This document shows positions 1 to 64,000 of a stretch of DNA of 64,000 bases, piece by piece. The notes beneath the pieces are model-generated. The model was not told the origin of the DNA. It did no database searches and saw only the letters and a program-made list of their open reading frames with translations. The position numbers were made by a program, and so were the translations under genes. Within the stretch, counting starts at the first letter, position 1. Each line of letters begins with the position of its first letter. Location of the stretch: positions 4,385,501 to 4,449,500 of the forward strand of contig NZ_OW485601.1 of NCBI RefSeq assembly GCF_937425535.1, given 5' to 3'. This stretch comes from Rhodovastum atsumiense. Its GTDB lineage: Bacteria; Pseudomonadota; Alphaproteobacteria; Acetobacterales; Acetobacteraceae.

Positions 1-1812
1 GGCACCGTGTGGGTCGCCGGCGCCAGCCTGCTGCTGGGCCTGCTGGCCTGGGCCAGCATCCGGCTGTTGCCGCTGCGGGTGCTCGACCGGACGCTGACGC
101 GGCTGTCGCAGGAAAGCGCGCGCTTCCAGGCGGCGCTGGACAACATGGCGCAGGGGCTGTGTCTGTTCGACGGCGACGACCGGCTGGTGGTCTGCAACCG
201 CCGCTTCGCCGCCATGTTTGGCCGCCCGGTGGTGGGCAGCGTTGCCGCGGCGTTGTCATCCGGCGCGGACATCGCGCCGCTGTTCGCCCCGCCCGATCCG
301 GCGCGCTCCGGGCCGCAGGACGGCGGCACGCACGAGCTGGACGACGGGCGGGTGATCCAGGTGTCGCGCCAGGTGATCCCCGGCGAGGGCTGGGTCGCGA
401 CCTTCGACGACATCACCGAGCGCCGGCGCTCCCAGGAGCGGCTGGCGCACATGGCGCGGCACGACGCGCTGACCGGGCTGCCGAACCGGCTGATGCTGCG
501 CGAGCATCTGGAAGCGGCGCGGGCGCAGGCGCGGCAGGGCCGCCGGTTCGCCGTGTTCTGCCTCGACCTCGACGGCTTCAAGGGCGTCAACGACGCGCTG
601 GGCCAGGCGGCCGGCGACGAGTTGCTGTGCCTGGTGGCGCGGCGCCTGCGTGCGGTGGCGCGTGACATCGATTTCGTGGCGCGGCTGGGCGGGGATGAGT
701 TCGCGCTGGTGCAGGCGGAGGTGGATGGCCCGGAGGCGGTGACGGGGCTGGCGGAGCGGCTGGCTGAGATCCTGCGCGCCCCGTTCACGCTGCGCGGCGA
801 GGTGGTGGGGCTCGGTGCCAGCATCGGCGTCGCCCTGGCGGAGGATCCGGACCCGGGCGCCGACGTGCTGCTGTGCCATGCCGATGCCGCCCTGCATCAG
901 GCCCGCGCCGCCGGGCGCGGCCTGTGGCGGCTGTTCCAGCCGGAGATGGAGGCCGGGATCCGCCAGCGGCGGCAACTGGAGACCGAGCTGCGCTCGGCGC
1001 TGGCGGCGGAGCAATTCGAGGTCTTCTACCAGCCGCTGGTGGAGGCGCGCACGCTGGCGCTGGCCGGCTTCGAGGCGCTGGTGCGCTGGCGCCATCCCGG
1101 GCGCGGCCTGGTGCCGCCGGGGGAGTTCATCCCGCTGCTGGAAGAGACCGGCCTGATCGGCCCGCTGGGCAGTTGGGTGCTGGCGCGCGCCTGCGCGGAC
1201 GCGGCGGGGTGGCCCGCGCATCTGCGGCTGGCGGTCAATCTCTCGCCGGTGCAGGTGCTCAATGCGCGGCTGGTGCAGGAGGTCGCGCAGGCGCTGGCGG
1301 GCGCGGGGCTGGCGCCGCAGCGGCTGGAGCTGGAAATCACCGAGACCGTGCTGCTGCAGGACAACGAGGTGACGCTGGGCGTGTTGCGGCGGCTGCACGA
1401 GCTGGGCGTGCGCATCAGCATGGACGATTTCGGCACCGGGTATTCCAGCCTCAGCTACCTGCGGCGCTTTCCCTTCGACAAGATCAAGGTCGACCAGTCC
1501 TTCGTGCACACGCTGCCCCGCGACCGCGGCGGCATCCCGATCATCCGCGCCGTCACCGGTCTGGGCCGCGCCCTGGGCATGCGGGTGCTGGCCGAGGGGG
1601 TGGAGACCGTCGAGCAGATGGAGATCCTGCGCGAGGAAGGCTGCGACGAACTGCAGGGCTTCCTGTTCGGCCGGCCCGCGCCGCTGTGCGAGGCGGCGGA
1701 GGTCATTGCCCGTGACCTGGCCGGCGAGCGGCCCGGCGCCGCGGGCCAGTGTCCTGTTCCGGCCCCCGCGCCAGGCGCGACGGCCCGGGGAATCCTGCGC
1801 TCGATTCGTTGA
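1..1812 (+). CDS. PAS-GGDEF-EAL c-di-GMP enzyme, 5' end outside the window
   Basis: Bifunctional c-di-GMP signalling protein, predicted to be membrane-anchored. The frame is open from base 1, so the true start and probably an N-terminal sensor domain lie upstream; the GTG at 7 is unlikely to be the start. A hydrophobic segment (residues about 4-22) is followed by a PAS domain (about 45-140), a GGDEF domain and an EAL domain. The cyclase motif GGDEF is intact (about residue 230) and is preceded five residues earlier by an RDID inhibitory site. The EAL motif (about 358) and the metal and catalytic motifs NLSP, ELEITE, DDFGTG, KVD, AEGVE and LQGF are all present. From motif integrity both activities are possible, which is inference. 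It converges on the next gene with a gap of only 16 bases. Confidence 0.93.
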   Translation, partial: GTVWVAGASLLLGLLAWASIRLLPLRVLDRTLTRLSQESARFQAALDNMAQGLCLFDGDDRLVVCNRRFAAMFGRPVVGSVAAALSSGADIAPLFAPPDPARSGPQDGGTHELDDGRVIQVSRQVIPGEGWVATFDDITERRRSQERLAHMARHDALTGLPNRLMLREHLEAARAQARQGRRFAVFCLDLDGFKGVNDALGQAAGDELLCLVARRLRAVARDIDFVARLGGDEFALVQAEVDGPEAVTGLAERLAEILRAPFTLRGEVVGLGASIGVALAEDPDPGADVLLCHADAALHQARAAGRGLWRLFQPEMEAGIRQRRQLETELRSALAAEQFEVFYQPLVEARTLALAGFEALVRWRHPGRGLVPPGEFIPLLEETGLIGPLGSWVLARACADAAGWPAHLRLAVNLSPVQVLNARLVQEVAQALAGAGLAPQRLELEITETVLLQDNEVTLGVLRRLHELGVRISMDDFGTGYSSLSYLRRFPFDKIKVDQSFVHTLPRDRGGIPIIRAVTGLGRALGMRVLAEGVETVEQMEILREEGCDELQGFLFGRPAPLCEAAEVIARDLAGERPGAAGQCPVPAPAPGATARGILRSIR

Positions 1813-1828
1813 TGGATCGAACCGGGTT

Positions 1829-4627
1829 TCAGCCCTGCCCCTGTCCCGCCGCGCGCGGCGCCGGCAGGGGCATCGCGTTCGAGACGGCAAGCCGGAGATG
1901 GCGTCCCCCCTCCCGTCCGGCCATCTCCACCGTGACCCGCGCGAGGAAATCCGGCACCTCGTGCGCCGGCATCGGCCGCCCCAGCAGGAAGCCCTGCAAC
2001 TCGGTGCATCCCTGCTCGCGCAGCATGGCCAGTTGCTCCTGCGTCTCCACGCCTTCGGCGACGACCCGCAGGTTCAGCCGCTGGCTCATGGTCAGCACCG
2101 CCTCCAGGATCGTGCGGGTGCCGGAATCCTGCTGCTGGGCCTGCACGAAGCACTTGTCGATCTTGAGCCCGTCGAAGGGGAAGCGGCGCAGGTAGCTGAG
2201 GCTGGAATAGCCGGTGCCGAAATCATCCAGCGCGATGTGCACCCCCAGATCCTTCAGGCTGCGCAGGGTGGCCAGGGCCTGGTCCTCGTCCTTGATCAGC
2301 ACGCCCTCGGTGACCTCCAGCTCCAGCAGCGCGGCCGGCAGGCCGGTCCGGTGCAGGATCTCCGACAGCAAGGGCAGCAGGCCGGTGTCGCGGAACTGCA
2401 CCGGGGAGAGATTGACCGCCACCCGGCAGCGCGGCTGCCACCCGGCCGCCAGGGTGCAGGACTGCTCCAGCACCATGCGCCCGATCGGCACGATCAGGCC
2501 GCATTCCTCCGCCAGCGGGATGAACACGCCCGGCGAGACGAAGCCCCGCTCGGGGTGGCGCCAGCGGATCAGGGCCTCGAACCCGACCACCCGCAGGCTG
2601 TCGCAGGCGAATTGCGGCTGGAAGAACACCTCCAGCTCGCGGCGCTCCACCGCCAGCCGCAGGTCGCGCTCCAGCGCGCGGCGGTCCGCCAGCGTCCGGT
2701 CCATCCAGCCCTCGAAGCGGCAGAACCCGCCCTTCCGCTCGGCCTTGGCGCGGTCGAGCGCGGTATCGGCGTTCTTCAGCAGGGTGCGGCCATCGGCGCC
2801 GTCGTCCGGATAGAGCGCGATGCCGATGCTCGCGCACAGCGACGAGACATAGCCGCCCTGATCGACCGGCAGCGGCAGGCCGTCGAGCAGGCGTTGGGCG
2901 ACCTGTTCGGCCGTTTCTGATGGCGCGAGGTCACGCACCAGGATCGTGAACGCATCGCCCCCGGTGCGCGCCACCGTGTCCTGCGGCCGGACCAGCGCGC
3001 GCAGGCGCTCGGCGAACCGGCACAGCACCGTGTCGCCGACCTCCCGCCCCATGGTGTCGTTGATGGCCTTGAACCCGTCGAGGTCGAGGGACAGCACGAC
3101 GAAGCCGCCGCCCTGGCCTTCCCCCGCCGCCGTCGCCTCGGCGATGCGCCGGGTCAGCAGCATGCGGTTGGGCAGGCCGGTCAGGGCATCGTGCTGCGCG
3201 AGATAGAGGATGCGGGCCTCGGCCAGCTTGCGTTCGGTGATGTCGACCACCGTCGAGCAGGCCAGCCGGCGACCGCCGATATCGACCGGAACGGCGGCGA
3301 TGACCACATCGCGCATCTCCCCCGATCGCGTGCGGTGGCGGGTTTCGAACTGCACCGCCTCGCCCATCAGCGTGGGACGGCGCCACAGCGCCTCGCATCT
3401 TTCCGCGTCCGGCGCGATGTCCGACACCCGCATGCGGCGCAGCATATCGCGCGTATAGCCCAGCATCGCCGCGGCGGCATCGTTGCAGTCCACGATGGCG
3501 GTGTCGGAGGGATCGACCAGGTAGCCCGGCAGGGGCGCCGCGTCGAACAGCTTGCGCAGGCGCTGCTCGCTCTCGCGCAGGGCCGCCTCGACCGCCTCGC
3601 GCCGGCTGATCTCCCGCGAGAGGGCGGTGTTGCGGGTGTACAGTTCGTCGCGGCGGCGGGCGGTTTCGAGGTAGCGGGCCTGCAGGGCGAGGTTGCGGCG
3701 CTGCATCCGGTCGAGCATCAGCGCCGCCAGCAGCACCAGCGGCGGCAGCACGCTGAGCGCGTGCAGGAAGGCGCGCGAGGTGATGGTGCCATAAAGGTCC
3801 TGCTCGCGGGCCAGGGTGGCCAGCGACAGCGGGAAGCCCGGCACCGGCGTGCGCACCACTACCATGCCGCGCAGGGCGGCCGGGGGCAGCGGCGGCACGG
3901 CTTCGGCGGTGCGCACGACCTGGCCCGCGGGCAGGGGGACGAGGGCGCGGCCCAGCTCCGGGTCGAGCGCCGGCGTGACCTGCACGGCGGCCAGTTCTTC
4001 CCCCGCCGCGCTCAGCAGCACCTCGCGCAGCCCGGTCGCGTCCGGATCGGCGCGGAGATGGCCGGCGAGGATGCCGAGATCACTGAACGCCACCACCGCG
4101 CCGACGATGGCGCCCTTGTGGCGGACCGGTGCCACCGTGCCGATGCGCCGGGACACCGGGTCGAGCGCGATCACCGGGCCGCCGAGCAGGCCGGAGGGCA
4201 GCGCCACGGCCACGTCGCCGTTGCCCAGCTCGGCCAGCCGGGTGCCGTCGATGTCGACGAAGGCGATGTCGCCGAAGATCTGCTGGCCGCGGAACACCGT
4301 CTTGGCCTGCCAGCGCCGCAGGCGCTGCTCGATCGCCTCGAGGCTGGCCGCCAGGCCATAGCGCAGCGACATGCCCAGCGCCTTGTTGGTCAGGTAGGCC
4401 TCGATCTCGTGCGCGTCGGCCAGTTCCGAGATGTCGCTGCGGCGCTCCGCCAGGAAGTCGCCCAGGCGGGCCGCCTGCCGCGCGGCCTCGGCGGCGAAGC
4501 GGGCTTCGGCCGCGGCGGTGAGCTGCGCCTGCGCGCGAAAGCCGTTCCAGAGCAGCACCGAGGCGTAGGCGCAGAACGCGACGGCGACCAGCAGGGGCCA
4601 GCGTGCGAACAGGCGGTTCATGGTCAT
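1829..4627 (-). CDS. Membrane sensor with PAS, degenerate GGDEF and EAL domains
   Basis: Predicted inner-membrane c-di-GMP phosphodiesterase-type sensor of 932 residues. An N-terminal membrane segment (about 10-28), a Cache-like periplasmic region (about 30-285) and a second membrane segment (about 287-305) precede a coiled coil, a PAS domain (about 355-470), a GGDEF domain and an EAL domain. The cyclase signature reads GGDAF (Ala about residue 559), so the catalytic Glu is missing. An RPQD inhibitory-site motif is kept, so the domain may act as a nucleotide sensor. The EAL catalytic motifs are intact (EAL about 684, NLSP, ELEVTE, DDFGTG, KID, AEGVE). A GTG at 4636 is an alternative start; the ATG is preferred because it directly precedes the first membrane segment. 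It lies just downstream of the solute-binding protein gene, so co-transcription is likely. Confidence 0.92.
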   Translation of the reverse strand: MTMNRLFARWPLLVAVAFCAYASVLLWNGFRAQAQLTAAAEARFAAEAARQAARLGDFLAERRSDISELADAHEIEAYLTNKALGMSLRYGLAASLEAIEQRLRRWQAKTVFRGQQIFGDIAFVDIDGTRLAELGNGDVAVALPSGLLGGPVIALDPVSRRIGTVAPVRHKGAIVGAVVAFSDLGILAGHLRADPDATGLREVLLSAAGEELAAVQVTPALDPELGRALVPLPAGQVVRTAEAVPPLPPAALRGMVVVRTPVPGFPLSLATLAREQDLYGTITSRAFLHALSVLPPLVLLAALMLDRMQRRNLALQARYLETARRRDELYTRNTALSREISRREAVEAALRESEQRLRKLFDAAPLPGYLVDPSDTAIVDCNDAAAAMLGYTRDMLRRMRVSDIAPDAERCEALWRRPTLMGEAVQFETRHRTRSGEMRDVVIAAVPVDIGGRRLACSTVVDITERKLAEARILYLAQHDALTGLPNRMLLTRRIAEATAAGEGQGGGFVVLSLDLDGFKAINDTMGREVGDTVLCRFAERLRALVRPQDTVARTGGDAFTILVRDLAPSETAEQVAQRLLDGLPLPVDQGGYVSSLCASIGIALYPDDGADGRTLLKNADTALDRAKAERKGGFCRFEGWMDRTLADRRALERDLRLAVERRELEVFFQPQFACDSLRVVGFEALIRWRHPERGFVSPGVFIPLAEECGLIVPIGRMVLEQSCTLAAGWQPRCRVAVNLSPVQFRDTGLLPLLSEILHRTGLPAALLELEVTEGVLIKDEDQALATLRSLKDLGVHIALDDFGTGYSSLSYLRRFPFDGLKIDKCFVQAQQQDSGTRTILEAVLTMSQRLNLRVVAEGVETQEQLAMLREQGCTELQGFLLGRPMPAHEVPDFLARVTVEMAGREGGRHLRLAVSNAMPLPAPRAAGQGQG

Positions 4628-4645
4628 GCGGGGCACCGGGATCGG

Positions 4646-5566
4646 CTACTTCCCTGCGGCGAAGAAGGCGGGAAAGGCGCGCCGGATGCCGGGGTAGTAC
4701 CTGGCCACCAGGGCATCGTAGCGGCCATCGGCGCGCACGTGGTCGAGATGGCGGTTGAAGGCGTCGCGCAGCCCGGGGGCGTCGCGGGGGAAGGCGGCGG
4801 CCAGGTCCTGCACGGGGGAGATGGGGCCGATGACCTTGATCCTGCCGGCCCATTTCTGCAGGTCGAGCATGGCATCCGGCACGTCGAGCAGGGTGAAGTC
4901 GGCTTCGTGGTTCAGCAGCGCCGGAACCATTTCATTGAGGTTGGTGCTGCGGGTGTAGGCGCGCAGGTCCAGCCCCTTGCCCTTGAGGTCATAGTTCGCC
5001 GGGTCGAGGCAGGTGCGCTCCATGACCAGCAGGCTGTGGGGGCCGATCAGGGCCCTGGTCTCGGCGATGTCGGCCGCCAGGTCCGGGCCGCCCTTGATCG
5101 GCTGGAAGGGGGATGCCGCCGGCGCGACCAGCAGGACCTGCGAGGGGAAGGTCGGGCTGGAATACAACACCACCTGCTCGCGCCAGGGCAGCACGGTGAA
5201 GCCGGCGGCGATCATGTCGCCGCGCACCGGGTGGCTGCCTTCCAGCGTGACGGTGCCGTCGCGCTTCACCACGTCCTGGCCGAGCAGGTCGCGCAGCACG
5301 CTGTAGAAGTCGGTGTAGACCAGGGTGTAGCGGACGCCGATCTCACGGGCGAAGCCACGCACCAGCTCGACGTCGAAGCCGTCGCCCTCGCCGGTGACGA
5401 AGTTGGCGTAGCGGATGCCCAGGTGGCGCAGCTCCCCCCGCGCCCGGATCTCCGCGAGATCGGCGGCCCGGGCCTGCCAGGCGGCCAGCGCGAGAGCCAG
5501 CGCGAGAACGGCCGGGCCGCCCTGGCGCAGGAAATGGCCCCAAAGCCATGTCAGCTTTTCCGGCAT
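4646..5566 (-). CDS. Periplasmic substrate-binding protein, family 3 type
   Basis: Predicted periplasmic solute-binding protein of the amino-acid/amine (SBP_bac_3) family, 306 residues. A signal peptide with a long Ala/Leu core ends near ARA-ADLAE (about residue 34). The mature start, DLAEIRARGELRHLGI, is the typical opening strand of this fold and is followed by the GDGFDVELVRGFA segment. No permease or ATPase gene is adjacent. Its partner is the GGDEF-EAL sensor 18 bases downstream, which suggests that it presents a ligand to that sensor or is only co-regulated; both are inference. An in-frame GTG at 5647 would add 27 residues. The ATG at 5566 has a GAGG motif upstream and leaves a normal signal peptide. 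Confidence 0.85.
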   Translation of the reverse strand: MPEKLTWLWGHFLRQGGPAVLALALALAAWQARAADLAEIRARGELRHLGIRYANFVTGEGDGFDVELVRGFAREIGVRYTLVYTDFYSVLRDLLGQDVVKRDGTVTLEGSHPVRGDMIAAGFTVLPWREQVVLYSSPTFPSQVLLVAPAASPFQPIKGGPDLAADIAETRALIGPHSLLVMERTCLDPANYDLKGKGLDLRAYTRSTNLNEMVPALLNHEADFTLLDVPDAMLDLQKWAGRIKVIGPISPVQDLAAAFPRDAPGLRDAFNRHLDHVRADGRYDALVARYYPGIRRAFPAFFAAGK

Positions 5567-5980
5567 CACAAAACCGCCTCTGCCCAGGCCCCGGTTCAGC
5601 CATTTCGAAAAAGCCACATGCCCCTGAAGCGCAGCAAGCCGTGACACCGTGGGGCCGCGATCATGACATTCTTTTTCAACAACGGTACAGAGGCAATATT
5701 TTCAAAAGAATACTATGGCATTTACCATTGCAGCAATTGAAAATTGGATAGAATGCATTCGTGGAACATATTCGCATGAAATTTCACCAGAAGTGAATTT
5801 TGCCGGTCCGTGGCATGATGTGCGCCGTCGAACTTGTTTTGCATTCGGATATGTACGGTGGCTCATATTTTTATGGTAGTGTTGTTCACCTTCCGGAGTT
5901 TTATTTCTCATGACCATAAGAATATGTCGTGTTAATAGCCAACCGGTTTAGCCGGGTGGCTTCGCCTCGCGAGGCCGCCA
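5567..5980. other. AT-rich intergenic region
   Basis: About 410 bases between divergent genes. From about 5650 to 5940 the composition drops to roughly half A+T or more, in sharp contrast with the flanking genes. It must hold the promoters for the leftward binding-protein/GGDEF-EAL pair and the rightward FIST/GGDEF-EAL pair. I see no convincing gene. A 54-codon frame at 5715-5879 has no good ribosome-binding site. Confidence 0.6.
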
Positions 5981-7264
5981 TTGGGGTGGGGCCGGCGCCC
6001 CGGCCCCGTTCCTGTCGGGGTCCGGTCCTTGCTTTGCATTCGCTCCGTCGCCGCCGCCGCGCCTGACACACCGGTCGTGCTCGACCGGCTCGCGGCCGGG
6101 ATCGCGGCATCGGGGATCGCCGCTCCCGCGCTGGTCGTGGCCTTCCATGACGGCGTGCACGACGCCGCGACGCTGCATGCGGCGCTGCGGCGGCAGTTTC
6201 CCCGCGCCCCGATCATCGGCGGCACCTCCTGCCAGGGGGTGATGACCGAGCGGGGCCTGCACGGCCCGGGCTCGGCCGGGCTGCTGCTGATCGAGGACGC
6301 GCGCGGGGATTACGGCGTCGCCGCGGGCCCGCTGGGCGAGGACGCCGAAGCGGATGCCGAGGCGCTGCTGCATGCCGCGCTGGAGCAGGCCGGCTGCCCG
6401 GGCGAGCTGCCGGAGCTGATCTGGGTGGTGCAGGCGCCGGGGCGGGAGGAGGCGGTGATCGCGGGGCTGCGCCGCGCCGTCGGCCAGCATTGCCCGATCA
6501 TCGGCGGCACCGCTGCGGGCCGGCTGGGCGAGGGGGAGGACGGGTGCCGCCAGATCGGCCCGGACGGGGCGCTCGCCGGGGGGCTGGTGGTGGCGGCGCT
6601 GATCCCCTCGGGCGGCGTCGGCCTGGCCTTCCAGGGCGGCTACGAGCCGGCGGGGCCGAGCGGCACCGTCACCGGCGTCGGCTTCGACATCGACGGCCCC
6701 GGCGGCGTGGTCACCGCGAGCGCGGGGCGGCACATCCTCTCGATCGACGGCGAGCCGGCGGCCCGGGTCTACAGCCGCTGGCTCGGCGATGCGCTGGACG
6801 CGCGGCTGGCGGCGGGGGGGGACATCCTCACCGAAAGCACCATGCACCCGCTGGCGGTAGAGGTCGTGCAGGCTGGCGGGGTGCCGCAATACCTGCTGGT
6901 CCATCCCAAGGACATCAGCGCCGAGGGCGGGCTCACCACCTTCGCCACGGTGGCGCAGGGAAGCCGGATCCACGTGATGCGCGGCGAGCGGGAGCGGTTG
7001 GTCGAGCGCGTGGGCCGGGTAACGGCGCAGGCGGCGGCGCGGCTGCCGGGCGGCGCCGGCACCCTGGCCGGGGGGTTCGTGATCTGTTGCGCCGGCTGCA
7101 TGCTGGCGGTGGGCGAGCGGCTGGACGACATGGCGCAGGGGGTGGTGCGGCGGATGGACGGCAGGCCGTTCCTGGGGTGCTTCACCTTCGGCGAGCAGGG
7201 CGAGATCCTCGGCCGCAACGTCCACGGCAACCTGATGATCGCAGCACTTGCCTTGGGACGTTGA
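5981..7264 (+). CDS. FIST-domain sensory protein
   Basis: Predicted cytoplasmic ligand-sensing protein with FIST_N and FIST_C domains, 427 residues. The N-terminal part shows the family's repeated layout: a Gly-rich GGTSCQG segment near residue 78, a second GGTAAG-type segment near 176, and a C-terminal half ending in CAGCML (near 370) and FLGCFTFGEQGEI. FIST domains are thought to bind small ligands and are often paired with c-di-GMP or chemotaxis output proteins. Here the next gene, 3 bases downstream, encodes a GGDEF-EAL protein, so the two probably form a sensor-output operon. The start is uncertain: the TTG at 5981 is the longest option and lacks an obvious ribosome-binding site. A run of eight G bases at 6814-6821 lies inside the gene. 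Confidence 0.85.
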   Translation: MGWGRRPGPVPVGVRSLLCIRSVAAAAPDTPVVLDRLAAGIAASGIAAPALVVAFHDGVHDAATLHAALRRQFPRAPIIGGTSCQGVMTERGLHGPGSAGLLLIEDARGDYGVAAGPLGEDAEADAEALLHAALEQAGCPGELPELIWVVQAPGREEAVIAGLRRAVGQHCPIIGGTAAGRLGEGEDGCRQIGPDGALAGGLVVAALIPSGGVGLAFQGGYEPAGPSGTVTGVGFDIDGPGGVVTASAGRHILSIDGEPAARVYSRWLGDALDARLAAGGDILTESTMHPLAVEVVQAGGVPQYLLVHPKDISAEGGLTTFATVAQGSRIHVMRGERERLVERVGRVTAQAAARLPGGAGTLAGGFVICCAGCMLAVGERLDDMAQGVVRRMDGRPFLGCFTFGEQGEILGRNVHGNLMIAALALGR

Positions 7265-7267
7265 GCC

Positions 7268-9511
7268 TTGACACCGCAGGACGACACCGAGAGCTCCGAG
7301 GCGCTGCGCGAGGCGCTGGCGGGGCTGCAGCGCGACAATGCCAAATTGCGCCGCGAGGTGATGCAGGCCGGCCTGCTGCTGACCGCGCTGGAGGCGCTGT
7401 TGCGCATCGAGCCGGGAAGCGACCCGTTCCCCGGCGTGCTGGCGGCGCTGAGCGCCGTGTTCGGCTTCAGCGAGGCCATCGCCCTGGGCGAGGGCAACGA
7501 TGGCCGGCTGGACTGCATCGCCGCCATGCCGGCCAGCCTGGCCGACCTGCCCTGGCGCAATGGTCGCCTGTTCGCGCGCGTCATGGACGGGCGCATCAGC
7601 GTGACCTTCGAGAACGCGAAGCTGGAGGAATGGCGCGACCTGCCGCCCGGCCGGCTGTCGGCGGCGCAGTCGGCGCTCTATCTGCCGATGCGCATGCGCG
7701 ACCGGCGCGGGCTGCTGATCATGCTGCGTCCGCTCGACGCGCCGGGTTTCAGCCGGGATGACGTCGTGCTGGCGCGGAAATTCGCGCTGCTGGCCTCGCA
7801 CGCCCTGGCGGCGCGGCACGCGAACCAGAGCGAGGCGGAGAGCCGCCGCCTGCAGCGCCTGACCGAGCAGCTGCGCACGAGCGAGCAGGCGGCGCAACGC
7901 AACGCCAACCTGCTGCAGGAGATCGTGAACCTGCTGCCGCTCAGCCTGACGGTGAAGGACGCCGCCGGCCGCCTGGTGCTGGTCAACGATGCCGCCGCCG
8001 CCGCGCCCGCCCCGGCCGCGGCGGCCAGCCGGCAGGAGGCCGACATCATCGCCGCCGGGCAGCAGGTGACGGAGGAGGAGACCAGTGCCGGGCCGGAGGG
8101 CGAGCGCACCTTCCTCACCTCCCGCAAGCCGGTGCGCATCCTGGAGGAATCGCTGCTGCTGACGGCCTCGCTCGATATCACCGAGCGCAAGCACTTCGAG
8201 CGCGAGCTGGCGCACCGCGCCTATTTCGACACGCTGACCGGCCTGCCGAACCGCACCCTGCTGCAGGAACGGGTGGATGCCGCGCTGCGCCACCGCCTGC
8301 CCGCGCAGGGTTGCGCCATGGCTTTCATCGACCTCGACAATTTCAAACACATCAACGATTTCTTCAGCCATGCCGTCGGCGACGGGCTGCTGGTGGCGGT
8401 GGCGCGGCGGGTCGGCGGGCTGATCCGTGCCTCCGACACACTGGCGCGGATCAGCGGCGACGAGTTCGTGCTGCTGCTCGACCCGCTGCCCGAGCCGGAG
8501 CAGTTGTACGCGGCGATCGACCGCATCCTGGACTCGCTCAAGCAGCCTTTCGCGGTCGAGGGCTTCGAGATCCTCACCTCCGCCTCGGTGGGCGTCAGCC
8601 TCTTTCCCGAGCATGGCCGCGACTACGAGGCGCTGCGCCGCAATGCCGACGGGGCGATGTACCGGGCGAAGATGGGGCGCCGGGGCCGCGCCGTCTATTT
8701 CGACGCCGGCATGGGCAAGGCGGTGACGGCACGCATGGAGCTGGAGCAGGAGCTGCGGCTGGCGGTGCGCGACCGTCATTTCCGCTTCGCCTTCCAGCCG
8801 AAGGTCGAGCTTCGCAGCGGCCGGGTCATCGGCTTCGAGGCATTGGTGCGCTGGGTGAATGGCGGGGGGCCGATCATGGCCCCGTCCGGCTTCATCGACC
8901 TGGCCATGGAGCTGGGCATCGGCGACGAGATCACCCATTTCGCCCTGCAGGACACCGTTGCCGCGCTGGAGCGGATCGACCGGCGCTTCGGCGCGGACAC
9001 GACGATCAGCATCAACGTCTCTGCCCGGCAGGCGAACGATCCCGGCTTCATGCGCGGCTTCGTCGCCGCGATCGCCGCGACGGGACGGGCGCAGCGGCTG
9101 ATGCTGGAGCTGACCGAGGATGCCTTCATCACCGCCGGCCAGTTCCAGGCGCAGGTCCTGCCGCTGCTGCGCGAGGCCGGGGTCAGGGTTTCCATCGATG
9201 ATTTCGGCACCGGCTATTCCTCGCTCGGCACGCTCGCCGACATCACCGTCGACGAGGTCAAGGTGGACCGTTCCTTCATCCGCCGCATCCAGGACCGGCC
9301 GCGCAGCCAGGGCGTGCTGAAGGCGATCGGGGCGCTGGGCCGGGCCCTGGGCACGGTGGTGGTGGCGGAAGGCGTGGAGACCGAGGAAGAGGCGCGCTAC
9401 CTGCTGCAGGCCACCGATATCGACGTGGCTCAGGGTTATCTGTTCGGCCGGCCCGCTTTCGTCGAGCAACTGGTGCGCATGCCCGGCCGCGCCTTCCCCC
9501 GCCTGCGCTGA
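7268..9511 (+). CDS. GAF/PAS-like, GGDEF (SGDEF) and EAL domain protein
   Basis: Cytoplasmic c-di-GMP signalling protein of 747 residues with no membrane segment. The N-terminal 180 residues look GAF-like, followed by a coiled coil and a short PAS-like segment ending in DITERK. The GGDEF domain begins near DTLTGLPN (about 320). Its signature reads SGDEF (about 395-399), with the first Gly replaced by Ser, and a RASD inhibitory-site motif precedes it. The EAL domain (EAL about 524) keeps NVS, ELTED, DDFGTG, KVD, AEGVE and QGY, so phosphodiesterase activity is plausible. Cyclase activity is uncertain. The start is TTG, 3 bases after the FIST gene stop, so translation is probably coupled. FIST is the likely input partner. 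Confidence 0.9.
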   Translation: MTPQDDTESSEALREALAGLQRDNAKLRREVMQAGLLLTALEALLRIEPGSDPFPGVLAALSAVFGFSEAIALGEGNDGRLDCIAAMPASLADLPWRNGRLFARVMDGRISVTFENAKLEEWRDLPPGRLSAAQSALYLPMRMRDRRGLLIMLRPLDAPGFSRDDVVLARKFALLASHALAARHANQSEAESRRLQRLTEQLRTSEQAAQRNANLLQEIVNLLPLSLTVKDAAGRLVLVNDAAAAAPAPAAAASRQEADIIAAGQQVTEEETSAGPEGERTFLTSRKPVRILEESLLLTASLDITERKHFERELAHRAYFDTLTGLPNRTLLQERVDAALRHRLPAQGCAMAFIDLDNFKHINDFFSHAVGDGLLVAVARRVGGLIRASDTLARISGDEFVLLLDPLPEPEQLYAAIDRILDSLKQPFAVEGFEILTSASVGVSLFPEHGRDYEALRRNADGAMYRAKMGRRGRAVYFDAGMGKAVTARMELEQELRLAVRDRHFRFAFQPKVELRSGRVIGFEALVRWVNGGGPIMAPSGFIDLAMELGIGDEITHFALQDTVAALERIDRRFGADTTISINVSARQANDPGFMRGFVAAIAATGRAQRLMLELTEDAFITAGQFQAQVLPLLREAGVRVSIDDFGTGYSSLGTLADITVDEVKVDRSFIRRIQDRPRSQGVLKAIGALGRALGTVVVAEGVETEEEARYLLQATDIDVAQGYLFGRPAFVEQLVRMPGRAFPRLR

Positions 9512-9551
9512 GGCGCGGCGTGGATGAAAGGCGATTGTGCGCGGTGATCGC

Positions 9552-9580
9552 TTAAAGGAAATATCGTTCTCATTTATAAT
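9552..9580 (+). promoter_or_regulatory. Possible sigma70-type promoter before the Aer-like receptor
   Basis: TTAAAG at 9552-9557 and TATAAT at 9575-9580 are separated by 17 bases in an AT-rich gap, about 140 bases before the start codon at 9718. The -10 box matches the consensus perfectly; the -35 box is weak. Assigned by eye only. Confidence 0.3.
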
Positions 9581-9717
9581 ATAACTGTAAGTAAGTATAA
9601 TATTCTAAGTTGAATTGAAGTAATTATTGTTTTGCCTGGGTGGCACCCGGTATCCCTGCGCTGGCCGCGCGCGACATCCCCATCAGGGGCCGGCCTGAAA
9701 GGAAAAGGGGTGCCACG

Positions 9718-12189
9718 ATGCGCCTGAACGAGCCCGTTACCGATCTGGAAATCCTGCTGCCGGAGGACGAGCCCCTGGTCTCGCGCACCGACACCGGCGG
9801 GCGCATCGTCTTCGTCAACCGTGCCTTCGTCGAGGTGAGCGGGTTCTCCGAGCCGGAGCTGATCGGCCAGCCGCACAACCTGGTGCGGCATCCGCACATG
9901 CCGAAGGAGGCGTTCGCCGATCTCTGGAAGACGATCAAGGCGGGCCGCCCCTGGGAGGGGTTGGTCAAGAACCGTACCAAGAGTGGCGACTACTACTGGG
10001 TCCGCGCCAATGTCACGCCGGTGGTCGAAGACGGCAGGATCACCGGCTACATTTCGATCCGCGAGCGGCCCTCACGCGCGGCAGTGGCGGAGGCCGAGGC
10101 CGCCTATGCAAGGATTCGTGCCGGCAACGGCAGGGATCTCGCGCTGCGCGACGGCGAACTGGCCCGGGTGAGCTGGGGAACGCGGCTTGCCCAGAGGTGG
10201 GCGAGCGTCACGACCCGGCTGGCCGCGGTGTTCGCCGTCGTCCTTCTGGCCTTGCTGGGAATCGGCGCGATCGGCGTGCAGGGCATGATGGGCGTCAACG
10301 CGGCGCTGCGCACCGTCTACGAGGACCGCACCGTGCCGGCGGCGCAGCTCGCCGACATCCTTGAAGGTGTCCGCGAAACCATGACCGCGATGGTGCAGCT
10401 CGACGGCGACCTGGCCTCCGGGCCGTCCGGGCGCGCAGAGCGGCGGCAGGAGCAGATGCGCCAGATTTCGGTGCGCATCGACCGGGTCTGGAAGGACTAC
10501 ATGGCGACCTACCTGACCCCGGAGGAGGCCGGGCTGGCGGCGCAGTTCGTCGCACAGCTCGCGGCCTTTCGCCGGGATGTGCTGGAGCCGGTGCTGCGGC
10601 TGCGCGGTGGCGAGGCGGCGGCGACCGTGCGGCCCGCCGAGCACGGGATCAGCGGCGCCGAGCCGGCGGTGGACACGCTGCACCGGCTGCTGGCGCTGCA
10701 GACGCGGGTGGCGAACGAGGAGTACCAGGCCGCCGGCCAGGATTTCACGCGTCGCCTGTGGCTGATCGGGGGGACGATGCTGATGGCCGCGGCGCTGGTC
10801 TGCTTGCTGGGCTGGTCGCTGCTGACCGCGGTGAAGCATCCGTTGCGGCAGATCGTCGGGCATTTCGAGGCAATCGCGGCGGATGACTACGCCCACCGCA
10901 TCGAACTGCCGGGGGCGCCGGAATTCTGGACCGTCGCACGCATGCTGCGGGCGATGAAGGCAAGGCTGGCCTATACCCGGCATGCCGAGCGGGAGAACCT
11001 GCGGCAACTGGCGGCGGCGCGCCGCGCCACCGTGCAGGAGATGGCCATCCGGATCGAGCAGGCCAATACCCAGGCGATGCAGCAGATCTCGGGGCAGACC
11101 GGGGAGATATGCCAGAGTGCCACGGCGGTCGCCGTGGTCGCGTCACGGGTCGACGGCAATGCCCGCGCCGTTGCCACAGCCGCCGAGCAGGCGCTGGTCA
11201 ACGCCCAGGCGGTGGGGGCGGCGACGGAGCAACTGACCGCCTCGATCCAGGAGATCTCGGCACAGGTCGCCCAGGCCAGCACACGGGCCGGCACCGCCGC
11301 GCAGTGCAGCCGCCTGGTGCGTGAGCGCATCAGCGCGCTGTCGGAGCTCGCGGCGGGGATCGGCGCGGTGGTCGGGCTGATCACCGACATCGCCGGCAAG
11401 ACCAACCTGCTGGCCCTGAACGCGACCATCGAGGCGGCGCGGGCGGGAGAGGCGGGGCGCGGCTTCGCCGTGGTCGCCGCCGAGGTCAAGGGCCTGGCGA
11501 CCCAGACGGCCCGCTCGACCGAGGAGATCCGGCGCCAGGTGAGCGACATCCAGGCGGCCAGCAGCGCTGCGGTGGCGGCGGTCGAGGAGATCGGCGGGAG
11601 CATCCAGGCCACCGCCGAGGTTGCGGTCACCGTGGCGGCAGCGGTCGAGCAGCAGGCGGCCGCGACGCGCGAGATCGCCCGCAACGCCTCGGAGACCGCC
11701 ACGGCGGTGCGCCACGTCTCTACCAACATCGCCGAAGTGTCGCATGACGCCGCCGAGGCCGGGACCCTCGCCGAGGCCATGTGCCGTGGTGCCCACGTGG
11801 TGGCCGGCTGCGTCGGGGAGCTGGAGCAGGGCGTCATCCGGGTGGTTCGCAGTTCCATCGACGATGCCAACCGCCGGCTGGAGCGGCGCGTCCCGGTCGA
11901 TGCGCCCTGCCTCGTGCTGGCCGGCGACGGACGCCGCACCGAGGCCCGGCTGGTCGACCTGTCGTCTTCCGGCGCCAAAGTCCAGGGGGTGGATGGCTTC
12001 GCCGTGGGCGAGCGCGGCGCCCTGGTCTTCACCGGCGCGAGCGCAGAGGCCCGGGCGGGGTTCGAGGTGCGCGGCATCGGCGCCAGAAGCGCCCTGCACC
12101 TGCGCTTCGTCGAAGGCGAGACGAACGCGGCGGCGCGGCAATGGATCTCCCGCGTGATCAGGGCGTCCGGCCCGGACCTGGCGGCCTGA
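9718..12189 (+). CDS. Aer-like PAS chemoreceptor with C-terminal PilZ domain
   Basis: Predicted redox/aerotaxis-type chemoreceptor of 823 residues. The PAS domain (about 20-115) resembles E. coli Aer closely, including [11 protein letters not shown], with Arg57, His58 and Trp79 at the same numbers as the FAD-pocket residues of Aer. Aer Asp60 is His here. A membrane segment (about 170-190), a helical sensor-like region, a second membrane segment (about 350-370) and a HAMP-like region lead to the MCP signalling hairpin with [16 protein letters not shown]. The C-terminus is a PilZ domain with RRLERR and DLSSSG, the two c-di-GMP-binding motifs. The receptor therefore probably links redox sensing and c-di-GMP to the chemotaxis kinase, which is inference. 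The ATG has AAAGGAAAAGGGG upstream. A close paralogue lies at 56058-58583. Confidence 0.93.
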
Positions 12190-12538
12190 GGGGGCGGCCG
12201 GGAGGCGACCGCCGGCCATGCCGGAGAAGAAACAAACATAAATAACGGCAAATGATGCTGATTCGCCGTCAGCAATATATGGAAATTCGTACCATGCCGA
12301 GGCAGCGCAAAAACATGCGCACTCGTCAAAAATGGTCATGTATCCAAAGCAAAATATGACAAATCTGTTCACAACCAAAACGCATAAAAAACTTAGAAGG
12401 TAAGTGCGTCATGGTTGTTCATCGTGGACCATGCGTGACTGTAAATGTCACGAATGTGTTCGCATGAGGTCCTGGGCGTGGATCAGTGAGATTCATCCAG
12501 TACACACCCATCCGGCTACATGTTCAGAAGAGCACGTA
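12190..12538. other. Intergenic region upstream of the curli-type locus
   Basis: About 350 bases, AT-rich from about 12230 to 12420, holding the presumed promoter of the csgF-csgG genes. An 18-codon frame (12411-12467) has AGAAGG upstream and could be a leader peptide. A short inverted repeat (GTGAC, 7 bases, GTCAC) lies near 12435-12451. No larger gene is supported. Confidence 0.45.
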
Positions 12539-13117
12539 ATGAATGCTTCAATGATTGCCACGGTCAGTCCCGGAAGCGGACTGGCGTGGATTCGCCAGAT
12601 CATTGCCGCGTCAGCCCTTGCCCATGCCTCCCCGGTGCCGGCTACCACGAACCAGGCCCGTGCCGGGCGCTCGAGGCTGCGGCTGGCCTGTTGGGGCATC
12701 GCCGTTGCGGTCGGCTTCGGCGTGGCGGTGCCGAAGCTGCACGCGACCGAGCTGCATTACGGGCTCATGTCGCCGAATTTCGGCGGCAGCAACACCGTGC
12801 CCTACCAGATGGCACAGGCCCAGGCCTCGCTGATCGCGACGCAGCGGGCGGCGGCAGCGGCGGCGGCGAAGGCGGCCGCGGCCAAGGCCACCGCCGCCGA
12901 TCCCTACGCACCGCTGATCAGCGCGCTGACCTCGCAGCTGACCGGCCTGGTCGCCCACAACATCGCCGACAGGATCGCGAACTCGAAGCAGGGGGACGCC
13001 GGCACGATCTCGACGGGCAACGTCGCCATCACCTACGTCAACTCGGACGGCCAGCTCAGCGTCACCATCAGTTCGCCGACCGGTTCGACCACGCTCACCA
13101 TCCCGAGCGGAAGCTAG
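12539..13117 (+). CDS. csgF: CsgF-like curli assembly protein
   Basis: Predicted exported curli assembly factor, which in the known system works with the CsgG pore to attach and nucleate the fibre at the cell surface. The mature part begins near TELHYG and carries the CsgF hallmark SPNFGG (about 78-83), then an AQAQ segment, an Ala/Lys-rich linker and a C-terminal beta region with NSDGQLSVTI, close to the matching CsgF region. It lies 4 bases before csgG. The N-terminus is odd: about 45 residues precede the apparent signal peptide core (about 50-65), and no better in-frame start is visible. The real start may therefore be unusual, or the protein has a long leader. Family assignment is strong; the start is not. 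Confidence 0.85.
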   Translation: MNASMIATVSPGSGLAWIRQIIAASALAHASPVPATTNQARAGRSRLRLACWGIAVAVGFGVAVPKLHATELHYGLMSPNFGGSNTVPYQMAQAQASLIATQRAAAAAAAKAAAAKATAADPYAPLISALTSQLTGLVAHNIADRIANSKQGDAGTISTGNVAITYVNSDGQLSVTISSPTGSTTLTIPSGS

Positions 13118-13121
13118 GGCC

Positions 13122-13919
13122 ATGCAGCGCGGTCCCCGGATGACCCGCTGGGCGGCGGCCCTGCTGTGCCTGCTCGCACAGGCCGGCTGCACCATGGATC
13201 CGCTGCCGTCGGCCTCGGCCGAGACGACGCAGTCCGAGAACATCCCGCTGCCCCCGCCGCCGCCGCGCCCGCTGACGGCGACCATCTACAACTGCATCGA
13301 TACCAGCGGGCAGCGACGCCCCTCGCAAAGCGTCCAGGAACTCAGTGCCGCGGTGCCGCAGGACTGCGCGCCCTATCTGATCGACGCGGTACGGTCGCTC
13401 TCGCCCGGCTACCTGAGCCTGGTCGAGCGCCAGCACGTGGACGAGCTGCTGCGCGAGCGGCAGATCGCGACGCTCGCGCTGAACAACGCGGCACAGGAGG
13501 CCGCGGCGGCAGCGGGGGCGAGCGCCGTGGTGGCGCGCAAGCTGAACACGCTGAAGGTAGCCGAGGTGCTGCTGGTCGGGCAGGTCGTCGCCTATGACCG
13601 GTCCACCCGCCAGGCCTCCGGCGGCCTTGCCTTCGCCGGCATCGGCGGGACCGGCACGATCGTCACCGACCTGATCACCTTCAGCCTGCGCGCCGTGGCG
13701 GTGCAGTCCGGGGAAGTGCTCGGCCAGAGCTCGGCCACCAAGTCCATCACGTCGCTGGTCGTCGGCGGCCACAGCGTGAAGATTTTTTCAACCTCGATCG
13801 TCGATTTCGAACTGGGCGGATCGGGCAACGAACCGGTCGGGCTCGCGCTGCGCGAGGCGACGCGCGGGGCGCTCGCCCAGCTGATCAATCGCGGCATTCA
13901 CGACGGCTGGTGGAGTTAA
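13122..13919 (+). CDS. csgG: CsgG-like outer-membrane curli secretion lipoprotein
   Basis: Predicted subunit of the nonameric outer-membrane channel that exports curli subunits. It is 265 residues, near the usual CsgG length. A lipobox LAQAGC puts the lipidated Cys at residue 23. The region after it follows CsgG: TIYNCIDTSGQ, the AVPQ segment, LSLVERQHVDELLRERQI, LLVGQVVAYD, an ITFSLRAVAVQSGE segment and the C-terminal NEPVGLALREAT and LINRGIHDG parts. The first ATG at 13122 sits 4 bases after csgF; a second in-frame ATG at 13140 would shorten the n-region. It is co-transcribed with csgF and probably serves the repeat protein downstream. Confidence 0.92.
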   Translation: MQRGPRMTRWAAALLCLLAQAGCTMDPLPSASAETTQSENIPLPPPPPRPLTATIYNCIDTSGQRRPSQSVQELSAAVPQDCAPYLIDAVRSLSPGYLSLVERQHVDELLRERQIATLALNNAAQEAAAAAGASAVVARKLNTLKVAEVLLVGQVVAYDRSTRQASGGLAFAGIGGTGTIVTDLITFSLRAVAVQSGEVLGQSSATKSITSLVVGGHSVKIFSTSIVDFELGGSGNEPVGLALREATRGALAQLINRGIHDGWWS

Positions 13920-13986
13920 CACGGACAGCTTCCGCAGAACGGCTGCCGCCGGCGCGTGTCGTGAACGCCGGAAAGGATCTGCAGGC

Positions 13987-13994
13987 AAAAGGAG
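13987..13994 (+). promoter_or_regulatory. Ribosome-binding site favouring a TTG start
   Basis: AAAAGGAG lies 9 bases before a TTG at 14004 but 21 bases before the first in-frame ATG at 14016. The spacing supports initiation at TTG for the curlin-like gene. Confidence 0.55.
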
Positions 13995-14003
13995 CATCAA
14001 GAC

Positions 14004-15164
14004 TTGCGTAGCTTCATGCAGATCCTGGCGACATCGACAGCCCTCGCGACCCTTGCCGGCACCGCGGGCGCCAGCAACTATATCGACATCGATGCCACGA
14101 GCGCCGGCGGTAAAGTCAAGACGCTGGCCATTACCCAGGGCGGCACCGGCAATTCCAATTCGATCCAGATCGACTCATCGGGGACGGGCTCGTTCCATGT
14201 GAAGGGACCGTGGGACAGCGTTTCGATCACACAGACCTCCAATGGCGGCGGAGGGGCCAACAACCTGTACGGCTCGATCAAGTCCGCCAGTGGCGCTGCC
14301 AACAAGTTCCAGGCGACCTATGCCACGCATGCGAGTTTGGTCGGGAACAACGTCCATACGATCGCGATTAATTCCGGCGGAACCGTTCAGGGAATGGCGG
14401 CTGGTGCGCCCTCCGCCGCCGCTGCCACCGCCAGCGTGACAAATACAGGGGTTTCCGACAATACGATTACCGAAAGCCTGACGGCAACGGCCAATGTCAA
14501 CTATGCCCTCAGTGTGAACGGAACCGGCAATAATATTACCAGCACACTGAGTTCACCTAATGATGTTTATTATGCTCTAACTATCACTGGCGATAGCAAT
14601 GCCATAACAAATAACCTGAGTTTGCGGGCAGCTTCTGCCAATAATCTGACATACGCTGTTACATACACTGGTTCTTCAAATACTATTAATCATGCGATCA
14701 GCGGCGCCGACTCGATCAACATCTCCGGAACCATTGGGGGGAACACCAACACCGTCTCGACAACCTCCACCGGCCCTGGGGCCAAGACCGTCAGCGTGAC
14801 AACCGCGAGCAACAATAACACTGTATCAAATGATTTTGGTGCAGTTTCGGGTAGCCAGTCGTCGACGCTCACGGCTGATTCAACCAGCCAGGTCGATTAC
14901 GGGTTGACCTCCTCGGCGGCGGGGACGGCGGCGTCCGTGACCCTGAACGGCGTCGCCGGCGCGTCGGGCGCGGCGGTCGTCCGCGTCGTGCAAAGCGGAA
15001 CAGGTGCAAATGCGATCCTGACCGTGAACGGAAACACGTACAGTGCCGGCACGACGCTTGCCGGCGGCGCTGGCGTGCTGGTCACCCAGGCCACGAGCAA
15101 TGCCTACCTGAACGCCAACGTCACCGCCGCCGCGACCGGCTACACCGTCAACATCACCCAGTAG
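14004..15164 (+). CDS. Curlin-like repeat protein, probable amyloid subunit
   Basis: Secreted protein of about 386 residues with a signal peptide ending near AGASN. The mature chain is rich in Ser, Thr, Asn, Gly and Ala with almost no charged residues. It holds repeating strand-turn-strand units with a Gly-x-x-Asn-type turn: TQGGTGNSN, NGTGNNIT, TGDSNAIT, TGSSNTIN and GGNTNTV, spaced about 20-26 residues apart. Curlin repeats have the same Gln/Asn-Gly-Asn logic, but this protein is over twice the length of CsgA and lacks its regular Gln spacing. With csgF and csgG immediately upstream, a role as the exported fibre subunit is the best inference. The central part (about 14450-14850) is clearly richer in A+T than its flanks. 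The final region (about 295-386) is a different Ala/Gly/Val-rich module. Confidence 0.8.
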   Translation: MRSFMQILATSTALATLAGTAGASNYIDIDATSAGGKVKTLAITQGGTGNSNSIQIDSSGTGSFHVKGPWDSVSITQTSNGGGGANNLYGSIKSASGAANKFQATYATHASLVGNNVHTIAINSGGTVQGMAAGAPSAAAATASVTNTGVSDNTITESLTATANVNYALSVNGTGNNITSTLSSPNDVYYALTITGDSNAITNNLSLRAASANNLTYAVTYTGSSNTINHAISGADSINISGTIGGNTNTVSTTSTGPGAKTVSVTTASNNNTVSNDFGAVSGSQSSTLTADSTSQVDYGLTSSAAGTAASVTLNGVAGASGAAVVRVVQSGTGANAILTVNGNTYSAGTTLAGGAGVLVTQATSNAYLNANVTAAATGYTVNITQ

Positions 15165-15638
15165 ATGCGGCCTTCCGCTGCCTCCCCGTGCCCGTCCGCC
15201 GTGCTGCAGCGGTCGGGCTGGCGGAGATGTGTCGCGCCGGCACTCGCCGGCGCGGCCTTCCTCGTCGCCGTCCCGGTGCACGCGGCCACGCTGCTGGTGT
15301 GCCGTGAGGTCGATCTCGCGGCCCCGATCATGGCGCCGCTGACCATCCCGGCCGGGTCGCTGTACCGCGACGACGGCCGGGCGGACGACCCGGTGGCGGC
15401 GTTCAGCGGCGACCGGTGGCAACTGCGCCTGGAGACGATCGAGCCGGTCGTGATCCCGCCTTTGGCCTCATGTGTGCGCGTGCGGGTGCGCATCACCAGC
15501 GATTCATCGATCAAGTCGGTCGCGGTCGGCGACAACCGGCGTTTCGTCTATGCCGGATCGAGCCTGATGCTCGACGCGCCGGAGGCATCGGAAGCGGTGA
15601 TGACCACCCGGGGCAGGGTGCTCGACAGCGTTCCCTGA
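15165..15638 (+). CDS. Secreted protein of unknown function in the curli-type locus
   Basis: Not recognised. It is 157 residues with a basic n-region, a hydrophobic core (about 24-37) and a probable cleavage site near VHA-ATLLVC. The mature part is predicted to be mostly beta strand, with two Cys (LLVCREV and LASCVRVRVRI) that could pair in the periplasm. The ATG follows the stop of the curlin-like gene with no spacer (TAGATG), so translation is very likely coupled. Position and secretion suggest a minor subunit, nucleator or periplasmic chaperone of the fibre, perhaps a functional counterpart of CsgC/CsgH. That is inference; I see no clear sequence match to CsgE, CsgC or CsgH. Confidence 0.7.
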   Translation: MRPSAASPCPSAVLQRSGWRRCVAPALAGAAFLVAVPVHAATLLVCREVDLAAPIMAPLTIPAGSLYRDDGRADDPVAAFSGDRWQLRLETIEPVVIPPLASCVRVRVRITSDSSIKSVAVGDNRRFVYAGSSLMLDAPEASEAVMTTRGRVLDSVP

Positions 15639-15666
15639 GCAGCTGCCCCCTCGGGTCGCGCGCGGC

Positions 15667-17667
15667 TCAGGCGGCGCCGCGCAGGCCGGTGATCGCGGCG
15701 AGGGCGCGGTCGACCCGCCCCAGCGTCTCGCTGTCCTGGCGGAAGACCAGCATCAGCACGGTGCCGGTCGCGCGCACCACGCGCGTGGCCACCGGGCCGC
15801 CGGCGCCGGGCAGGTCGAGCACCACCTCCGCCCCCCCTGCGAGCGTCCAGTCGCAGAGCACCGCGATGCCGCCGCGCGAGATGTCCTGGATCGTCGCCGA
15901 GGCGGCGGCGCGGCCCTCGGCGTGCAGCTTCGCCACCGCGCCATTGCCGGGCAGGCGTTCGTAGCGGCGGCGCTCGCCGCCCTCGTCGCGCACCGCGGCC
16001 AGGAACTGGTCGAGCTCGCCGCGCAGCCGCGTGGTTTCCTCGCCGATGCCGCCGGCCGAACCCAGCACCTGCCGGCTGACGCCGCCCACTTCCTCGGCCA
16101 TGCCGGCCACGGCCTGCATTGCCTCGGTGGTCTGGTGGGCGCTGGCGGAGACGGCCTGCACGCTGGCGGCGATGTCGCGGGCGGCGGCGTCCTGCTGCGC
16201 CACCGCGGCGGCGATCACCGTGGCCACTTCCTGCATGCGGCCGATGATCTGCGCGACATCGCTCATCACCGCGACCGATTCGGCGGTGGCGCCACGCACC
16301 GCCTCGATCTGGCCGCTGATCTCCTGCGTGGCCCGCGCGGTCTGGGTGGCCAGCGCCTTCACCTCGCCGGCCACCACGGCGAAGCCGCGCCCGGCGTCCC
16401 CGGCGCGCGCCGCCTCGATGGTGGCGTTCAGCGCCAGCAGGTTGGTCTGGCCGGCGATGGTGCTGATCATCCCGGTCACCTCGCCGATGCGCGTGGTGAC
16501 CTCGGCGAGGCTGCGCATCTTCTCCTGGCTGGCCTCGGCGCGTTGCACGGCCGCGCCGGCCACCTGCGCGGCCGTGGCGGCCTCGCGCGAGACCTGGGCG
16601 ATGCTGCCGGTCAGCTCGCCGATCGCCCCGGCCATGGCGCCGAGCCGCTGCGCCGCGTGCCCGGCGCCCTCGGCGGTCAGGCCGGCCTGGCTGCGCATCT
16701 CGGCGGCGGCGCGGGCCATGGTTTCGGCGGCCGCGTGCATCGACCCGGCCGAGCCGGCGAGCGCGCCCATCACCCCGGAGATCGAGGTGCCGAAATCCTG
16801 GGTGTGGCGGTCCATCGCGCTCTGCCGCCGCGCCGCGGTGCCGCGCTGCGCGGCGGCCTCGGCCTCCAGCTCGCGGCTGCGGCGGAGCTGGCGGAGGAAC
16901 ACCGCGGCGGCAGCGGCGATGTGGCCGGCCTCGTCGCGGCCGGGCGGCGGCAGCACGACCTCGTCGAGCTTGCCCTGCGCCATCTCGTCGATCGCGCCGG
17001 CGAGGCGGCGCAGCGGCAGCGAGATGCCGCGGCGGATCAGCCACAGCGTGACCCCCAGCACCCCCAGCACCGCCGGCCCCGTCGTCGCCAGCAGCGTCAG
17101 CGCCAGGGTGTGGCCGGCGGTAATCGTTTCTTCCTCCAGCCGCTTGACCGCCGCATCGGTGACCCGGGCGAGCTCGTCGAGGCCACGGCTGAAGGCCTCG
17201 CGCACCGAGCGGTTGGCGTCGTTGTTGCCGAGCCGGTCGGCGGCGGCGGCGCCCTGCTCGACGCCGATGCGCGCGAGCTCGGTGCGCAGGCGCACGAAAT
17301 CGCCGATCGCCCCGCCCAGCCCGGCGGTCCGCGCCCGTTCCGTCGCCGGCAGTACCGCCTGCAGCCGTCGCCAGTCGGCCTCGATCCCGGCGAGGTGGCC
17401 GTTCAGGTTCTTCGCGAAGCCCGTGGCCTGGCGGGCATCGCGGGCGATGTAGAGGCCGCGGCTTTCCATCACCACCGCGTAGACCGCGGCGCGCAGGCGC
17501 TCGACCAGCATCGGCCCGTCCTCGGCCCGGGTCAGGGCGGCGACCCGTTCCGCCTGGGCCGCCATGGCGAGGTAGGTCGCGCCCGCGCCACCCAGGGCGA
17601 CCCCGCCGAGCACGAGCAGCGCGGCGGTCACGCGCGCGCCGATGGAGGCGGGAAGGCGAAGCGGCAT
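15667..17667 (-). CDS. HAMP/MCP chemoreceptor with C-terminal PilZ domain
   Basis: Predicted inner-membrane chemoreceptor of 666 residues. A first membrane segment (about 10-32), a helical periplasmic region of about 150 residues of four-helix-bundle type, a second membrane segment (about 190-212) and a HAMP domain lead to the signalling hairpin with [19 protein letters not shown]. The C-terminus carries PilZ motifs RRRYER and DISRGG, so c-di-GMP binding is expected. The ATG at 17667 has GAGGAG upstream. Longer readings would add an unlikely AT-rich leader. It is convergent with the curli-type locus and divergent from the YfiR-like gene. Unlike the two Aer-like receptors it has no PAS domain. 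Confidence 0.92.
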
Positions 17668-17951
17668 GAAGGGCTCCTCGGCCAGGGGGCGGCAGTGATT
17701 AGGCCGAAATCGGAAGTAATTCAACTTTAAGGTGAAGTTTGTCGCGAGAGTCAAAAGTATTTCGTAGATAAATGCACGGGCAAAATCGGTGCAATTTGGC
17801 AAAAATATTGCAGCACAAATGCAACTCGCGGGAGGATTTTACGATCAATGGTTGAAATACGTGGTGCCTGAAAACTTCCTGGTCCATATGGCGCCGGGCA
17901 ATATTGGATGCTCCCGTGCCCACGGGGGCGCGAATCCTGGCACGGTGCCAC

Positions 17952-18542
17952 GTGAGGACCTTCCCGCAACGACCAGCCGCCCCCGGCTCCGTCTCCCGCC
18001 GCTGCCGGGGGGCTGTCCTTGGCCCGGCCCTGGCCCTGGCCCTGGCCCTGGCCCTGACCTGTCTCGGCACGGCCGTGCCGGCGGCAACGGGACCGCGCGA
18101 TCTGCAACTGATCGCCCGCGTCATGGGGTTCCTGGCCCACCCGCCGGGCGGCGATGTCGAGATCGGCATTGTCTATCCGGCGCAGTCCGCCGCCGGCCGC
18201 GCCGAGGCCGAGCAACTCGTCGCCACCGTCCCGGGCGGCGTTCGCGCCGGCAACCTGGTGCTGCGGCCACGCCTGCTCACGCTGGAGGAGGCCAGCCGGG
18301 CCGCCCCGCCCGCGCTGCTGCTGACCGAGGCTGCCCTGTCGCAGGCCGGCGCGCTGGCCGCGGCGCTCGCCGGGCGCGGCGTGCTCATCGTCAGCCCCGA
18401 CCCCGCCAGCGTCGACGCCGCCCAGGCGGTGGTCGCCCTGCGCAGCCAGCCGCGTGTCGAGATCCTGGTCAGCCGTGCCGCCGCGCAGCGGGCCGGGCTC
18501 GAATTCGCCTCCGCCTTCCGCATGCTGATCCAGGAGCGCTGA
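17952..18542 (+). CDS. YfiR-like periplasmic protein (DUF4154)
   Basis: Predicted periplasmic protein of about 196 residues. A long signal peptide has an unusual (Ala-Leu)n core. The mature domain follows the YfiR/DUF4154 pattern: LIARVMGFL at the start, a strand VEIGIVYP, a central ALLLTEA segment, GVLIVS, and the closing VEILVSRAAAQRAGLEFASAF. YfiR in Pseudomonas is a periplasmic repressor of the cyclase YfiN; family members also occur beside TonB-dependent receptors. The next gene, 3 bases downstream, is such a receptor, so they form an operon. The start is uncertain: the GTG at 17952 is used, a TTG at 17904 is possible, and neither has a clear ribosome-binding site. Confidence 0.78.
   Translation: MRTFPQRPAAPGSVSRRCRGAVLGPALALALALALTCLGTAVPAATGPRDLQLIARVMGFLAHPPGGDVEIGIVYPAQSAAGRAEAEQLVATVPGGVRAGNLVLRPRLLTLEEASRAAPPALLLTEAALSQAGALAAALAGRGVLIVSPDPASVDAAQAVVALRSQPRVEILVSRAAAQRAGLEFASAFRMLIQER
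18026..18055 (+). repeat. Five perfect GGCCCT hexamer repeats
   Basis: Five tandem copies of GGCCCT encode the alternating Ala-Leu core of the signal peptide of the YfiR-like protein. Slippage would change the length of the hydrophobic core by two residues per unit without breaking the frame. Confidence 0.85.
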
Positions 18543-18545
18543 GCG

Positions 18546-20540
18546 ATGCGCGCCCCCCTGCTGCTCGCCGCCCTGCTGGTCCTCACCGGCGCGCCCGGCC
18601 TCGCCGCCGCCCAGGGGCTCGACCGCAGCGCGCTGGAGCAATTGTTCGGCGAGCCGGTCACCACCAGCGCCACCGGCAAGCCGCAGCGCGCCTCCGACGT
18701 GCCGGTGGCCATGGACATCATCACCGCCGCGCAGATCCGCCGCTCCGGCGCGCACGACATCCCCGGCGTGCTGGCGCGGTACACCACGCTCGATGTCATG
18801 CGCTTCACCCCGGACGATTATGCGGTCGGGGTGCGCGGCTACGCCACGCCGAACGTGCCGCGGCTGCTGGTGCTGGTGGACGGGCGGCAGGTCTACCTGG
18901 ACGATTACGGCCGCACCCTGTGGTCGGCGATTCCGGTGCAGCTTTCGGAGATCCGGCAGATCGAGGTGGTGCGCGGGCCGAACAGCGCCCTGTTCGGTTT
19001 CAACGCCGCCGCCGGCGTGATCAACATCGTCACCTGGGATCCCGGCTATGACCGGGTGAACACCGTCGTTCTGCGCGGCGGCAGCGGCGCCTATGGCGAG
19101 CTGTCGGGCGTGGCCACGACGCCGCTGCCGGGCAACGGGGGATTGCGCATCTCCACCGGGCTGCGGCGGCAGGACCGGTTCGCGCACGGCTATGCATCCG
19201 CCGATGACCGCGTCGATCCCGCCAATGCGCAGGTGGCGAGCACGGCCACGTTCGGCCTGGGCGGGGCTGTCCGGGCCGGGCTCGACGCCAGCTACGTCAC
19301 TACCCGGACGGGACAGGTGGACACCAATTTCATCAGCCGCAACCAGGCGGAGGTCTGGAGCCTGCGCGGGCGCATCACCGCCGATACGGGGCAGGGGCTG
19401 ATCGACGCCTCGGTCTACCACAACGGCTTCGGCTACCGGATCGCCGGCACCCCGGCCTGGCAGCAGGGCACCACCGTGATCGAGCTGAGCGACACGATCA
19501 AGGTGGGGGCTGCGCATACGCTGCGGCCCTTCGTGCAGTACCGGCGCAACGAGCTGCAGGAAAGCGCCGCCTGGACCTTCGCCGGCGGCCTGGTGTCCGG
19601 CAGCCCGGTCGGGGTCGGCTACCAGGTCGCCTCGGTCGGCGGCATGTGGAACTGGGCGCTCGCCGACAGCCTCGAATCGACGGTGGCGTTGCGCTACGAC
19701 CGGCTCTGGCTGCACGGCCGCGGATATGACGGGCCGGGCCAGCCGTTTTCGGATGCCGACTACAACCGGCGCGGCTTCGGCACGCTGGCATGGAATGCCG
19801 CGCTGGTCTGGAAGCCGGGCCCGCTGGACAGCGTGCGCCTGTCGGCCGCACGCGGCATCCAGCCACCGACGCTGCTGGATCTGGGCATGCGGGTGAATTT
19901 CGGGAGCTTCGTCTCGGGCGGCTCGCCCTTCGCGCCGACCACGGTGGTGGACGACTACGAGATCGGCTATCGCCGCCGCCTGGAACGGCTCGCGACCGAT
20001 CTGGACCTGACGGCGTTCACCCAGGCCAACCGTGCCCTGAGCAGCACGCTCGACGGACAGGCACTCGTGCTGCCGCCTGCCGTCGCCGTGCCGACCCTCG
20101 TGCCCGTCAGCCTCGGCACCTCCCATGTCGCGGGTGTGGAAGTCGGGGTCACGACGCATCCCGGCCCGCAGCTGGAGGTCGGGCTGAAATATCGGGGCGC
20201 CTTTACCTCTGGCCGCCTGATGCCGGCCTATATCGAGTACCAGCGCGCATCGCCCCGCCACATCGCCACCGCGCATGTCGGCTGGACGCACGGGAACTGG
20301 GAGGCTGACCTGTTCGCGCGCTATGGCAGCTCGGCCGCCGGCTACCGCATGTCGGCGACGGGAATCGCCCTGGTGACGGTGAAGGATTGCGTCTCCGCCT
20401 CGGCCCGCGTCGCCTATCGCATCACGCCGAAGCTGATCGTGGCGCTGGAAGGCGACGACGTGCTGCAGGCGCGCCAGGCGCAGGGCATCGGCACCCTGGT
20501 CGAACGCCGCGTCTACCTGTCGCTGCGCGCCGATTTCTGA
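18546..20540 (+). CDS. TonB-dependent outer-membrane receptor
   Basis: Predicted 664-residue TonB-dependent receptor. A signal peptide ends near GLAAAQ. The plug domain (about 35-165) shows the family's order: ASDVPVAMDIITAAQIRRSG, VRGYA, PRLLVLVDGRQVY, IRQIEVVRGPNSALFGFNAAAGVINIVT. The rest forms the 22-strand barrel and ends in LSLRADF, with the terminal aromatic expected of outer-membrane proteins. The substrate is unknown; no siderophore or cobalamin gene is nearby. It directly follows the YfiR-like gene (3-base gap). This pairing suggests a regulatory or accessory role of the periplasmic partner in receptor function or c-di-GMP control, which is inference. Confidence 0.92.
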   Translation: MRAPLLLAALLVLTGAPGLAAAQGLDRSALEQLFGEPVTTSATGKPQRASDVPVAMDIITAAQIRRSGAHDIPGVLARYTTLDVMRFTPDDYAVGVRGYATPNVPRLLVLVDGRQVYLDDYGRTLWSAIPVQLSEIRQIEVVRGPNSALFGFNAAAGVINIVTWDPGYDRVNTVVLRGGSGAYGELSGVATTPLPGNGGLRISTGLRRQDRFAHGYASADDRVDPANAQVASTATFGLGGAVRAGLDASYVTTRTGQVDTNFISRNQAEVWSLRGRITADTGQGLIDASVYHNGFGYRIAGTPAWQQGTTVIELSDTIKVGAAHTLRPFVQYRRNELQESAAWTFAGGLVSGSPVGVGYQVASVGGMWNWALADSLESTVALRYDRLWLHGRGYDGPGQPFSDADYNRRGFGTLAWNAALVWKPGPLDSVRLSAARGIQPPTLLDLGMRVNFGSFVSGGSPFAPTTVVDDYEIGYRRRLERLATDLDLTAFTQANRALSSTLDGQALVLPPAVAVPTLVPVSLGTSHVAGVEVGVTTHPGPQLEVGLKYRGAFTSGRLMPAYIEYQRASPRHIATAHVGWTHGNWEADLFARYGSSAAGYRMSATGIALVTVKDCVSASARVAYRITPKLIVALEGDDVLQARQAQGIGTLVERRVYLSLRADF

Positions 20541-20824
20541 GACGGGCCGCAGGGCGCGGGTATCCCTGCCGCCATTCGGACATTCTCTCGCCAATTCTAA
20601 TAATAATGCGCAACAAAAATCCGGAGCGCTCAGCAGAATATTAAATTAAAATGAACATTTAACGCCATTTGGTTGATTATAATCTTGCTGGTGCGCGTGC
20701 ATCATGCAAGTAAGTGACCGGACGCGGCTATGTCGCCATCAAGATGACTTCCTGCCTGTTGTTGCGAATGACGGCCTTGTTTCACCGCCTTCCCGAAAAG
20801 CCGTTGATCTCTTCCGGTGTCAGC
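20541..20824. other. Intergenic region with weak hairpin and AT-rich promoter zone
   Basis: A short inverted repeat (GCAGGG at 20549-20554, CCCTGC at 20564-20569) follows the receptor stop but has no T tract. AT-rich sequence follows from about 20600 to 20710, with a GATTATAAT box at 20675-20683 that may be the promoter of the next chemoreceptor gene. Nothing else is seen. Confidence 0.35.
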
Positions 20825-22513
20825 ATGACCCTTCATCGCCTGAAAATTCCTGCCAAACTGGCCTTGCTGCTGGGGCTCTCGGTCCTGGCGATGATCGCCA
20901 TCGTCGCCCTGAGCAGTTCGATGCTGCGTCAGCAAATGATCGACGACCGTACGGACAAGCTCCGCGCGGTCGTGCATTCGGCTGTCACGTTGGCCCGCGC
21001 GCTGGAGGACCGTGTCGTGGCCGGGCACCTGACCCGGCCGCAGGCGATCGACCAGATGCGCCAGGTCATCCATGCGATGCGGTTCGACGGTGGCGACGGC
21101 TACCTTTCGCTCCTCAGCTCCGGGAATCTCGTGATCATCCATGGCGCTTTGCCGGGACGGGAAGGCATGACCCCCCCGCCCATAGCGGGGATCGGCCGCA
21201 CCACCGCCGAACTTGCCCTGGACGCCCTGCGCACCTCCAGCGAAGGGACCATTCATTATCCCTATCCGAAACCGGGCCAGACCCAGCCGCTCGACAAGGT
21301 CTCCTTCGTCGCCCGCTTCGCGCCCTGGGACGCCTTCTTCATCGCCGGCGCCTATACCGACGACCTCGACGCCCTGTTCGCCACGGCCCTGCGGAAAATC
21401 GGATTGGTCAGCGGCGCGATCCTGCTGGTCGCCCTGCTGGCGGCATGGCTGGTGAATCGCGACATCACCCGCTCGCTCGGCAGCCTCAAGGCCATCATGC
21501 AGCGCCTGGCGAAGGGCGAGTTGTCCGTCACCGTGCCGGGCACGGACAGGCACGACGAGGTCGGCGAGATGGCCGCGGCCGTGCAGGTGTTCAAGGACAA
21601 TGCGCTGGAGATGAAACGCATCGAGGCCGAGGCCGCCGCGCGCAAGGCCGAGATGGAGGCGGCCCGGAAGATCGAGCGCGGCCGGCTTGCCGACGGTTTC
21701 CAGGCCAATGTCGGCGGCATCGTCGATGCGGTCGCTTCCGCTGCCACCCAGATGCAGCTGGCGGCCAGGACGATGGCCGGCACCGCCGAGCAGACCACCC
21801 GGCAGGCGGGCGCCGTTGCCACCGCCTCGACGCAGGCTTCCGCCAACGTGCAGACGGTGGCCTCCGCCGCCGAGCAACTCTCCGCCTCGGTTTCCGAGAT
21901 CGCGCGGCGGGTCACGGAATCCTCGCGGATCGCCCGCGGCGCGGTGGAAGAGGCGACGCGCACCGATGCCATCATGCGCGGGCTCGCCGAGGTCACGCAG
22001 AGCATCGGCGAGGTCGTGGGGCTGATCAGCAGCATCGCCGGGCAGACCAACCTGCTGGCGCTGAATGCCACCATCGAGGCGGCACGTGCGGGGGACGCGG
22101 GCCGGGGCTTCGCGGTGGTGGCGAGCGAAGTGAAGAACCTGGCCTCGCAGACCACCCGCGCCACCGAGAAGATCCGCGGCCAGATCGAAGGGGTGCAGAA
22201 GGCGACCGGACAGGCGGTCGAAGCCATTGCCGGAATCGGCCAGACCATCGACCGCATCAACGAAATCGCCGCCGGCATCGCCGAGGCGGTGGAGCAGCAG
22301 GGCTCGGCCACGCGCGAGATCGCGAGCAACGTGATGCAGGCGGCGCAAGGCACCCAGGGGGTCTCGCGTACCATCGACTCCGTCACGCAGGCCTCCGGTG
22401 AGGTCGGCGCGGCGGCGGGGCAGGTGCTGGAAGGCGCGACCGACCTGTCGCACCAGGCCGAGAAGCTGCGTGGCGAGGTTGGCCGCTTCCTGGTCGAGGT
22501 GCGCGCGGCGTAA
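20825..22513 (+). CDS. Single-Cache chemoreceptor (MCP)
   Basis: Predicted inner-membrane methyl-accepting chemotaxis protein of 562 residues. A membrane segment (about 10-30) and a second one (about 190-210) flank a single Cache (sCache_2-type) periplasmic sensor, marked by [15 protein letters not shown] and the [15 protein letters not shown] segment. HAMP follows, then the signalling domain with [19 protein letters not shown]. Unlike the other receptors in this window it stops after the methylation helix, with no PilZ or CheW-tether motif visible. Several in-frame starts exist upstream (20714, 20768); the ATG at 20825 is chosen because it gives a normal short n-terminus before the first membrane helix. 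A stem-loop follows the stop codon. Confidence 0.92.
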
Positions 22514-22541
22514 TGCCGGTCAGCCCTTGCGGCTGCCGGCA
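22514..22541 (+). terminator. Stem-loop after the Cache chemoreceptor gene
   Basis: TGCCGG-t-CAGC pairs with GCTG-CCGGCA around a 7-base loop, directly after the stop codon. There is no T tract, so intrinsic termination is only possible. Confidence 0.4.
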
Positions 22542-22707
22542 AACCCGGATGCATCGCAACGTGCCGCGCGGCGACCGCCTTGCGTTGGTGGAGAAACAAT
22601 GCCGGATGTGCTGCGCTGATCCGCCCTGCACCAGAAATCGTGGGGGCTTGAGTTAAATTGAATAGATTATTACAGTAAGTGGACCGATTATAATAAAATA
22701 AGCACCG

Positions 22708-23094
22708 ATGGGGGATAAATTGTCACAGGACGAATTCAGCCTGCTTCGGGACGGCCTTGAGAACCATCGCTGGCTGCTGGTGTCGTATGGCGGGCATCCC
22801 GTGCTGGACGGCACCAGGATCACCGCGGCGTTCAGGGACGGGCGGGTGAGCGGGACGGCCGGGTGCAATTCCTATTCGGCGTCCTATGAACGCTCGGCCA
22901 GGGAACTGGACATCGGCCCGGCCATCAGCACAAGGATCTATTGCACCGGCCCGGAGGGGGTCATGACCCAGGAGAGGGATTACCTCGGCCTGCTGGAAAG
23001 CGCCGCCCGCTACCGGGTCGGAGGAGACCGGCTCACCATCGCCGATGCGACCGGATATTCGATCCTGGAATACCGCCAGAGCATTGATCTTTGA
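22708..23094 (+). CDS. META-domain (HslJ-like) protein
   Basis: Small protein of 128 residues with a META/HslJ-type fold: HRWLLVSYGG at the start, an ITAAF strand, then the family's GxxGCNxYxxxY block (SGTAGCNSYSASYE) and a late MTQERDYLGLLESAARY helix. META-domain proteins such as HslJ are usually exported heat-shock or envelope proteins. No signal peptide is visible in this frame, so either it is cytoplasmic or the start is misjudged. TATAAT at 22689-22694 lies only 14 bases before the ATG, which would give a very short 5' leader. It converges with the AraC gene. The cellular role is not known. Confidence 0.75.
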   Translation: MGDKLSQDEFSLLRDGLENHRWLLVSYGGHPVLDGTRITAAFRDGRVSGTAGCNSYSASYERSARELDIGPAISTRIYCTGPEGVMTQERDYLGLLESAARYRVGGDRLTIADATGYSILEYRQSIDL

Positions 23095-23153
23095 ACGGGC
23101 GGCAGAACGCCTGTTTGTTACAGAGATAGACAGCGTAAGATAGCCTTATTTTT

Positions 23154-23957
23154 TCAGGCTGGGTGCGTGGGGGTACTACGTTGCGCAAAGTACTGAGCGG
23201 GGGTGCGTCCTAGCGCCTTCTTGAACATTGTAATAAATGCGTTCACTGATTCGTACCCGAGTCCGGCTGCAACATTCTGCACCGTCTCGCCACTCGCCAG
23301 CTCACGAAGGGCGACAACGAGGTGCAGTTGCTGTCGCCAGCGTCCGAACGTCAGCCCTGTCTCGCGGATCAACAGCCGCGCCAATGATCTGTCACTCATC
23401 GCGACCCGCTTCGCCCAATCGCTCAAGGTGCTTCGGTTCGAGGGCTCCGCTGTCAGAGCATCGGCGATCGCCCGGATCTTTGGATGACCGGAAATCGGCA
23501 GATTGAACCGCTCACGTGGCATTTCCGCGAGTTCGTCCAGTAGCACGCGCGCAATCCGGGCGGCATGGCTGCCGGCAATGTAATCCGCACGCTCGCGGGC
23601 AAGGCGCTCGACCATTTCCCGGATCATTGATGAAATCGAAAGTGTGCAACTGTTCTCAGGCAGTTTTGCTGCTTCCGGCTCCACGAACAGATAGTTGAGC
23701 CGCGCATTTGCAGTTGCGCGGGCGCTGTGCGGCACACCGCCCGGAATCCATACCCCGCAATTGGGGGGTACGATCCAGATTTCATTGCCCGCAGTGCAGG
23801 TGACGGCTCCGTGCAGGGCCAGGATCAACTGCCCCTTGCGATGCACATGCAAAGGCACTTCAGCCTCATGCTCGGAGAAATCGAGCTTATGGGCGACCGC
23901 AGGCAGAAAGGTGAGGTCGGGATCAAAAACGCTAACGGCAGATCGCAACACCGGCAT
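23154..23957 (-). CDS. AraC-family transcriptional regulator with cupin domain
   Basis: Predicted DNA-binding regulator of 267 residues. The N-terminal half is a cupin-type ligand-binding domain (HVHRKGQLILALHG, then IVPPNCGVWIPGGVPHS). The C-terminal half is an AraC double helix-turn-helix (about 160-260), with DWAKRVAMSDRSLARLL for the first and VAAGLGYESVNAFITMFKKALG for the second. It is divergent from the FUSC-DUF1656-HlyD operon with a 77-base gap, so it most likely controls that efflux system in response to an aromatic or acidic effector. The effector is inference. Codon use and GC content are lower than in the surrounding genes, as in the rest of this module. Confidence 0.9.
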   Translation of the reverse strand: MPVLRSAVSVFDPDLTFLPAVAHKLDFSEHEAEVPLHVHRKGQLILALHGAVTCTAGNEIWIVPPNCGVWIPGGVPHSARATANARLNYLFVEPEAAKLPENSCTLSISSMIREMVERLARERADYIAGSHAARIARVLLDELAEMPRERFNLPISGHPKIRAIADALTAEPSNRSTLSDWAKRVAMSDRSLARLLIRETGLTFGRWRQQLHLVVALRELASGETVQNVAAGLGYESVNAFITMFKKALGRTPAQYFAQRSTPTHPA

Positions 23958-24034
23958 GAGAATGGCCGTTTTTAGGGATTTTATGGCATAATATCGAATT
24001 TATTTGCTTTTGCAAGTCAGTCACAACTGGCGGC
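23958..24034. promoter_or_regulatory. Divergent promoter region of the efflux module
   Basis: This 77-base AT-rich gap separates the araC-type gene and the efflux operon, so both promoters and the regulator's binding site should lie here. ATAATAT near 23988-23995 resembles a -10 box. No operator repeat is obvious. Confidence 0.4.
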
Positions 24035-26152
24035 ATGAACGCGATGCTGCCCGTAAGTACCCGCTTGACCAGGACCTGTGCAGCAGTGCTGCAGGCGGGA
24101 CCGAACTTCCTTCGCACGCCCGCCATGAAGGTGGATGCGGACGCGATCCTCTTTTCGGCGAAGAGTTTCGCCGCCGCGATGCTGGCCTATTATCTTTCGC
24201 TACGAATAGGGCTGCCCAAGCCGTTCTGGGCCATCGTTACAGTCTACATCGTCTCTCAGACATCCGCCGGAGCATCATTCAGTCGTGGCGTGTATCGCTT
24301 TGCCGGCACGTTCATTGGCGCGATAGCGACGGTAGCGATCGTTCCGAATTTCGTGAACGATCCAATCGTGTGCAGCGTTATCCTCGCTGGCTGGATTGGT
24401 CTGTGCCTGTTTTTCTCGCTGCTTGATCGCACGCCGCGAGCCTATGCCTTCGTTCTTGCTGGCTATACGGCGAGCCTGATCGGTTTTCCGGGCGTGCTTG
24501 ATCCCAGTGCGATTTTCGACACTGCCTCTCTGCGCGTTCAGGAAATTTCCATCGGGATTCTCTGCGCGGTTCTGATCCATCGCTACGTCCTGCCGAAGCC
24601 GATGACGGGCCACTTTACCGGCAGGCTGTCGGCGACGCTGCAGGACGCTCGCCGGCTTGCGGGCGACGCGCTGACGGGAACGCCGGAAGAAAACCGTAAA
24701 GATCGTCACCAGCTTGCTGTTGACCTCCTGACGCTGCAGGGGCTTGCGACGCATCTGCCATATGATCCCGCATCTGTGACGCCACGGCGCGGGACATTGC
24801 AACTGATCCACGATCGTCTCGCCAGGCTGCTTCCCCTCACGGCTGAAATCGAAGACCGGGTACATTTTCTCGGCATGGGTGACGGCGATACGGCTGATGA
24901 CCTGACCACATTGGTTGGTGATGTCCGGGCCTGGATCGCAACCACTGAGGCGGATGATGGGGAGACGGCGGCAACTCGGCTGATTGGGCGCGCACGATCG
25001 GTCCAGAAACATTTGGGCACAGATGCGGCAACCCTGGGCGACAGTGTTGGCGCCAATCTGGCCGGCCATCTGGCCGAAATGATTGGCCTGCTTCATGACT
25101 GCGACAGGCTCAGGCAGAGCATGAACGCCAGTTGGCGCCCACGAAAAACGGCGTCGCTTCACGGGCCGAAACGTGCAAGGGGGTACGTCTATCACCGTGA
25201 TCCATGGATGGCGGCCCGCGCAGCGCTGGGCTGCATCGTCGGTATCCTCAGCGGCTGCGCCTTCTGGATATGGTCGGCCTGGCCGGAGGGCGGAACGGCA
25301 GTCTCCATTCTCGGCGTATGCTGCACCTTGTTCGGCAGCTTCGACGCGCCTGTGCCATTTGTCGTCAAATATATCGTCGGTTCTATCTACGGGGTGCTGA
25401 TCAGCCTCGTCTACAGCTTCGCCATCCTTCCCCAGGTAACGAACTTCGCAGTTCTTGTCGCGGTCCTTGCCCCGGCATTCCTGTTGGCTGGCTCTCTGCA
25501 GGCGCGGCTGCCGACGACGTTCATGGCGATGGGCATCACTCTCACCATTCCGATCCTCTCGGGACTGGGTACCAATTACACTGGTGACTTCGCCGCCTGC
25601 CTCAACACCGTGATCGCGCTCTTTGCGGCGGTCGGTTTCGGGGCGGTCAGCATGTCTCTGTTCCAGACCGTGCCGGTGCACGTCGCGATCAATCGGCTGC
25701 TTCACCTCAGTCGACGGGATGTTGGTCGCCGCGCTCTGGGCGGCGCACCAAACGAAGCGCGCTGGACAAGCCTGATGATCGACCGAACGGCGCTGCTGTT
25801 GCCGAGGCTGCGGGCGTCCGGGAAAACATGTGCAAACGTCCTTGACGATACCCTGCGCCATCTTCGCATCGGGTATGTCGCCGGTCAGCTTCGCAAGACG
25901 ATCCCGCAGACAAAGGGCGAGGCCGGCGCTGCAACAGGCGACCTTCTTTCCGCGATCACCGTGTACTTCAGCGTCAGGAGTCCGACAACGCCTGCCGATT
26001 TTATCGACCTCGATCAGCGCATTGAGACATTGATGGCGATGATGATGGACAGCTCATACAAAAGCCGGTCGCGGGTATTCGATCTGCTCATCGACCTCCG
26101 TTTCGCACTCGGCTCCGGTGGAACGGTAAAGGGAGGCGCATCCGGCTCATGA
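24035..26152 (+). CDS. FUSC-family inner-membrane efflux protein (AaeB-like)
   Basis: Predicted 705-residue inner-membrane transporter of the fusaric-acid-resistance / aromatic acid exporter (AaeB) family. Two similar membrane blocks can be seen. The first (about 45-185) includes PFWAIVTVYIVSQTSAGASFSRGVYRFAGT; the second (about 390-545) includes a WPEGGTAVSILGVCCTLFGSFD segment. They are separated by a soluble region. In the E. coli system AaeB works with the periplasmic adaptor AaeA. The stop overlaps the next start by four bases (ATGA). GC content is about 55-60%, below the neighbouring regions. An internal ATG at 24125 is an alternative start, because the ribosome-binding site at 24035 is weak. 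Likely substrates are aromatic or carboxylic acids, by family only. Confidence 0.9.
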   Translation: MNAMLPVSTRLTRTCAAVLQAGPNFLRTPAMKVDADAILFSAKSFAAAMLAYYLSLRIGLPKPFWAIVTVYIVSQTSAGASFSRGVYRFAGTFIGAIATVAIVPNFVNDPIVCSVILAGWIGLCLFFSLLDRTPRAYAFVLAGYTASLIGFPGVLDPSAIFDTASLRVQEISIGILCAVLIHRYVLPKPMTGHFTGRLSATLQDARRLAGDALTGTPEENRKDRHQLAVDLLTLQGLATHLPYDPASVTPRRGTLQLIHDRLARLLPLTAEIEDRVHFLGMGDGDTADDLTTLVGDVRAWIATTEADDGETAATRLIGRARSVQKHLGTDAATLGDSVGANLAGHLAEMIGLLHDCDRLRQSMNASWRPRKTASLHGPKRARGYVYHRDPWMAARAALGCIVGILSGCAFWIWSAWPEGGTAVSILGVCCTLFGSFDAPVPFVVKYIVGSIYGVLISLVYSFAILPQVTNFAVLVAVLAPAFLLAGSLQARLPTTFMAMGITLTIPILSGLGTNYTGDFAACLNTVIALFAAVGFGAVSMSLFQTVPVHVAINRLLHLSRRDVGRRALGGAPNEARWTSLMIDRTALLLPRLRASGKTCANVLDDTLRHLRIGYVAGQLRKTIPQTKGEAGAATGDLLSAITVYFSVRSPTTPADFIDLDQRIETLMAMMMDSSYKSRSRVFDLLIDLRFALGSGGTVKGGASGS

Positions 26153-26364
26153 TCGTTGATTTTAATTTCGGAGGCGTCTTCATCCCCGGTCTGGTGGTCC
26201 TCGCGTTCATCGCGCTGATCGCCACCATCGCAACGATGCGCTGCTTCGCCGCTACCGGCATCTCCCGCCTGTTCGCTTATCGGCCACTCGTCGAAATCGC
26301 CACCTTTCTCATCATCTGCGGTCTGCTCATGCAGTACCTGCCACTGATCGGACGATTGTCGTGA
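26149..26364 (+). CDS. DUF1656 small membrane protein (AaeX-like)
   Basis: Small inner-membrane protein of 71 residues with two hydrophobic helices (about 9-30 and 47-65), matching the DUF1656/AaeX family that regularly sits between FUSC transporters and their HlyD adaptors. The opening DFNFGGVFIPGLVV is typical of the family. Both ends overlap its neighbours by four bases, so translation is coupled. Its exact function in these pumps is unknown. Confidence 0.88.
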   Translation: MIVDFNFGGVFIPGLVVLAFIALIATIATMRCFAATGISRLFAYRPLVEIATFLIICGLLMQYLPLIGRLS

Positions 26365-27257
26365 AACCTTTTCTGTCCCTGCTCGGCCGATATGCCCTGA
26401 CCCTTTGCGTCGTATTTTTATCCACCTTTGTCGCCGTGCAGGCGTGGGGCCGTTACGAGCGAGCGCCCTGGACCCGCGATGGCAGGGTCGGCGTGGATGT
26501 CGTGCAGATCGCGCCGGAAGTCTCCGGTACGATCCGCTCCGTGCCTGTGGCCGATAATCAGTATGTTAAACGGGGTGACATTCTCTACGAGATCGACCCC
26601 GAGCGGCTTCGGCTGGCAGTGGCACTGGCGGAGGCTGACGTCGAAGCGAGACGTCAGGATATGATCGTTCGTCAGGCGACCGCACGGCGGCAGCGCCAAC
26701 TCAAGGATGTTGTTTCACAGGAAGCCGTCCAGCAATCCGGCGGGGCGGCAGCGGTGGCCAGCGCTGCCTATCAGGCCGCAGTGGCAACACTTGAGCTGGC
26801 GAAACTCGATCTTGCCCGCTCGACGATCCGTTCACCGATCGATGGATATGTCACCAATTTGAGGCTTCGGCCCGGCGACTATGCAACGGCGGGCACGACC
26901 AGGGTCGCTATCCTCGATGCGTCCAGATTCTGGATCACCGGTTATTTTGAGGAGACTAAAATTCAGAAAATCCGCGTTGGAAACCCAGCGCAGATCATGC
27001 TGATGGGCTTTGATCAGCCAGCGACTGGCCATGTCGAAAGTATCGGTCGCGGTATCGAGAACAGCAACGACGCGCCGGGTCATCTCGGCCTGCCCAATGT
27101 AGCGGCGACATTTTCCTGGGTGCGCCTTGCCCAGCGCATACCGGTCCGCATCCATATCGATCGAGTGCCTTCAGGCGTTGAACTGGCTGCGGGTATGACA
27201 GCGACCGTCGAGATCACCCCCGCCGACGTTCAAGCGAACACGAGTAGGCGGCCATGA
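26361..27257 (+). CDS. HlyD-family periplasmic adaptor (AaeA/EmrA-like)
   Basis: Predicted membrane-fusion protein of 298 residues. It starts with a GTG overlapping the upstream stop (GTGA). One N-terminal membrane anchor (about 9-28) is followed by the split lipoyl/barrel-sandwich domain (VQIAPEVSGTIRSVPVADNQYVKRGDILYEID and, after a short coiled coil, STIRSPIDGYVTNLRLRPGDYA) and a beta-barrel domain with FEETKIQKIRVGNPA. It should link the FUSC transporter to an outer-membrane channel, which is not encoded here. Lower GC than the genes downstream. It converges with a GGDEF-EAL gene after 32 bases. Confidence 0.92.
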   Translation: MKPFLSLLGRYALTLCVVFLSTFVAVQAWGRYERAPWTRDGRVGVDVVQIAPEVSGTIRSVPVADNQYVKRGDILYEIDPERLRLAVALAEADVEARRQDMIVRQATARRQRQLKDVVSQEAVQQSGGAAAVASAAYQAAVATLELAKLDLARSTIRSPIDGYVTNLRLRPGDYATAGTTRVAILDASRFWITGYFEETKIQKIRVGNPAQIMLMGFDQPATGHVESIGRGIENSNDAPGHLGLPNVAATFSWVRLAQRIPVRIHIDRVPSGVELAAGMTATVEITPADVQANTSRRP

Positions 27258-27289
27258 AAGGCGCGCTCCCTTTGTCGCAATGGTTGCGC

Positions 27290-29581
27290 TCAGCCGCGTT
27301 CCGGCGCCACGTCCTCCAGCCGCGCGGCGATGCCGCGCAGCATGGCAGGCACGTCCGCGCCCGGGCAGGGGGCGCTGAAGACATGGCCCTGCGCCTCGTC
27401 GCAGCCGATCCGGCGGACGTGGCGCAACTGCTCGGCGGTGTCGACACCCTCGGCGGTGGTGCCGAAATCGAGGCTGCGGGCCAGGGTGACGATGGCCTGC
27501 ATGATCGATTCGGCGACGTTGGAGGTGCCGAGGCTGCCGACGAAGCTGCGGTCGATCTTGACCCGGTCGAGCGGAAGGGTGTGCAGCGTGCCGAGCGAGA
27601 AGGTGCCGGTGCCGAAATCATCCAGCGCCACCCGCACCCCCAGGCCGCGGATCCGCCCGAGCGCCGCCGCGACGCCCGCGTCACCGCCGCCGATGACGGC
27701 CTCGGTGACCTCCAGCTCCAGCCGCGCCGGCGCCAGCCCGGTCTCCCTGAGCGCGGCGGCGATGCTGCCGGCGAGGGCGTCGCCGCGGAACCGGGCGAGC
27801 GCGCAGTGCACGGCGACGCCGAGGCCGTCGGGCCAGAGCATCGCATCGGCACAGGCCCGGCGCAGCACCCACTCGCTCACCGTGCCGCTCAGGCCGGCAT
27901 CCTCGAGTGCCGCGATGAAGCCCTCGGGGGCGAGCAGGCCCCGCACGGGATGGCGCCAGCGCAGCAGCGCCTCCAGCCGCACCACCCGGGTCGTTTCCAC
28001 CGCGACGATCGGCTGGTAGTGCAGTTCGAACTCGCCACGGTCGAGGGCACCGCGCAGCTCCGCCTCCAGGCTGCGCCGCGCCTGCAGGCGCTGCTCCATC
28101 TCCGGCTCGAAGCGGCAGAAGCGGCCGCGCCCGCTTTCCTTGGCGCGATACAGCGCGAGATCGGCCTGGCGCATCAGCCGGTCCGGCAGGCTGCCATCCG
28201 CGGGGGCGAAGGCGGCGCCGATGCTGACGCCGATCACCGCCTGCCGGCCGTCGATCGGATAGGGGGCGCCGACCGTGCCGATCAGCCGCGTCGCGATCAG
28301 CTCCACGTCGGCATGGCATTGCGCGCGCGGCAGCAGGATGGCGAATTCGTCGCCGCCGAGCCGGGCCACGGTGTCGATCTCGCGCAGGCAGGCCTGGATG
28401 CGCTCGGCGACCATGCAGAGCAGCCGGTCGCCGGTGGCGTGGCCGCGCGTGTCGTTGACCGCCTTGAACCCGTCGAGGTCGAGGCACAGCAGCACGAACG
28501 GCTCGCCGCGGCCCAGCCGCGCCACCGCGGCTTCCATCCGCTCGCGGAACATGGCGCGGTTGGGCAGGCCGGTGAGGCTGTCGTGGCGGGCCATGTGGGT
28601 GATGCGCGCCTCGTCGCGGCGGCGCTCGGTGACGTCCTCGCAGGTGACCACCCAGCCGCCATCGGCCAGCGCCTGGCGCGACACCGCGACGGCGCGGCCG
28701 GCGCGCGTGGTCAGCAGCCCCTCCGCCCAGCCCGGCCCGGAGGCTCCGGCCCCGACCCAGTCCTCGGCCTGCACCTCGCAGCGCGCCGCCACCTCGGCTT
28801 CCGTCATGCCGGGCGAGAGGCTGTCCGGGGGCAGGGCGAAGGCGTCGTGGAAGCGGCGGTTGACCAGTTGCAGCCGCCCTTCCGCGTCGTACAGCGCCAG
28901 CCCCTGCTTCATGTTGCCGAGCGTCACCGCGAGCCGCCCCGCCAGCGCGTCCTTGGCGCGCGCAACCGAGGCCAACGCGAGCAGGTCGCCGAAATGCCGC
29001 TGGATCAGCGAGGCCAGGGCGATGATGTAGAGCAGCACCAGCCCGGCGATGCTCCAGCAGCCGACCTCGGCCGCGCCAAGGGCGAGCGGCAGCAGCCAGG
29101 CGACCACCTGCAGCAGGGCGAAGCGCGGGGTGGCGGCGTTGCGCGAGCCGGCGCCGCTGGCGGTGGCGAGCGCCACCACCGTCACCAGCAGCCGCAGCGG
29201 CTCGTCGCCCTCCTGGGTGATGCCGAGATAGCTGAAGCCGCCGCCGAGCCCCGCCCAGAGCCCGCCGACCAGGCAATAATCACGGGTGGCGGCGAGGATG
29301 CCACGCGGCAGCCCGGCCTCGTGGCTGGCCCGCAGGCGCCGCAGCACCACCAGCCGCGCCGTCACGGCGGCGAGGTTGGCGACCAGGAACAGCCAGGGCC
29401 AGGCGGCGTCGATCCGGGCCACGGCGATGCCGCAGAGCAGCAGCAGGGCGAAATGCGCCAGCACCAGCGAGGCGGTGCGCTGCAGCAGCGGCAGGGCGAG
29501 CTGCACCTGCACGGCATCGGGCGGTGGCGGCCGCGGCCCGTGGAACCAGAATGCCAGTGGGAACGAAGGGACGGCTGGCAT
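27290..29581 (-). CDS. Membrane PAS-GGDEF-EAL protein with altered EAL site
   Basis: Predicted inner-membrane c-di-GMP enzyme of 763 residues. About six hydrophobic segments (about 20-190) form an N-terminal MASE-like sensor. A PAS domain (about 205-305) and a GGDEF domain follow; GGDEF is intact (about 409) with an REID inhibitory site. In the EAL domain (EAL about 537) the usual Asn metal ligand in the VNxSP motif is His (VAVHCAL, about 592) and the EGVE motif reads EGVD; DDFGTG, KID and QG are kept. This suggests a cyclase-dominant protein with weakened or lost phosphodiesterase activity. It is a tandem paralogue of the next minus-strand gene. The ATG at 29581 is preferred to an upstream TTG at 29605. 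Confidence 0.9.
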   Translation of the reverse strand: MPAVPSFPLAFWFHGPRPPPPDAVQVQLALPLLQRTASLVLAHFALLLLCGIAVARIDAAWPWLFLVANLAAVTARLVVLRRLRASHEAGLPRGILAATRDYCLVGGLWAGLGGGFSYLGITQEGDEPLRLLVTVVALATASGAGSRNAATPRFALLQVVAWLLPLALGAAEVGCWSIAGLVLLYIIALASLIQRHFGDLLALASVARAKDALAGRLAVTLGNMKQGLALYDAEGRLQLVNRRFHDAFALPPDSLSPGMTEAEVAARCEVQAEDWVGAGASGPGWAEGLLTTRAGRAVAVSRQALADGGWVVTCEDVTERRRDEARITHMARHDSLTGLPNRAMFRERMEAAVARLGRGEPFVLLCLDLDGFKAVNDTRGHATGDRLLCMVAERIQACLREIDTVARLGGDEFAILLPRAQCHADVELIATRLIGTVGAPYPIDGRQAVIGVSIGAAFAPADGSLPDRLMRQADLALYRAKESGRGRFCRFEPEMEQRLQARRSLEAELRGALDRGEFELHYQPIVAVETTRVVRLEALLRWRHPVRGLLAPEGFIAALEDAGLSGTVSEWVLRRACADAMLWPDGLGVAVHCALARFRGDALAGSIAAALRETGLAPARLELEVTEAVIGGGDAGVAAALGRIRGLGVRVALDDFGTGTFSLGTLHTLPLDRVKIDRSFVGSLGTSNVAESIMQAIVTLARSLDFGTTAEGVDTAEQLRHVRRIGCDEAQGHVFSAPCPGADVPAMLRGIAARLEDVAPERG

Positions 29582-29751
29582 TGCGGTTCGTCGGGCCCTG
29601 GGCAATCCACTCGGGGAAATTTGTTGGGCGATTAATCCGTCTTCTGGAGTCGTCGCAAGGAAAGATCGCCTGTTTGTTGAAGATCGTCATGCAAATTCGC
29701 GTGAAAGCCAGATTTTTAACGGGCGATATGGGAATATTATCGATTTATTAT

Positions 29752-32139
29752 TTATTCCTGGGCGCGGCCATAAGGCCTCGACAGGTGGATCCATGTCTCC
29801 AGAAGTGTGTATTCGTGGATCCGCCGCAGCATCGCCGGCACTTCCTCGTTCGGGCGCGGCGCGGCGAAGAGATGGCCCTGGATCTCGTCACAGCCGAGCC
29901 GGCGCAGGTGGTGCAACTGCTCCGGCGTCTCCACGCCCTCGGCGATGCTGACCAGGCCCAGGCTGCGGGCCAGGGTGACGATGGCCCGCACGATCGAGGC
30001 CGAGGCGTGCGAGCTGTCGAGGCCGACGACGAAGGACCGGTCGATCTTGAGCTTGTCGAGCGGGAAGTGGCGCAGGTAGCTCAGCGAGGAATAGCCGGTG
30101 CCGAAATCATCCAGCGCCACCCGGATCCCGGAGGCGCGCAGCCGGTGCAGGGTGGCGAGGATGGCGGCGTCGTCGGTGAGGATCGCCGCCTCGGTGATCT
30201 CGAGGTCCAGCCGCGCCGCCGGCAGCCGCGATTCCGCCAGCGCCGCCTCGACCTCCGCCACCAGCGTCCCGCTGCGGAACTGCGCGGGCGAGACATTGAC
30301 GGCGACCCGCACCGAAGCAGGCCAGCCCGCGGCATCGGCGCAGGCGGTGCGCAATGCCCAGGCGCCGACCGGGGCGATCAGCCCGGTTTCCTCGAGCACA
30401 CTGATGAAGCTGCCGGGCGGCACCAGGTCACGCCCGGGGCGGCGCCAGCGCAGCAGCGCCTCGAAGCAGACCTCCGGCGGGGTCGTGAGGCTGACGATCG
30501 GCTGGTAGTGCAGTTCGAACTCGCCGCGGCCGAGGGCGCCGCGCAGGTCGGCCTCCAGGCTCTGCCGCACCCGCAGGCGCCGCTCCATCTCCGGCTCGAA
30601 GCGACGGTAGCAGCCGCGCCCGCTCTCCTTGGCCCGGTACAGCGCCATGTCGGCCTGCCGCATCAGACTGTCCGGGCTGGCGGCGCCGGCGGGGGCGAAG
30701 GCGGCGCCGATGCTGGCGCCGACCACAAGCTGCCGCCCGTCGATGCCGCAGGGCAGCCCGATCACGCGGATCAGCAGGTGCGCGATCAGCTCCGTCGCCG
30801 CGGGGCATTTCACGCCGGGCATCAGGATCGCGAACTCGTCGCCGCCGAGCCGGGCCACGGTGTCGGCCTCGCGCAGGCAGGCGCTGATGCGCCCGGCGAC
30901 CAGGCAGAGCAGCCGGTCGCCGGTGGCGTGGCCGAGCGTGTCGTTGACCGCCTTGAACCCGTCGAGGTCGAGATACAGCAGCACGAAGGGCTCGCCCCCA
31001 CCAAGCCGCGCCACCGCCTGTTCCATGCGCTCGGCGAACAGGGCGCGGTTGGGCAGGCCGGTGAGGCTGTCGTGGCGCGCCATGTGGGCGATGCGGGCCT
31101 CGTCGCGGCAGCGTCCGGTGACGTCCTCGCAGGTCACCACCCAGCCGCCATCCTCCAGCGCCTCGCACGCCAGGGCGACGACGCGGCCGTCATGCGTGGC
31201 CAGCCGGCCCTCGGGCCGGCCGGGCCCGGATCCTGGTCCGGGGGCGGCCGGCGCGTCCTGCCCGGGCACGCCGCAGCGCGCGGTTACCTCGGCTTCGGTC
31301 ATGCCGGGGACGAGGTCGTCCGGGGCCAGGCCGAAGGCCTCGTGGAAGCGGCGGTTGACCAGTTGCAGCCGCCCTGCGGCGTCGTACAGCGCCAGTCCCT
31401 GCTTCATGTTGCCGAGCGCCACCGCCAGCCGCCCCGCCAGCGCGTCCTTGGCGCGCTCGGCGGCGATCAGGGCGAGCATGTGCCGGAAATGCCTCCGGAC
31501 GATGAGATCGAGCACGGCGGCGTAGAGCAGCGCAAGCAGGGTGATGCCCCAGTAGTCCGGGCCGGAGATGGCGGTGCCCGCGACCACCGGCAGCAGCCAT
31601 CCAACGATCTGCAGCAACGCGTAGCGCGGCGTGCCGGCGGCGCGCGAGGCAGTGCCGCCGGCGATGCCGAAGGCCTGCGCGATCGCAAGCAGCCGCATCA
31701 CCTCGTCCTCGGAGCCCAGCAGGCACAGGCTGCCGAACAGGCCGTTGAGGCCGACCCACACCAGGCCGACGGCGAAATAAGGGCGGCTGGCCGCCAGCAT
31801 GTCGCGCGGGCGGCCACCCGCGGGGCTCGCCCGCAACCGCTGCAGCCGCCGCAGCGTCAGCAGCCGGGCGAGGATCAGGATGAGATTGCCGGCAAGGAAC
31901 CATGCCGGCCAGGCCGCCTCGATCCGGGCCACCCCGATGCAGCCGAGCAGGACGGAGGCGAGATGGGCGAGGATCAGCGAGGCGACATGGTCCAGCAGCG
32001 GTGCCAGCAGTTGCACCCGCTGCTCTTCGGACAATGGTCCGTCCGGCCCGGTCCCGCGGAATGTCGCCGGGAACGGAGAAAAGGCCGGCCAGCCGCGGCC
32101 CTGCCCGGCCGGCGCATCCCGGGTCGTTCTGCTTTGCAT
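29752..32139 (-). CDS. Membrane PAS-GGDEF-EAL protein, intact motifs
   Basis: Predicted inner-membrane bifunctional c-di-GMP enzyme of 795 residues, built like its tandem neighbour: MASE-like hydrophobic region (about 35-210), PAS (about 225-325), GGDEF (about 330-490, GGDEF near 432 with a READ inhibitory site) and EAL (about 535-785, EAL near 560). The catalytic motifs NVSP, DLEITE, DDFGTG, KID, AEGVE and QG are intact, unlike in the neighbour. The two share long near-identical blocks (for example KDALAGRLAV and the PAS core NMKQGLALYD), so they arose by duplication. The start at 32139 (ATG encoding MQSRTT) is chosen because longer readings run into an unrelated low-complexity leader. Confidence 0.92.
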   Translation of the reverse strand: MQSRTTRDAPAGQGRGWPAFSPFPATFRGTGPDGPLSEEQRVQLLAPLLDHVASLILAHLASVLLGCIGVARIEAAWPAWFLAGNLILILARLLTLRRLQRLRASPAGGRPRDMLAASRPYFAVGLVWVGLNGLFGSLCLLGSEDEVMRLLAIAQAFGIAGGTASRAAGTPRYALLQIVGWLLPVVAGTAISGPDYWGITLLALLYAAVLDLIVRRHFRHMLALIAAERAKDALAGRLAVALGNMKQGLALYDAAGRLQLVNRRFHEAFGLAPDDLVPGMTEAEVTARCGVPGQDAPAAPGPGSGPGRPEGRLATHDGRVVALACEALEDGGWVVTCEDVTGRCRDEARIAHMARHDSLTGLPNRALFAERMEQAVARLGGGEPFVLLYLDLDGFKAVNDTLGHATGDRLLCLVAGRISACLREADTVARLGGDEFAILMPGVKCPAATELIAHLLIRVIGLPCGIDGRQLVVGASIGAAFAPAGAASPDSLMRQADMALYRAKESGRGCYRRFEPEMERRLRVRQSLEADLRGALGRGEFELHYQPIVSLTTPPEVCFEALLRWRRPGRDLVPPGSFISVLEETGLIAPVGAWALRTACADAAGWPASVRVAVNVSPAQFRSGTLVAEVEAALAESRLPAARLDLEITEAAILTDDAAILATLHRLRASGIRVALDDFGTGYSSLSYLRHFPLDKLKIDRSFVVGLDSSHASASIVRAIVTLARSLGLVSIAEGVETPEQLHHLRRLGCDEIQGHLFAAPRPNEEVPAMLRRIHEYTLLETWIHLSRPYGRAQE

Positions 32140-32261
32140 CTGCAACAAATAAGGCCTGGCACGGGAAATTGCCAGGAGGCCGCGGCGGCCTGCGATGGCG
32201 GATTGCGCTGCGCTGGTCAGCCCTGCACATGCCCTTGCGACTGAAGACATGAGGACCCGCC

Positions 32262-32507
32262 ATGCAGGACCAGCCCCCATCGCGTGACCGCGATCCCGCC
32301 ACGACCGGCGAGGAGGACACGGCGGCCGGGCGCCCGGCGCGCGGGCAGCCCGGACGGCACCGGCCGATCGACCTGGTCGGGGTGCTGACGATCGGCTTCC
32401 TGCTGTTGCTGCTGGCCGGCGGCTGGCTGCTGTACCCGCAATTCGCCGCCTATATGCGGGTGCAGGATTGCCTTGCCTCGTTCCGCACCCCCTCGGCCTG
32501 CCGCTGA
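32262..32507 (+). CDS. Small single-pass membrane protein, unknown
   Basis: Not recognised. It is 81 residues. A hydrophilic, charged N-terminus (about 1-36) is followed by one strong membrane helix (about 38-60, VGVLTIGFLLLLLAGGWLLY) and a short C-terminal tail with two Cys. GAGG lies 8 bases before the ATG. It sits alone between a GGDEF-EAL gene on the other strand and the galactonate operon. It is probably real given the ribosome-binding site and clean topology. Confidence 0.55.
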   Translation: MQDQPPSRDRDPATTGEEDTAAGRPARGQPGRHRPIDLVGVLTIGFLLLLLAGGWLLYPQFAAYMRVQDCLASFRTPSACR

Positions 32508-32573
32508 AAGAGCCACAGGCCGGGGCCATCCACCCGTTCCATGACCGCGTGCCCGGACGGAATGACACGTGAC

Positions 32574-32592
32574 TAACCCATAATATGGGTTA
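32574..32592. promoter_or_regulatory. Perfect palindrome, probable IclR operator
   Basis: TAACCCAT and ATGGGTTA form a perfect inverted repeat around AAT, 12 bases upstream of a -35-like TTGACA and about 60 bases before the IclR start codon. The size and symmetry fit an IclR-family binding site. Autoregulation is inference. Confidence 0.5.
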
Positions 32593-32604
32593 ATATCTCA
32601 CATA

Positions 32605-32632
32605 TTGACACGGCTTCGGGCCCGGCTAGGGT
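32605..32632 (+). promoter_or_regulatory. Putative promoter of the galactonate operon
   Basis: A perfect -35 TTGACA (32605-32610) and a weak -10 TAGGGT (32627-32632) are 16 bases apart, just downstream of the palindrome and just upstream of the ribosome-binding site GGAGG at 32639-32643. Confidence 0.4.
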
Positions 32633-32651
32633 TCGCACGGAGGCATGACCG

Positions 32652-33440
32652 ATGGACGACAAAACCATCCCCGGCGCGCAGACATTGTTCCGTGGCCTCG
32701 CGGTGATCGAGGCGGTCGCCGCCGGGGCGCGCACCCTGGCTTCCATCGGCGGCGCGATCGGCTGCACCCGCAGCACCACCCAGCGCCTGGCCAGCGCGCT
32801 GCTGCAGGCCGGCTACCTGCGCAACGACCCGGGCCGGGGCTACGTGCTCGGCCCCAAGCTGATCCAGTTCGGCTTCCAGGCGCGCGAACAGATGCCGCTC
32901 GCCGCCATCGCCCGGCCGCATCTGGAAGCCCTGGCCGCGCGGACGGAGGACACGGTGCATCTGGGCATCCCCGAAGGCAGCGAGGTGCTCTATCTCGACA
33001 AGCTGCCGGGACAGCGCGGCCTGGAGATGCGCAGCCGCGTCGGCCATCGCATGCCGATCGCGCTGACCGGCGTCGGCAAGGCGCTGATGCTCGACATGGA
33101 CGCGGCCGAATGGCGCCGGCTGTACGATGTCGGGCTGCACCATCCGGGCAGCCGCGGCACGCCGCTGCCCTGGCCGGAATACCGTGCGCGCATGGAAGGC
33201 TACCGCGCCGCCGGCGCCACCATCGATCTCGCCGAGAACGAGATCGGCATCCATTGCGTCGCCGCCCCGGTGCGCGATGCCGGGGGCGGCATCGTCGCCG
33301 CCATCAGCGTGGCCAGTGCCGCGCCCTACATGTCCGAGGCCCGCATGCAAAGCCTGGTTCCCGATGTCATCGCCGCCGCCCGCGCGGTGTCCCGCGAGCT
33401 TGGCTGGAAAGTGGGCACCACCGGACAGGACGCGGCGTGA
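32652..33440 (+). CDS. IclR-family regulator of the galactonate operon
   Basis: Predicted transcription factor of 262 residues. An N-terminal winged helix (about 10-72, with GAIGCTRSTTQRLASALLQAGYL) is followed by an IclR effector-binding domain (about 85-255) with the HLGIPEGSEVLYLDKLPG and CVAAPVRDAGGGIVAAISV blocks. It is the first gene of a co-directional set, and its stop overlaps the dgoK start by one base (TGATG). It probably responds to galactonate or its keto-deoxy product. E. coli uses a GntR-type regulator (DgoR) instead, so the control logic differs. The palindrome upstream of its promoter suggests autoregulation. Confidence 0.93.
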   Translation: MDDKTIPGAQTLFRGLAVIEAVAAGARTLASIGGAIGCTRSTTQRLASALLQAGYLRNDPGRGYVLGPKLIQFGFQAREQMPLAAIARPHLEALAARTEDTVHLGIPEGSEVLYLDKLPGQRGLEMRSRVGHRMPIALTGVGKALMLDMDAAEWRRLYDVGLHHPGSRGTPLPWPEYRARMEGYRAAGATIDLAENEIGIHCVAAPVRDAGGGIVAAISVASAAPYMSEARMQSLVPDVIAAARAVSRELGWKVGTTGQDAA

Positions 33441-34396
33441 TGACGAACCTCGTCGCCCCGTCCCTGGTCGCGCTCGACTGGGGCACGTCGTCGCTGCGCG
33501 CCTACCTGCTCGGGCCGGATGGCGCGGTGCTCGACCGCCGGGCCGGGCCATGGGGAATCATGCAGGTCCAGGCAGGCGATTTCGCCGGCGCCTTCGCCAC
33601 GGTCACGGCGGCGTGGCAGGCGCGCTGGCCGGAGCTGCCGGCGCTGGCGAGCGGCATGATCGGCAGCGCCCAGGGCTGGGTGGAGGCGCCCTACCTGGAA
33701 TGCCCCGCCGGCGCCGGCGAACTCGCCCACGCCTTGGTCGCGGTGCCGGGCACGCGGCTGCTGCTGGTGCCCGGCGTCGCGCAATGGGGCGCGACGCCCA
33801 ATGTCATGCGCGGGGAAGAGACGCAGATCGCCGGGGCGCTGGCACTGCGCGCTGAGCTGCACGCCTCCTGCCGCATCGTGCTGCCCGGCACCCATTCGAA
33901 ATGGGTCACCGTCACCGACGGCCGCATCCGGCACTTCACCACCTACATGACCGGCGAGCTGTTCGCGGTGCTGCGCGGCCATTCCATCCTCGGCCGCCTC
34001 GCCGCGGGAGAGGGCGCGCCCGAAGCCGAGGCCGCCGCCGCTGCCTTCGCCCGCGGCCTGCTCGCCGCGCGCGATGCGCCGGGCGGTATCGCGCCGCTGC
34101 TGTTCTCGGCCCGCGCGCTGGTGCTGGCGGGCGCGTTGCGCGCGGCGGAAAGCCTTGATTACCTCTCGGGATTGTTGATCGGCGACGAATTGCGCACCGC
34201 CCTGGCTGCGCCGCCGGAGACCGCCGGGCCGCTGGCGCTGGTGGGCGATGCCGCGCTGTGCGACCGCTATGCGCGGGCGATCGCCCTGTTCGGCGGTCCC
34301 GATCCGATCGTCCTCGGCGACACCGCCACGTCCGGGCTGTGGCGCATCGCCCGCGACGCCGGGCTCGTCGCCCCTTCCGCATCCTGCCAGGAGTGA
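33440..34396 (+). CDS. dgoK: 2-dehydro-3-deoxygalactonokinase
   Basis: Predicted DgoK, which phosphorylates 2-dehydro-3-deoxy-D-galactonate with ATP in the DeLey-Doudoroff galactose pathway. It is 318 residues, the expected length. It opens with the sugar-kinase phosphate loop ALDWGTSSLRAYLL and keeps the family's SGMIGSAQGW, RGEETQIAGAL, LPGTHSKWV and HFTTYMTGELFAVL blocks. The start codon overlaps the regulator stop. The aldolase for its product follows after 7 bases, so kinase and aldolase are translated from one message. Confidence 0.93.
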   Translation: MTNLVAPSLVALDWGTSSLRAYLLGPDGAVLDRRAGPWGIMQVQAGDFAGAFATVTAAWQARWPELPALASGMIGSAQGWVEAPYLECPAGAGELAHALVAVPGTRLLLVPGVAQWGATPNVMRGEETQIAGALALRAELHASCRIVLPGTHSKWVTVTDGRIRHFTTYMTGELFAVLRGHSILGRLAAGEGAPEAEAAAAAFARGLLAARDAPGGIAPLLFSARALVLAGALRAAESLDYLSGLLIGDELRTALAAPPETAGPLALVGDAALCDRYARAIALFGGPDPIVLGDTATSGLWRIARDAGLVAPSASCQE

Positions 34397-34403
34397 CCTG
34401 CCG

Positions 34404-35042
34404 ATGTCGTTGCAGACCTACATGGACCGCCTGCCGCTGATCGCCATCCTGCGCGGCGTCACCCCGGAGGAGGTGGAGCCGATCGGACAGGCCCTGGCCG
34501 ATGCGGGCTTCGCCATCATCGAGGTGCCGCTGAATTCGCCGCGCCCGCTGGAGAGCATCGCCCGGCTGCACCGGATCTTCGGCGAGAGCGTGCTGGTCGG
34601 CGCCGGCACCGTCACCCGTCCGGAGGACGCGGCGGCGGTGGCGGCGGCGGGCGGGCGCATCGCCGTCATGCCGCATGCCGATACCGCGGTGATCCGCGCC
34701 GCCAAGGCCGCGGGGATGGCCTGCACCCCCGGCATCGCCACCCCCACCGAAGGCTTCGCTGCCCTCGCGGCCGGCGCCGACGCGCTGAAGCTGTTCCCGG
34801 CCGAACTGATGGGCCCGCCGGTGCTGAAGGCCCTGCGCAGCGTCTTTCCGAAAGGCACCGCCTTCCTGCCGGTGGGCGGCATCACGCCGGACACCATGCA
34901 TCCCTATCTCGCCGCCGGGGCCGCCGGTTTCGGCCTCGGCTCGGCACTGTATCAGCCCGGATTCGATGCAGCCGCGGTCGCCGCCCGCGCCCGCGCCTTC
35001 GTCGCGTCCTGGCAAAGCCTGCGGGCGGCGCCCGCCGCCTGA
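34404..35042 (+). CDS. dgoA: 2-dehydro-3-deoxy-6-phosphogalactonate aldolase
   Basis: Predicted class I aldolase splitting 2-dehydro-3-deoxy-6-phosphogalactonate into pyruvate and glyceraldehyde 3-phosphate. It is 212 residues, the normal length for the KDPG/KDPGal family. LPLIAILRG at the N-terminus, catalytic Glu40 in [13 protein letters not shown], the Schiff-base Lys129 in ALKLFPAE and the VGGITP phosphate-binding segment are present. Similarity to DgoA is closest around LNSP and the GLGSALY end. AGGAG overlaps the dgoK stop and serves the ATG at 34404; longer in-frame readings run back into dgoK. Confidence 0.93.
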
Positions 35043-35068
35043 CGACCCACACGCAAGGGACCCGGACC

Positions 35069-36223
35069 ATGGCCATGAAGATCACCCGGCTCACCACCTA
35101 CGTGGTGCCGCCGCGATGGCTGTTCCTGAAGATCGAAACCGATGCCGGCATCACCGGCTGGGGCGAGCCCGTGCTGGAAGGCCGCGCCCACACCGTGGCC
35201 GCGGCGGTGGACGAGCTGTCCGACTACCTGGTCGGCAAGGATCCGTTCCGCATCGAGGATCACTGGACGATCATGTACCGCGCCGGCTTCTATCGCGGCG
35301 GCGGCATCCACATGAGCGCGATCGCCGGCATCGACCAGGCGCTGTGGGACATCAAGGGCAAGGCGCTCGGCCAGCCGGTGCACCAGTTGCTGGGCGGGCA
35401 GTTGCGTGACCGCATCCGCGTCTATTCCTGGATCGGCGGCGACCGTCCGGCCGACACCGCCAACGCGGCGCGCGAGGTGGCGGCACGCGGCTTCACCGCC
35501 ATCAAGATGAATGGCACCGAGGAACTGCAGTTCATCGACAGCCACGCCAGGATCGACGCCGTGCTGGAGCGCGTCGGCGCGATCCGCGAGGCGATGGGCC
35601 CGCATTTCGGCATCGCCGTCGACTTCCACGGCCGCGTGCACCGGCCAATGGCCAAGGTGCTGGCCAAGGAACTGGAGCCCTTCAAGCTGACCTTCATCGA
35701 GGAGCCGGTGCTGAGCGAGCACGCGGAGGCGCTGAAGGAAATCGCCAACCACACCAGCACCCCGATCGCGCTGGGCGAGCGGCTGTTCTCGCGCTGGGAC
35801 TTCAAGCGCATCCTGCACGAGGGCTACGTCGACATCATCCAGCCCGATCCCTCGCACGCCGGCGGCATCACCGAGACGCGCAAGATCGCGGCCATGGCCG
35901 AGGCGTACGACATCGCGCTGGCACTGCATTGCCCGCTTGGGCCGATCGCGCTGGCCGCCAACCTGCAGCTCGACGCGGTATGCTACAACGCCTTCATCCA
36001 GGAACAAAGCCTGGGCATCCACTACAACCGCACCAACGACCTGCTCGACTACCTGGTCGATCCCTCGGTCTTCGCCTATCACGACGGCCATGTGGCGATC
36101 CCGCAGGGGCCGGGCCTGGGCATCGAGATCAACGAGGACTTCGTAAAGCGCCAGGCCGCCATCGGGCATCGCTGGCGCAACCCGGTCTGGCGCCATGCCG
36201 ACGGCAGCTTCGCGGAGTGGTGA
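35069..36223 (+). CDS. dgoD: D-galactonate dehydratase
   Basis: Predicted enolase-superfamily dehydratase converting D-galactonate to 2-dehydro-3-deoxy-D-galactonate. It is 384 residues, matching E. coli DgoD (382) with an offset of two. The metal ligand Asp185 and catalytic His187 (VDFHGR) are present, with the following ligands in IEEPV and ALGERL and the second catalytic His287 in LHCPLGP. These are the residues that mark galactonate dehydratases rather than other superfamily members. It is preceded by AAGGGA and lies 26 bases after the aldolase. The enzyme supplies the substrate of the kinase encoded upstream. Confidence 0.95.
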
Positions 36224-36230
36224 GACGGCG

Positions 36231-37565
36231 ATGAACGACTCCCTCCCGGCCGGCACCGCGCCGACCCGCTCGCGCTACTTCATCATGGTACTGCTGTTCA
36301 TCACCGTGGTGATCAACTACCTCGACCGCAGCAACCTTTCCATCACCGCGCCGGTGATGAGCAAGGAACTGGGCATCGACCCGGTGCACATGGGCTTCGT
36401 GCTCTCCGCCTTCGGCTGGTCGTACGCGCTCTGCCAGATTCCCGGCGGCTGGCTGGTGGACCGCGTGCCGCCGCGGGTGCTGTACACAGTGCTGATCCTG
36501 CTGTGGTCGGTGGCCACGGTCATGCTCGGCTTCGCCGGCAGCGTCGTCGGGCTGATCGCCATCCGCTTCGCGATCGGTGTGCTGGAAGCGCCGTCCTACC
36601 CGATCAACAACCGTGTCGTCACCGCCTGGTTCCCCGAGAGCGGCCGCGCCACCGCGATCGGCTTCTACACTTCCGGCCAGTTCGTGGGGCTTGCCTTCCT
36701 GACGCCGGTGCTGCTGTGGATCCAGTCCGAGATCGGCTGGCACATGGTATTCGTCGCCACCGGCTGCGCCGGGCTGGTCTGGGGCGTGTTCTGGTTCCTG
36801 GTCTACCGCGAGCCGCGGCAGTTCCGCTTCACCAACGAGGCCGAGATCACGCTGATCCGCCAGGGCGGCGGATTGGTCGATCTCAGCGCGCGCAAGACCG
36901 GTGCACCGCGCCCGGCCTTCGCGTTGGCCGATTTCGGCCGCGTACTCGGCTCGCGCAAACTCTGGGGCGTCTATATCGGCCAGTACGCCGTCACCTCGAC
37001 GCTGTGGTTCTTCCTGACCTGGTTCCCGACCTATCTCGTGCAGTATCGGGGCATGAGCTACGTCAAGGCCGGGTTCCTCGCCTCCCTGCCGTTCCTGGCG
37101 GCGTTCCTCGGCGTGCTGTGCTCGGGCCTGATCTCGGATTTCCTGATCCGTCGCGGCGCCTCGCTCGGCACCGCGCGCAAGGTGCCGATCGTCACCGGCC
37201 TGCTGCTTTCGATCAGCATCATCGGCTGCAACTATGTTGACGCCCCGGCGCTGGTCATCGCCTTCCTGACGTTGGCGTTTTTCGGCAACGGCCTGGCCTC
37301 GATCACCTGGTCGCTGGTCTCGGCACTGGCGCCGCAACGGCTGATCGGGCTGACCGGCGGGGTGTTCAATTTCATGGGCAACCTCTCCGCCATCACCGTG
37401 CCGATCATCATCGGCTTCCTGGTGCAGGGCGGGAATTTCTCGCTCGGGCTGACCTATGTCGGCGCCATGGCGCTGATCGGGGCACTTTCCTACATCTTCG
37501 TCGTCGGCAAGGTGGAACGCCTGCCGGACGTCGAACCGGTGGCGCCGGTCGCCGCCGAAGCCTGA
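36231..37565 (+). CDS. dgoT: MFS transporter, probable D-galactonate importer
   Basis: Predicted 12-helix major facilitator of the anion:cation symporter family, 444 residues. The first helix ends in VVINYLDRSNLSI, a hallmark of hexuronate/galactonate transporters. SAFGWSYALCQIPGGWLVDR follows, then the family's loop 2-3 motif and RFAIGVLEAPSYPINNR. Position at the end of the regulator-dgoK-dgoA-dgoD set, 7 bases after dgoD, supports galactonate as substrate, although other sugar acids are not excluded. A multi-hairpin repeat follows the stop and may end the transcript. Confidence 0.92.
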   Translation: MNDSLPAGTAPTRSRYFIMVLLFITVVINYLDRSNLSITAPVMSKELGIDPVHMGFVLSAFGWSYALCQIPGGWLVDRVPPRVLYTVLILLWSVATVMLGFAGSVVGLIAIRFAIGVLEAPSYPINNRVVTAWFPESGRATAIGFYTSGQFVGLAFLTPVLLWIQSEIGWHMVFVATGCAGLVWGVFWFLVYREPRQFRFTNEAEITLIRQGGGLVDLSARKTGAPRPAFALADFGRVLGSRKLWGVYIGQYAVTSTLWFFLTWFPTYLVQYRGMSYVKAGFLASLPFLAAFLGVLCSGLISDFLIRRGASLGTARKVPIVTGLLLSISIIGCNYVDAPALVIAFLTLAFFGNGLASITWSLVSALAPQRLIGLTGGVFNFMGNLSAITVPIIIGFLVQGGNFSLGLTYVGAMALIGALSYIFVVGKVERLPDVEPVAPVAAEA

Positions 37566-37568
37566 ACT

Positions 37569-39215
37569 TCAGACAGGAAGAAGGCCAGGGCTCTGCCCTG
37601 GACCCGGCAGGGGCCACACGGCCCCTGCACCCCATTCGCGCTGCGCGGCAGAATCCCGGTACGGTTCTGCCGCCAGCAGCCGGCGAGTGAACGCATGGCA
37701 CGGCCTGGACAACACATCCGCCGCCGCGCCTCGTTCGACGATGGTGCCGGCGTCCATGACCGCGACCTCGCCGCCAAGGGTGCGCACCACCGAAAGGTCA
37801 TGGCCGATGAACAGCAGCGCGAGGCCACGCCGCTCGCGCAGGCCACGCAGCAGGTCAATGATCTGGACCTGCACGTTGGCGTCCAGGGCCGAGAGGATTT
37901 CGTCGCAGATTAACAGAGATGGCCCGGCGAGCAGGGCGCGGGCGATGGCGATGCGCTGTTGCTGACCGCCGGAGAGCTGGTGCGGCAAGCGCGTCAGGTG
38001 GCTTTCGTCCAGGCCGACCTCGCGTAGCACCGCGCCCATGCGGGCGAGTACCTCGGCACGGGTCAGGCGCTGGCGCGACACTGCCTCGGCCAGCATCGCG
38101 GCGACGCTCAGGCGCGGGTTCAGCGAGGCCGGCGGGTTCTGGAAGACGATCTGCACTTGCTGCGCGGCGGCCTTGCGCCGGCCGGCGAGACCGAAGGGCA
38201 GGGGGCGTCCGTTCACCTCTGCCAGCGCGGCGTGGGCCGGCGCGAGCCCGACCAGGGCGCGGGCAACGCTGCTCTTGCCGCTGCCGGAGGCACCGATGAG
38301 GCTGAGCACGCCGCCGGCGGGAATGTCCAGGTCGATGCCATGCACCACCTTCCGGGCGCGACCGGGCAGCCAGCCACTGCGATAGGCGACGTGCAGGCCG
38401 CGCAGGCGCAGCACCGGCGCGGCGGCGGGCTGGTCTGGCCAGGGCCGCAGCGCGTGGCGCGCCGTCACCAGGGCACGGCTGTAGGGATGTTCCGGGTGCG
38501 CGAGCAGGCGATCGGTGGCGCCGAGTTCCAGCAGCTCGCCCCGGTGCATGATGCCGACGCGGTCGGCGATGCGTGCCACCACCGCGAGGTCGTGCGAGAT
38601 GAAGATCATCGCGAGGCCGCGGCGTGACACCAGGTCGCGCAGCAGCGCCAGGATCTGTGCCTGCACCACGGTATCGAGCGCGGTGGTCGGCTCGTCGGCC
38701 AGCAGCAGGCAGGGATCGCCGGCCAGGGCGAGCGCGATCACCACGCGTTGCTGCTGTCCGCCGGAGAGCGCATGCGCGTGCCGCCCGGCCAGGGTGATGT
38801 CGAGCCCGACCTCGGTCAGCAGCGCCGCCGCGCGGGCACGCAGGGCGGCGCCACGGAACGGATGATGCGCGCGCAGCACTTCCTCGATCTGGGCGCCGAT
38901 GGTCATGAAGGGGTTGAGCACCGCCATCGGGTCCTGGAACACCATGGCGATGCGCCGGCCACGCAGACGCCGCCACGCGCGCGGCGCCAGGGTGAACAGC
39001 TCCTGCCCGTCGAAGCGGGCGCTGCCGGCGCGGCGCATCGCCGGCGGCAGCAGCCCGATCAGCGCCGAGACGGTGAGCGACTTGCCACTGCCGGATTCGC
39101 CGACCAGGCCGAGCACCTCGCCGGCGGCAAGGTCGAAGGAGATATCGCGCACCAGTGGCGCGCGGCCGGGCAGGCCGATGGTCAGGCCTGAGAGGCGCAG
39201 CAAAGCGGACATCAT
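37569..39215 (-). CDS. Fused ABC transporter ATPase (DppD-DppF type)
   Basis: Predicted double ATPase of a family-5 (peptide/nickel-type) importer, 548 residues. The first nucleotide-binding domain (about 5-240) has [16 protein letters not shown] and [12 protein letters not shown]; the second (about 270-515) has [16 protein letters not shown] and [12 protein letters not shown]. In the second Walker B region the usual DEP/DEA is DEI. The start overlaps the stop of the upstream permease (ATGA). The last 26 or so residues are encoded by an intergenic hairpin repeat (37579-37652), so the native end was probably replaced by repeat sequence. It should power import of the same compound that the two hydrolases of this operon attack. 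Confidence 0.93.
37579..37652. repeat. Multi-hairpin intergenic repeat, copy A
   Basis: It holds the stems CCAGGG/CCCTGG and CAGGGGCC/GGCCCCTG and the shared tail GCGCTGCGCGGCA. The first half is near-identical to the copy at 60779-60933. It lies between converging genes and overlaps the 3' end of the ABC ATPase gene. Confidence 0.85.
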
Positions 39216-40123
39216 GCCCTCACGCGGGGATCGATGAGGCGGCGCGCCAGGTCGGCCACCGCGTTGACCAGGACGACGCCGAGGGCGAGCACGATGATCA
39301 CCGCCTGCAGCACCGGATAGTCGCGGCCGTTCACCGCGTTCAGCACCAGGGAGCCCAGGCCGGGCAGGCCGAACAGCGCCTCCATGGTGAGGGTGCCGCC
39401 GATCAGCGAGGCCAGGCTGACCGAGGCGAGCGCCAGCAGCACCGGCAAGGCCGCCGGCAGCACGTGGCGCAGGACGATGCGCAGCGGATGCAGCCCGCGC
39501 GCATGGGCGGCGCGGACATGCGGGGCGAGGCGGGCCTCGCGCAGTTCCTCCAGCAGCGGTTTGGCGAGCTGGCCGGCGATGTCGAGGCCGAGCACCACGA
39601 TGGGCACTGGCAGGTTGCCGATCACCGGCAGCCAGCCGAGCCAGATCGAGAACACCAGGATGGCGACGATGCCGGCGACGAAAGTCGGCACCGCGATGGA
39701 CCAGAGATTGACCGCCTCGACCAGCGCCGGCAGCGGTGAGCGCGGCGCCAGCAGCGCCCCGACCGCCAGCAGCAGCGCCAGCGCGAAGCCGAAGGCGAAG
39801 GCGGCGGCGGCGAAACCCAGCGTGGTGGGCAGCGCCTGCGTCACCATCGCCGCCACCGGCCGGCCGAAGCGCAGCGACTGACCGAGATCGCCCGTGGCCG
39901 CATGCGCGACCCAGCGTCGCAACTGCCCCGCCAGCGTCGCATCGAGGCCAAGTTCGGTGCGCAGCGCCGCCTGTTGCCGCGCCGTCAGGTCGCCTTGCGC
40001 CGCGAGCACGTCCACGGCATCGCCGGGCACGGCGCGGATCAGCAGGAAGACGATGACGACGATGGCGGAGATCAGCGCCAGCGCGCGCAGCAGCCCCGCG
40101 AGCACGGGCCAGTACCGGGTCAT
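39212..40123 (-). CDS. ABC transporter permease (DppB type)
   Basis: Predicted inner-membrane permease of a family-5 importer, 303 residues, with about six membrane helices. LLIRAVPGDAVDVL near the N-terminus, the GDLGQSLRFGRPV segment, and the EAA-loop region ending in RIVLRHVLPAALPVL are typical of DppB/OppB. FGLPGLGSLVLNAVNGRDYP near the C-terminus is also diagnostic. It overlaps its upstream partner permease by four bases and the ATPase gene downstream by four bases. Longer open readings upstream of MTRYW belong to the neighbouring gene's other frame. Confidence 0.93.
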   Translation of the reverse strand: MTRYWPVLAGLLRALALISAIVVIVFLLIRAVPGDAVDVLAAQGDLTARQQAALRTELGLDATLAGQLRRWVAHAATGDLGQSLRFGRPVAAMVTQALPTTLGFAAAAFAFGFALALLLAVGALLAPRSPLPALVEAVNLWSIAVPTFVAGIVAILVFSIWLGWLPVIGNLPVPIVVLGLDIAGQLAKPLLEELREARLAPHVRAAHARGLHPLRIVLRHVLPAALPVLLALASVSLASLIGGTLTMEALFGLPGLGSLVLNAVNGRDYPVLQAVIIVLALGVVLVNAVADLARRLIDPRVRA

Positions 40124-40986
40124 GGTGCGGCCTCCCGCCGCAGCGGATCGAAGTGGCGGCGGGCCGATTCGCCAAGCAGGGACAGGCCCAGTGTCAGCAG
40201 CGACAGCGCCAGCATCGGCGCCAGCACCGCATGCGGCGCGTCCTCGGCGAAGCCGCTGGCATCGGCGATCATGCGGCCCCAGCTCGGCTGGTCGGGCGCG
40301 GTGCCAAGGCCGAGAAAGGACAGCACCGATTCGGTGACGATGCAGCGGGGCAGCACGATGACCGCCAGCGTCACCACCGGCCCCAGCAGGTTCGGCAGCA
40401 CGTGCCGTCCCAGCACGGTCAGCCTGCCCTGGCCGAAGACCTGCGCGGCGGCAACATAGTCCGACGCCATCTCGCGCGCATGCGCCGCCCGCACCAGCTC
40501 GGCGAAAAGCGGCGCGTAGGAGAGGCCGAGCGCCAGCATTACCGGAAAGCTGCCGTTGCCCAGCACCACCGCGGTCAGCAGCGCCAGCAGGATGCCGGGC
40601 AGCACGCGCAGCAGGTCGAAGGCGGCGAAGGTGGCGGCGCGCACCACCCCGCCCAGGGTCAGTGCCAGCAGCCCCAGCGCGGCACCGGGCAGGGTCGCCA
40701 GCAGCGTCCCGCCCAGGCCGGTGGACAGGGTCAGCCAGGTGCCGGCGGTCAGCCGTGCCAGCACATCGCGGCCGAGGTGGTCGGTGCCGAGAACGTGTCC
40801 GGTCCCGGGCGGAAGGTTCAAGGCCAGCAGGTCCTGGCCCAGCGGGTCGGCGCCGCCCGATCCCAGCCATGCCAGTCCCAGCCGTGCCAGGCCCGGCAGC
40901 AGCGCCAGCAGCACCAGCGCGGCGCCGAGGGCGAGCCGGGCCGATGGCAGGGCCATCCGCGCCGGCAGGAGGACGGCGCCGCTCAT
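40120..40986 (-). CDS. ABC transporter permease (DppC type)
   Basis: Predicted second permease of the importer, 288 residues. GTDHLGRDVLARL is the DppC/OppC signature after the first helix, and the EAA loop ends in GRHVLPNLLGPVV. CIVTESVLSFLGLG and the WGRMI segment follow. The start overlaps the stop of the binding-protein gene by one base (TGATG), and the stop overlaps the next permease by four. No ATPase lies between the two permeases, the normal order for this family. Confidence 0.93.
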   Translation of the reverse strand: MSGAVLLPARMALPSARLALGAALVLLALLPGLARLGLAWLGSGGADPLGQDLLALNLPPGTGHVLGTDHLGRDVLARLTAGTWLTLSTGLGGTLLATLPGAALGLLALTLGGVVRAATFAAFDLLRVLPGILLALLTAVVLGNGSFPVMLALGLSYAPLFAELVRAAHAREMASDYVAAAQVFGQGRLTVLGRHVLPNLLGPVVTLAVIVLPRCIVTESVLSFLGLGTAPDQPSWGRMIADASGFAEDAPHAVLAPMLALSLLTLGLSLLGESARRHFDPLRREAAP

Positions 40987-42521
40987 CACGCCTTCAGCCA
41001 GGTACGGGCGATTCCGCCGCTGGCCCAGTGCGGCGACCAGGTGAAGCCCGGCTCCCAGCCCTGCACCTCGTCGCGGTTGACGATCACCGATTGCTCGTGG
41101 CCGAGAACGTAGAAGTAATCCTGCGCCATGACCCGCTTCCAGGCGGCGAGGTAGTTCGCCACCCGCCGCGCCTGGTCGGGCTCGGCGACGGCCTTGTCGA
41201 TCAGCCCGTCCAGCACCTCGTCCTGGATGCCGCCCCACAGCACCGGGTTCGGCCCGTCGCTCATCAGGCGCACGTAGCGCAGGAAGATGTCGGCGCGCGG
41301 GCCGGATTCGAACAGTGCGATGTCCCAGTCGTACTGGCCAAGGCGCCGCTGCGCGCCGATGTCGTCCAGGGCGACGTGGTTCACCTCGAAGCCGAGCGCC
41401 TTGATCATCTGCACCACGGCCTGCGGCCAGGCGCCCTGCCAGGAGATCACGTCGAGCCGGCGCTTCGCCGGATCGACGCCGGCCTCGCGCAGCAGGGCAC
41501 GGGCACGCTGCGGATCGGGCTTTGCAAAGATGTCGGCGTCGTGGGTCGCCTGGTCGAAATGGATGTTGCCGGGGATGACCATCTGGTTGGTGACGATGGC
41601 GTCGCGACCGGCGACGAAATTCATCACCGCGCGCTTGTCGATGGCATGGCCGATGGCGCGGCGCACGCGCGCGTCGTCGAAGGGCTTCGCCGGGCGGCGG
41701 TTGTTGAAGGAGACGAAATACCAGGTGGTGTCGCGGATCGGCCGTGCATGCAGCGCAGCGTCGCGCAGCAGCGGCCGCAGCCGGTCGCGCGTGACCGCCG
41801 CCACGTGCAGGTCGCCCGCGCGCAGGGCGAGGCCGGGATCAGCCACCTCGCGCAGATCGAATTCGACAGCAGCCAGATAGGGCTTGCCCACCTGCCAGTA
41901 GCCGGGGAAGGCTGGGGCGTAGAAGCGGACCTTGGGCTGCCATTCACCGAAGGTGAACGGCCCGGTGCCGATCGGTTGGGTGATGGTCTCCTCCCAGCCC
42001 GGCGATTTCGGCGAGAGAATCCACAGTTCAGACGCCAGGTTCAGCAGCGGCGCGAAGGGTTCCTTCAGCCGCAGCACCACGGTGCGCGCATCGGGAGCCT
42101 CGATCGCCTCGGCCTGGTGCATGGCAGTGGTCAGCCAGCCGCCGCGGATCTTCGTGCGGATGCGTTCCATGTTCGCCACCACGTCGGCGGCGGTCAGGAT
42201 GTCGCCGTTGTGGAAGCGCACGTCCTGGCGGATGCGGAAGGTGTAGACACGGCCATCGGGCGAAACCTCGAAGGCTTCGGCCAGCATCGGCTCGACGCCG
42301 CCACTGGCGGTGAGGCTGGTCAACCCTTCGACATAGGCCTGCTGCACGCCGATCGCGCCGGTGTGGCGATGCGGGTCCGACGTGTCGAGGCCGAGCGTCG
42401 CATATTTCAGCACGCCGCCGCGGCGCGGCGCCGCCGCGGGCTGGGCGACGGCGGCATGGCCGGCGAAAGGCAGGGCGGCAACGCCGCGCAGGGCGGCGCG
42501 ACGGGGCAGGGACAGGGTCAT
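40986..42521 (-). CDS. Family-5 extracellular solute-binding protein
   Basis: Predicted periplasmic binding protein (SBP_bac_5) of 511 residues. The signal peptide (MTLSLPRRAALRGVAALPF) has paired Arg ahead of the hydrophobic core but not a full twin-arginine motif. The mature chain has the family's RRGGVLKYA opening, FRIRQDVRFHNGDILTAADV, and VRRAIGHAIDKRAV. The start ATG at 42521 has AGGAG 7 bases upstream; a GTG at 42524 is less likely. Related proteins bind peptides, nickel or glycosides. Here the neighbouring phosphonoacetate hydrolase and phosphodiesterase suggest a phosphonate- or phosphoester-bearing ligand, which is inference. Confidence 0.92.
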   Translation of the reverse strand: MTLSLPRRAALRGVAALPFAGHAAVAQPAAAPRRGGVLKYATLGLDTSDPHRHTGAIGVQQAYVEGLTSLTASGGVEPMLAEAFEVSPDGRVYTFRIRQDVRFHNGDILTAADVVANMERIRTKIRGGWLTTAMHQAEAIEAPDARTVVLRLKEPFAPLLNLASELWILSPKSPGWEETITQPIGTGPFTFGEWQPKVRFYAPAFPGYWQVGKPYLAAVEFDLREVADPGLALRAGDLHVAAVTRDRLRPLLRDAALHARPIRDTTWYFVSFNNRRPAKPFDDARVRRAIGHAIDKRAVMNFVAGRDAIVTNQMVIPGNIHFDQATHDADIFAKPDPQRARALLREAGVDPAKRRLDVISWQGAWPQAVVQMIKALGFEVNHVALDDIGAQRRLGQYDWDIALFESGPRADIFLRYVRLMSDGPNPVLWGGIQDEVLDGLIDKAVAEPDQARRVANYLAAWKRVMAQDYFYVLGHEQSVIVNRDEVQGWEPGFTWSPHWASGGIARTWLKA

Positions 42522-43783
42522 CACAGCTCCTGGTGTTGCAGCGCATGGCCGTCGCAGCCTGTTTCCGGCAGGCCGAGATGGCGCAGGATGGTGGGGGCCA
42601 GATCGACGATGCGGCTCGGGCGACGCGTCGCCTTGCCCGCGTGGAAGCCGGGGCCGTCGATCATCAGGAAGGGCATCTGCTCGAAGCGGCCGAGCCCGCC
42701 ATGCTGGCCGCAGCCCAGCCGGTCCGGCTTGCCGCGGGTGGGGCGCGCGGCGGCGGCACGGCCGGGCACGCCGAAGGCGTTCGGCAAGTCGTCGGCGCGG
42801 AGCGAGACGGCGCAGAGCAGGTGCTCCGCCGGCGCCTGGCCAATGCGTGCGAGATCGGTGCCGGCCACCACCTCGCCAGCCCAGGGTTGCGCGCGCAGGA
42901 AGGCGATGACGGCCTCCGTGCGGGCGGCCCGGGCGGGATGGAGGTAGACCAGCACGGCGGTGCCGTTGGCGGCGACGGCCACGCTATCGCCTAGCCCCGC
43001 CGCTTCCAGGGCGCCGTCGATGTCGATCACCTCGGTGACGGTCTGGTGGCCATGATCGGAGCAGGCGATCAGCAGGATGTCCTCGCCGGCGGCGCGGCGT
43101 GCCTGCACCGCGTCGCGCACCCGGGCGAAGCAGGCATCGGCGGCGGCGATGGCGGCGCGGCAGGCGGGCGCACCGAGCGGGGCTTCGTGCTGCGTATGAT
43201 CAGGCTCGCCGAGCCAGAGCACGCCGAGCGCCGCATTGCCTGCCACGGCCTGGGTGATGAAACGGTCGGTCAGCCGCGTGTCCCCGTCACAGTCGGGGGT
43301 GATGTCGGCGACTGCGTCCGCGCCTCGCAGCGCGCGCGGCCCGGGGGCGTGCGAGCAGGCGCGGTGGAACACCCAGCCGAACCCGTCCGGATCATGCGCC
43401 AGCGCGGCGCCGGGCGAGACATTGCTGAACAGCATCGCCTCGCGGCCGGCGCGGGCGAGGCGCTCGGCCAGGGTGGGCACCGCCAGGGTGCGGCCGCGGA
43501 GGCGGCGCCACTGTGCCATGAAGCCGGGCGGGCCGACATCGTGCACCACCAGCCCGTCCTGTTCCATCAGCGCTACCGTGTTGCCCTGCAGCCCGTGCCG
43601 GGCCGGGAAGCAGCCGGTGGCGAAGCTGGCCGAGGCGCAGCGCGTGGCCGAGGGGAAGACGCTGCGGTGTTCGGTGAAATGCGTAGCTACATCGGCAAAG
43701 TCGGCGAGTGCCGGCGTGGCCTCGCGGCTGAGCAGGTCGCGCCGCAACCCGTCCAGTACCACGACAACGGCGCGTCGCGTCAT
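42521..43783 (-). CDS. Alkaline-phosphatase-superfamily hydrolase (nucleotide pyrophosphatase/phosphodiesterase-like)
   Basis: Predicted metal-dependent phosphodiesterase or phosphatase of 420 residues. It opens with VVVVLDGLRRDLL (metal Asp). FPSATRCASASFATGCFPARHG contains the nucleophile Thr region. Later metal ligands are in GEPDHTQHE (Asp, His), ACSDHGHQT (Asp-His) and GQHGG near residue 365 (His), so the active site looks complete. No signal peptide is visible, so it probably acts in the cytoplasm on imported substrate. It overlaps phosphonoacetate hydrolase by four bases and the binding-protein gene by one, so all are co-translated. The exact substrate is unknown. Confidence 0.88.
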   Translation of the reverse strand: MTRRAVVVVLDGLRRDLLSREATPALADFADVATHFTEHRSVFPSATRCASASFATGCFPARHGLQGNTVALMEQDGLVVHDVGPPGFMAQWRRLRGRTLAVPTLAERLARAGREAMLFSNVSPGAALAHDPDGFGWVFHRACSHAPGPRALRGADAVADITPDCDGDTRLTDRFITQAVAGNAALGVLWLGEPDHTQHEAPLGAPACRAAIAAADACFARVRDAVQARRAAGEDILLIACSDHGHQTVTEVIDIDGALEAAGLGDSVAVAANGTAVLVYLHPARAARTEAVIAFLRAQPWAGEVVAGTDLARIGQAPAEHLLCAVSLRADDLPNAFGVPGRAAAARPTRGKPDRLGCGQHGGLGRFEQMPFLMIDGPGFHAGKATRRPSRIVDLAPTILRHLGLPETGCDGHALQHQEL

Positions 43784-45042
43784 CGGGCGACCCCGTTCAG
43801 CGCGGCATCGAAGATGTCGTAATTGCGCAGCACTTGCCGTACCACCAGCCACGCCGGGTCGAGCGGCGCGGAGAGCACGAAGGGCACCTTCTGTTCCGCC
43901 AGCCCGCCATGCGACCGCAGCCGGACGCCGTCCAACTGGCCGAGATCGTGCTCGGCGGCGCGGCTGCCCAGGGCCACCCCGGCACGGGCGATCACGGTGA
44001 CGTCGCCTTCCATTTCCGGGGCGAGGTCATAGCGGGCGCAGGCCTCGGCGCCGTGCAGCACTTCCCCCAGGCGCGGCTCCGCGCGCAAGGCGTCGATCAC
44101 CGTTGCTGCGGATGGGGCGCCGGCCAGCAGATGCACCCGTACCAGCCCGCCCAGCGCACCGTGATGGCGCACGAAGGGATCGGTGATCGGGCAGATCACC
44201 GTCGTGGTGCCGGCGCCGAAACGGGCGTCCAGCAGGTCGCCGATGAAGACCACGTCCGGGCTGCCGTCGGCGCGGGCCATGTCGCTCATGCCATGGTCGG
44301 CGGTGGCCGCGACCAGGCAGCCCGCTTCGACCAGCGCGCCCAGCCTTGCATCCACCGCGCGCATGAAGCCGCGCGCCTCGGGACTGTCCGGGGCGTGGCG
44401 ATGCTGCACGTAGTCCGACAGCGACAGATAGAGCAGCCGCGCGCGGCCCTGCCGCAGCAATGCCAGCCCGGCATCCAGCACGAAGAGGGAAAGATCCGCC
44501 GAATACTGGTCCGGTTCCTCCCGGCCGAGCAGGGCGGCGAGGTCGTCGATGCCGTGGCTCGCCCGGCGCGCGGCGGCGGCATGCTGGGCCGAGGCGGCGA
44601 TGGCGGTGTCGCCGATCGGCAATCCCTTGGCCAGCGCTGCGCGCAGCTTGTCCTTGGCGGTGATGACCGCGGTCGGCACGCCGGCGCCGGCCATGGCGGC
44701 GAGGATGGTGGGAACGCGCAGCTCGGCGTCGCCGGTGATCATCACCGTCTCGCCGCTGGCCCGGTCGAGATAGAAATTGCCGGAGACGCCGTGCACCGCC
44801 GGCGGCACGCCGGTCACCAGCGAGAGGTTGTTCGGGTTGGTGAAGGTCGGCATCGCCGCCAGCGCCGTGCCGCCGTGGCCCCGCCTGGTGCAGTGCGCGA
44901 AGAAGGGCAGTTCCCTCGCTTCCAGTCCTACGGCCAGGTACTCCGGATCGCAGCCATCGATGCAGATCACCGCCACGGGCTGGGGCGGCGGCGCATAGGC
45001 GCGGCCGTTGACCTCGAGTTTCGTTACTGCAAGGGCCTGCAT
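43780..45042 (-). CDS. phnA: Phosphonoacetate hydrolase
   Basis: Predicted zinc enzyme cleaving phosphonoacetate to acetate and phosphate, 420 residues, close to the family length. Metal and nucleophile motifs are in place: VICIDGCDPEYL (Asp), MPTFTNPNNLSLVTG (nucleophile Thr), a YVQHRHAPDSPE segment, ATADHGMSD (Asp-His) and the late HGGLAEQKVPF (His). The MPTFTNPNN block is characteristic of PhnA rather than other superfamily members. It is the first gene of a six-gene overlapping operon. A LysR-type regulator diverges from it, as is usual for this enzyme. The genes for aminoethylphosphonate conversion (phnW, phnY) are absent here. Longer upstream readings extend into the divergent promoter. 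Confidence 0.92.
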   Translation of the reverse strand: MQALAVTKLEVNGRAYAPPPQPVAVICIDGCDPEYLAVGLEARELPFFAHCTRRGHGGTALAAMPTFTNPNNLSLVTGVPPAVHGVSGNFYLDRASGETVMITGDAELRVPTILAAMAGAGVPTAVITAKDKLRAALAKGLPIGDTAIAASAQHAAAARRASHGIDDLAALLGREEPDQYSADLSLFVLDAGLALLRQGRARLLYLSLSDYVQHRHAPDSPEARGFMRAVDARLGALVEAGCLVAATADHGMSDMARADGSPDVVFIGDLLDARFGAGTTTVICPITDPFVRHHGALGGLVRVHLLAGAPSAATVIDALRAEPRLGEVLHGAEACARYDLAPEMEGDVTVIARAGVALGSRAAEHDLGQLDGVRLRSHGGLAEQKVPFVLSAPLDPAWLVVRQVLRNYDIFDAALNGVAR

Positions 45043-45182
45043 CGTGGGGCGATCTCCGTGATTCCGTGCGCAGGCTTTACGGGCTAGGCTCGCCTCGGCG
45101 CGAGCGACTTCGCTTCCGCCCGCATCGGAGGAAATTTCCGCGTGTCTTGGATTTGCAACAGGACCTTCGTGAAACTGCGACA
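45043..45182. promoter_or_regulatory. Divergent promoter region, phosphonoacetate operon and LysR gene
   Basis: This 140-base gap between the divergent starts must hold both promoters and the LysR binding site. I see no clear T-N11-A palindrome or strong -35/-10 pair by eye. Confidence 0.4.
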
Positions 45183-46064
45183 ATGACCCGCATGCCGCTG
45201 CCGCCCCTGCGCATGATTGCCGCCTTCGAGGCCGTGGCCCGGCTGGGCAACCGCGCCGCCGCGGCGGCCGAGCTGAACGTCACCACCGGCGCTATCACCA
45301 AGCAGTTGCGGGCGCTGGAGCAATGGCTCGGCGTGCGCCTGTTCGAGGGCGAGTGGCGCGCCATCACGCCGATGACGCCGGCCGGGCGGCGCCTGGCCGT
45401 CGCCGTTACCGCCGGGATGGAAACGATCCAGAACGGCATCGGCGAGATCATGGTGACGCATCTGCCGGCGCGCGAATTGCGCGTGCTGGTGCCGGCCAGC
45501 CTGTCGGTGAACTGGCTGCTGCCGCTGTTGCCGCAACTGGAACGCGACACGCCGGGGTTGCGGCTGCGGGTGCAGCCCACCCATACCGGCGACGACTGGC
45601 TGGCGATGCCGCATGACGCGGCGATCCGCCGTGACGGCTTCGTGCCCGAAGGCTATGGCCGCGAATTGCTGTTCCAGGAACGCCTGACCGCCTATGTCGC
45701 GCCGTCACTGCTGGCCGAAGGGTTCCGCGAACGGGCGCTTGAGGCGGCGCCCATGGTCGAGAGCCGCACCCGGCTGGGCGACCTCGATCGCTGGCTGGCG
45801 GCGGCGGGCGTCGGCCGGATCGGGGTGAAGCGGCAGGAGTTCGCGCATTTCTACACCGCCTACGAGGCGGCCATCGCCGGCGGTGGGCTGGTGGTGGCGC
45901 CGACCATCCTGGCCGCGGCCGATGTCGCGGCCGGGCGGCTGGTGGCGGTGGATGCGGCGGTGACCATTGCCGGCGCGCAGCACGCCCTGCTGACACGCGC
46001 CCATGCGGGGGAGATCGACCATCACGTCGCAGTGCTTGCCGCATGGTTGCGGCGGCAGGTGTGA
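45183..46064 (+). CDS. LysR-family regulator of the phosphonoacetate operon
   Basis: Predicted LysR-type transcription factor of 293 residues. The winged helix (about 5-65) contains LRMIAAFEAVARLGNRAAAAAELNVTTGAITKQLRALE and lacks charged substitutions that would spoil binding. The effector domain (about 90-290) is of the GcvA/AmpR type. It diverges from phosphonoacetate hydrolase, the standard arrangement for LysR activators, so phosphonoacetate or a related phosphonate is the likely inducer, which is inference. The ATG at 45183 is preferred to longer readings because it gives a standard LysR N-terminus. A repeat with several stem-loops follows the stop. Confidence 0.92.
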   Translation: MTRMPLPPLRMIAAFEAVARLGNRAAAAAELNVTTGAITKQLRALEQWLGVRLFEGEWRAITPMTPAGRRLAVAVTAGMETIQNGIGEIMVTHLPARELRVLVPASLSVNWLLPLLPQLERDTPGLRLRVQPTHTGDDWLAMPHDAAIRRDGFVPEGYGRELLFQERLTAYVAPSLLAEGFRERALEAAPMVESRTRLGDLDRWLAAAGVGRIGVKRQEFAHFYTAYEAAIAGGGLVVAPTILAAADVAAGRLVAVDAAVTIAGAQHALLTRAHAGEIDHHVAVLAAWLRRQV

Positions 46065-46076
46065 TGGTTTCGTGAA

Positions 46077-46174
46077 GAAGGCCAGGGCGCTGCGCGGCAC
46101 AGAATGGGATCCAAGGGCGAAGCCCTTGGCAGGTCCAGGGCGGAGCCCTGGCGGGGGCGGGGCAGCGCCCCGCG
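46077..46174. repeat. Multi-hairpin intergenic repeat, copy B
   Basis: Stems CCAAGGGC/GCCCTTGG, CCAGGGC/GCCCTGG and GGGGC/GCCCC are arranged in a row between two converging genes. Compared with the copy at 60779 it lacks the CAGGGGCC stem: the first 10 bases join directly to the GCGCTGCGCGGCA core. It may serve as a two-way terminator. Confidence 0.85.
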
Positions 46175-46175
46175 C

Positions 46176-47264
46176 TTACCGCGGCGTCTCCGCGCGCCAT
46201 GCCTGCAGCAGGATGAAGGCAACGGCGATCAGGGTCGGGCCGATGAACAGCCCGAGGAAGCCGAAGGCGATGAAGCCGCCGAACACGCCCAGGATGGTCA
46301 GTGACATTGGCATGTGCACGCCCAGCCCGATCAGCCAGGGCTTGAGAAAATTGTCCACGGTGCTGACCAGGAGTCCCCAGGCGATCATGAAGATGCCCCA
46401 TCCGTGCTCGCCCTGGCCGAACAGCCACCATGCCGCGCCGCCCCAGATCAGCGCCAGCAGCGGGCCGCCGATCTGGCTGAGCGCCAGCAGCAGGCCGATG
46501 AAGCCGAGCGAGGTCGCCCCTGGCACGCCGGCCAGCGCGAGGCCAAGCGCCAGCAGCGCCGCCTGCGCCGCGGCGGTGCCGATCACGCCGTAGGCGACGC
46601 TGCGCACCGCGCCGGCGGCGGCCTGCAGCGCCTCTGCCGCGGTTGGCCCGCCAAGGCGCAGCAGGATCTCGCGCAGGTCCTGTGCCAGCGTGGCGCCATT
46701 GATCCAGAACATCGTTGCCACCACCAGCGACAGGGCGATCTGCACCACGCTGGCGGTGAGCGCGCGGGCGGCGCCCAGCAGGGCCTGCTGCAGTGTCGCG
46801 GAGTAGGGCGCAAGCGCGGTGGCGAGGTTGCCGCCGGCCCTGGCCAGCTCGTTCCAGATCCGCGCGAGCCGGTCGCCGAGCAAAGGCAGGCCGGTGAGCC
46901 AGGCGGGCGGAGGAGGGGCGGTGGCGAAATACTCCCGGATGACCTGGCTGCCCCGCACCAGTTGGTCGCTCACCACCGGCGCCATCGCCAGCACCGGCAG
47001 CACGACGAGGATGATGGCGAGCAGCAGCAGCAGCGTTGCCACCAGCCCCGGGCGCAGCCCACGCGAGACCAGGGCGTGGCGCAGCGGCCAGGCGGCGACG
47101 GCGAGGGTCGCGCCGAACAGGATGGCGGTGGTGAAGGGCCACAGTACCGCGCCGACGCCGACCAGCAGCCCGAGCACCAGCAGCAGCACGACGCTGCGCT
47201 CGATCAGCCCGACCAGTCCCGGCGTCCCCGGCGGCGGCCGGTCGGTTGGCAACTCATCCGCCAT
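46176..47264 (-). CDS. AI-2E family (PerM-like) membrane transporter
   Basis: Predicted inner-membrane protein of 362 residues with about eight helices, of the AI-2E transporter/PerM/YdiK family. Two paired N-terminal helices (about 25-75), a soluble loop (about 95-165) and a C-terminal block contain the family's VDNFLKPWLIGLG and LGVFGGFIAFGFLGLFIGPTL stretches. Family members have been linked to autoinducer or small-molecule export and to sodium/proton exchange, so the substrate cannot be assigned here. It is divergent from the HAF-repeat gene and convergent with the LysR gene. Confidence 0.9.
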   Translation of the reverse strand: MADELPTDRPPPGTPGLVGLIERSVVLLLVLGLLVGVGAVLWPFTTAILFGATLAVAAWPLRHALVSRGLRPGLVATLLLLLAIILVVLPVLAMAPVVSDQLVRGSQVIREYFATAPPPPAWLTGLPLLGDRLARIWNELARAGGNLATALAPYSATLQQALLGAARALTASVVQIALSLVVATMFWINGATLAQDLREILLRLGGPTAAEALQAAAGAVRSVAYGVIGTAAAQAALLALGLALAGVPGATSLGFIGLLLALSQIGGPLLALIWGGAAWWLFGQGEHGWGIFMIAWGLLVSTVDNFLKPWLIGLGVHMPMSLTILGVFGGFIAFGFLGLFIGPTLIAVAFILLQAWRAETPR

Positions 47265-47372
47265 GGCGATGCTCTACATTCCGTGGGTCCGGTGGCCGCT
47301 GCCGGAAAGGCCACCGATCTTCTGTGATATACTGCTTTGGCCTGCGCTTTGACATGACAAAGGGGGAGCGAG

Positions 47373-48209
47373 ATGACCTATGTATTCTCGCCTGTTGATG
47401 TGCCCGGCGCCGTCGCGTCGTGGGGATACGGCCTGAACGGCCAGGCCCAGGTCGTCGGCGGCTACCGTGACGCCGCGGGCCATGGCCATGGGTTCCTGCT
47501 GGCCGATGGCCGTATCACCACCCTCGATGTTCCCGGCGCCGGCAGCACCACCGCGAGCGGGATCAACGCATCCGGCCAGATCGTCGGCAGTTACCAGGAC
47601 GCCGCCGGCGTCGGGCACGGCTTCCTGTACGAGAATGGCCGGTTCACCCGGATCGACGCCCCCGGCGCTACCGACACATACCTGGACGACATCAACGATT
47701 CCGGAGAGATCGTGGGGGCGGCGGCGATCCCGGCCGGGCACAGCATCCGCCAGGAGGTGTTCCGCGCAGCGGGCGGGCGGTTCACCACCGTCAGCCTGCC
47801 CGGCTTCGTCGACAGGCCCAGCACCGCGCCGGGGGGCACGTACATGTTCGCCGCCGGCATCAACAACCACGGCGAGATCGGCGTGAACGTGAAGATGGCG
47901 CCAGGGGCATCGAGCTTCAACATGGCCTTCATCGTCGCCGGCGATGGCAGCGCCACCAGCCTCGCCCCTCCCGCCGACGCGTTCCGGCCGCTGTCCATCA
48001 CGGCGCTTGATGACCAGCGGGACGTGGTGGGAAGCTATGGTCTTACGCCGCCGCACGCCTTCGTGGAACGGCAAGGCGTCATCACCGACATCACCACCGC
48101 CAGTGGCGCCAGGCCGGGCGTGAACGACATCAACAACGCCGGCTGGATCGTCGGGTCCGCCACCGGCAGCGACGGGCAGAACCATGCCTTCCTGGCCAGC
48201 CCCGCGTGA
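47373..48209 (+). CDS. HAF-repeat protein
   Basis: Predicted 278-residue protein made of about six copies of a 40-50 residue beta unit with the HAF signature (HGFLL, HGFLY, HAFVE, HAFLA), each followed by a (I/L)-N-x-x-G-x-(I/V)-V-G turn such as GINASGQIVGSY and DINDSGEIVGA. These repeats probably form a beta-propeller or solenoid. The function of the family is unknown and it is often extracellular. No signal peptide is seen. GGGGGAG precedes the ATG by 4 bases. No neighbour suggests a pathway. Confidence 0.82.
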   Translation: MTYVFSPVDVPGAVASWGYGLNGQAQVVGGYRDAAGHGHGFLLADGRITTLDVPGAGSTTASGINASGQIVGSYQDAAGVGHGFLYENGRFTRIDAPGATDTYLDDINDSGEIVGAAAIPAGHSIRQEVFRAAGGRFTTVSLPGFVDRPSTAPGGTYMFAAGINNHGEIGVNVKMAPGASSFNMAFIVAGDGSATSLAPPADAFRPLSITALDDQRDVVGSYGLTPPHAFVERQGVITDITTASGARPGVNDINNAGWIVGSATGSDGQNHAFLASPA

Positions 48210-48266
48210 CCGGGCTCCGGCCCGGTGCGTTACCGGCACCGGGACACTCAAGACGGGGGATGTTCG

Positions 48267-49424
48267 ATGACGCCACACGCCTTCACCCTGCACGTGCCCG
48301 ACGCGGAGATCGCGCAGTTGCGGGCACGGCTCGCGGCCACGCGGCTGCCGGACCAGGCACCGGACGCGGCCTGGGCATATGGCACCGATGTCGAGTACCT
48401 GCGGGACCTGATCGTCTATTGGCGTGACGGCTTCGACTGGCGTGCCGAGGAGGCGCGGCTGAATGCCTTCCCCCAGGTCACGCTGCCCCTGCACGGCATC
48501 GACGTGCACGCGCTGCACGTGCCGGGGCGCGGGCCACGGCCGATGCCGCTGCTGCTGCTGCACGGCTGGCCGGGCTCGGTGTTCGAGTTCTTCGACATCA
48601 TCCCGCGCCTGACCGATCCGGCCCGTTTCGGCGGCGATCCGGAGGATGCCTTCACGGTGGTGGCGCCGTCCCTGCCGGGCTATGGGCTGTCGTTCCGGCC
48701 GGGGCAGAAGCGGTTCGGCGTCGTCGCGATGGCCGAGGTGATGGTCGCGCTGATGGAGGCGCTGGGCCATCCGCGCTTCGGGGTGCAGGGCGGCGACTGG
48801 GGATCGGCGATCGCGACCGCGCTGGGCCTGCATCATCCGAAGCACCTGACCGGGCTGCATCTCAATTTCCTGAGCGCGGTGCCGCGCGATCCGGCGCTGT
48901 ATCGCGACGGCACGGAGGATGAGCGTGAGTTCGCCGCCGAACTCGCGCATTTCCTGCGCGAGGAGACCGGCTACCAGCAGATCCAGGGGACAAAGCCACA
49001 GACCCTGGCCGTCGCGCTGACGGACAGCCCGGCGGGGCTCGCTTCCTGGTTCGTCGAGAAGTTCCGTAGCTGGACGGATAGCGACGGCGATCCCACGCGT
49101 GCGGTCGATCGCGACCGGATGCTCGCGGATATCTCGCTCTACTGGTTCACCGGCTGCATCGGCGCCTCGTTCTGGCCGTACTACGACCGGTTGCATGGCC
49201 CGCCTCTGGTGCCGCCGGGGCGGCGCGTCGAGGTGCCGCTCGGCTATGCGTCCTTTCCACGCGAGATCCTGCATCCGCCACGCTCCGTGGCGGACCGCCT
49301 GTTCGCCGATATCCGCCGCTGGAGCCTGCGCAGCCAGGGGGGGCATTTCGCGGCGATGGAACAGCCCGCAGCCCTGGCCGAGGAAATGCGGGCGTTCTTC
49401 CGGGAGCTGCGCGGGCGGGGCTGA
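48267..49424 (+). CDS. Epoxide hydrolase (alpha/beta hydrolase with EHN domain)
   Basis: Predicted epoxide hydrolase of 385 residues. An N-terminal epoxide-hydrolase domain (about 4-110, HVPDAEIAQLRARLAATRLPD) is followed by the alpha/beta hydrolase core. The oxyanion-hole motif HGWPGS and the nucleophile elbow GGDWGS (Asp about 185) are present, as are two ring Tyr candidates. The last catalytic His lies in GGHFAAMEQP near the C-terminus. It should open epoxides with water; the natural substrate is unknown. The ATG at 48267 gives a standard N-terminus; an upstream reading from 48225 is not needed. Confidence 0.92.
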   Translation: MTPHAFTLHVPDAEIAQLRARLAATRLPDQAPDAAWAYGTDVEYLRDLIVYWRDGFDWRAEEARLNAFPQVTLPLHGIDVHALHVPGRGPRPMPLLLLHGWPGSVFEFFDIIPRLTDPARFGGDPEDAFTVVAPSLPGYGLSFRPGQKRFGVVAMAEVMVALMEALGHPRFGVQGGDWGSAIATALGLHHPKHLTGLHLNFLSAVPRDPALYRDGTEDEREFAAELAHFLREETGYQQIQGTKPQTLAVALTDSPAGLASWFVEKFRSWTDSDGDPTRAVDRDRMLADISLYWFTGCIGASFWPYYDRLHGPPLVPPGRRVEVPLGYASFPREILHPPRSVADRLFADIRRWSLRSQGGHFAAMEQPAALAEEMRAFFRELRGRG

Positions 49425-49438
49425 GCGGCCCGGCGGGA

Positions 49439-50317
49439 TCAGAATTTTTCCGCGATGTAGTGGTAGGGGTAGTCGGGCTCCTTGTAGTCGCCCGGCTTCC
49501 TGCGTTTCGGCAGCGTGATCTTCTCGCGCGGCAGGGTCTCGTAGGGGATGTGCGAGAGCAGGTGCGAGATCACGTTGAGCCGCGCCCGCTTCTTGTCGTC
49601 GGAGCGCACCACCCACCACGGCGCCCAGGCGGTGTCGGAGGCGGCGAACATGGCATCGCGGGCGCGGGAATAGTCGTACCAGCGGCTGAAGGATTCCAGG
49701 TCCATCGGCGAGAGCTTCCAGATCTTCCGCCCGTCCTGGATGCGCGCCTGCATCCGGCGTTCCTGTTCCTCCATGCTGACGTCCAGCCAGTATTTGAGCA
49801 GGATGATGCCGGACCGGATCATCGCCTGCTCCACGGCCGGCACCGCGGCGAGGAATTCCTCGGACTGCTGTTCGGTGCAGAAGCCCATCACGCGCTCGAC
49901 ACCGGCACGGTTGTACCAGGAGCGGTCGAAGATCACCACCTCGCCGCCCGCGGGCAAATGCGGCAGGTAGCGCTGGATGTACATCTGCGACTTCTCCCGC
50001 TCGGTCGGCGCGGGCAGGGCGATGACGCGGAAGATGCGCGGGCTGACCCGCTCGGTGATCGCCTTGATGGTGCCGCCCTTGCCGGCGCCGTCGCGACCTT
50101 CGAAGACCACCACCACCTTGAGCTTCTTCGCAGCCACCCAGAGCTGCAACTTCACCAGTTCCTCGTGCAGCCGGGCGAGTTCGCGCGCGTAGGCGCGGTT
50201 GCCGAGCTTGCCGTCCGGCTGCGTCCCGGCCGCTTCCTGCGAGGGGGCGGGATCCTTCGCCGCCACGATCTCCGGAGGAAGGTCGACCTTCGCGCTGCCG
50301 TTCTTCTTCTTTTTCAT
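49439..50317 (-). CDS. ppk2: Polyphosphate kinase 2
   Basis: Predicted class I PPK2, moving phosphate between polyphosphate and nucleoside diphosphates. It is 292 residues. Walker A is GRDGAGKGG (about 75-83), Walker B is VIFDRSWYNRAGVERVMGF (about 130-148), and the lid region RIQDGRKIWKLSPMDLESFSRWYDY is present. The N-terminal 40 residues are a Lys/Pro-rich tail. The C-terminus ends with the YKEPDYPYHYI block common in proteobacterial PPK2. No ppk1 or ppx gene is nearby. It converges with the epoxide hydrolase gene after 14 bases. Confidence 0.94.
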   Translation of the reverse strand: MKKKKNGSAKVDLPPEIVAAKDPAPSQEAAGTQPDGKLGNRAYARELARLHEELVKLQLWVAAKKLKVVVVFEGRDGAGKGGTIKAITERVSPRIFRVIALPAPTEREKSQMYIQRYLPHLPAGGEVVIFDRSWYNRAGVERVMGFCTEQQSEEFLAAVPAVEQAMIRSGIILLKYWLDVSMEEQERRMQARIQDGRKIWKLSPMDLESFSRWYDYSRARDAMFAASDTAWAPWWVVRSDDKKRARLNVISHLLSHIPYETLPREKITLPKRRKPGDYKEPDYPYHYIAEKF

Positions 50318-50553
50318 CCTGTTCTCCGCTGCGGTTTTTGCGGGATCCTAGGACAGTGGTACGAGGCGGCTAAACAAAATGCCGCGGCCTTGCCGTCCGG
50401 CCAGGCATCACGTCCCCATGATTATCAGTTGCGGGATGCGCCGTCCAGAATGGAGCCATGGTTGTGCGGCGGCCGGGCGTGCCGCTGCACCTCGCCCGGG
50501 CGCGACGATGCGATACGATGCCGTGCAGCCATGTTGAGCGGAAGGCAGTCCCG

Positions 50554-51126
50554 ATGAGCAGGAAGGTGGAATTCGCCGGTGCCCTGGTGCTGGTTCTGGG
50601 ATCCTGGCTGGCGCAGCCGGCCTGGGCCCTGCAGAGCTGCACGGGAAGTTATTCGGCGACGCTGCTGCGGCCCTTGCCCCGGCCGCTGGTGGTGGGGCTG
50701 CTCGTGCGCGACGATTCGCCGCGCAACCGGGACCTCGCGGAGCGGTTCCGGGCAGGGTTGCGGCATGCCGGCGTGGCGGTGGCAGGGCGGCCCTCCGCAC
50801 AGTTGAGCATCATCGCGACCTTCACCGGCGCCGCTGCGCCGGCGGCCGCGCCGACGGTCGAGGCGAGCCCCGGCTTCAGTTGGATGGGCGGCGGCATCGA
50901 CCGGCAGGCGCCGGAGAAGGGCCGGCTCGGCGGCGAGCCGCGCGCCACGGGCCCGGTGACGCTGATGCTGCGCGCAGATGTGCGGCCGGATCCGGCCCAG
51001 CCGGTCGCCTGGACCGCCTCGCTGCAATGCACGCGGCGTGACCGCGACGACCGCCGGCTTGCCTATGAGATCGGCACCGTCATCGGCCGCGCCATCGGCC
51101 GGCGCGCCGAGCGCGTGCGGTTCTGA
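50554..51126 (+). CDS. Secreted protein of unknown function
   Basis: Not recognised. It is 190 residues with a signal peptide (about 1-25, ending near AWA-LQSC). The mature part has Cys near the new N-terminus and another in LQCTRRD, two beta-type segments and a low-complexity Ala/Pro/Gly linker. It is probably periplasmic. It is divergent from ppk2 with a 236-base gap. The ATG at 50554 is chosen because it gives a standard signal peptide; a longer reading from 50458 is less likely. Confidence 0.6.
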   Translation: MSRKVEFAGALVLVLGSWLAQPAWALQSCTGSYSATLLRPLPRPLVVGLLVRDDSPRNRDLAERFRAGLRHAGVAVAGRPSAQLSIIATFTGAAAPAAAPTVEASPGFSWMGGGIDRQAPEKGRLGGEPRATGPVTLMLRADVRPDPAQPVAWTASLQCTRRDRDDRRLAYEIGTVIGRAIGRRAERVRF

Positions 51127-51348
51127 GACCGCCCGGCTCCGGCCGGGAGGTTTTGTTTCGATGTGCGCACGCCGGCCGTCAATCAGTCGGTTAATTGTGC
51201 CATGCACAATAACCATACAGTATCGCATTGAATGAGGCGCGGAATAGTCGTATTAGGAGCAGGCGGAACTAATATCCGTTCGCACCAGCGAACGGCGAGG
51301 AGGATTCGTCCATGCCCGAGAGTGCCAAGCCAGACGAAGGAGCCAGGC

Positions 51349-51570
51349 GTGAGCGGATTCGGAGGCGTGCCCTATCGTTTCGAAGCGTGTGAGATCGCTA
51401 CCGACGACGGCGTGGTCGCAATTCCCGACGGCGTCGCATTTGTTCCGGACCCGATTGGAAGCGGGTCCGCCTCGGTTGAGATCTGCTTTTCCTATCGGCG
51501 TCGGACCCTCCACCTGTCCCGCTCCGAGTGGGACCGGGTGCTGACCGCCGGACTTGCACAGCCGGCCTGA
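51349..51570 (+). CDS. Small protein of unknown function
   Basis: Not recognised. It is 73 residues starting at a GTG with AAGGAG 6 bases upstream, the best initiation signal in this stretch. A frame open from 51232 continues upstream but has no good start. The protein has two short beta-like segments and a basic FSYRRRTLHLSRSEWDRVL end. The surroundings (51127-51348 and 51571-51811) are otherwise empty. Its reality rests on the start signal alone. Confidence 0.45.
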   Translation: MSGFGGVPYRFEACEIATDDGVVAIPDGVAFVPDPIGSGSASVEICFSYRRRTLHLSRSEWDRVLTAGLAQPA

Positions 51571-51811
51571 CGCATTTTCCCCAACTTCATTGCCATGCGT
51601 CCGCCGTCCCGCTCCGGGGCGGCGGCCCGGCCTGTCGCGGCTTGGCCTATTTCCTGCCTCGCGGCGCGGGGCGAGCAGGCCATTCCCGGCCGCTGCGGTG
51701 CAGCAAGATCCGTCGCGTTGCTGCCGGAAACGATTGCGAGATGAAAATTCCACAGATGTAGCAACGATGTTTGCCGATGCGTCCGGTTGGGGATGAGCTT
51801 ATGCTGGGGGG

Positions 51812-52843
51812 ATGAACATCATCTGCTTCGTGGCCTGTGCCGAAGTGCGCGAGATCGACGTCTTCCGCCTTGACCAGGCATCCGGGACGCTGGGACGGAT
51901 CGGCGCCTTCGCCGTGCCCGGCACCGATTCCCCATCGCCCAGTTTGCCGCTCGCCATCAGCCCGGACGGGCGGATCCTCTATGCCGCGCTGCGCAGCCCG
52001 CCCTTCCCGGTGGCCAGCTTCGCCATCGATGCCAGCACCGGCGGGCTGCATCTGCTGGACACGGCCAGGTTGCCGGAGTCGATGCCCTGGATCGCCACCG
52101 ACCGCGGCGGGCGGCATCTGCTCGCGGCTTCCTATGGCGGCAACCTGCTGGCGGTGCTGCCGATCGGCACGCAGGGCGTGGTGCGCACGCCGGCCCGCCA
52201 GGTGATCCCCCAGCCCGGGCACCTGCACTGCCTGCTGACCGATCCCACCAACCACCACGCCTATGCCACACTGATCAGCGGCGACCGCATCCTGCATTAC
52301 CATTTCGACGCCGGGGCCGGCCGGCTCAGTCCCGCCACGCCGGATGGGATCGCCACCGCCCCGGGGACGAACCCGCGCCACCTGTGCTTCGGGCGGGACG
52401 GCTCCGTGCTTTATGCGGTCAACGACACCGGCGGCAGCATCAGCGCCTATGCCGTCGACCCGGCGAGCGGAGACCTGCGCGAGATCCAGACCATCCCGTT
52501 GCTGCCGTCCGGCGCCCAGGCCGCGCCCGCCGCGGCGGACATCCATCTCACACCCGACGGCCGCTTCCTCTATGCCAGCGAGCGGGCCAACAATCTGCTG
52601 GCGGCATTCCGGGTCGATCCCGCTTCCGGCCAGTTGGAGATGACCGGCACCGTCGCCGCCCCCACCGGGCCGCGCGGCTTCGCGATCGAGCCCGGCGGGC
52701 GCTTCCTGCTGTGCGCCGGCCAGCAATCTCACAGCGTCGTCAGCTACGCGATCGACCCGCAGACGGGGGAGCTGAGCCGTCGTGCGGAAACCGCGACCGG
52801 CGGTAACCCGAACTGGATCGAAACTGTCATCCTTGGCTCCTGA
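51812..52843 (+). CDS. Lactonase-family beta-propeller protein
   Basis: Predicted seven-bladed beta-propeller of the 6-phosphogluconolactonase (YbhE-type) family, 343 residues. Repeated blade starts such as PDGRILYAAL, GRHLLAASYGG, DGSVLYAVNDTGG and DGRFLYASERANN are visible, and the chain ends with the family's GGNPNWIE. Some members hydrolyse 6-phosphogluconolactone and others act on other lactones, so the substrate is not fixed. No pentose-phosphate or Entner-Doudoroff gene is adjacent. A stem-loop follows 30 bases after the stop. Confidence 0.9.
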   Translation: MNIICFVACAEVREIDVFRLDQASGTLGRIGAFAVPGTDSPSPSLPLAISPDGRILYAALRSPPFPVASFAIDASTGGLHLLDTARLPESMPWIATDRGGRHLLAASYGGNLLAVLPIGTQGVVRTPARQVIPQPGHLHCLLTDPTNHHAYATLISGDRILHYHFDAGAGRLSPATPDGIATAPGTNPRHLCFGRDGSVLYAVNDTGGSISAYAVDPASGDLREIQTIPLLPSGAQAAPAAADIHLTPDGRFLYASERANNLLAAFRVDPASGQLEMTGTVAAPTGPRGFAIEPGGRFLLCAGQQSHSVVSYAIDPQTGELSRRAETATGGNPNWIETVILGS

Positions 52844-52872
52844 GCCGGCGGCCTGCTCCGGCCCCCGCGCCT

Positions 52873-52896
52873 GACAGGGGGCCTCAGGCCCCTGTC
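52873..52896 (+). terminator. Stem-loop after the lactonase gene
   Basis: GACAGGGG-GCC pairs with GGC-CCCTGTC around a TCA loop, with one bulged base. No T tract follows. The rest of the 285-base gap up to 53128 holds nothing clear. Confidence 0.45.
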
Positions 52897-53128
52897 CCCA
52901 CCTGGCCGTTCCCGCCACGGCGCTGCGCCGATCCGCCGTTGAATTCCCGCTCATTCTGCACCTCTTCGGTGTCGCGCAGCGCACCAGGGGAGCGGCCCTT
53001 GGCAGGGGCAGGACGACGCCCGGGTAACTTGCCAGCAACTAATTCAATCCGTAATATCACGGACGCCCGGTTCTCCCTCTGGCGTCCTCCTTGCGGGTGG
53101 ACCGCATCGGTCGCGGAGACGAAACGAC

Positions 53129-54505
53129 ATGGCGAAGTGCCTCGAGGTTTCGCGGGCCTGGCTGGTCGCTGGCCTGGCCGTTTCGATCGTCCTGCCCCCC
53201 TGTGTGCCGCCGGTGGCGGCGCAGCCGGCGGCCGTGCAGCAACCCGCCGGGGCCGAGGCATTCAGCGTGCAGCAGCTCGACGCGCTGCTGGCGCCGGTGG
53301 CACTCTATCCCGACCAGTTGCTGACGCAGGTGCTGATGGCGGCGACGTTCCCGCTGCAGGTGGTGGAGGCGGCGCGCTGGCGCGAGGACCCGGCGCATGC
53401 GGCGCTCGGCGGCGACGCACTGGCGCAGGCCCTGGCGCCACTGGCCTGGGACCCCAGCGTCAAGTCGCTGGTGCCGTTCCCGCAGGTGCTGTCGCAGTTG
53501 AACGGCAACCTGGAATGGACCCAGCAACTTGGCTACGCCTTCGCCACCCAGCAGCGCGAGGTGATGGACAGCGTGCAGCGGCTGCGCCGGCAGGCGCAGG
53601 CCCAGGGGCAGTTGCAGAGCTCGCCGCAGCAGGTGGTGCGGCTGGAGCCGGCCTCGGACGTGGTGGCGGCCAGCAGCCCGCAGACCATCATCATCGAGCC
53701 CGCCGATCCGCAGGTCGTCTACGTGCCGAGCTACAACCCCGCCGTGGTCTACGGCACCTGGCCCTATCCGGCCTATCCGCCCGTGGCGGCGGCGCCGGCG
53801 CCGGGCTATGTCGCCGGCACGGCACTGCTGAGCGGGCTGGCGTTCGGCGCCGGGGTCGCCATTACCGCGGGGCTGTGGGGCTGGTCGCGTCCGAACTGGT
53901 CGCGCGGCGACGTCAACATCAACGTCAACCGCTGGAACACCATCAACGTGAACCGGCAGCGGGCGGTTTCCAATACCTGGAGCCCGACACTGAACCGCTC
54001 TTCCAGCCGTGCCTACGCGCTGCAGCGCCCGCCGGCCGGGCCGGTCGGGGCGCCGGTGCGCAACGCCGGGCTGCCGCCCAATGCGGTCGGGCGTCCCAAT
54101 GTCGGCGTGCCGGCCAGCGCGGTGAATCGTCCTCCGCCGCGGCCGGCGCCGCCACGGCCGGAGGCGGGGCCACGGCCGAACCTGAGCCCGGGCAGCCGCC
54201 CGGCGGCGCGGCCGCCGGCGCCACCCCCCACTGCGGCCAGCCGGCCGGGATTCCAGGACGGGCGCCTGCCGCCGGGGGGCGATCGGGCGCCGGCACCGCG
54301 CCCGGTCCAGGGAGCGCCCCAGAGAGCGCAGCAGAGAGCGCAGCAGAGACCCCCCCAGGGACCGCCCGCCTTCAGCGGCCTGCCCGAAGGCGGGCGTGCC
54401 GCCGCCTATAGCCAGCGCGGCGCCCAGAGCTTCCAGGGGGGTGGCTCCCAGCGCGGCGGCGGCCCGGCCCGCGAGGGTGGCCGGGGAGGTTTCCGTGGCC
54501 GGTAG
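53129..54505 (+). CDS. DUF3300 domain protein, exported
   Basis: Predicted exported protein of 458 residues with a signal peptide (about 1-30). The DUF3300 domain (about 45-240) starts with LDALLAPVALYPDQLLTQVLMAATFPLQVVEAARW and includes YVPSYNPAVVYG. A hydrophobic stretch near 225-245 may be a membrane or surface segment. The last 180 residues are low complexity, rich in Pro, Arg, Ala and Gln, with a short QRAQ repeat (12-base units near 54321-54344). GGAG precedes the ATG. It overlaps the DUF2950 gene by 11 bases, a common pairing. The function of both families is unknown. Confidence 0.87.
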   Translation: MAKCLEVSRAWLVAGLAVSIVLPPCVPPVAAQPAAVQQPAGAEAFSVQQLDALLAPVALYPDQLLTQVLMAATFPLQVVEAARWREDPAHAALGGDALAQALAPLAWDPSVKSLVPFPQVLSQLNGNLEWTQQLGYAFATQQREVMDSVQRLRRQAQAQGQLQSSPQQVVRLEPASDVVAASSPQTIIIEPADPQVVYVPSYNPAVVYGTWPYPAYPPVAAAPAPGYVAGTALLSGLAFGAGVAITAGLWGWSRPNWSRGDVNINVNRWNTINVNRQRAVSNTWSPTLNRSSSRAYALQRPPAGPVGAPVRNAGLPPNAVGRPNVGVPASAVNRPPPRPAPPRPEAGPRPNLSPGSRPAARPPAPPPTAASRPGFQDGRLPPGGDRAPAPRPVQGAPQRAQQRAQQRPPQGPPAFSGLPEGGRAAAYSQRGAQSFQGGGSQRGGGPAREGGRGGFRGR

Positions 54506-55460
54506 CGGGGCCGGGCGCAGGGGCGCGGCGCTGCGGGGCGCGGCGCTGGCCTTGCTGGTGGCGACCGTGCCGCCCGCCGTGGCCGGCATCGCCCGGGCCG
54601 CCCCGCAGCCCGGCTTCGCAGCGCCGGAAGACGCCGTGGGCGCGCTGGTGGCGGCGTTGCAGGGGCATGATCCGGCCGCGCTGGGCGCGCTGCTGGGGCC
54701 GGGCAGCGAGACGCTGGTGCGGTCCGGCGACGCGGTCCGCGACCGCGAGGAGGCGCGGCGTTTCCTGGACGCCTATGCCGAACGGCATGCCCTGGTGGCG
54801 GCGGGGGAGGACCGCCTGCTGCTGCAGGTTGGCCCGCAGGGCTGGCCGCTGCCGATCCCGCTGGTGCGGCGGGACGGGCAATGGCGCTTCGACGCCACCG
54901 CCGGCGCGCAGGAGATCGTCAACCGCCGCATCGGTCGCAACGAGATCGCCGCCATCCGCTTCTGCCTGGCCTATGTCGACGCCCAGGCCGCGTATCACCG
55001 GTTGTTCCAGGAGGTGACCGGTACCGGGGCATATGCACAGCGCCTGGTCAGCTCCCCGGGCAATTACGACGGGTTGTATTGGCCATCGGACGACAATGTG
55101 CCGGAAAGCCCGCTCGCCCCGGTGGTGGCGGAGGCGATGGCGCAGGGCTATCCGGGGCCGGAGCGGCCGGGGCCACAGATGGTCTACGAAGGCTACCAGT
55201 ACCGCATCCTGACCGCGCAGGGGCCGAACGCGCCGGGCGGGGCGCGGAGCTACCTGAAGGATGGGAAGCTGGTCGACGGCTTCGCGTTGGTGGCCTGGCC
55301 GGCGGTCTATGGCGCCTCCGGGATCATGACCTTCCAGGTCGACCAGGACGGGGTGGTGTTCCAGAAGGATCTCGGCCCCGACACCGCCACGCGGGCGCAG
55401 GCGATCCGGCGCTTCGATCCGGGGCTCGACTGGGCGCGGGTGGACATCCTGGAAAAGTGA
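54495..55460 (+). CDS. DUF2950 domain protein, exported
   Basis: Predicted exported protein of 321 residues. It starts at a GTG with GGGAGG upstream, inside the end of the DUF3300 gene (11-base overlap). A signal peptide (about 1-35) is followed by the DUF2950 domain: FAAPEDAVGALVAALQGHD, a GQWRFDATAGAQEIVNRRIGRNE block, the YWPSDD segment, and the late YEGYQYRILTAQGPNAPGG and GIMTFQVDQDGVV blocks. Gene order and overlap suggest that the two proteins work together, probably in the envelope. No biochemical function is established for the family. Confidence 0.88.
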   Translation: MAGSGAGRRGAALRGAALALLVATVPPAVAGIARAAPQPGFAAPEDAVGALVAALQGHDPAALGALLGPGSETLVRSGDAVRDREEARRFLDAYAERHALVAAGEDRLLLQVGPQGWPLPIPLVRRDGQWRFDATAGAQEIVNRRIGRNEIAAIRFCLAYVDAQAAYHRLFQEVTGTGAYAQRLVSSPGNYDGLYWPSDDNVPESPLAPVVAEAMAQGYPGPERPGPQMVYEGYQYRILTAQGPNAPGGARSYLKDGKLVDGFALVAWPAVYGASGIMTFQVDQDGVVFQKDLGPDTATRAQAIRRFDPGLDWARVDILEK

Positions 55461-56057
55461 GGCCGTAGCGGACATCCCCCGGGCGCGACGGCACGACGGA
55501 TCCGGAGTCTTCCGGCCTCCGGGCGCGTTGTCGCGCGGCATGGTCCTGTTCCGCCGCGTCATCGCCCCATCTTCCCTGGCGACGTGATACCGCTGGGCGG
55601 TGGCGCGATCCGGCGGCCACGCGAAGACCGATGACGGCAACAACACCAAACCGGAGGAGGATGCGGATGGACCGGCGCGGGATGATCCCGGGCATGGCGG
55701 CAGCCGTGGGCGCGGCGGCGCTGCCGCCGCGTCGGTGCACGAGAGTTGGCAACGAAATTTAGGAATAAATTCCAAAAATGAGCCATTTCAAAATAGATGC
55801 AAATTGCGACGAAATATTTATCCAACGCTATCATTATAAAGCTAACATACAGAAATCTTCTATAATTCTTTGGGCAGGTTTCTTGTAAGTGGCGGAAAAA
55901 CGCCTATCTGGCGTTGCGAACTCGTTTTAATTGCGACGAATTTCGCACTGGCAGGGAAACTGCCGCCAGGTGCCCTGGTCACTCGCCCTCGCAGGTATCG
56001 GGAAAGCCGAGCCTGTTTTCCGCCACACGTCAGCCATGCCGAGGAGAGTCCGTGCCG
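55461..56057. other. Long intergenic region before the second Aer-like receptor
   Basis: About 600 bases. The first half is high GC and holds a possible 31-codon gene (55667-55762). From 55763 to about 55950 it is AT-rich and contains a 12-base direct repeat, AATTGCGACGAA, at 55802-55813 and 55929-55940, and the stem-loop AACGCC-tatct-GGCGTT at 55898-55914. These may control the receptor gene. Confidence 0.5.
55667..55762 (+). CDS. Possible small protein or truncated exported protein
   Basis: A 31-codon frame follows a very strong ribosome-binding site (GGAGGAGG, ending 6 bases before the ATG). The product starts like a signal peptide (basic, then Ala-rich, AAAVGAAALP) and ends soon after. 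The GC content falls abruptly just past its stop. It may be the remnant of an exported protein whose body was lost, or a real small protein. Confidence 0.3.
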   Translation: MDRRGMIPGMAAAVGAAALPPRRCTRVGNEI

Positions 56058-58583
56058 ATGCGCCTGAACGAGTCCATCACCAGTCATGAAGTCGAGGTTC
56101 CCGAGGGCGAAAGCCTCGTTTCCTACACTGATACCGACGGGCGCATCGTCTTCGTCAACGAGCCTTTCACCCGGATATCCGGGTTCAACGCGCAGGAACT
56201 GGTCGGCCTGCCGCACAACATCGTCCGACACCCGGACATGCCGGGCGCCGCCTTCGCCGACCTCTGGCAGACAGTCAAGGTCGGGCGCCCCTGGGAGGGA
56301 ATGGTCAAGAACCGCACCAGGAACGGCGATTATTACTGGGGCTGCGTCACCGTCACCCCGATGATCGAGGGCGGCGAGGTGGTCGGATACATCTCCATCC
56401 TCGAGAGGCCCAACCGTGCCGAGGTGGCCCGTGCCGAGGCGGCCTATGCCCGGCTGCGTGCCGGCGACGTCACCGGCTTGCAACTGCTTGACGGCGAGAT
56501 CACCGAGGTTTCATGGCAGCGCCGGTTGGCGTCGTTCTGGGCCAGCGTGCTGGGACGGCTGCTCTGCGTCGTCAGCGCCGTCATCCTGACCCTGGTTGCC
56601 CTCGGCGTACTGGCCATGCAGGACATGCGCAGCAAGCAGGCGACACTCCGCGCCATCTACGAGGACGGGATGGGGGGGATGGGACGGCTCGGCGAGATCC
56701 TGGCCGGCCTGCAGGAAAGCCTGACGGAACTGACCCGCCTCGAGGAAGAGGTCGCTGCCAGGCAGGCCGATGCCATCATGCAGCGCCAGGAGCGGCTGCG
56801 TTCCATCACCGAGCGGGTCGAGCGCACCTGGCAGGCCTATCGTGGCGCGGCACGCCAGCCGGAACTGCAGCCGCTGCTGGAGCGCTTCGCCGCCGGGTTG
56901 GCCGCCTACCGCCAGGCCGAGGGGGCAGCCCTGGCGCTGCGGCCGGGCGCAGGCGCCGCCACTGCGGGCCTCGTGCGCCAGGCCACATCCGCCGCCGGGC
57001 CGGCCATCGCGACGTTGCAGGATCTGATGCAGATGGAGCTGCGCCTCGCCGGCCAGAATTACGAACAATCGACGGCAGGCTTCGGCGGGCACATCCTGCT
57101 GGTGCTGCTGCTGGTCGGGGGGTCCGTCCTGCTGGTCTGCGGGTTCGGCTGGTCGCTGATCATGGCGGTGCGCCGTCCGCTGGCGGGCATTCATTCGGAT
57201 TTCGAAGCGATCATGGCCAATCGCTACGGGCATCGCGTCGCGTTGCCGGCAGCCCGCGAGTTCCGTATGGTCGCAAGCCAGTTGCGCGCCCTGAAGGCCC
57301 GCCAGGCCTATGCCTTCCACGTCCACTCCGAAGGCCGGCGGGAACTGGGGGAGGCACGGCGGCAGGCGATCCGCACCATTGTCGACAAGATCGAGGCGGA
57401 AACCTACCGCGCCATGCGGCAGGTCACCGAGCAGACCACCGAGATGAGCATCGGCGCCGACAGCGTCGCCGCGGTGTCCGCACGGGTCACCGAGCACGCG
57501 ACCGAGGTCAACACCGCGGCCGGGATCGCGCTGGTCAATGCCCAGGCGGTCGGGGCAGCGACGGAGCAGCTCAGCACCTCCATCCGCGAGATCTCCACGC
57601 GGATGGGCGAGGTCAGCGCCCGCGCCCGCAGCGCCGCGGAGGGCAGCGCCGTGGTGCAGGAGCGGATCCGCTCGCTCTGCCAACTCGCCGAGGAGATCGA
57701 CACGGTGGTCGCGCTGATCAGCGAGATCGCGGGAAAGACCAACCTGCTCGCGCTGAACGCGACCATCGAGGCGGCCCGCGCCGGGGCGGCCGGGCGCGGC
57801 TTCGCCGTGGTCGCTTCCGAGGTGAAGAGCCTCGCGACCCGGACCGCGAGCTCGACCGACGAGATCCGCCGCCAGGTCGAGGGCATCCAGGCCGCCAGCC
57901 GCGCGGCGGTGGAGGCGGCCGAGGCGATCGGCCAGAGCATCATGACCACTGCCGAAGTTGCCGTGGCCGTCGCCGCGGTGGCGGAGGAACAGGCGGTCAC
58001 GACCAAGGCGATCGCGCAGGGCGCTGCCGAGACCGCCACGGCCGCGCGCCGGGTCTTCGAGCGTATCGACCGGGTCACCTGCGATGCGACCGATGCCAGC
58101 ATGCAGATAGAGGCGATGCGGACGGGAAGCTCCACCGTTGCGGACTGCGTCAGGGATCTCGAGGCGGCGTTCGTCTATATGATCCGCACCTCGATTTCCG
58201 ACGCGGACCGCCGCAGCGATCCCCGCTTCCCGGTCAACCTGCCTTCCACGGTGGTGGATGCGTGGGGCGGGCACGTTAAAACACAACTGTACGACATTTC
58301 CAGGGGCGGTGGCAGCATCGGCGACGTGCCCGGCTTGCAGGAGGGCAGCCGGGGCGAGATCCTGTTCCACCACGGCGGCAAGGGGGCCCGGGTGGGCTTC
58401 GAAGTCCGCTGGGTGGGAGGCGATGGCAGGTTGCATCTGCGCTTTGTCGAGCAGGGGATTTCCGCCGAGGCAAGTGACTGCATCGCCGGCATGATCGCAT
58501 TGGCGGAGCAGCAGGCGGGCGATGTGGCGGAGCCAGTGGGCAGGCGCCGCCATCTCTATAGCGGCGAGCTGCAGTTGTTCTGA
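56058..58583 (+). CDS. Second Aer-like PAS chemoreceptor with C-terminal PilZ domain
   Basis: Predicted redox/aerotaxis-type chemoreceptor of 841 residues, a full-length paralogue of the protein at 9718-12189. The PAS domain has NIVRHPDMP with Arg57, His58 and Asp60, and Trp79 in GRPWEG, all at E. coli Aer numbering, so FAD binding is expected. Two membrane segments (about 175-195 and 350-375) flank a helical region. The signalling hairpin has [19 protein letters not shown]. The C-terminal PilZ domain carries RRSDPR and DISRGG. The ATG at 56058 has GAGGAGAG upstream; longer readings enter the AT-rich leader. The Asp60 difference from its paralogue may give different redox tuning. Confidence 0.93.
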
Positions 58584-58590
58584 TCCGGCG

Positions 58591-58607
58591 GCCGGCTGTG
58601 CGCCGGC
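58591..58607 (+). terminator. Stem-loop after the second Aer-like receptor gene
   Basis: GCCGGC-tgtgc-GCCGGC, 7 bases after the stop codon, GC-only stem, no T tract. Confidence 0.4.
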
Positions 58608-58831
58608 GCGATGGTCCTGCATCGCGCCGGCTTCACCAAACCCGATGCGTCGTTCAACCGTTCCGCTGGCGACGGGGCGTTTTGCGCGGCCTGAACGGCC
58701 CAGGATGGCAACGGGCTTTGAAACGCGGCCGTGGATGCACGTAGACTGGCAGCACGCGACGAGGACCGCCTGTGACAGCCGGAGCACTGGCCTGGTCCCG
58801 TGCGCCCGGCTTCCGGCCAGGGAGCAAGACA

Positions 58832-60778
58832 GTGCGCAGCAAGATCGTGACTGCCGACGAAGCAATCGCCCTGATCCGCGATGGCGATACACTGGCCAGC
58901 ACCGGATTCGTCGGCACCGGCTTCGCCGAGGCGCTGCTGGTGGCGCTGGAGCGGCGCTTCCTCGCCACCGGCGCGCCGCGCAACCTGACCCTGTTCGCCG
59001 GCGCCGGCCAGGGCGACGGCCACGAGATGGGACTCAACCATCTCGGGCACGAGGGATTGCTGCGGCGGGTGGTGGCCGGGCACTGGGCCCGCATGCCCAA
59101 GGTCGGCAACCTCGCGCTCGGCAACAGGATCCAGGCCTACAACCTCCCGCAGGGCATCATCTGCCAGTTGTTCCGCGACCTCGCCGGCGGCAAGCCCGGC
59201 ACCTTCTCCAAGGTCGGGCTGCATACCTTCGTCGATCCGCGTTACGGCGGCGGACGGGTCAATGCCGGCACCACCAAGGATATCGTCCAGCTCGTCGAGG
59301 TTGATGGCGAGGAATGGCTTTTCTACAAGGTCGGCCGCGTCAACGTCGCCTTCATCCGCGGCAGCACCGCCGACACCTTCGGCAACATCACCATGGAGCG
59401 CGAGGCGCTGACGCTCAGCAACCTCGCCATGGCGATGGCCACCAAGAACAGCAACGGCATCGTCATCGCCCAGGTCGAGCGCATCGCCGAGCGCGGATCG
59501 CTGCCGCCGCGCCAGGTGAAGGTGCCCGGCATCCTGGTCGACTGCATCGTGCTCGCCCCCCCCGAGCAGCACCGCCAGACCGTCGCCACCGCCTACAACC
59601 CCGCCTATGCCGGCGAATTCCGCGTGCCGCAGGCAAGCGTGGTGTCGGCCCCGCTCGACGAGCGCAAGATCATCGCCCGCCGCGCCGCCTTCGAACTGCC
59701 GCCGAACGGCATCATCAACCTTGGCATCGGCATGCCCGAAGGCGTGGCCGCCGTCGCGCACGAGGAGCGTATCTCCCACCTGCTGACGCTGACGGTGGAA
59801 TCCGGGGTGATCGGCGGCATCCCCTCAAGCGGTGGTGATTTCGGCACCGGCATCAACATGGACGCGGTGATCGACGAGAACCAGCAATTCGACTTCTACG
59901 ATGGCGGCGGGCTCGACATGGCCTGCCTGGGCATGGCCGAATGCGACGCGGCGGGCAATGTTAATGTCAGCCGCTTCGGCGGCAGGCTGACCGGGGCAGG
60001 CGGGTTCATCAATATCAGCCAGAACGCACGCCTGGTGGTGTTTGTCAGCACCTTCACCGGCGCCGGGCTGGAGATCGCGGTGGAGGGCGGGCAGTTGCGC
60101 ATCCTGCGCGAAGGCCGGCAGCGCAAGTTCCGCGTGCAGGTCGAGCAGGTGACCTTCAACGGGCAATACGCCTATGACCGCGGCAAGCCGGTCTACTACG
60201 TGACCGAACGCTGCGTGTTCCGCCGGGTGCGCGGCGGGCTGGCCCTGATCGAGGTCGCGCCAGGCATCGACATCGACCGCGACATCCTGCCGCACATGGA
60301 ATTCCGCCCGATCATCGGCGAAGTCGGCGTCATGGACCCGCGCATCTTCAGCGCCGACCCGATGAACCTGGAAGCGGAGCTGCTGAACCTTTCATTGCCC
60401 GAACGGGTGAGCTATGACGCCGAGCGCAATATCCTGTTCCTCAATTTCGAGGGGATGTACGTGCGCGTCGCCGAGGATGTGCAGGCGATCTGGACAATCT
60501 GCGAACAGCGCTGCCGCGCCGCCGGACGACGGGTCGGGGTGGTGATCAATTACGACCGCTTCCGCATCAACGAGGAAATGTACGACGCTTACGCCGAGAT
60601 GGACCGCTACTTCCTGGAACACTACTTCACCAGGATCACCCGCTACGCCACCAGCGCCTTCCTGCGCGCCAAGCTGGGCGAGGCCTTCACCCAGCGCGAC
60701 ATCGCCCCGCACGTGTTCGAGCGGCGGGAAGAAGCACAGGCCTTCCTGGCGACACTGGGGCAGGACGGGGAAGGGTAA
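58832..60778 (+). CDS. Family I CoA-transferase with C-terminal extension
   Basis: Predicted acyl-CoA:carboxylate CoA-transferase (propionate/acetate CoA-transferase type) of 648 residues. The alpha-like half (about 1-280) has GDTLASTGFVGTG and the beta-like half (about 290-515) has GIINLGIGMPEGVA. The catalytic Glu is about residue 323 in LTVESGVIGG. FDFYDGGGLDMACLG follows. Classical enzymes of this class are about 520 residues. Here about 130 more residues follow (from about 515), with a beta-alpha pattern including FLNFEGMYVRVAEDV and RVGVVINYDRFRI. This extension is not recognised. The GTG at 58832 has GGGAG upstream; a GTG at 58772 is an alternative. Substrate acids cannot be assigned. 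Confidence 0.9.
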   Translation: MRSKIVTADEAIALIRDGDTLASTGFVGTGFAEALLVALERRFLATGAPRNLTLFAGAGQGDGHEMGLNHLGHEGLLRRVVAGHWARMPKVGNLALGNRIQAYNLPQGIICQLFRDLAGGKPGTFSKVGLHTFVDPRYGGGRVNAGTTKDIVQLVEVDGEEWLFYKVGRVNVAFIRGSTADTFGNITMEREALTLSNLAMAMATKNSNGIVIAQVERIAERGSLPPRQVKVPGILVDCIVLAPPEQHRQTVATAYNPAYAGEFRVPQASVVSAPLDERKIIARRAAFELPPNGIINLGIGMPEGVAAVAHEERISHLLTLTVESGVIGGIPSSGGDFGTGINMDAVIDENQQFDFYDGGGLDMACLGMAECDAAGNVNVSRFGGRLTGAGGFINISQNARLVVFVSTFTGAGLEIAVEGGQLRILREGRQRKFRVQVEQVTFNGQYAYDRGKPVYYVTERCVFRRVRGGLALIEVAPGIDIDRDILPHMEFRPIIGEVGVMDPRIFSADPMNLEAELLNLSLPERVSYDAERNILFLNFEGMYVRVAEDVQAIWTICEQRCRAAGRRVGVVINYDRFRINEEMYDAYAEMDRYFLEHYFTRITRYATSAFLRAKLGEAFTQRDIAPHVFERREEAQAFLATLGQDGEG

Positions 60779-60933
60779 GGAAGGCCAGGGCTCTGCCCTG
60801 GACCCGGCAGGGGCCAGGAGGCCCCTGCACCCCGGGTGCGCTGCGCGGCAAAGAATGGGATCCAAGGGCCTTCGGCCCTTGGTGGAGGTCCAGGAGGCGA
60901 AGCCTCCTGGTGGGTGCGGGGCAACGCCCCGCC
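60779..60933. repeat. Multi-hairpin intergenic repeat, copy C (longest)
   Basis: Five stems in a row: CCAGGGC/GCCCTGG, CAGGGGCC/GGCCCCTG, CCAAGGGCC/GGCCCTTGG, CCAGGAGGC/GCCTCCTGG and GGGGC/GCCCC. It contains all modules found in the two shorter copies at 37579 and 46077. It lies between converging genes and may act as a two-way terminator. Confidence 0.88.
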
Positions 60934-60935
60934 GG

Positions 60936-61247
60936 TCAGGGCCCTTCGATCGTCGCGATCAGCAGGGCATTCAGCAGCGCGCGCGAGGCATCCTCGCCGA
61001 CGGTCAGGCTTTCCGCGTCGCGCACCGCCCGTGCCAGCACGCGCATGTCCTCGCGTGTGCGGATGGGGGCGCTGGCGAGGGCCAGCATGGCCCGGTCAAG
61101 CGCGGCATGCGCGGCGTCGAGATCGGCGCCGGTGCTGCTGCCGCTGCGCTCGACGCGCACCGCGGTGGCCGCGCTGGCCAGCAGGCAGATCCACCGGGTT
61201 CGAAGTGCCGGGGTCGTATCGAACAGCGTGGACTCGATGGCATCCAT
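60936..61247 (-). CDS. Small helical protein of unknown function
   Basis: Not recognised. It is 103 residues, predicted mostly alpha-helical, Ala/Leu/Arg-rich, with no signal peptide or membrane helix. AGGGA lies 7 bases before the ATG. It sits between the hairpin repeat and the wrecked chemoreceptor on the same strand, and may have formed a unit with the receptor before that gene decayed. Confidence 0.55.
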   Translation of the reverse strand: MDAIESTLFDTTPALRTRWICLLASAATAVRVERSGSSTGADLDAAHAALDRAMLALASAPIRTREDMRVLARAVRDAESLTVGEDASRALLNALLIATIEGP

Positions 61248-61360
61248 TGGAGTTTCCCTGCAGTCATTATCGCTGCGTTCTGAACGCCTTTTCCTGCAGT
61301 ATAGACCTTATTCCCCATCCGTGGAATCACGTCCTGGCCCATCGTCGCCGCCGACGACGG

Positions 61361-62216
61361 TCAGGCCGCCCGTTCCGCCGTGCTGCGCACCACGCTGACC
61401 AGGCTGTGCCGGAGTGCCGCGATGTTGTCGGCGACCTCGCTGGAGCCGTGCCGCACCTGCACGGCCTGCGAGCCGGTCTGGTCGGCTTCCTCGGAGACGG
61501 TGCCGATCCGGCGATGTTTCTGTGGCGTTACGGTTGATCTCCAGGGTCGCCGCCGTCTGTTCCTCCATGGCCGCAGCGATGGAGCCGCAGATGTGGTCGA
61601 TCTCGCCGATGGTGCCCCCGATGTCCGCAACCGCGTTCACGGCGCTGCCCATTGCCTGCTGGATCTCCGTGATCTGACGGGTGATTTCCTCGGTCGAGCG
61701 GGCGGTCTGCGTGGCGAGTTGCTTCACTTCGTTCGCCACCACGGCGAAGCCGCGGCCCATTGCACCGGCGCGGGCGGCCTCGATGGTGGCGTTGAGGGCC
61801 AGCAGGTTGGTCTGGGTGGCGATGTCGTTGATCAGCTTCACCACCTCGCCAACCCGCCCGGCCGCGTTCGCGAGCGAGCGGATGGTTTCCTGCGTCCGTT
61901 GCCCCGAAGCCACGGCGCGTTGCGTCAGCGTGGTGGACTGGCGGAGCCGGACGCTGATTTCCTGGATCGAGCTAGTGAGTTGCTCGGTGGCGGCGGCGAC
62001 CACCTGCACATTGGCCTGGGCCTGCGTGGCGGCAGCGGCGACGCTGCGGGCCTCGGTGCAGACCCGGTCAGCCGAGCCGACCATAGGGAAGCCGCTGATA
62101 TCGACAAAGGCTTTGTTGACGAAGGTGATGCGGCCGGTGGTGTCGGTGCGCGAAACCAGCAGCTCGCCGTCGGTCAGGATGATCTCGTGCCCCGTGACGG
62201 GACCGTTGTCGCGCAT
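61361..62216 (-). pseudogene. Decayed Aer-like chemoreceptor, deletion plus frameshift
   Basis: Remnant of a third Aer-like receptor. The first 43 residues match the PAS start of the two intact copies ([23 protein letters not shown]). The sequence then jumps, in frame near 62083-62092, straight into the MCP signalling domain, losing the FAD pocket, both membrane segments and the HAMP-like region. [19 protein letters not shown] is still present. Near 61515-61525 a one-base shift breaks the frame after RNATETS; the continuation [14 protein letters not shown] in the next frame runs to a stop at 61361. The unshifted frame runs on to 61308 as nonsense. No PilZ domain remains. A functional soluble fragment is unlikely, though a sequencing error at the shift cannot be excluded. 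Confidence 0.85.
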
Positions 62217-62679
62217 TGGCGTGCCGCTGGAACATTAATCCGCAAAAAGCAACAAGTGCGACATTGAAATAAATAGAATATCGCCTTGCGTCATATACAC
62301 GGAGTGTCGGTAAGTTTCATTGCTTTTTTACCTACGCCGTGGCGTCGATGCCCGGCACGCAGGACATGACGGCACCGCAAGGCCATGCATCGGCGCGGCG
62401 GCGTTGCATGGCGTCATTCCTTGCAGGTGGTGTCGGAAGTACGGTCAGACAGGTTCCACGCGACCCCAGTGGTGCGATTGGCGCGGCGGCTGCATGGATG
62501 ATCAGCACCGGCGATCAGGCAAAAGGAACCTGTCTGACCGCTTCCCGGGTGGGATGACGAAAGCCGGATGCTGCTGATGCTGTGGTTGGTTACGCGGGTC
62601 GTGGGGGGCCTGTCCGTTCGACCCTGTTGTTCATTATTGAAACCTTGTCGTTCCAGTCAGTGACAAATCCGACGGTGGT
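62217..62679. other. Intergenic region beside the decayed receptor
   Basis: About 460 bases. AT-rich at 62230-62330, then higher GC. It contains a perfect 16-base inverted repeat (62442-62457 and 62525-62540). Open frames here have no credible start or composition, so I call no gene. Confidence 0.5.
62442..62540. repeat. 16-base perfect inverted repeat flanking 67 bases
   Basis: CGGTCAGACAGGTTCC at 62442-62457 is the exact reverse complement of GGAACCTGTCTGACCG at 62525-62540. It could be the ends of a tiny mobile-element remnant or a long-loop hairpin. Confidence 0.6.
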
Positions 62680-63000
62680 CTAGGCGACCGCCATCAGCTC
62701 CGCTGCGGCGCCGTCCTGCACGATCGGGCCCTGCAGCTCATCGAAGCGGAACAGCTTGAAGGCGCGCTGGCCGTCGAGATCGAGCATGCGCAGGCCGTTG
62801 ACCTCGTCGAGGGTTTGCGCGACGACGGCGAAATGACCGCCATAACGTTGCCGGACAAGCTCGATCGGAATCTCGAAGCTGATGAACTTGCCGATCCCCT
62901 TGCGCTGCAGCCTCTCGAGCAGCGCCGCATCGGTGATGGTGGGGTAGGATGTCAGAAAGACCAGCGCTCCGCTGGTCGTCAGCAGCAGCATTGCGTTCAT
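62680..63000 (-). CDS. Small protein of unknown function
   Basis: Not recognised. It is 106 residues starting at an ATG with GGGAG 9 bases upstream; a longer reading to 63069 lacks a start signal. It begins MNAMLLLTTSGALVFLTSYPTI, which is hydrophobic but reads more like a buried strand-helix than a signal peptide, and continues with a compact alpha/beta pattern (KFISFEIPIELVRQRYGGHFAVV, then LRMLDLDGQRAFKLFRF). It is probably a soluble cytoplasmic single-domain protein. No neighbour hints at a role. Confidence 0.6.
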   Translation of the reverse strand: MNAMLLLTTSGALVFLTSYPTITDAALLERLQRKGIGKFISFEIPIELVRQRYGGHFAVVAQTLDEVNGLRMLDLDGQRAFKLFRFDELQGPIVQDGAAAELMAVA

Positions 63001-63528
63001 TGACGATCTCCCGTGCTGCACCGCCTCTCTGAACGGCGGCTTGCGCATTTCAGAGTATTTTCTGCTCAAGATGCCGCATTGATTTAAATCAACATGTTAT
63101 TTACAAGGACTTATACAACCAATAGTCACTAACTGGATTGTCTGTGTGTGTTGGCGCGGCAATCAATCGAGGTTTCTGCCGCAATGCGGGATACTGTGGT
63201 TCTTATGATGCAGCTCCTGAGGACTGCCCCTGGGAAAATCACGTGTTGGGAGCGACAGGGTGTGCCGGTGTATTGCCAGCCGCGCAGGGGACGAGCGCAC
63301 CGGTGCGGTCACGGGCGACGGCAACGCTGCAATGAATGATTCATGCTAAGTAAAAATAAATGATGAGCGGCATTGTTGCGTCGCCCCAAGATTGTCATGG
63401 CTTTTCAATATTTATAGTTGTATAGATTCGATTAAATCGCGTTCGGGTTGATGGATCGTGGGAAGATCATGATCCGCTCATGTCTGTCGCGGGTGACGAT
63501 GTTTTGAATGTAAAACGGAATTTCTTCG
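63001..63528. other. AT-rich intergenic region before the calpain-like gene
   Basis: About 530 bases with two AT-rich blocks (63070-63140 and 63335-63440). Short open frames around 63138-63339 have no ribosome-binding site or recognisable product. I see nothing else that can be supported. Confidence 0.45.
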
Positions 63529-64000
63529 ATGGCGACCAGGACCGATCCGCGGAAGCAGCTCAGGAATCCCTTGGACGACAACGATGACGGCACCATGCCT
63601 TCGGTGCTGGATGCGGTCGGGCCGGGGCATGTCGCGGGACAGCCGGATACGTTCGGCGGCATCATCACCTGGACCTGGTCGCTGACGCCCATCCGCACGG
63701 CGGCGCCCACGCCGACGCTGTTTCTGCAGGAAGCAGGCGACACGACGGCCATCAGCGTCAACGACCTTCACCAGGGCAGCATCGGCGATTGCTTCCTGCT
63801 CGCCTCGATCGGCGAGCTGGCGCTGTGGCATCCGGACGCGATCCAGAGGATGATCCACGGCAACGCCAACGGCACCGAGACAGTCACGCTCTACCGGCCC
63901 CTGAGCAGCGGCGCGTCCCAGGCCGTGGCGGTCACGGTGACCAACAGCTTCCCGTCCTATTCGGTCAACAACGGCACAAACCAGTGTGTGGCCAACGGGA
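63529..64000 (+). CDS. Calpain-type (C2) cysteine protease, 3' end outside the window
   Basis: Partial gene open to the end of the window; 157 residues are visible. After about 75 residues of N-terminal segment comes the calpain catalytic start: DLHQGSIGDCFLLASIGELA, with the nucleophile Cys at residue 88 (codon 63790-63792) and the oxyanion Gln at 82. This matches the QGxxGDCxxLA pattern of family C2 peptidases. The His and Asn of the triad would lie beyond the edge. An in-frame stop at 63511 fixes the start region; ATG 63529 is the first start and its ribosome-binding site is weak. No signal peptide is seen, though bacterial members are often exported by type I systems. Role unknown. Confidence 0.8.
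   Translation, partial: MATRTDPRKQLRNPLDDNDDGTMPSVLDAVGPGHVAGQPDTFGGIITWTWSLTPIRTAAPTPTLFLQEAGDTTAISVNDLHQGSIGDCFLLASIGELALWHPDAIQRMIHGNANGTETVTLYRPLSSGASQAVAVTVTNSFPSYSVNNGTNQCVANG

What the first reader, a model, noticed from the sequence alone, without database searches (positions are those of the whole stretch)
12539..15638. Minimal curli-type locus with an atypical large subunit
CsgF and CsgG are clear, but the likely subunit is about 386 residues, over twice the size of CsgA, with divergent Gly-x-x-Asn turn repeats and a distinct C-terminal module. No CsgE, CsgD or second curlin is present. An unknown secreted protein is translationally coupled to the subunit. This may be a variant amyloid secretion system.
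Basis: partly seen in the sequence, partly recalled or inferred. Interest (0 to 1): 0.7.

Follow-up and report, generated by a model that had tools for sequence, protein, structure and literature searches.

The report
Glutamine-poor curli-like secretion operon variant
A rare four-gene relative of the bacterial curli fibre system, with an unusual fibre protein, an altered export pore and an unknown partner protein, appears to build a surface fibre or adhesin and forms its own branch of a known kind of secretion system.

Summary
In detail: csgF, csgG, a 386-aa repeat protein (A) and a 157-aa secreted protein (X) form one operon. Lack of csgC/D/E and a large subunit are ordinary in Alphaproteobacteria (Dueholm 2012). 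Unusual are: (1) a rare CsgG branch with order F-G-A-X in 11 of 13 loci, the other two cut by contig ends; (2) A keeps the 23-residue curlin period (z 13.5) but has only 0-1 QxGxxN and 0-1 QX10Q motifs, against 8-12 and 12-18 in seven canonical CsgAs of the same bacterial family; AlphaFold2 gives a beta-solenoid; (3) 13 of 13 branch CsgGs carry a cysteine pair bracketing the constriction loop, with Ser/Thr, Glu and Leu at the positions of E. coli Tyr66, Asn70 and Phe71; 13 other alphaproteobacterial CsgGs and one HfaB lack the pair; (4) X matches no Pfam or NCBIfam family, CsgH included; (5) a second F-G-A-X copy in this genome lies inside a prophage. Best reading: a divergent type VIII (curli-type) secretion system exporting a glutamine-poor beta-solenoid fibre or adhesin. 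New variant of a known kind; polymerisation and the role of X are untested.

The parts
12539..13117 (+). csgF (192 aa): predicted exported cap/second constriction of the pore, with a SPNFGG segment near the mature N-terminus
   Evidence: PF10614 47.4 bits, cut-off 25.8; 45% to the prophage paralogue
13122..13919 (+). csgG (265 aa): lipoprotein outer-membrane channel; branch-specific Cys58/Cys82, and Ser68, Glu73, Leu74 around the constriction loop
   Evidence: PF03783 95.7 bits; E. coli CsgG alignment; 13 of 13 branch rows have both Cys, 0 of 13 other alphaproteobacterial CsgGs and not the one HfaB
14004..15164 (+). large secreted subunit A (386 aa, TTG start, signal peptide ~1-23): glutamine-poor 23-residue-period beta-solenoid
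   Evidence: no Pfam/NCBIfam match; period and motif tests; AlphaFold2 model pTM 0.75, mean pLDDT 70.4
15165..15638 (+). X (157 aa): secreted, mature part ~41-157, invariant Cys46/Cys103; ATG abuts the stop of A; predicted small all-beta fold
   Evidence: no family match; conserved next to A in 11 of 11 loci not cut by a contig end; AlphaFold2 model
13990..13994 (+). AGGAG ribosome-binding-site-like sequence before the TTG of A
   Evidence: read directly
9640..12189 (+). PAS-type methyl-accepting chemotaxis protein upstream of csgF; not claimed as part of the machine, but a 47% identical relative lies near the second csg copy
   Evidence: named from the reading of the sequence, no family search was run on it

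Best explanation
A divergent curli-type (type VIII secretion) operon. Shown by sequence: CsgG and CsgF homologues, a secreted 23-residue-repeat subunit without the curlin glutamine ladder, and a conserved secreted partner X, inherited together. Inferred: A and X reach the periplasm by the Sec pathway; CsgG with CsgF forms the outer-membrane pore, its constriction loop probably braced by a Cys58-Cys82 disulfide and lined by Ser/Thr, Glu and Leu instead of Tyr/Asn/Phe; A crosses unfolded, folds outside as a beta-solenoid and stacks through its glutamine-bearing terminal repeats into a surface fibre. X most likely acts in the periplasm as the subunit's dedicated holding or pore-adaptor protein, filling the place of CsgE, CsgC or CsgH. 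Likely role: attachment or biofilm matrix.
For: CsgF/CsgG over curated cut-offs. Order F-G-A-X in 11 of 13 loci, two untestable at contig ends; tree distances of G, A and X correlate over ten loci (0.74, 0.74, 0.67; 0 of 2000 permutations as high), as shared descent alone would also give. Period 23 in A, the same as in canonical CsgA run as positive control (z 13.5 and 36). AlphaFold2 gives strands about 11.8 residues apart through 154-303, so about two per 23-24 residues, pTM 0.75. Gln45, 77, 285, 330 in 9 of 9, Gln362 and Gln386 in 8 of 9; the middle stretch, as I divided it, is depleted (28 observed, 45.7 expected). Weak in-frame tblastn matches link residues 327-362 of A to the CsgB-like frame of three canonical loci (E 0.001-0.007). 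CsgG constriction residues and Cys pair; Tyr66/Asn70/Phe71 as the E. coli rings: PMC7304575, passages. In one Caulobacter the operon follows hfaA-hfaB-hfaD, the holdfast anchor genes.
Confidence: 0.6

Rival explanations
1. A is a non-polymerising beta-helix adhesin exported by a CsgG/CsgF pore, comparable to how HfaB is thought to carry HfaD to the surface, rather than an amyloid subunit.
For: The model matches parallel beta-helix proteins over most of its length, among them the adhesin PfbA and a TibA fragment (an autotransporter passenger; recalled). A is glutamine-poor (1.7-4.0% against 12.5-15.7% in seven canonical CsgAs). In one Caulobacter it sits beside hfaABD.
Confidence: 0.25
2. Nothing special: an ordinary 'degenerate-class' curlin, part of the known spread of CsgA sequences.
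For: Sleutel 2023 (PMC10192328, passages) describes a class with incomplete motifs and insertions, including the alphaproteobacterial Roseovarius. Dueholm 2012 reports subunits up to 529 aa and systems without csgE. One canonical-type locus of the same family, L054, has a 333-aa subunit with only 3 QxGxxN motifs, and one distant CsgG (L093) also has Leu at the Phe71 position, so intermediates may exist.
Against: In one search eight of nine canonical loci of the same bacterial family have a subunit with 8-12 QxGxxN motifs, and seven of nine also a clear 120-158-aa CsgB-like frame; this branch has 0-1 motifs and X. Its CsgG is set apart by a long branch (3.64 changes per column, support 93/90) and a cysteine pair.
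Confidence: 0.15
3. X is a divergent CsgH/CsgC-type inhibitor of amyloid nucleation.
For: csgH lies next to csgA/B in Alphaproteobacteria; X lies next to A, is secreted, all-beta in the model and has a distant cysteine pair, as CsgH does.
Confidence: 0.2

Closest known systems
Curli / type VIII secretion system of Alphaproteobacteria (csgF, csgG, csgA/B, often csgH; no csgC, D, E)
   Same: CsgG and CsgF families, single operon, large secreted repeat subunit with a 23-residue period, no csgE in this genome
   Different: Subunit lacks the QxGxxN/QX10Q motifs; no CsgB-like second subunit in the window locus; X instead of CsgH; cysteine pair and non-aromatic constriction in CsgG
Holdfast anchor HfaA-HfaB-HfaD of Caulobacter
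   Same: CsgG-family protein thought to export surface proteins; physically near this operon in Caulobacter sp. UNC358MFTsu5.1
   Different: HfaB is 18% identical to the window CsgG; A is not HfaD; this operon has CsgF and X
CsgC/CsgH curli inhibitors
   Same: Small secreted all-beta protein with a cysteine pair encoded next to the subunit
   Different: No detectable sequence relation to CsgH, different cysteine spacing, acidic pI, other best structural matches
Phage-borne csgGF of pelagimyophages and methylophage Melnitz (PMC9004378, passages)
   Same: csgG and csgF carried by a phage
   Different: The prophage copy here also carries the subunit and X, whereas Melnitz lacks csgA/csgB

Membership tests
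Type VIII (curli) secretion system | CsgG-family lipoprotein channel | tested here: met
   PF03783 95.7 bits, cut-off 20.8; lipobox Cys23 in 12 of 13 branch rows, the thirteenth (L064) having been given only from the blast match, residue 29, onward; branch profile matches solved E. coli CsgG at E 3.1e-32
Type VIII (curli) secretion system | CsgF | tested here: met
   PF10614 47.4 bits, cut-off 25.8
Type VIII (curli) secretion system | Curlin repeat (PF07012 / QxGxxN) in the subunit | tested here: not met
   No PF07012 match in 9 of 9 branch subunits scanned; QxGxxN 0-1 per subunit; none over the cut-off in the genome
Type VIII (curli) secretion system | Curlin-like repeat geometry (23-residue coil, beta-solenoid) | tested here: met
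   Period 23, z 13.5; AlphaFold2 strands ~11.8 residues apart; moderate confidence, and beta-helices of other kinds have coils of similar length (recalled)
Type VIII (curli) secretion system | CsgE (not present in Alphaproteobacteria according to PMC3521004) | tested here: not met
   PF10627 absent from the whole genome at E<=1
Type VIII (curli) secretion system | Amyloid fibre formation | not testable with these tools
   needs purified protein, ThT/Congo red, EM
CsgH (X) | Match to the CsgH model NF041112 | tested here: not met
   no NCBIfam match for the window's X; none in the own genome; hhalign 0.3%
CsgH (X) | CsgC-like seven-stranded fold | tested here: inconclusive
   all-beta model, mean pLDDT 69.4; weak matches to other folds
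CsgH (X) | pI >2 units above its subunit (not strict: AgfC is only 0.5 above, PMC4838910) | tested here: not met
   X 4.8-5.8, A 4.1-5.3; largest paired excess 1.2
Holdfast anchor Hfa | HfaB/HfaD equivalogs | tested here: not met
   window proteins give no HfaA/B/D model match, while L060 genes upstream of the operon do

The most novel reading that the evidence does not exclude
A separate branch of type VIII secretion in which a disulfide-braced, non-aromatic CsgG eyelet, a glutamine-poor beta-solenoid and a dedicated small all-beta partner have co-evolved into a distinct fibre or adhesin machine, which moves partly as prophage cargo and in one Caulobacter lies next to the holdfast anchor genes.
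Probability: 0.4. Interest if true: 0.65.

Novelty: new variant of a known kind. Interest (0 to 1): 0.5.

Why it matters
Flanking glutamines are part of the curlin core motif (PMC10192328, passages). A family that keeps CsgG/CsgF and the 23-residue coil but drops the glutamines in its middle repeats gives a natural test of what the pore recognises and what a functional amyloid core needs. The cysteine-bracketed, non-aromatic constriction is a natural variant of a pore also used for nanopore sensing (that use is recalled). X is a candidate new accessory protein for amyloid export. Two Caulobacter isolate genomes carry the operon, so genetics should be possible.

Tried and rejected
Rejected: HfaD homology of A; X as CsgH by sequence; relatives of X on plasmids (no tblastn match at E<=0.01) or in viral contigs (none confirmed); A or X in solved structures by sequence (only chance-level hits); sigma-70-type promoter (0 found, 0.6 expected) and terminator-like sites (3 found, 2.4 expected) around the operon. 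Neither CsgC nor CsgH appears among the 50 rows shown of either structure comparison of X, which excludes nothing.

So A8 holds 9 of 13 subunits and A7 10 of 11 X (the X rows of L063, L065 and L067 begin inside the open frame, their starts not settled). The canonical alignments hold 7 of 9 loci each (A10 without L048 and L054; A9 without L052 and L054), and the CsgG alignment A11 holds 8 of 9 (without L051). L054 is the canonical locus least unlike this branch in motif count (3 QxGxxN). The tree's HfaB row has a very long branch and its place is unsure. In one search the csgF row of L065 was misframed (my coordinates), so all csgF distances of that call are discarded; L059, L063 and L066 were not in it. 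In one search the mature start of X in L061 was set wrongly by the script, and the division into N, middle and C parts was mine.

X relatives exist away from csgG: L012 (G204) and L011 (G386), E 3.0e-8 and 1.8e-8 (ten further matches there at E 0.003-0.009 were taken as chance); G204 has no CsgG-family protein, and in G386 the one CsgG-family hit is on another contig. X-like proteins are therefore not confined to this operon, which weakens a purely curli-specific role.

Literature: seven searches of the held library. The search for curli with Acetobacteraceae and CsgG listed one unrelated paper and the one with Caulobacter and CsgF six, none of whose titles or opening abstract lines describes this operon; of those six only PMC9004378 was looked into (passages). 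This is not proof that it is unpublished.
Full report
Observation. The window carries csgF (12539-13117), csgG (13122-13919), a 386-aa repeat protein A (14004-15164) and a 157-aa secreted protein X (15165-15638) on one strand, with 4, 84 and 0 bases between them. CsgF and CsgG pass Pfam's curated cut-offs. A and X match nothing in Pfam or NCBIfam, nor do eight further A and nine further X in Pfam at a meaningful level (best E 0.15 and 0.038, one member each). The window genome (7.42 Mb) has no csgE at E<=1, no curlin over the cut-off and no CsgH by NCBIfam's model.

What is ordinary.

A second copy. The same four genes occur about 285 kb away on the other strand (L003), at 45, 71, 38 and 69% identity for F, G, A and X in local alignments. 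So CsgG and X are the most conserved parts. That copy lies between phage baseplate genes: tail protein, baseplate V- and W-like genes on one side, baseplate J and tail fibre on the other, with terminase, portal, scaffold, major head and tail sheath genes further upstream. It thus looks like cargo of a contractile-tail prophage. PAS-type chemotaxis receptors 47% identical over 731 columns lie near both csg copies. In the CsgG tree the window groups with same-genus relatives rather than with the prophage copy (90/99), which speaks against a recent duplication.

A rare branch. A search of 397 genomes of the bacterial family with the two CsgGs gave 14 with a match at E<=1e-5: the own genome, six with E <= 2.4e-114, and seven with best E between 1e-25 and 1e-32. 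In 385 genomes of the class, six had a match at E<=1e-10: the own genome, and five with E near 1e-32 to 1e-34. With the two copies of the window genome there are 13 distinct loci. F-G-A-X in this order is present in 11 of 13; L059 and L066 end near or inside A. The same-genus record L057 is titled Acetobacteraceae, so the window most likely comes from that family (inference). Tree distances of G, A and X correlate over ten loci (0.74, 0.74, 0.67; 0 of 2000 permutations as high), which shows common inheritance, not function.

The pore. In E. coli CsgG the constriction is lined by Tyr66, Asn70 and Phe71 (PMC7304575, passages). On the printed alignment (counted by hand) these correspond to Ser/Thr68, Glu73 and Leu74 of the branch, in a loop one residue longer. 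All 13 branch CsgGs have Cys at 58 and 82, before and after that loop; 13 other alphaproteobacterial CsgGs (8 of 9 canonical loci plus 5) and one HfaB have neither. Read from the printed stretches, 12 of those 13 have Tyr at the Phe71 position and one has Leu. A disulfide that braces the loop is the natural inference; it has not been observed. The branch is set apart in the tree by 3.64 changes per column with support 93/90, just under the tool's mark of 95/80.

Context. In Caulobacter sp. UNC358MFTsu5.1 the operon lies about 1 kb downstream of hfaA, hfaB and hfaD, all over NCBIfam's equivalog cut-offs. These anchor the holdfast, and HfaB is a CsgG-like putative translocon (PMC6707917, passages). 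This fits a role in surface attachment but is seen in one genome; in Root1455 the second CsgG-family gene is on another contig, and in the Phenylobacterium genome no second CsgG-family gene was found.

Verdict. A real, rare and coherent variant of type VIII secretion, best explained as a pore-plus-solenoid fibre or adhesin system with an unknown accessory protein. It works like curli in layout and channel. Full membership fails on the subunit's curlin motif, so the claim is a variant, not a canonical curli system. Whether A polymerises and what X does remain open.

Noticed in passing
L003:6212-9169 with flanks 3788-6175 and 10146-13098; L087 41-14615 (own genome C1 ~4660000-4691100): A complete second csgF-G-A-X operon lies on the opposite strand between baseplate genes of a contractile-tail prophage (terminase, portal, major head, sheath, baseplate, tail fibre).
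   Followed up: partly
window 9640-12189 and L003:1437-3677: PAS-type chemotaxis receptors (47% identical over 731 columns) lie near both csg copies; the second one is among the prophage genes. How many such paralogues the genome has was not counted.
   Followed up: partly
L060:1756-4391 and 5468-8360: In Caulobacter sp. UNC358MFTsu5.1 the operon sits about 1 kb downstream of the holdfast anchor genes hfaA, hfaB, hfaD.
   Followed up: partly
L043:9401-9916 and L045:5408-6166: Downstream of X two loci carry a further, partial or shorter subunit-like gene (tblastn matches; the L045 frame is 252 aa).
   Followed up: no
L063 subunit (L045:6669-7814, minus): The subunit frame has one in-frame stop, so this copy may be broken or the MAG sequence may be in error.
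   Followed up: no
L011:1390-1839 and L012:1453-1899: X-like secreted proteins with the same cysteine pair in two genomes of the class, with no csgG beside them.
   Followed up: partly
L046-L054: Other genomes of the bacterial family carry canonical-type curli operons with Gln-rich subunits, so both types occur in one family; L054 has fewer canonical motifs and may be an intermediate.
   Followed up: partly
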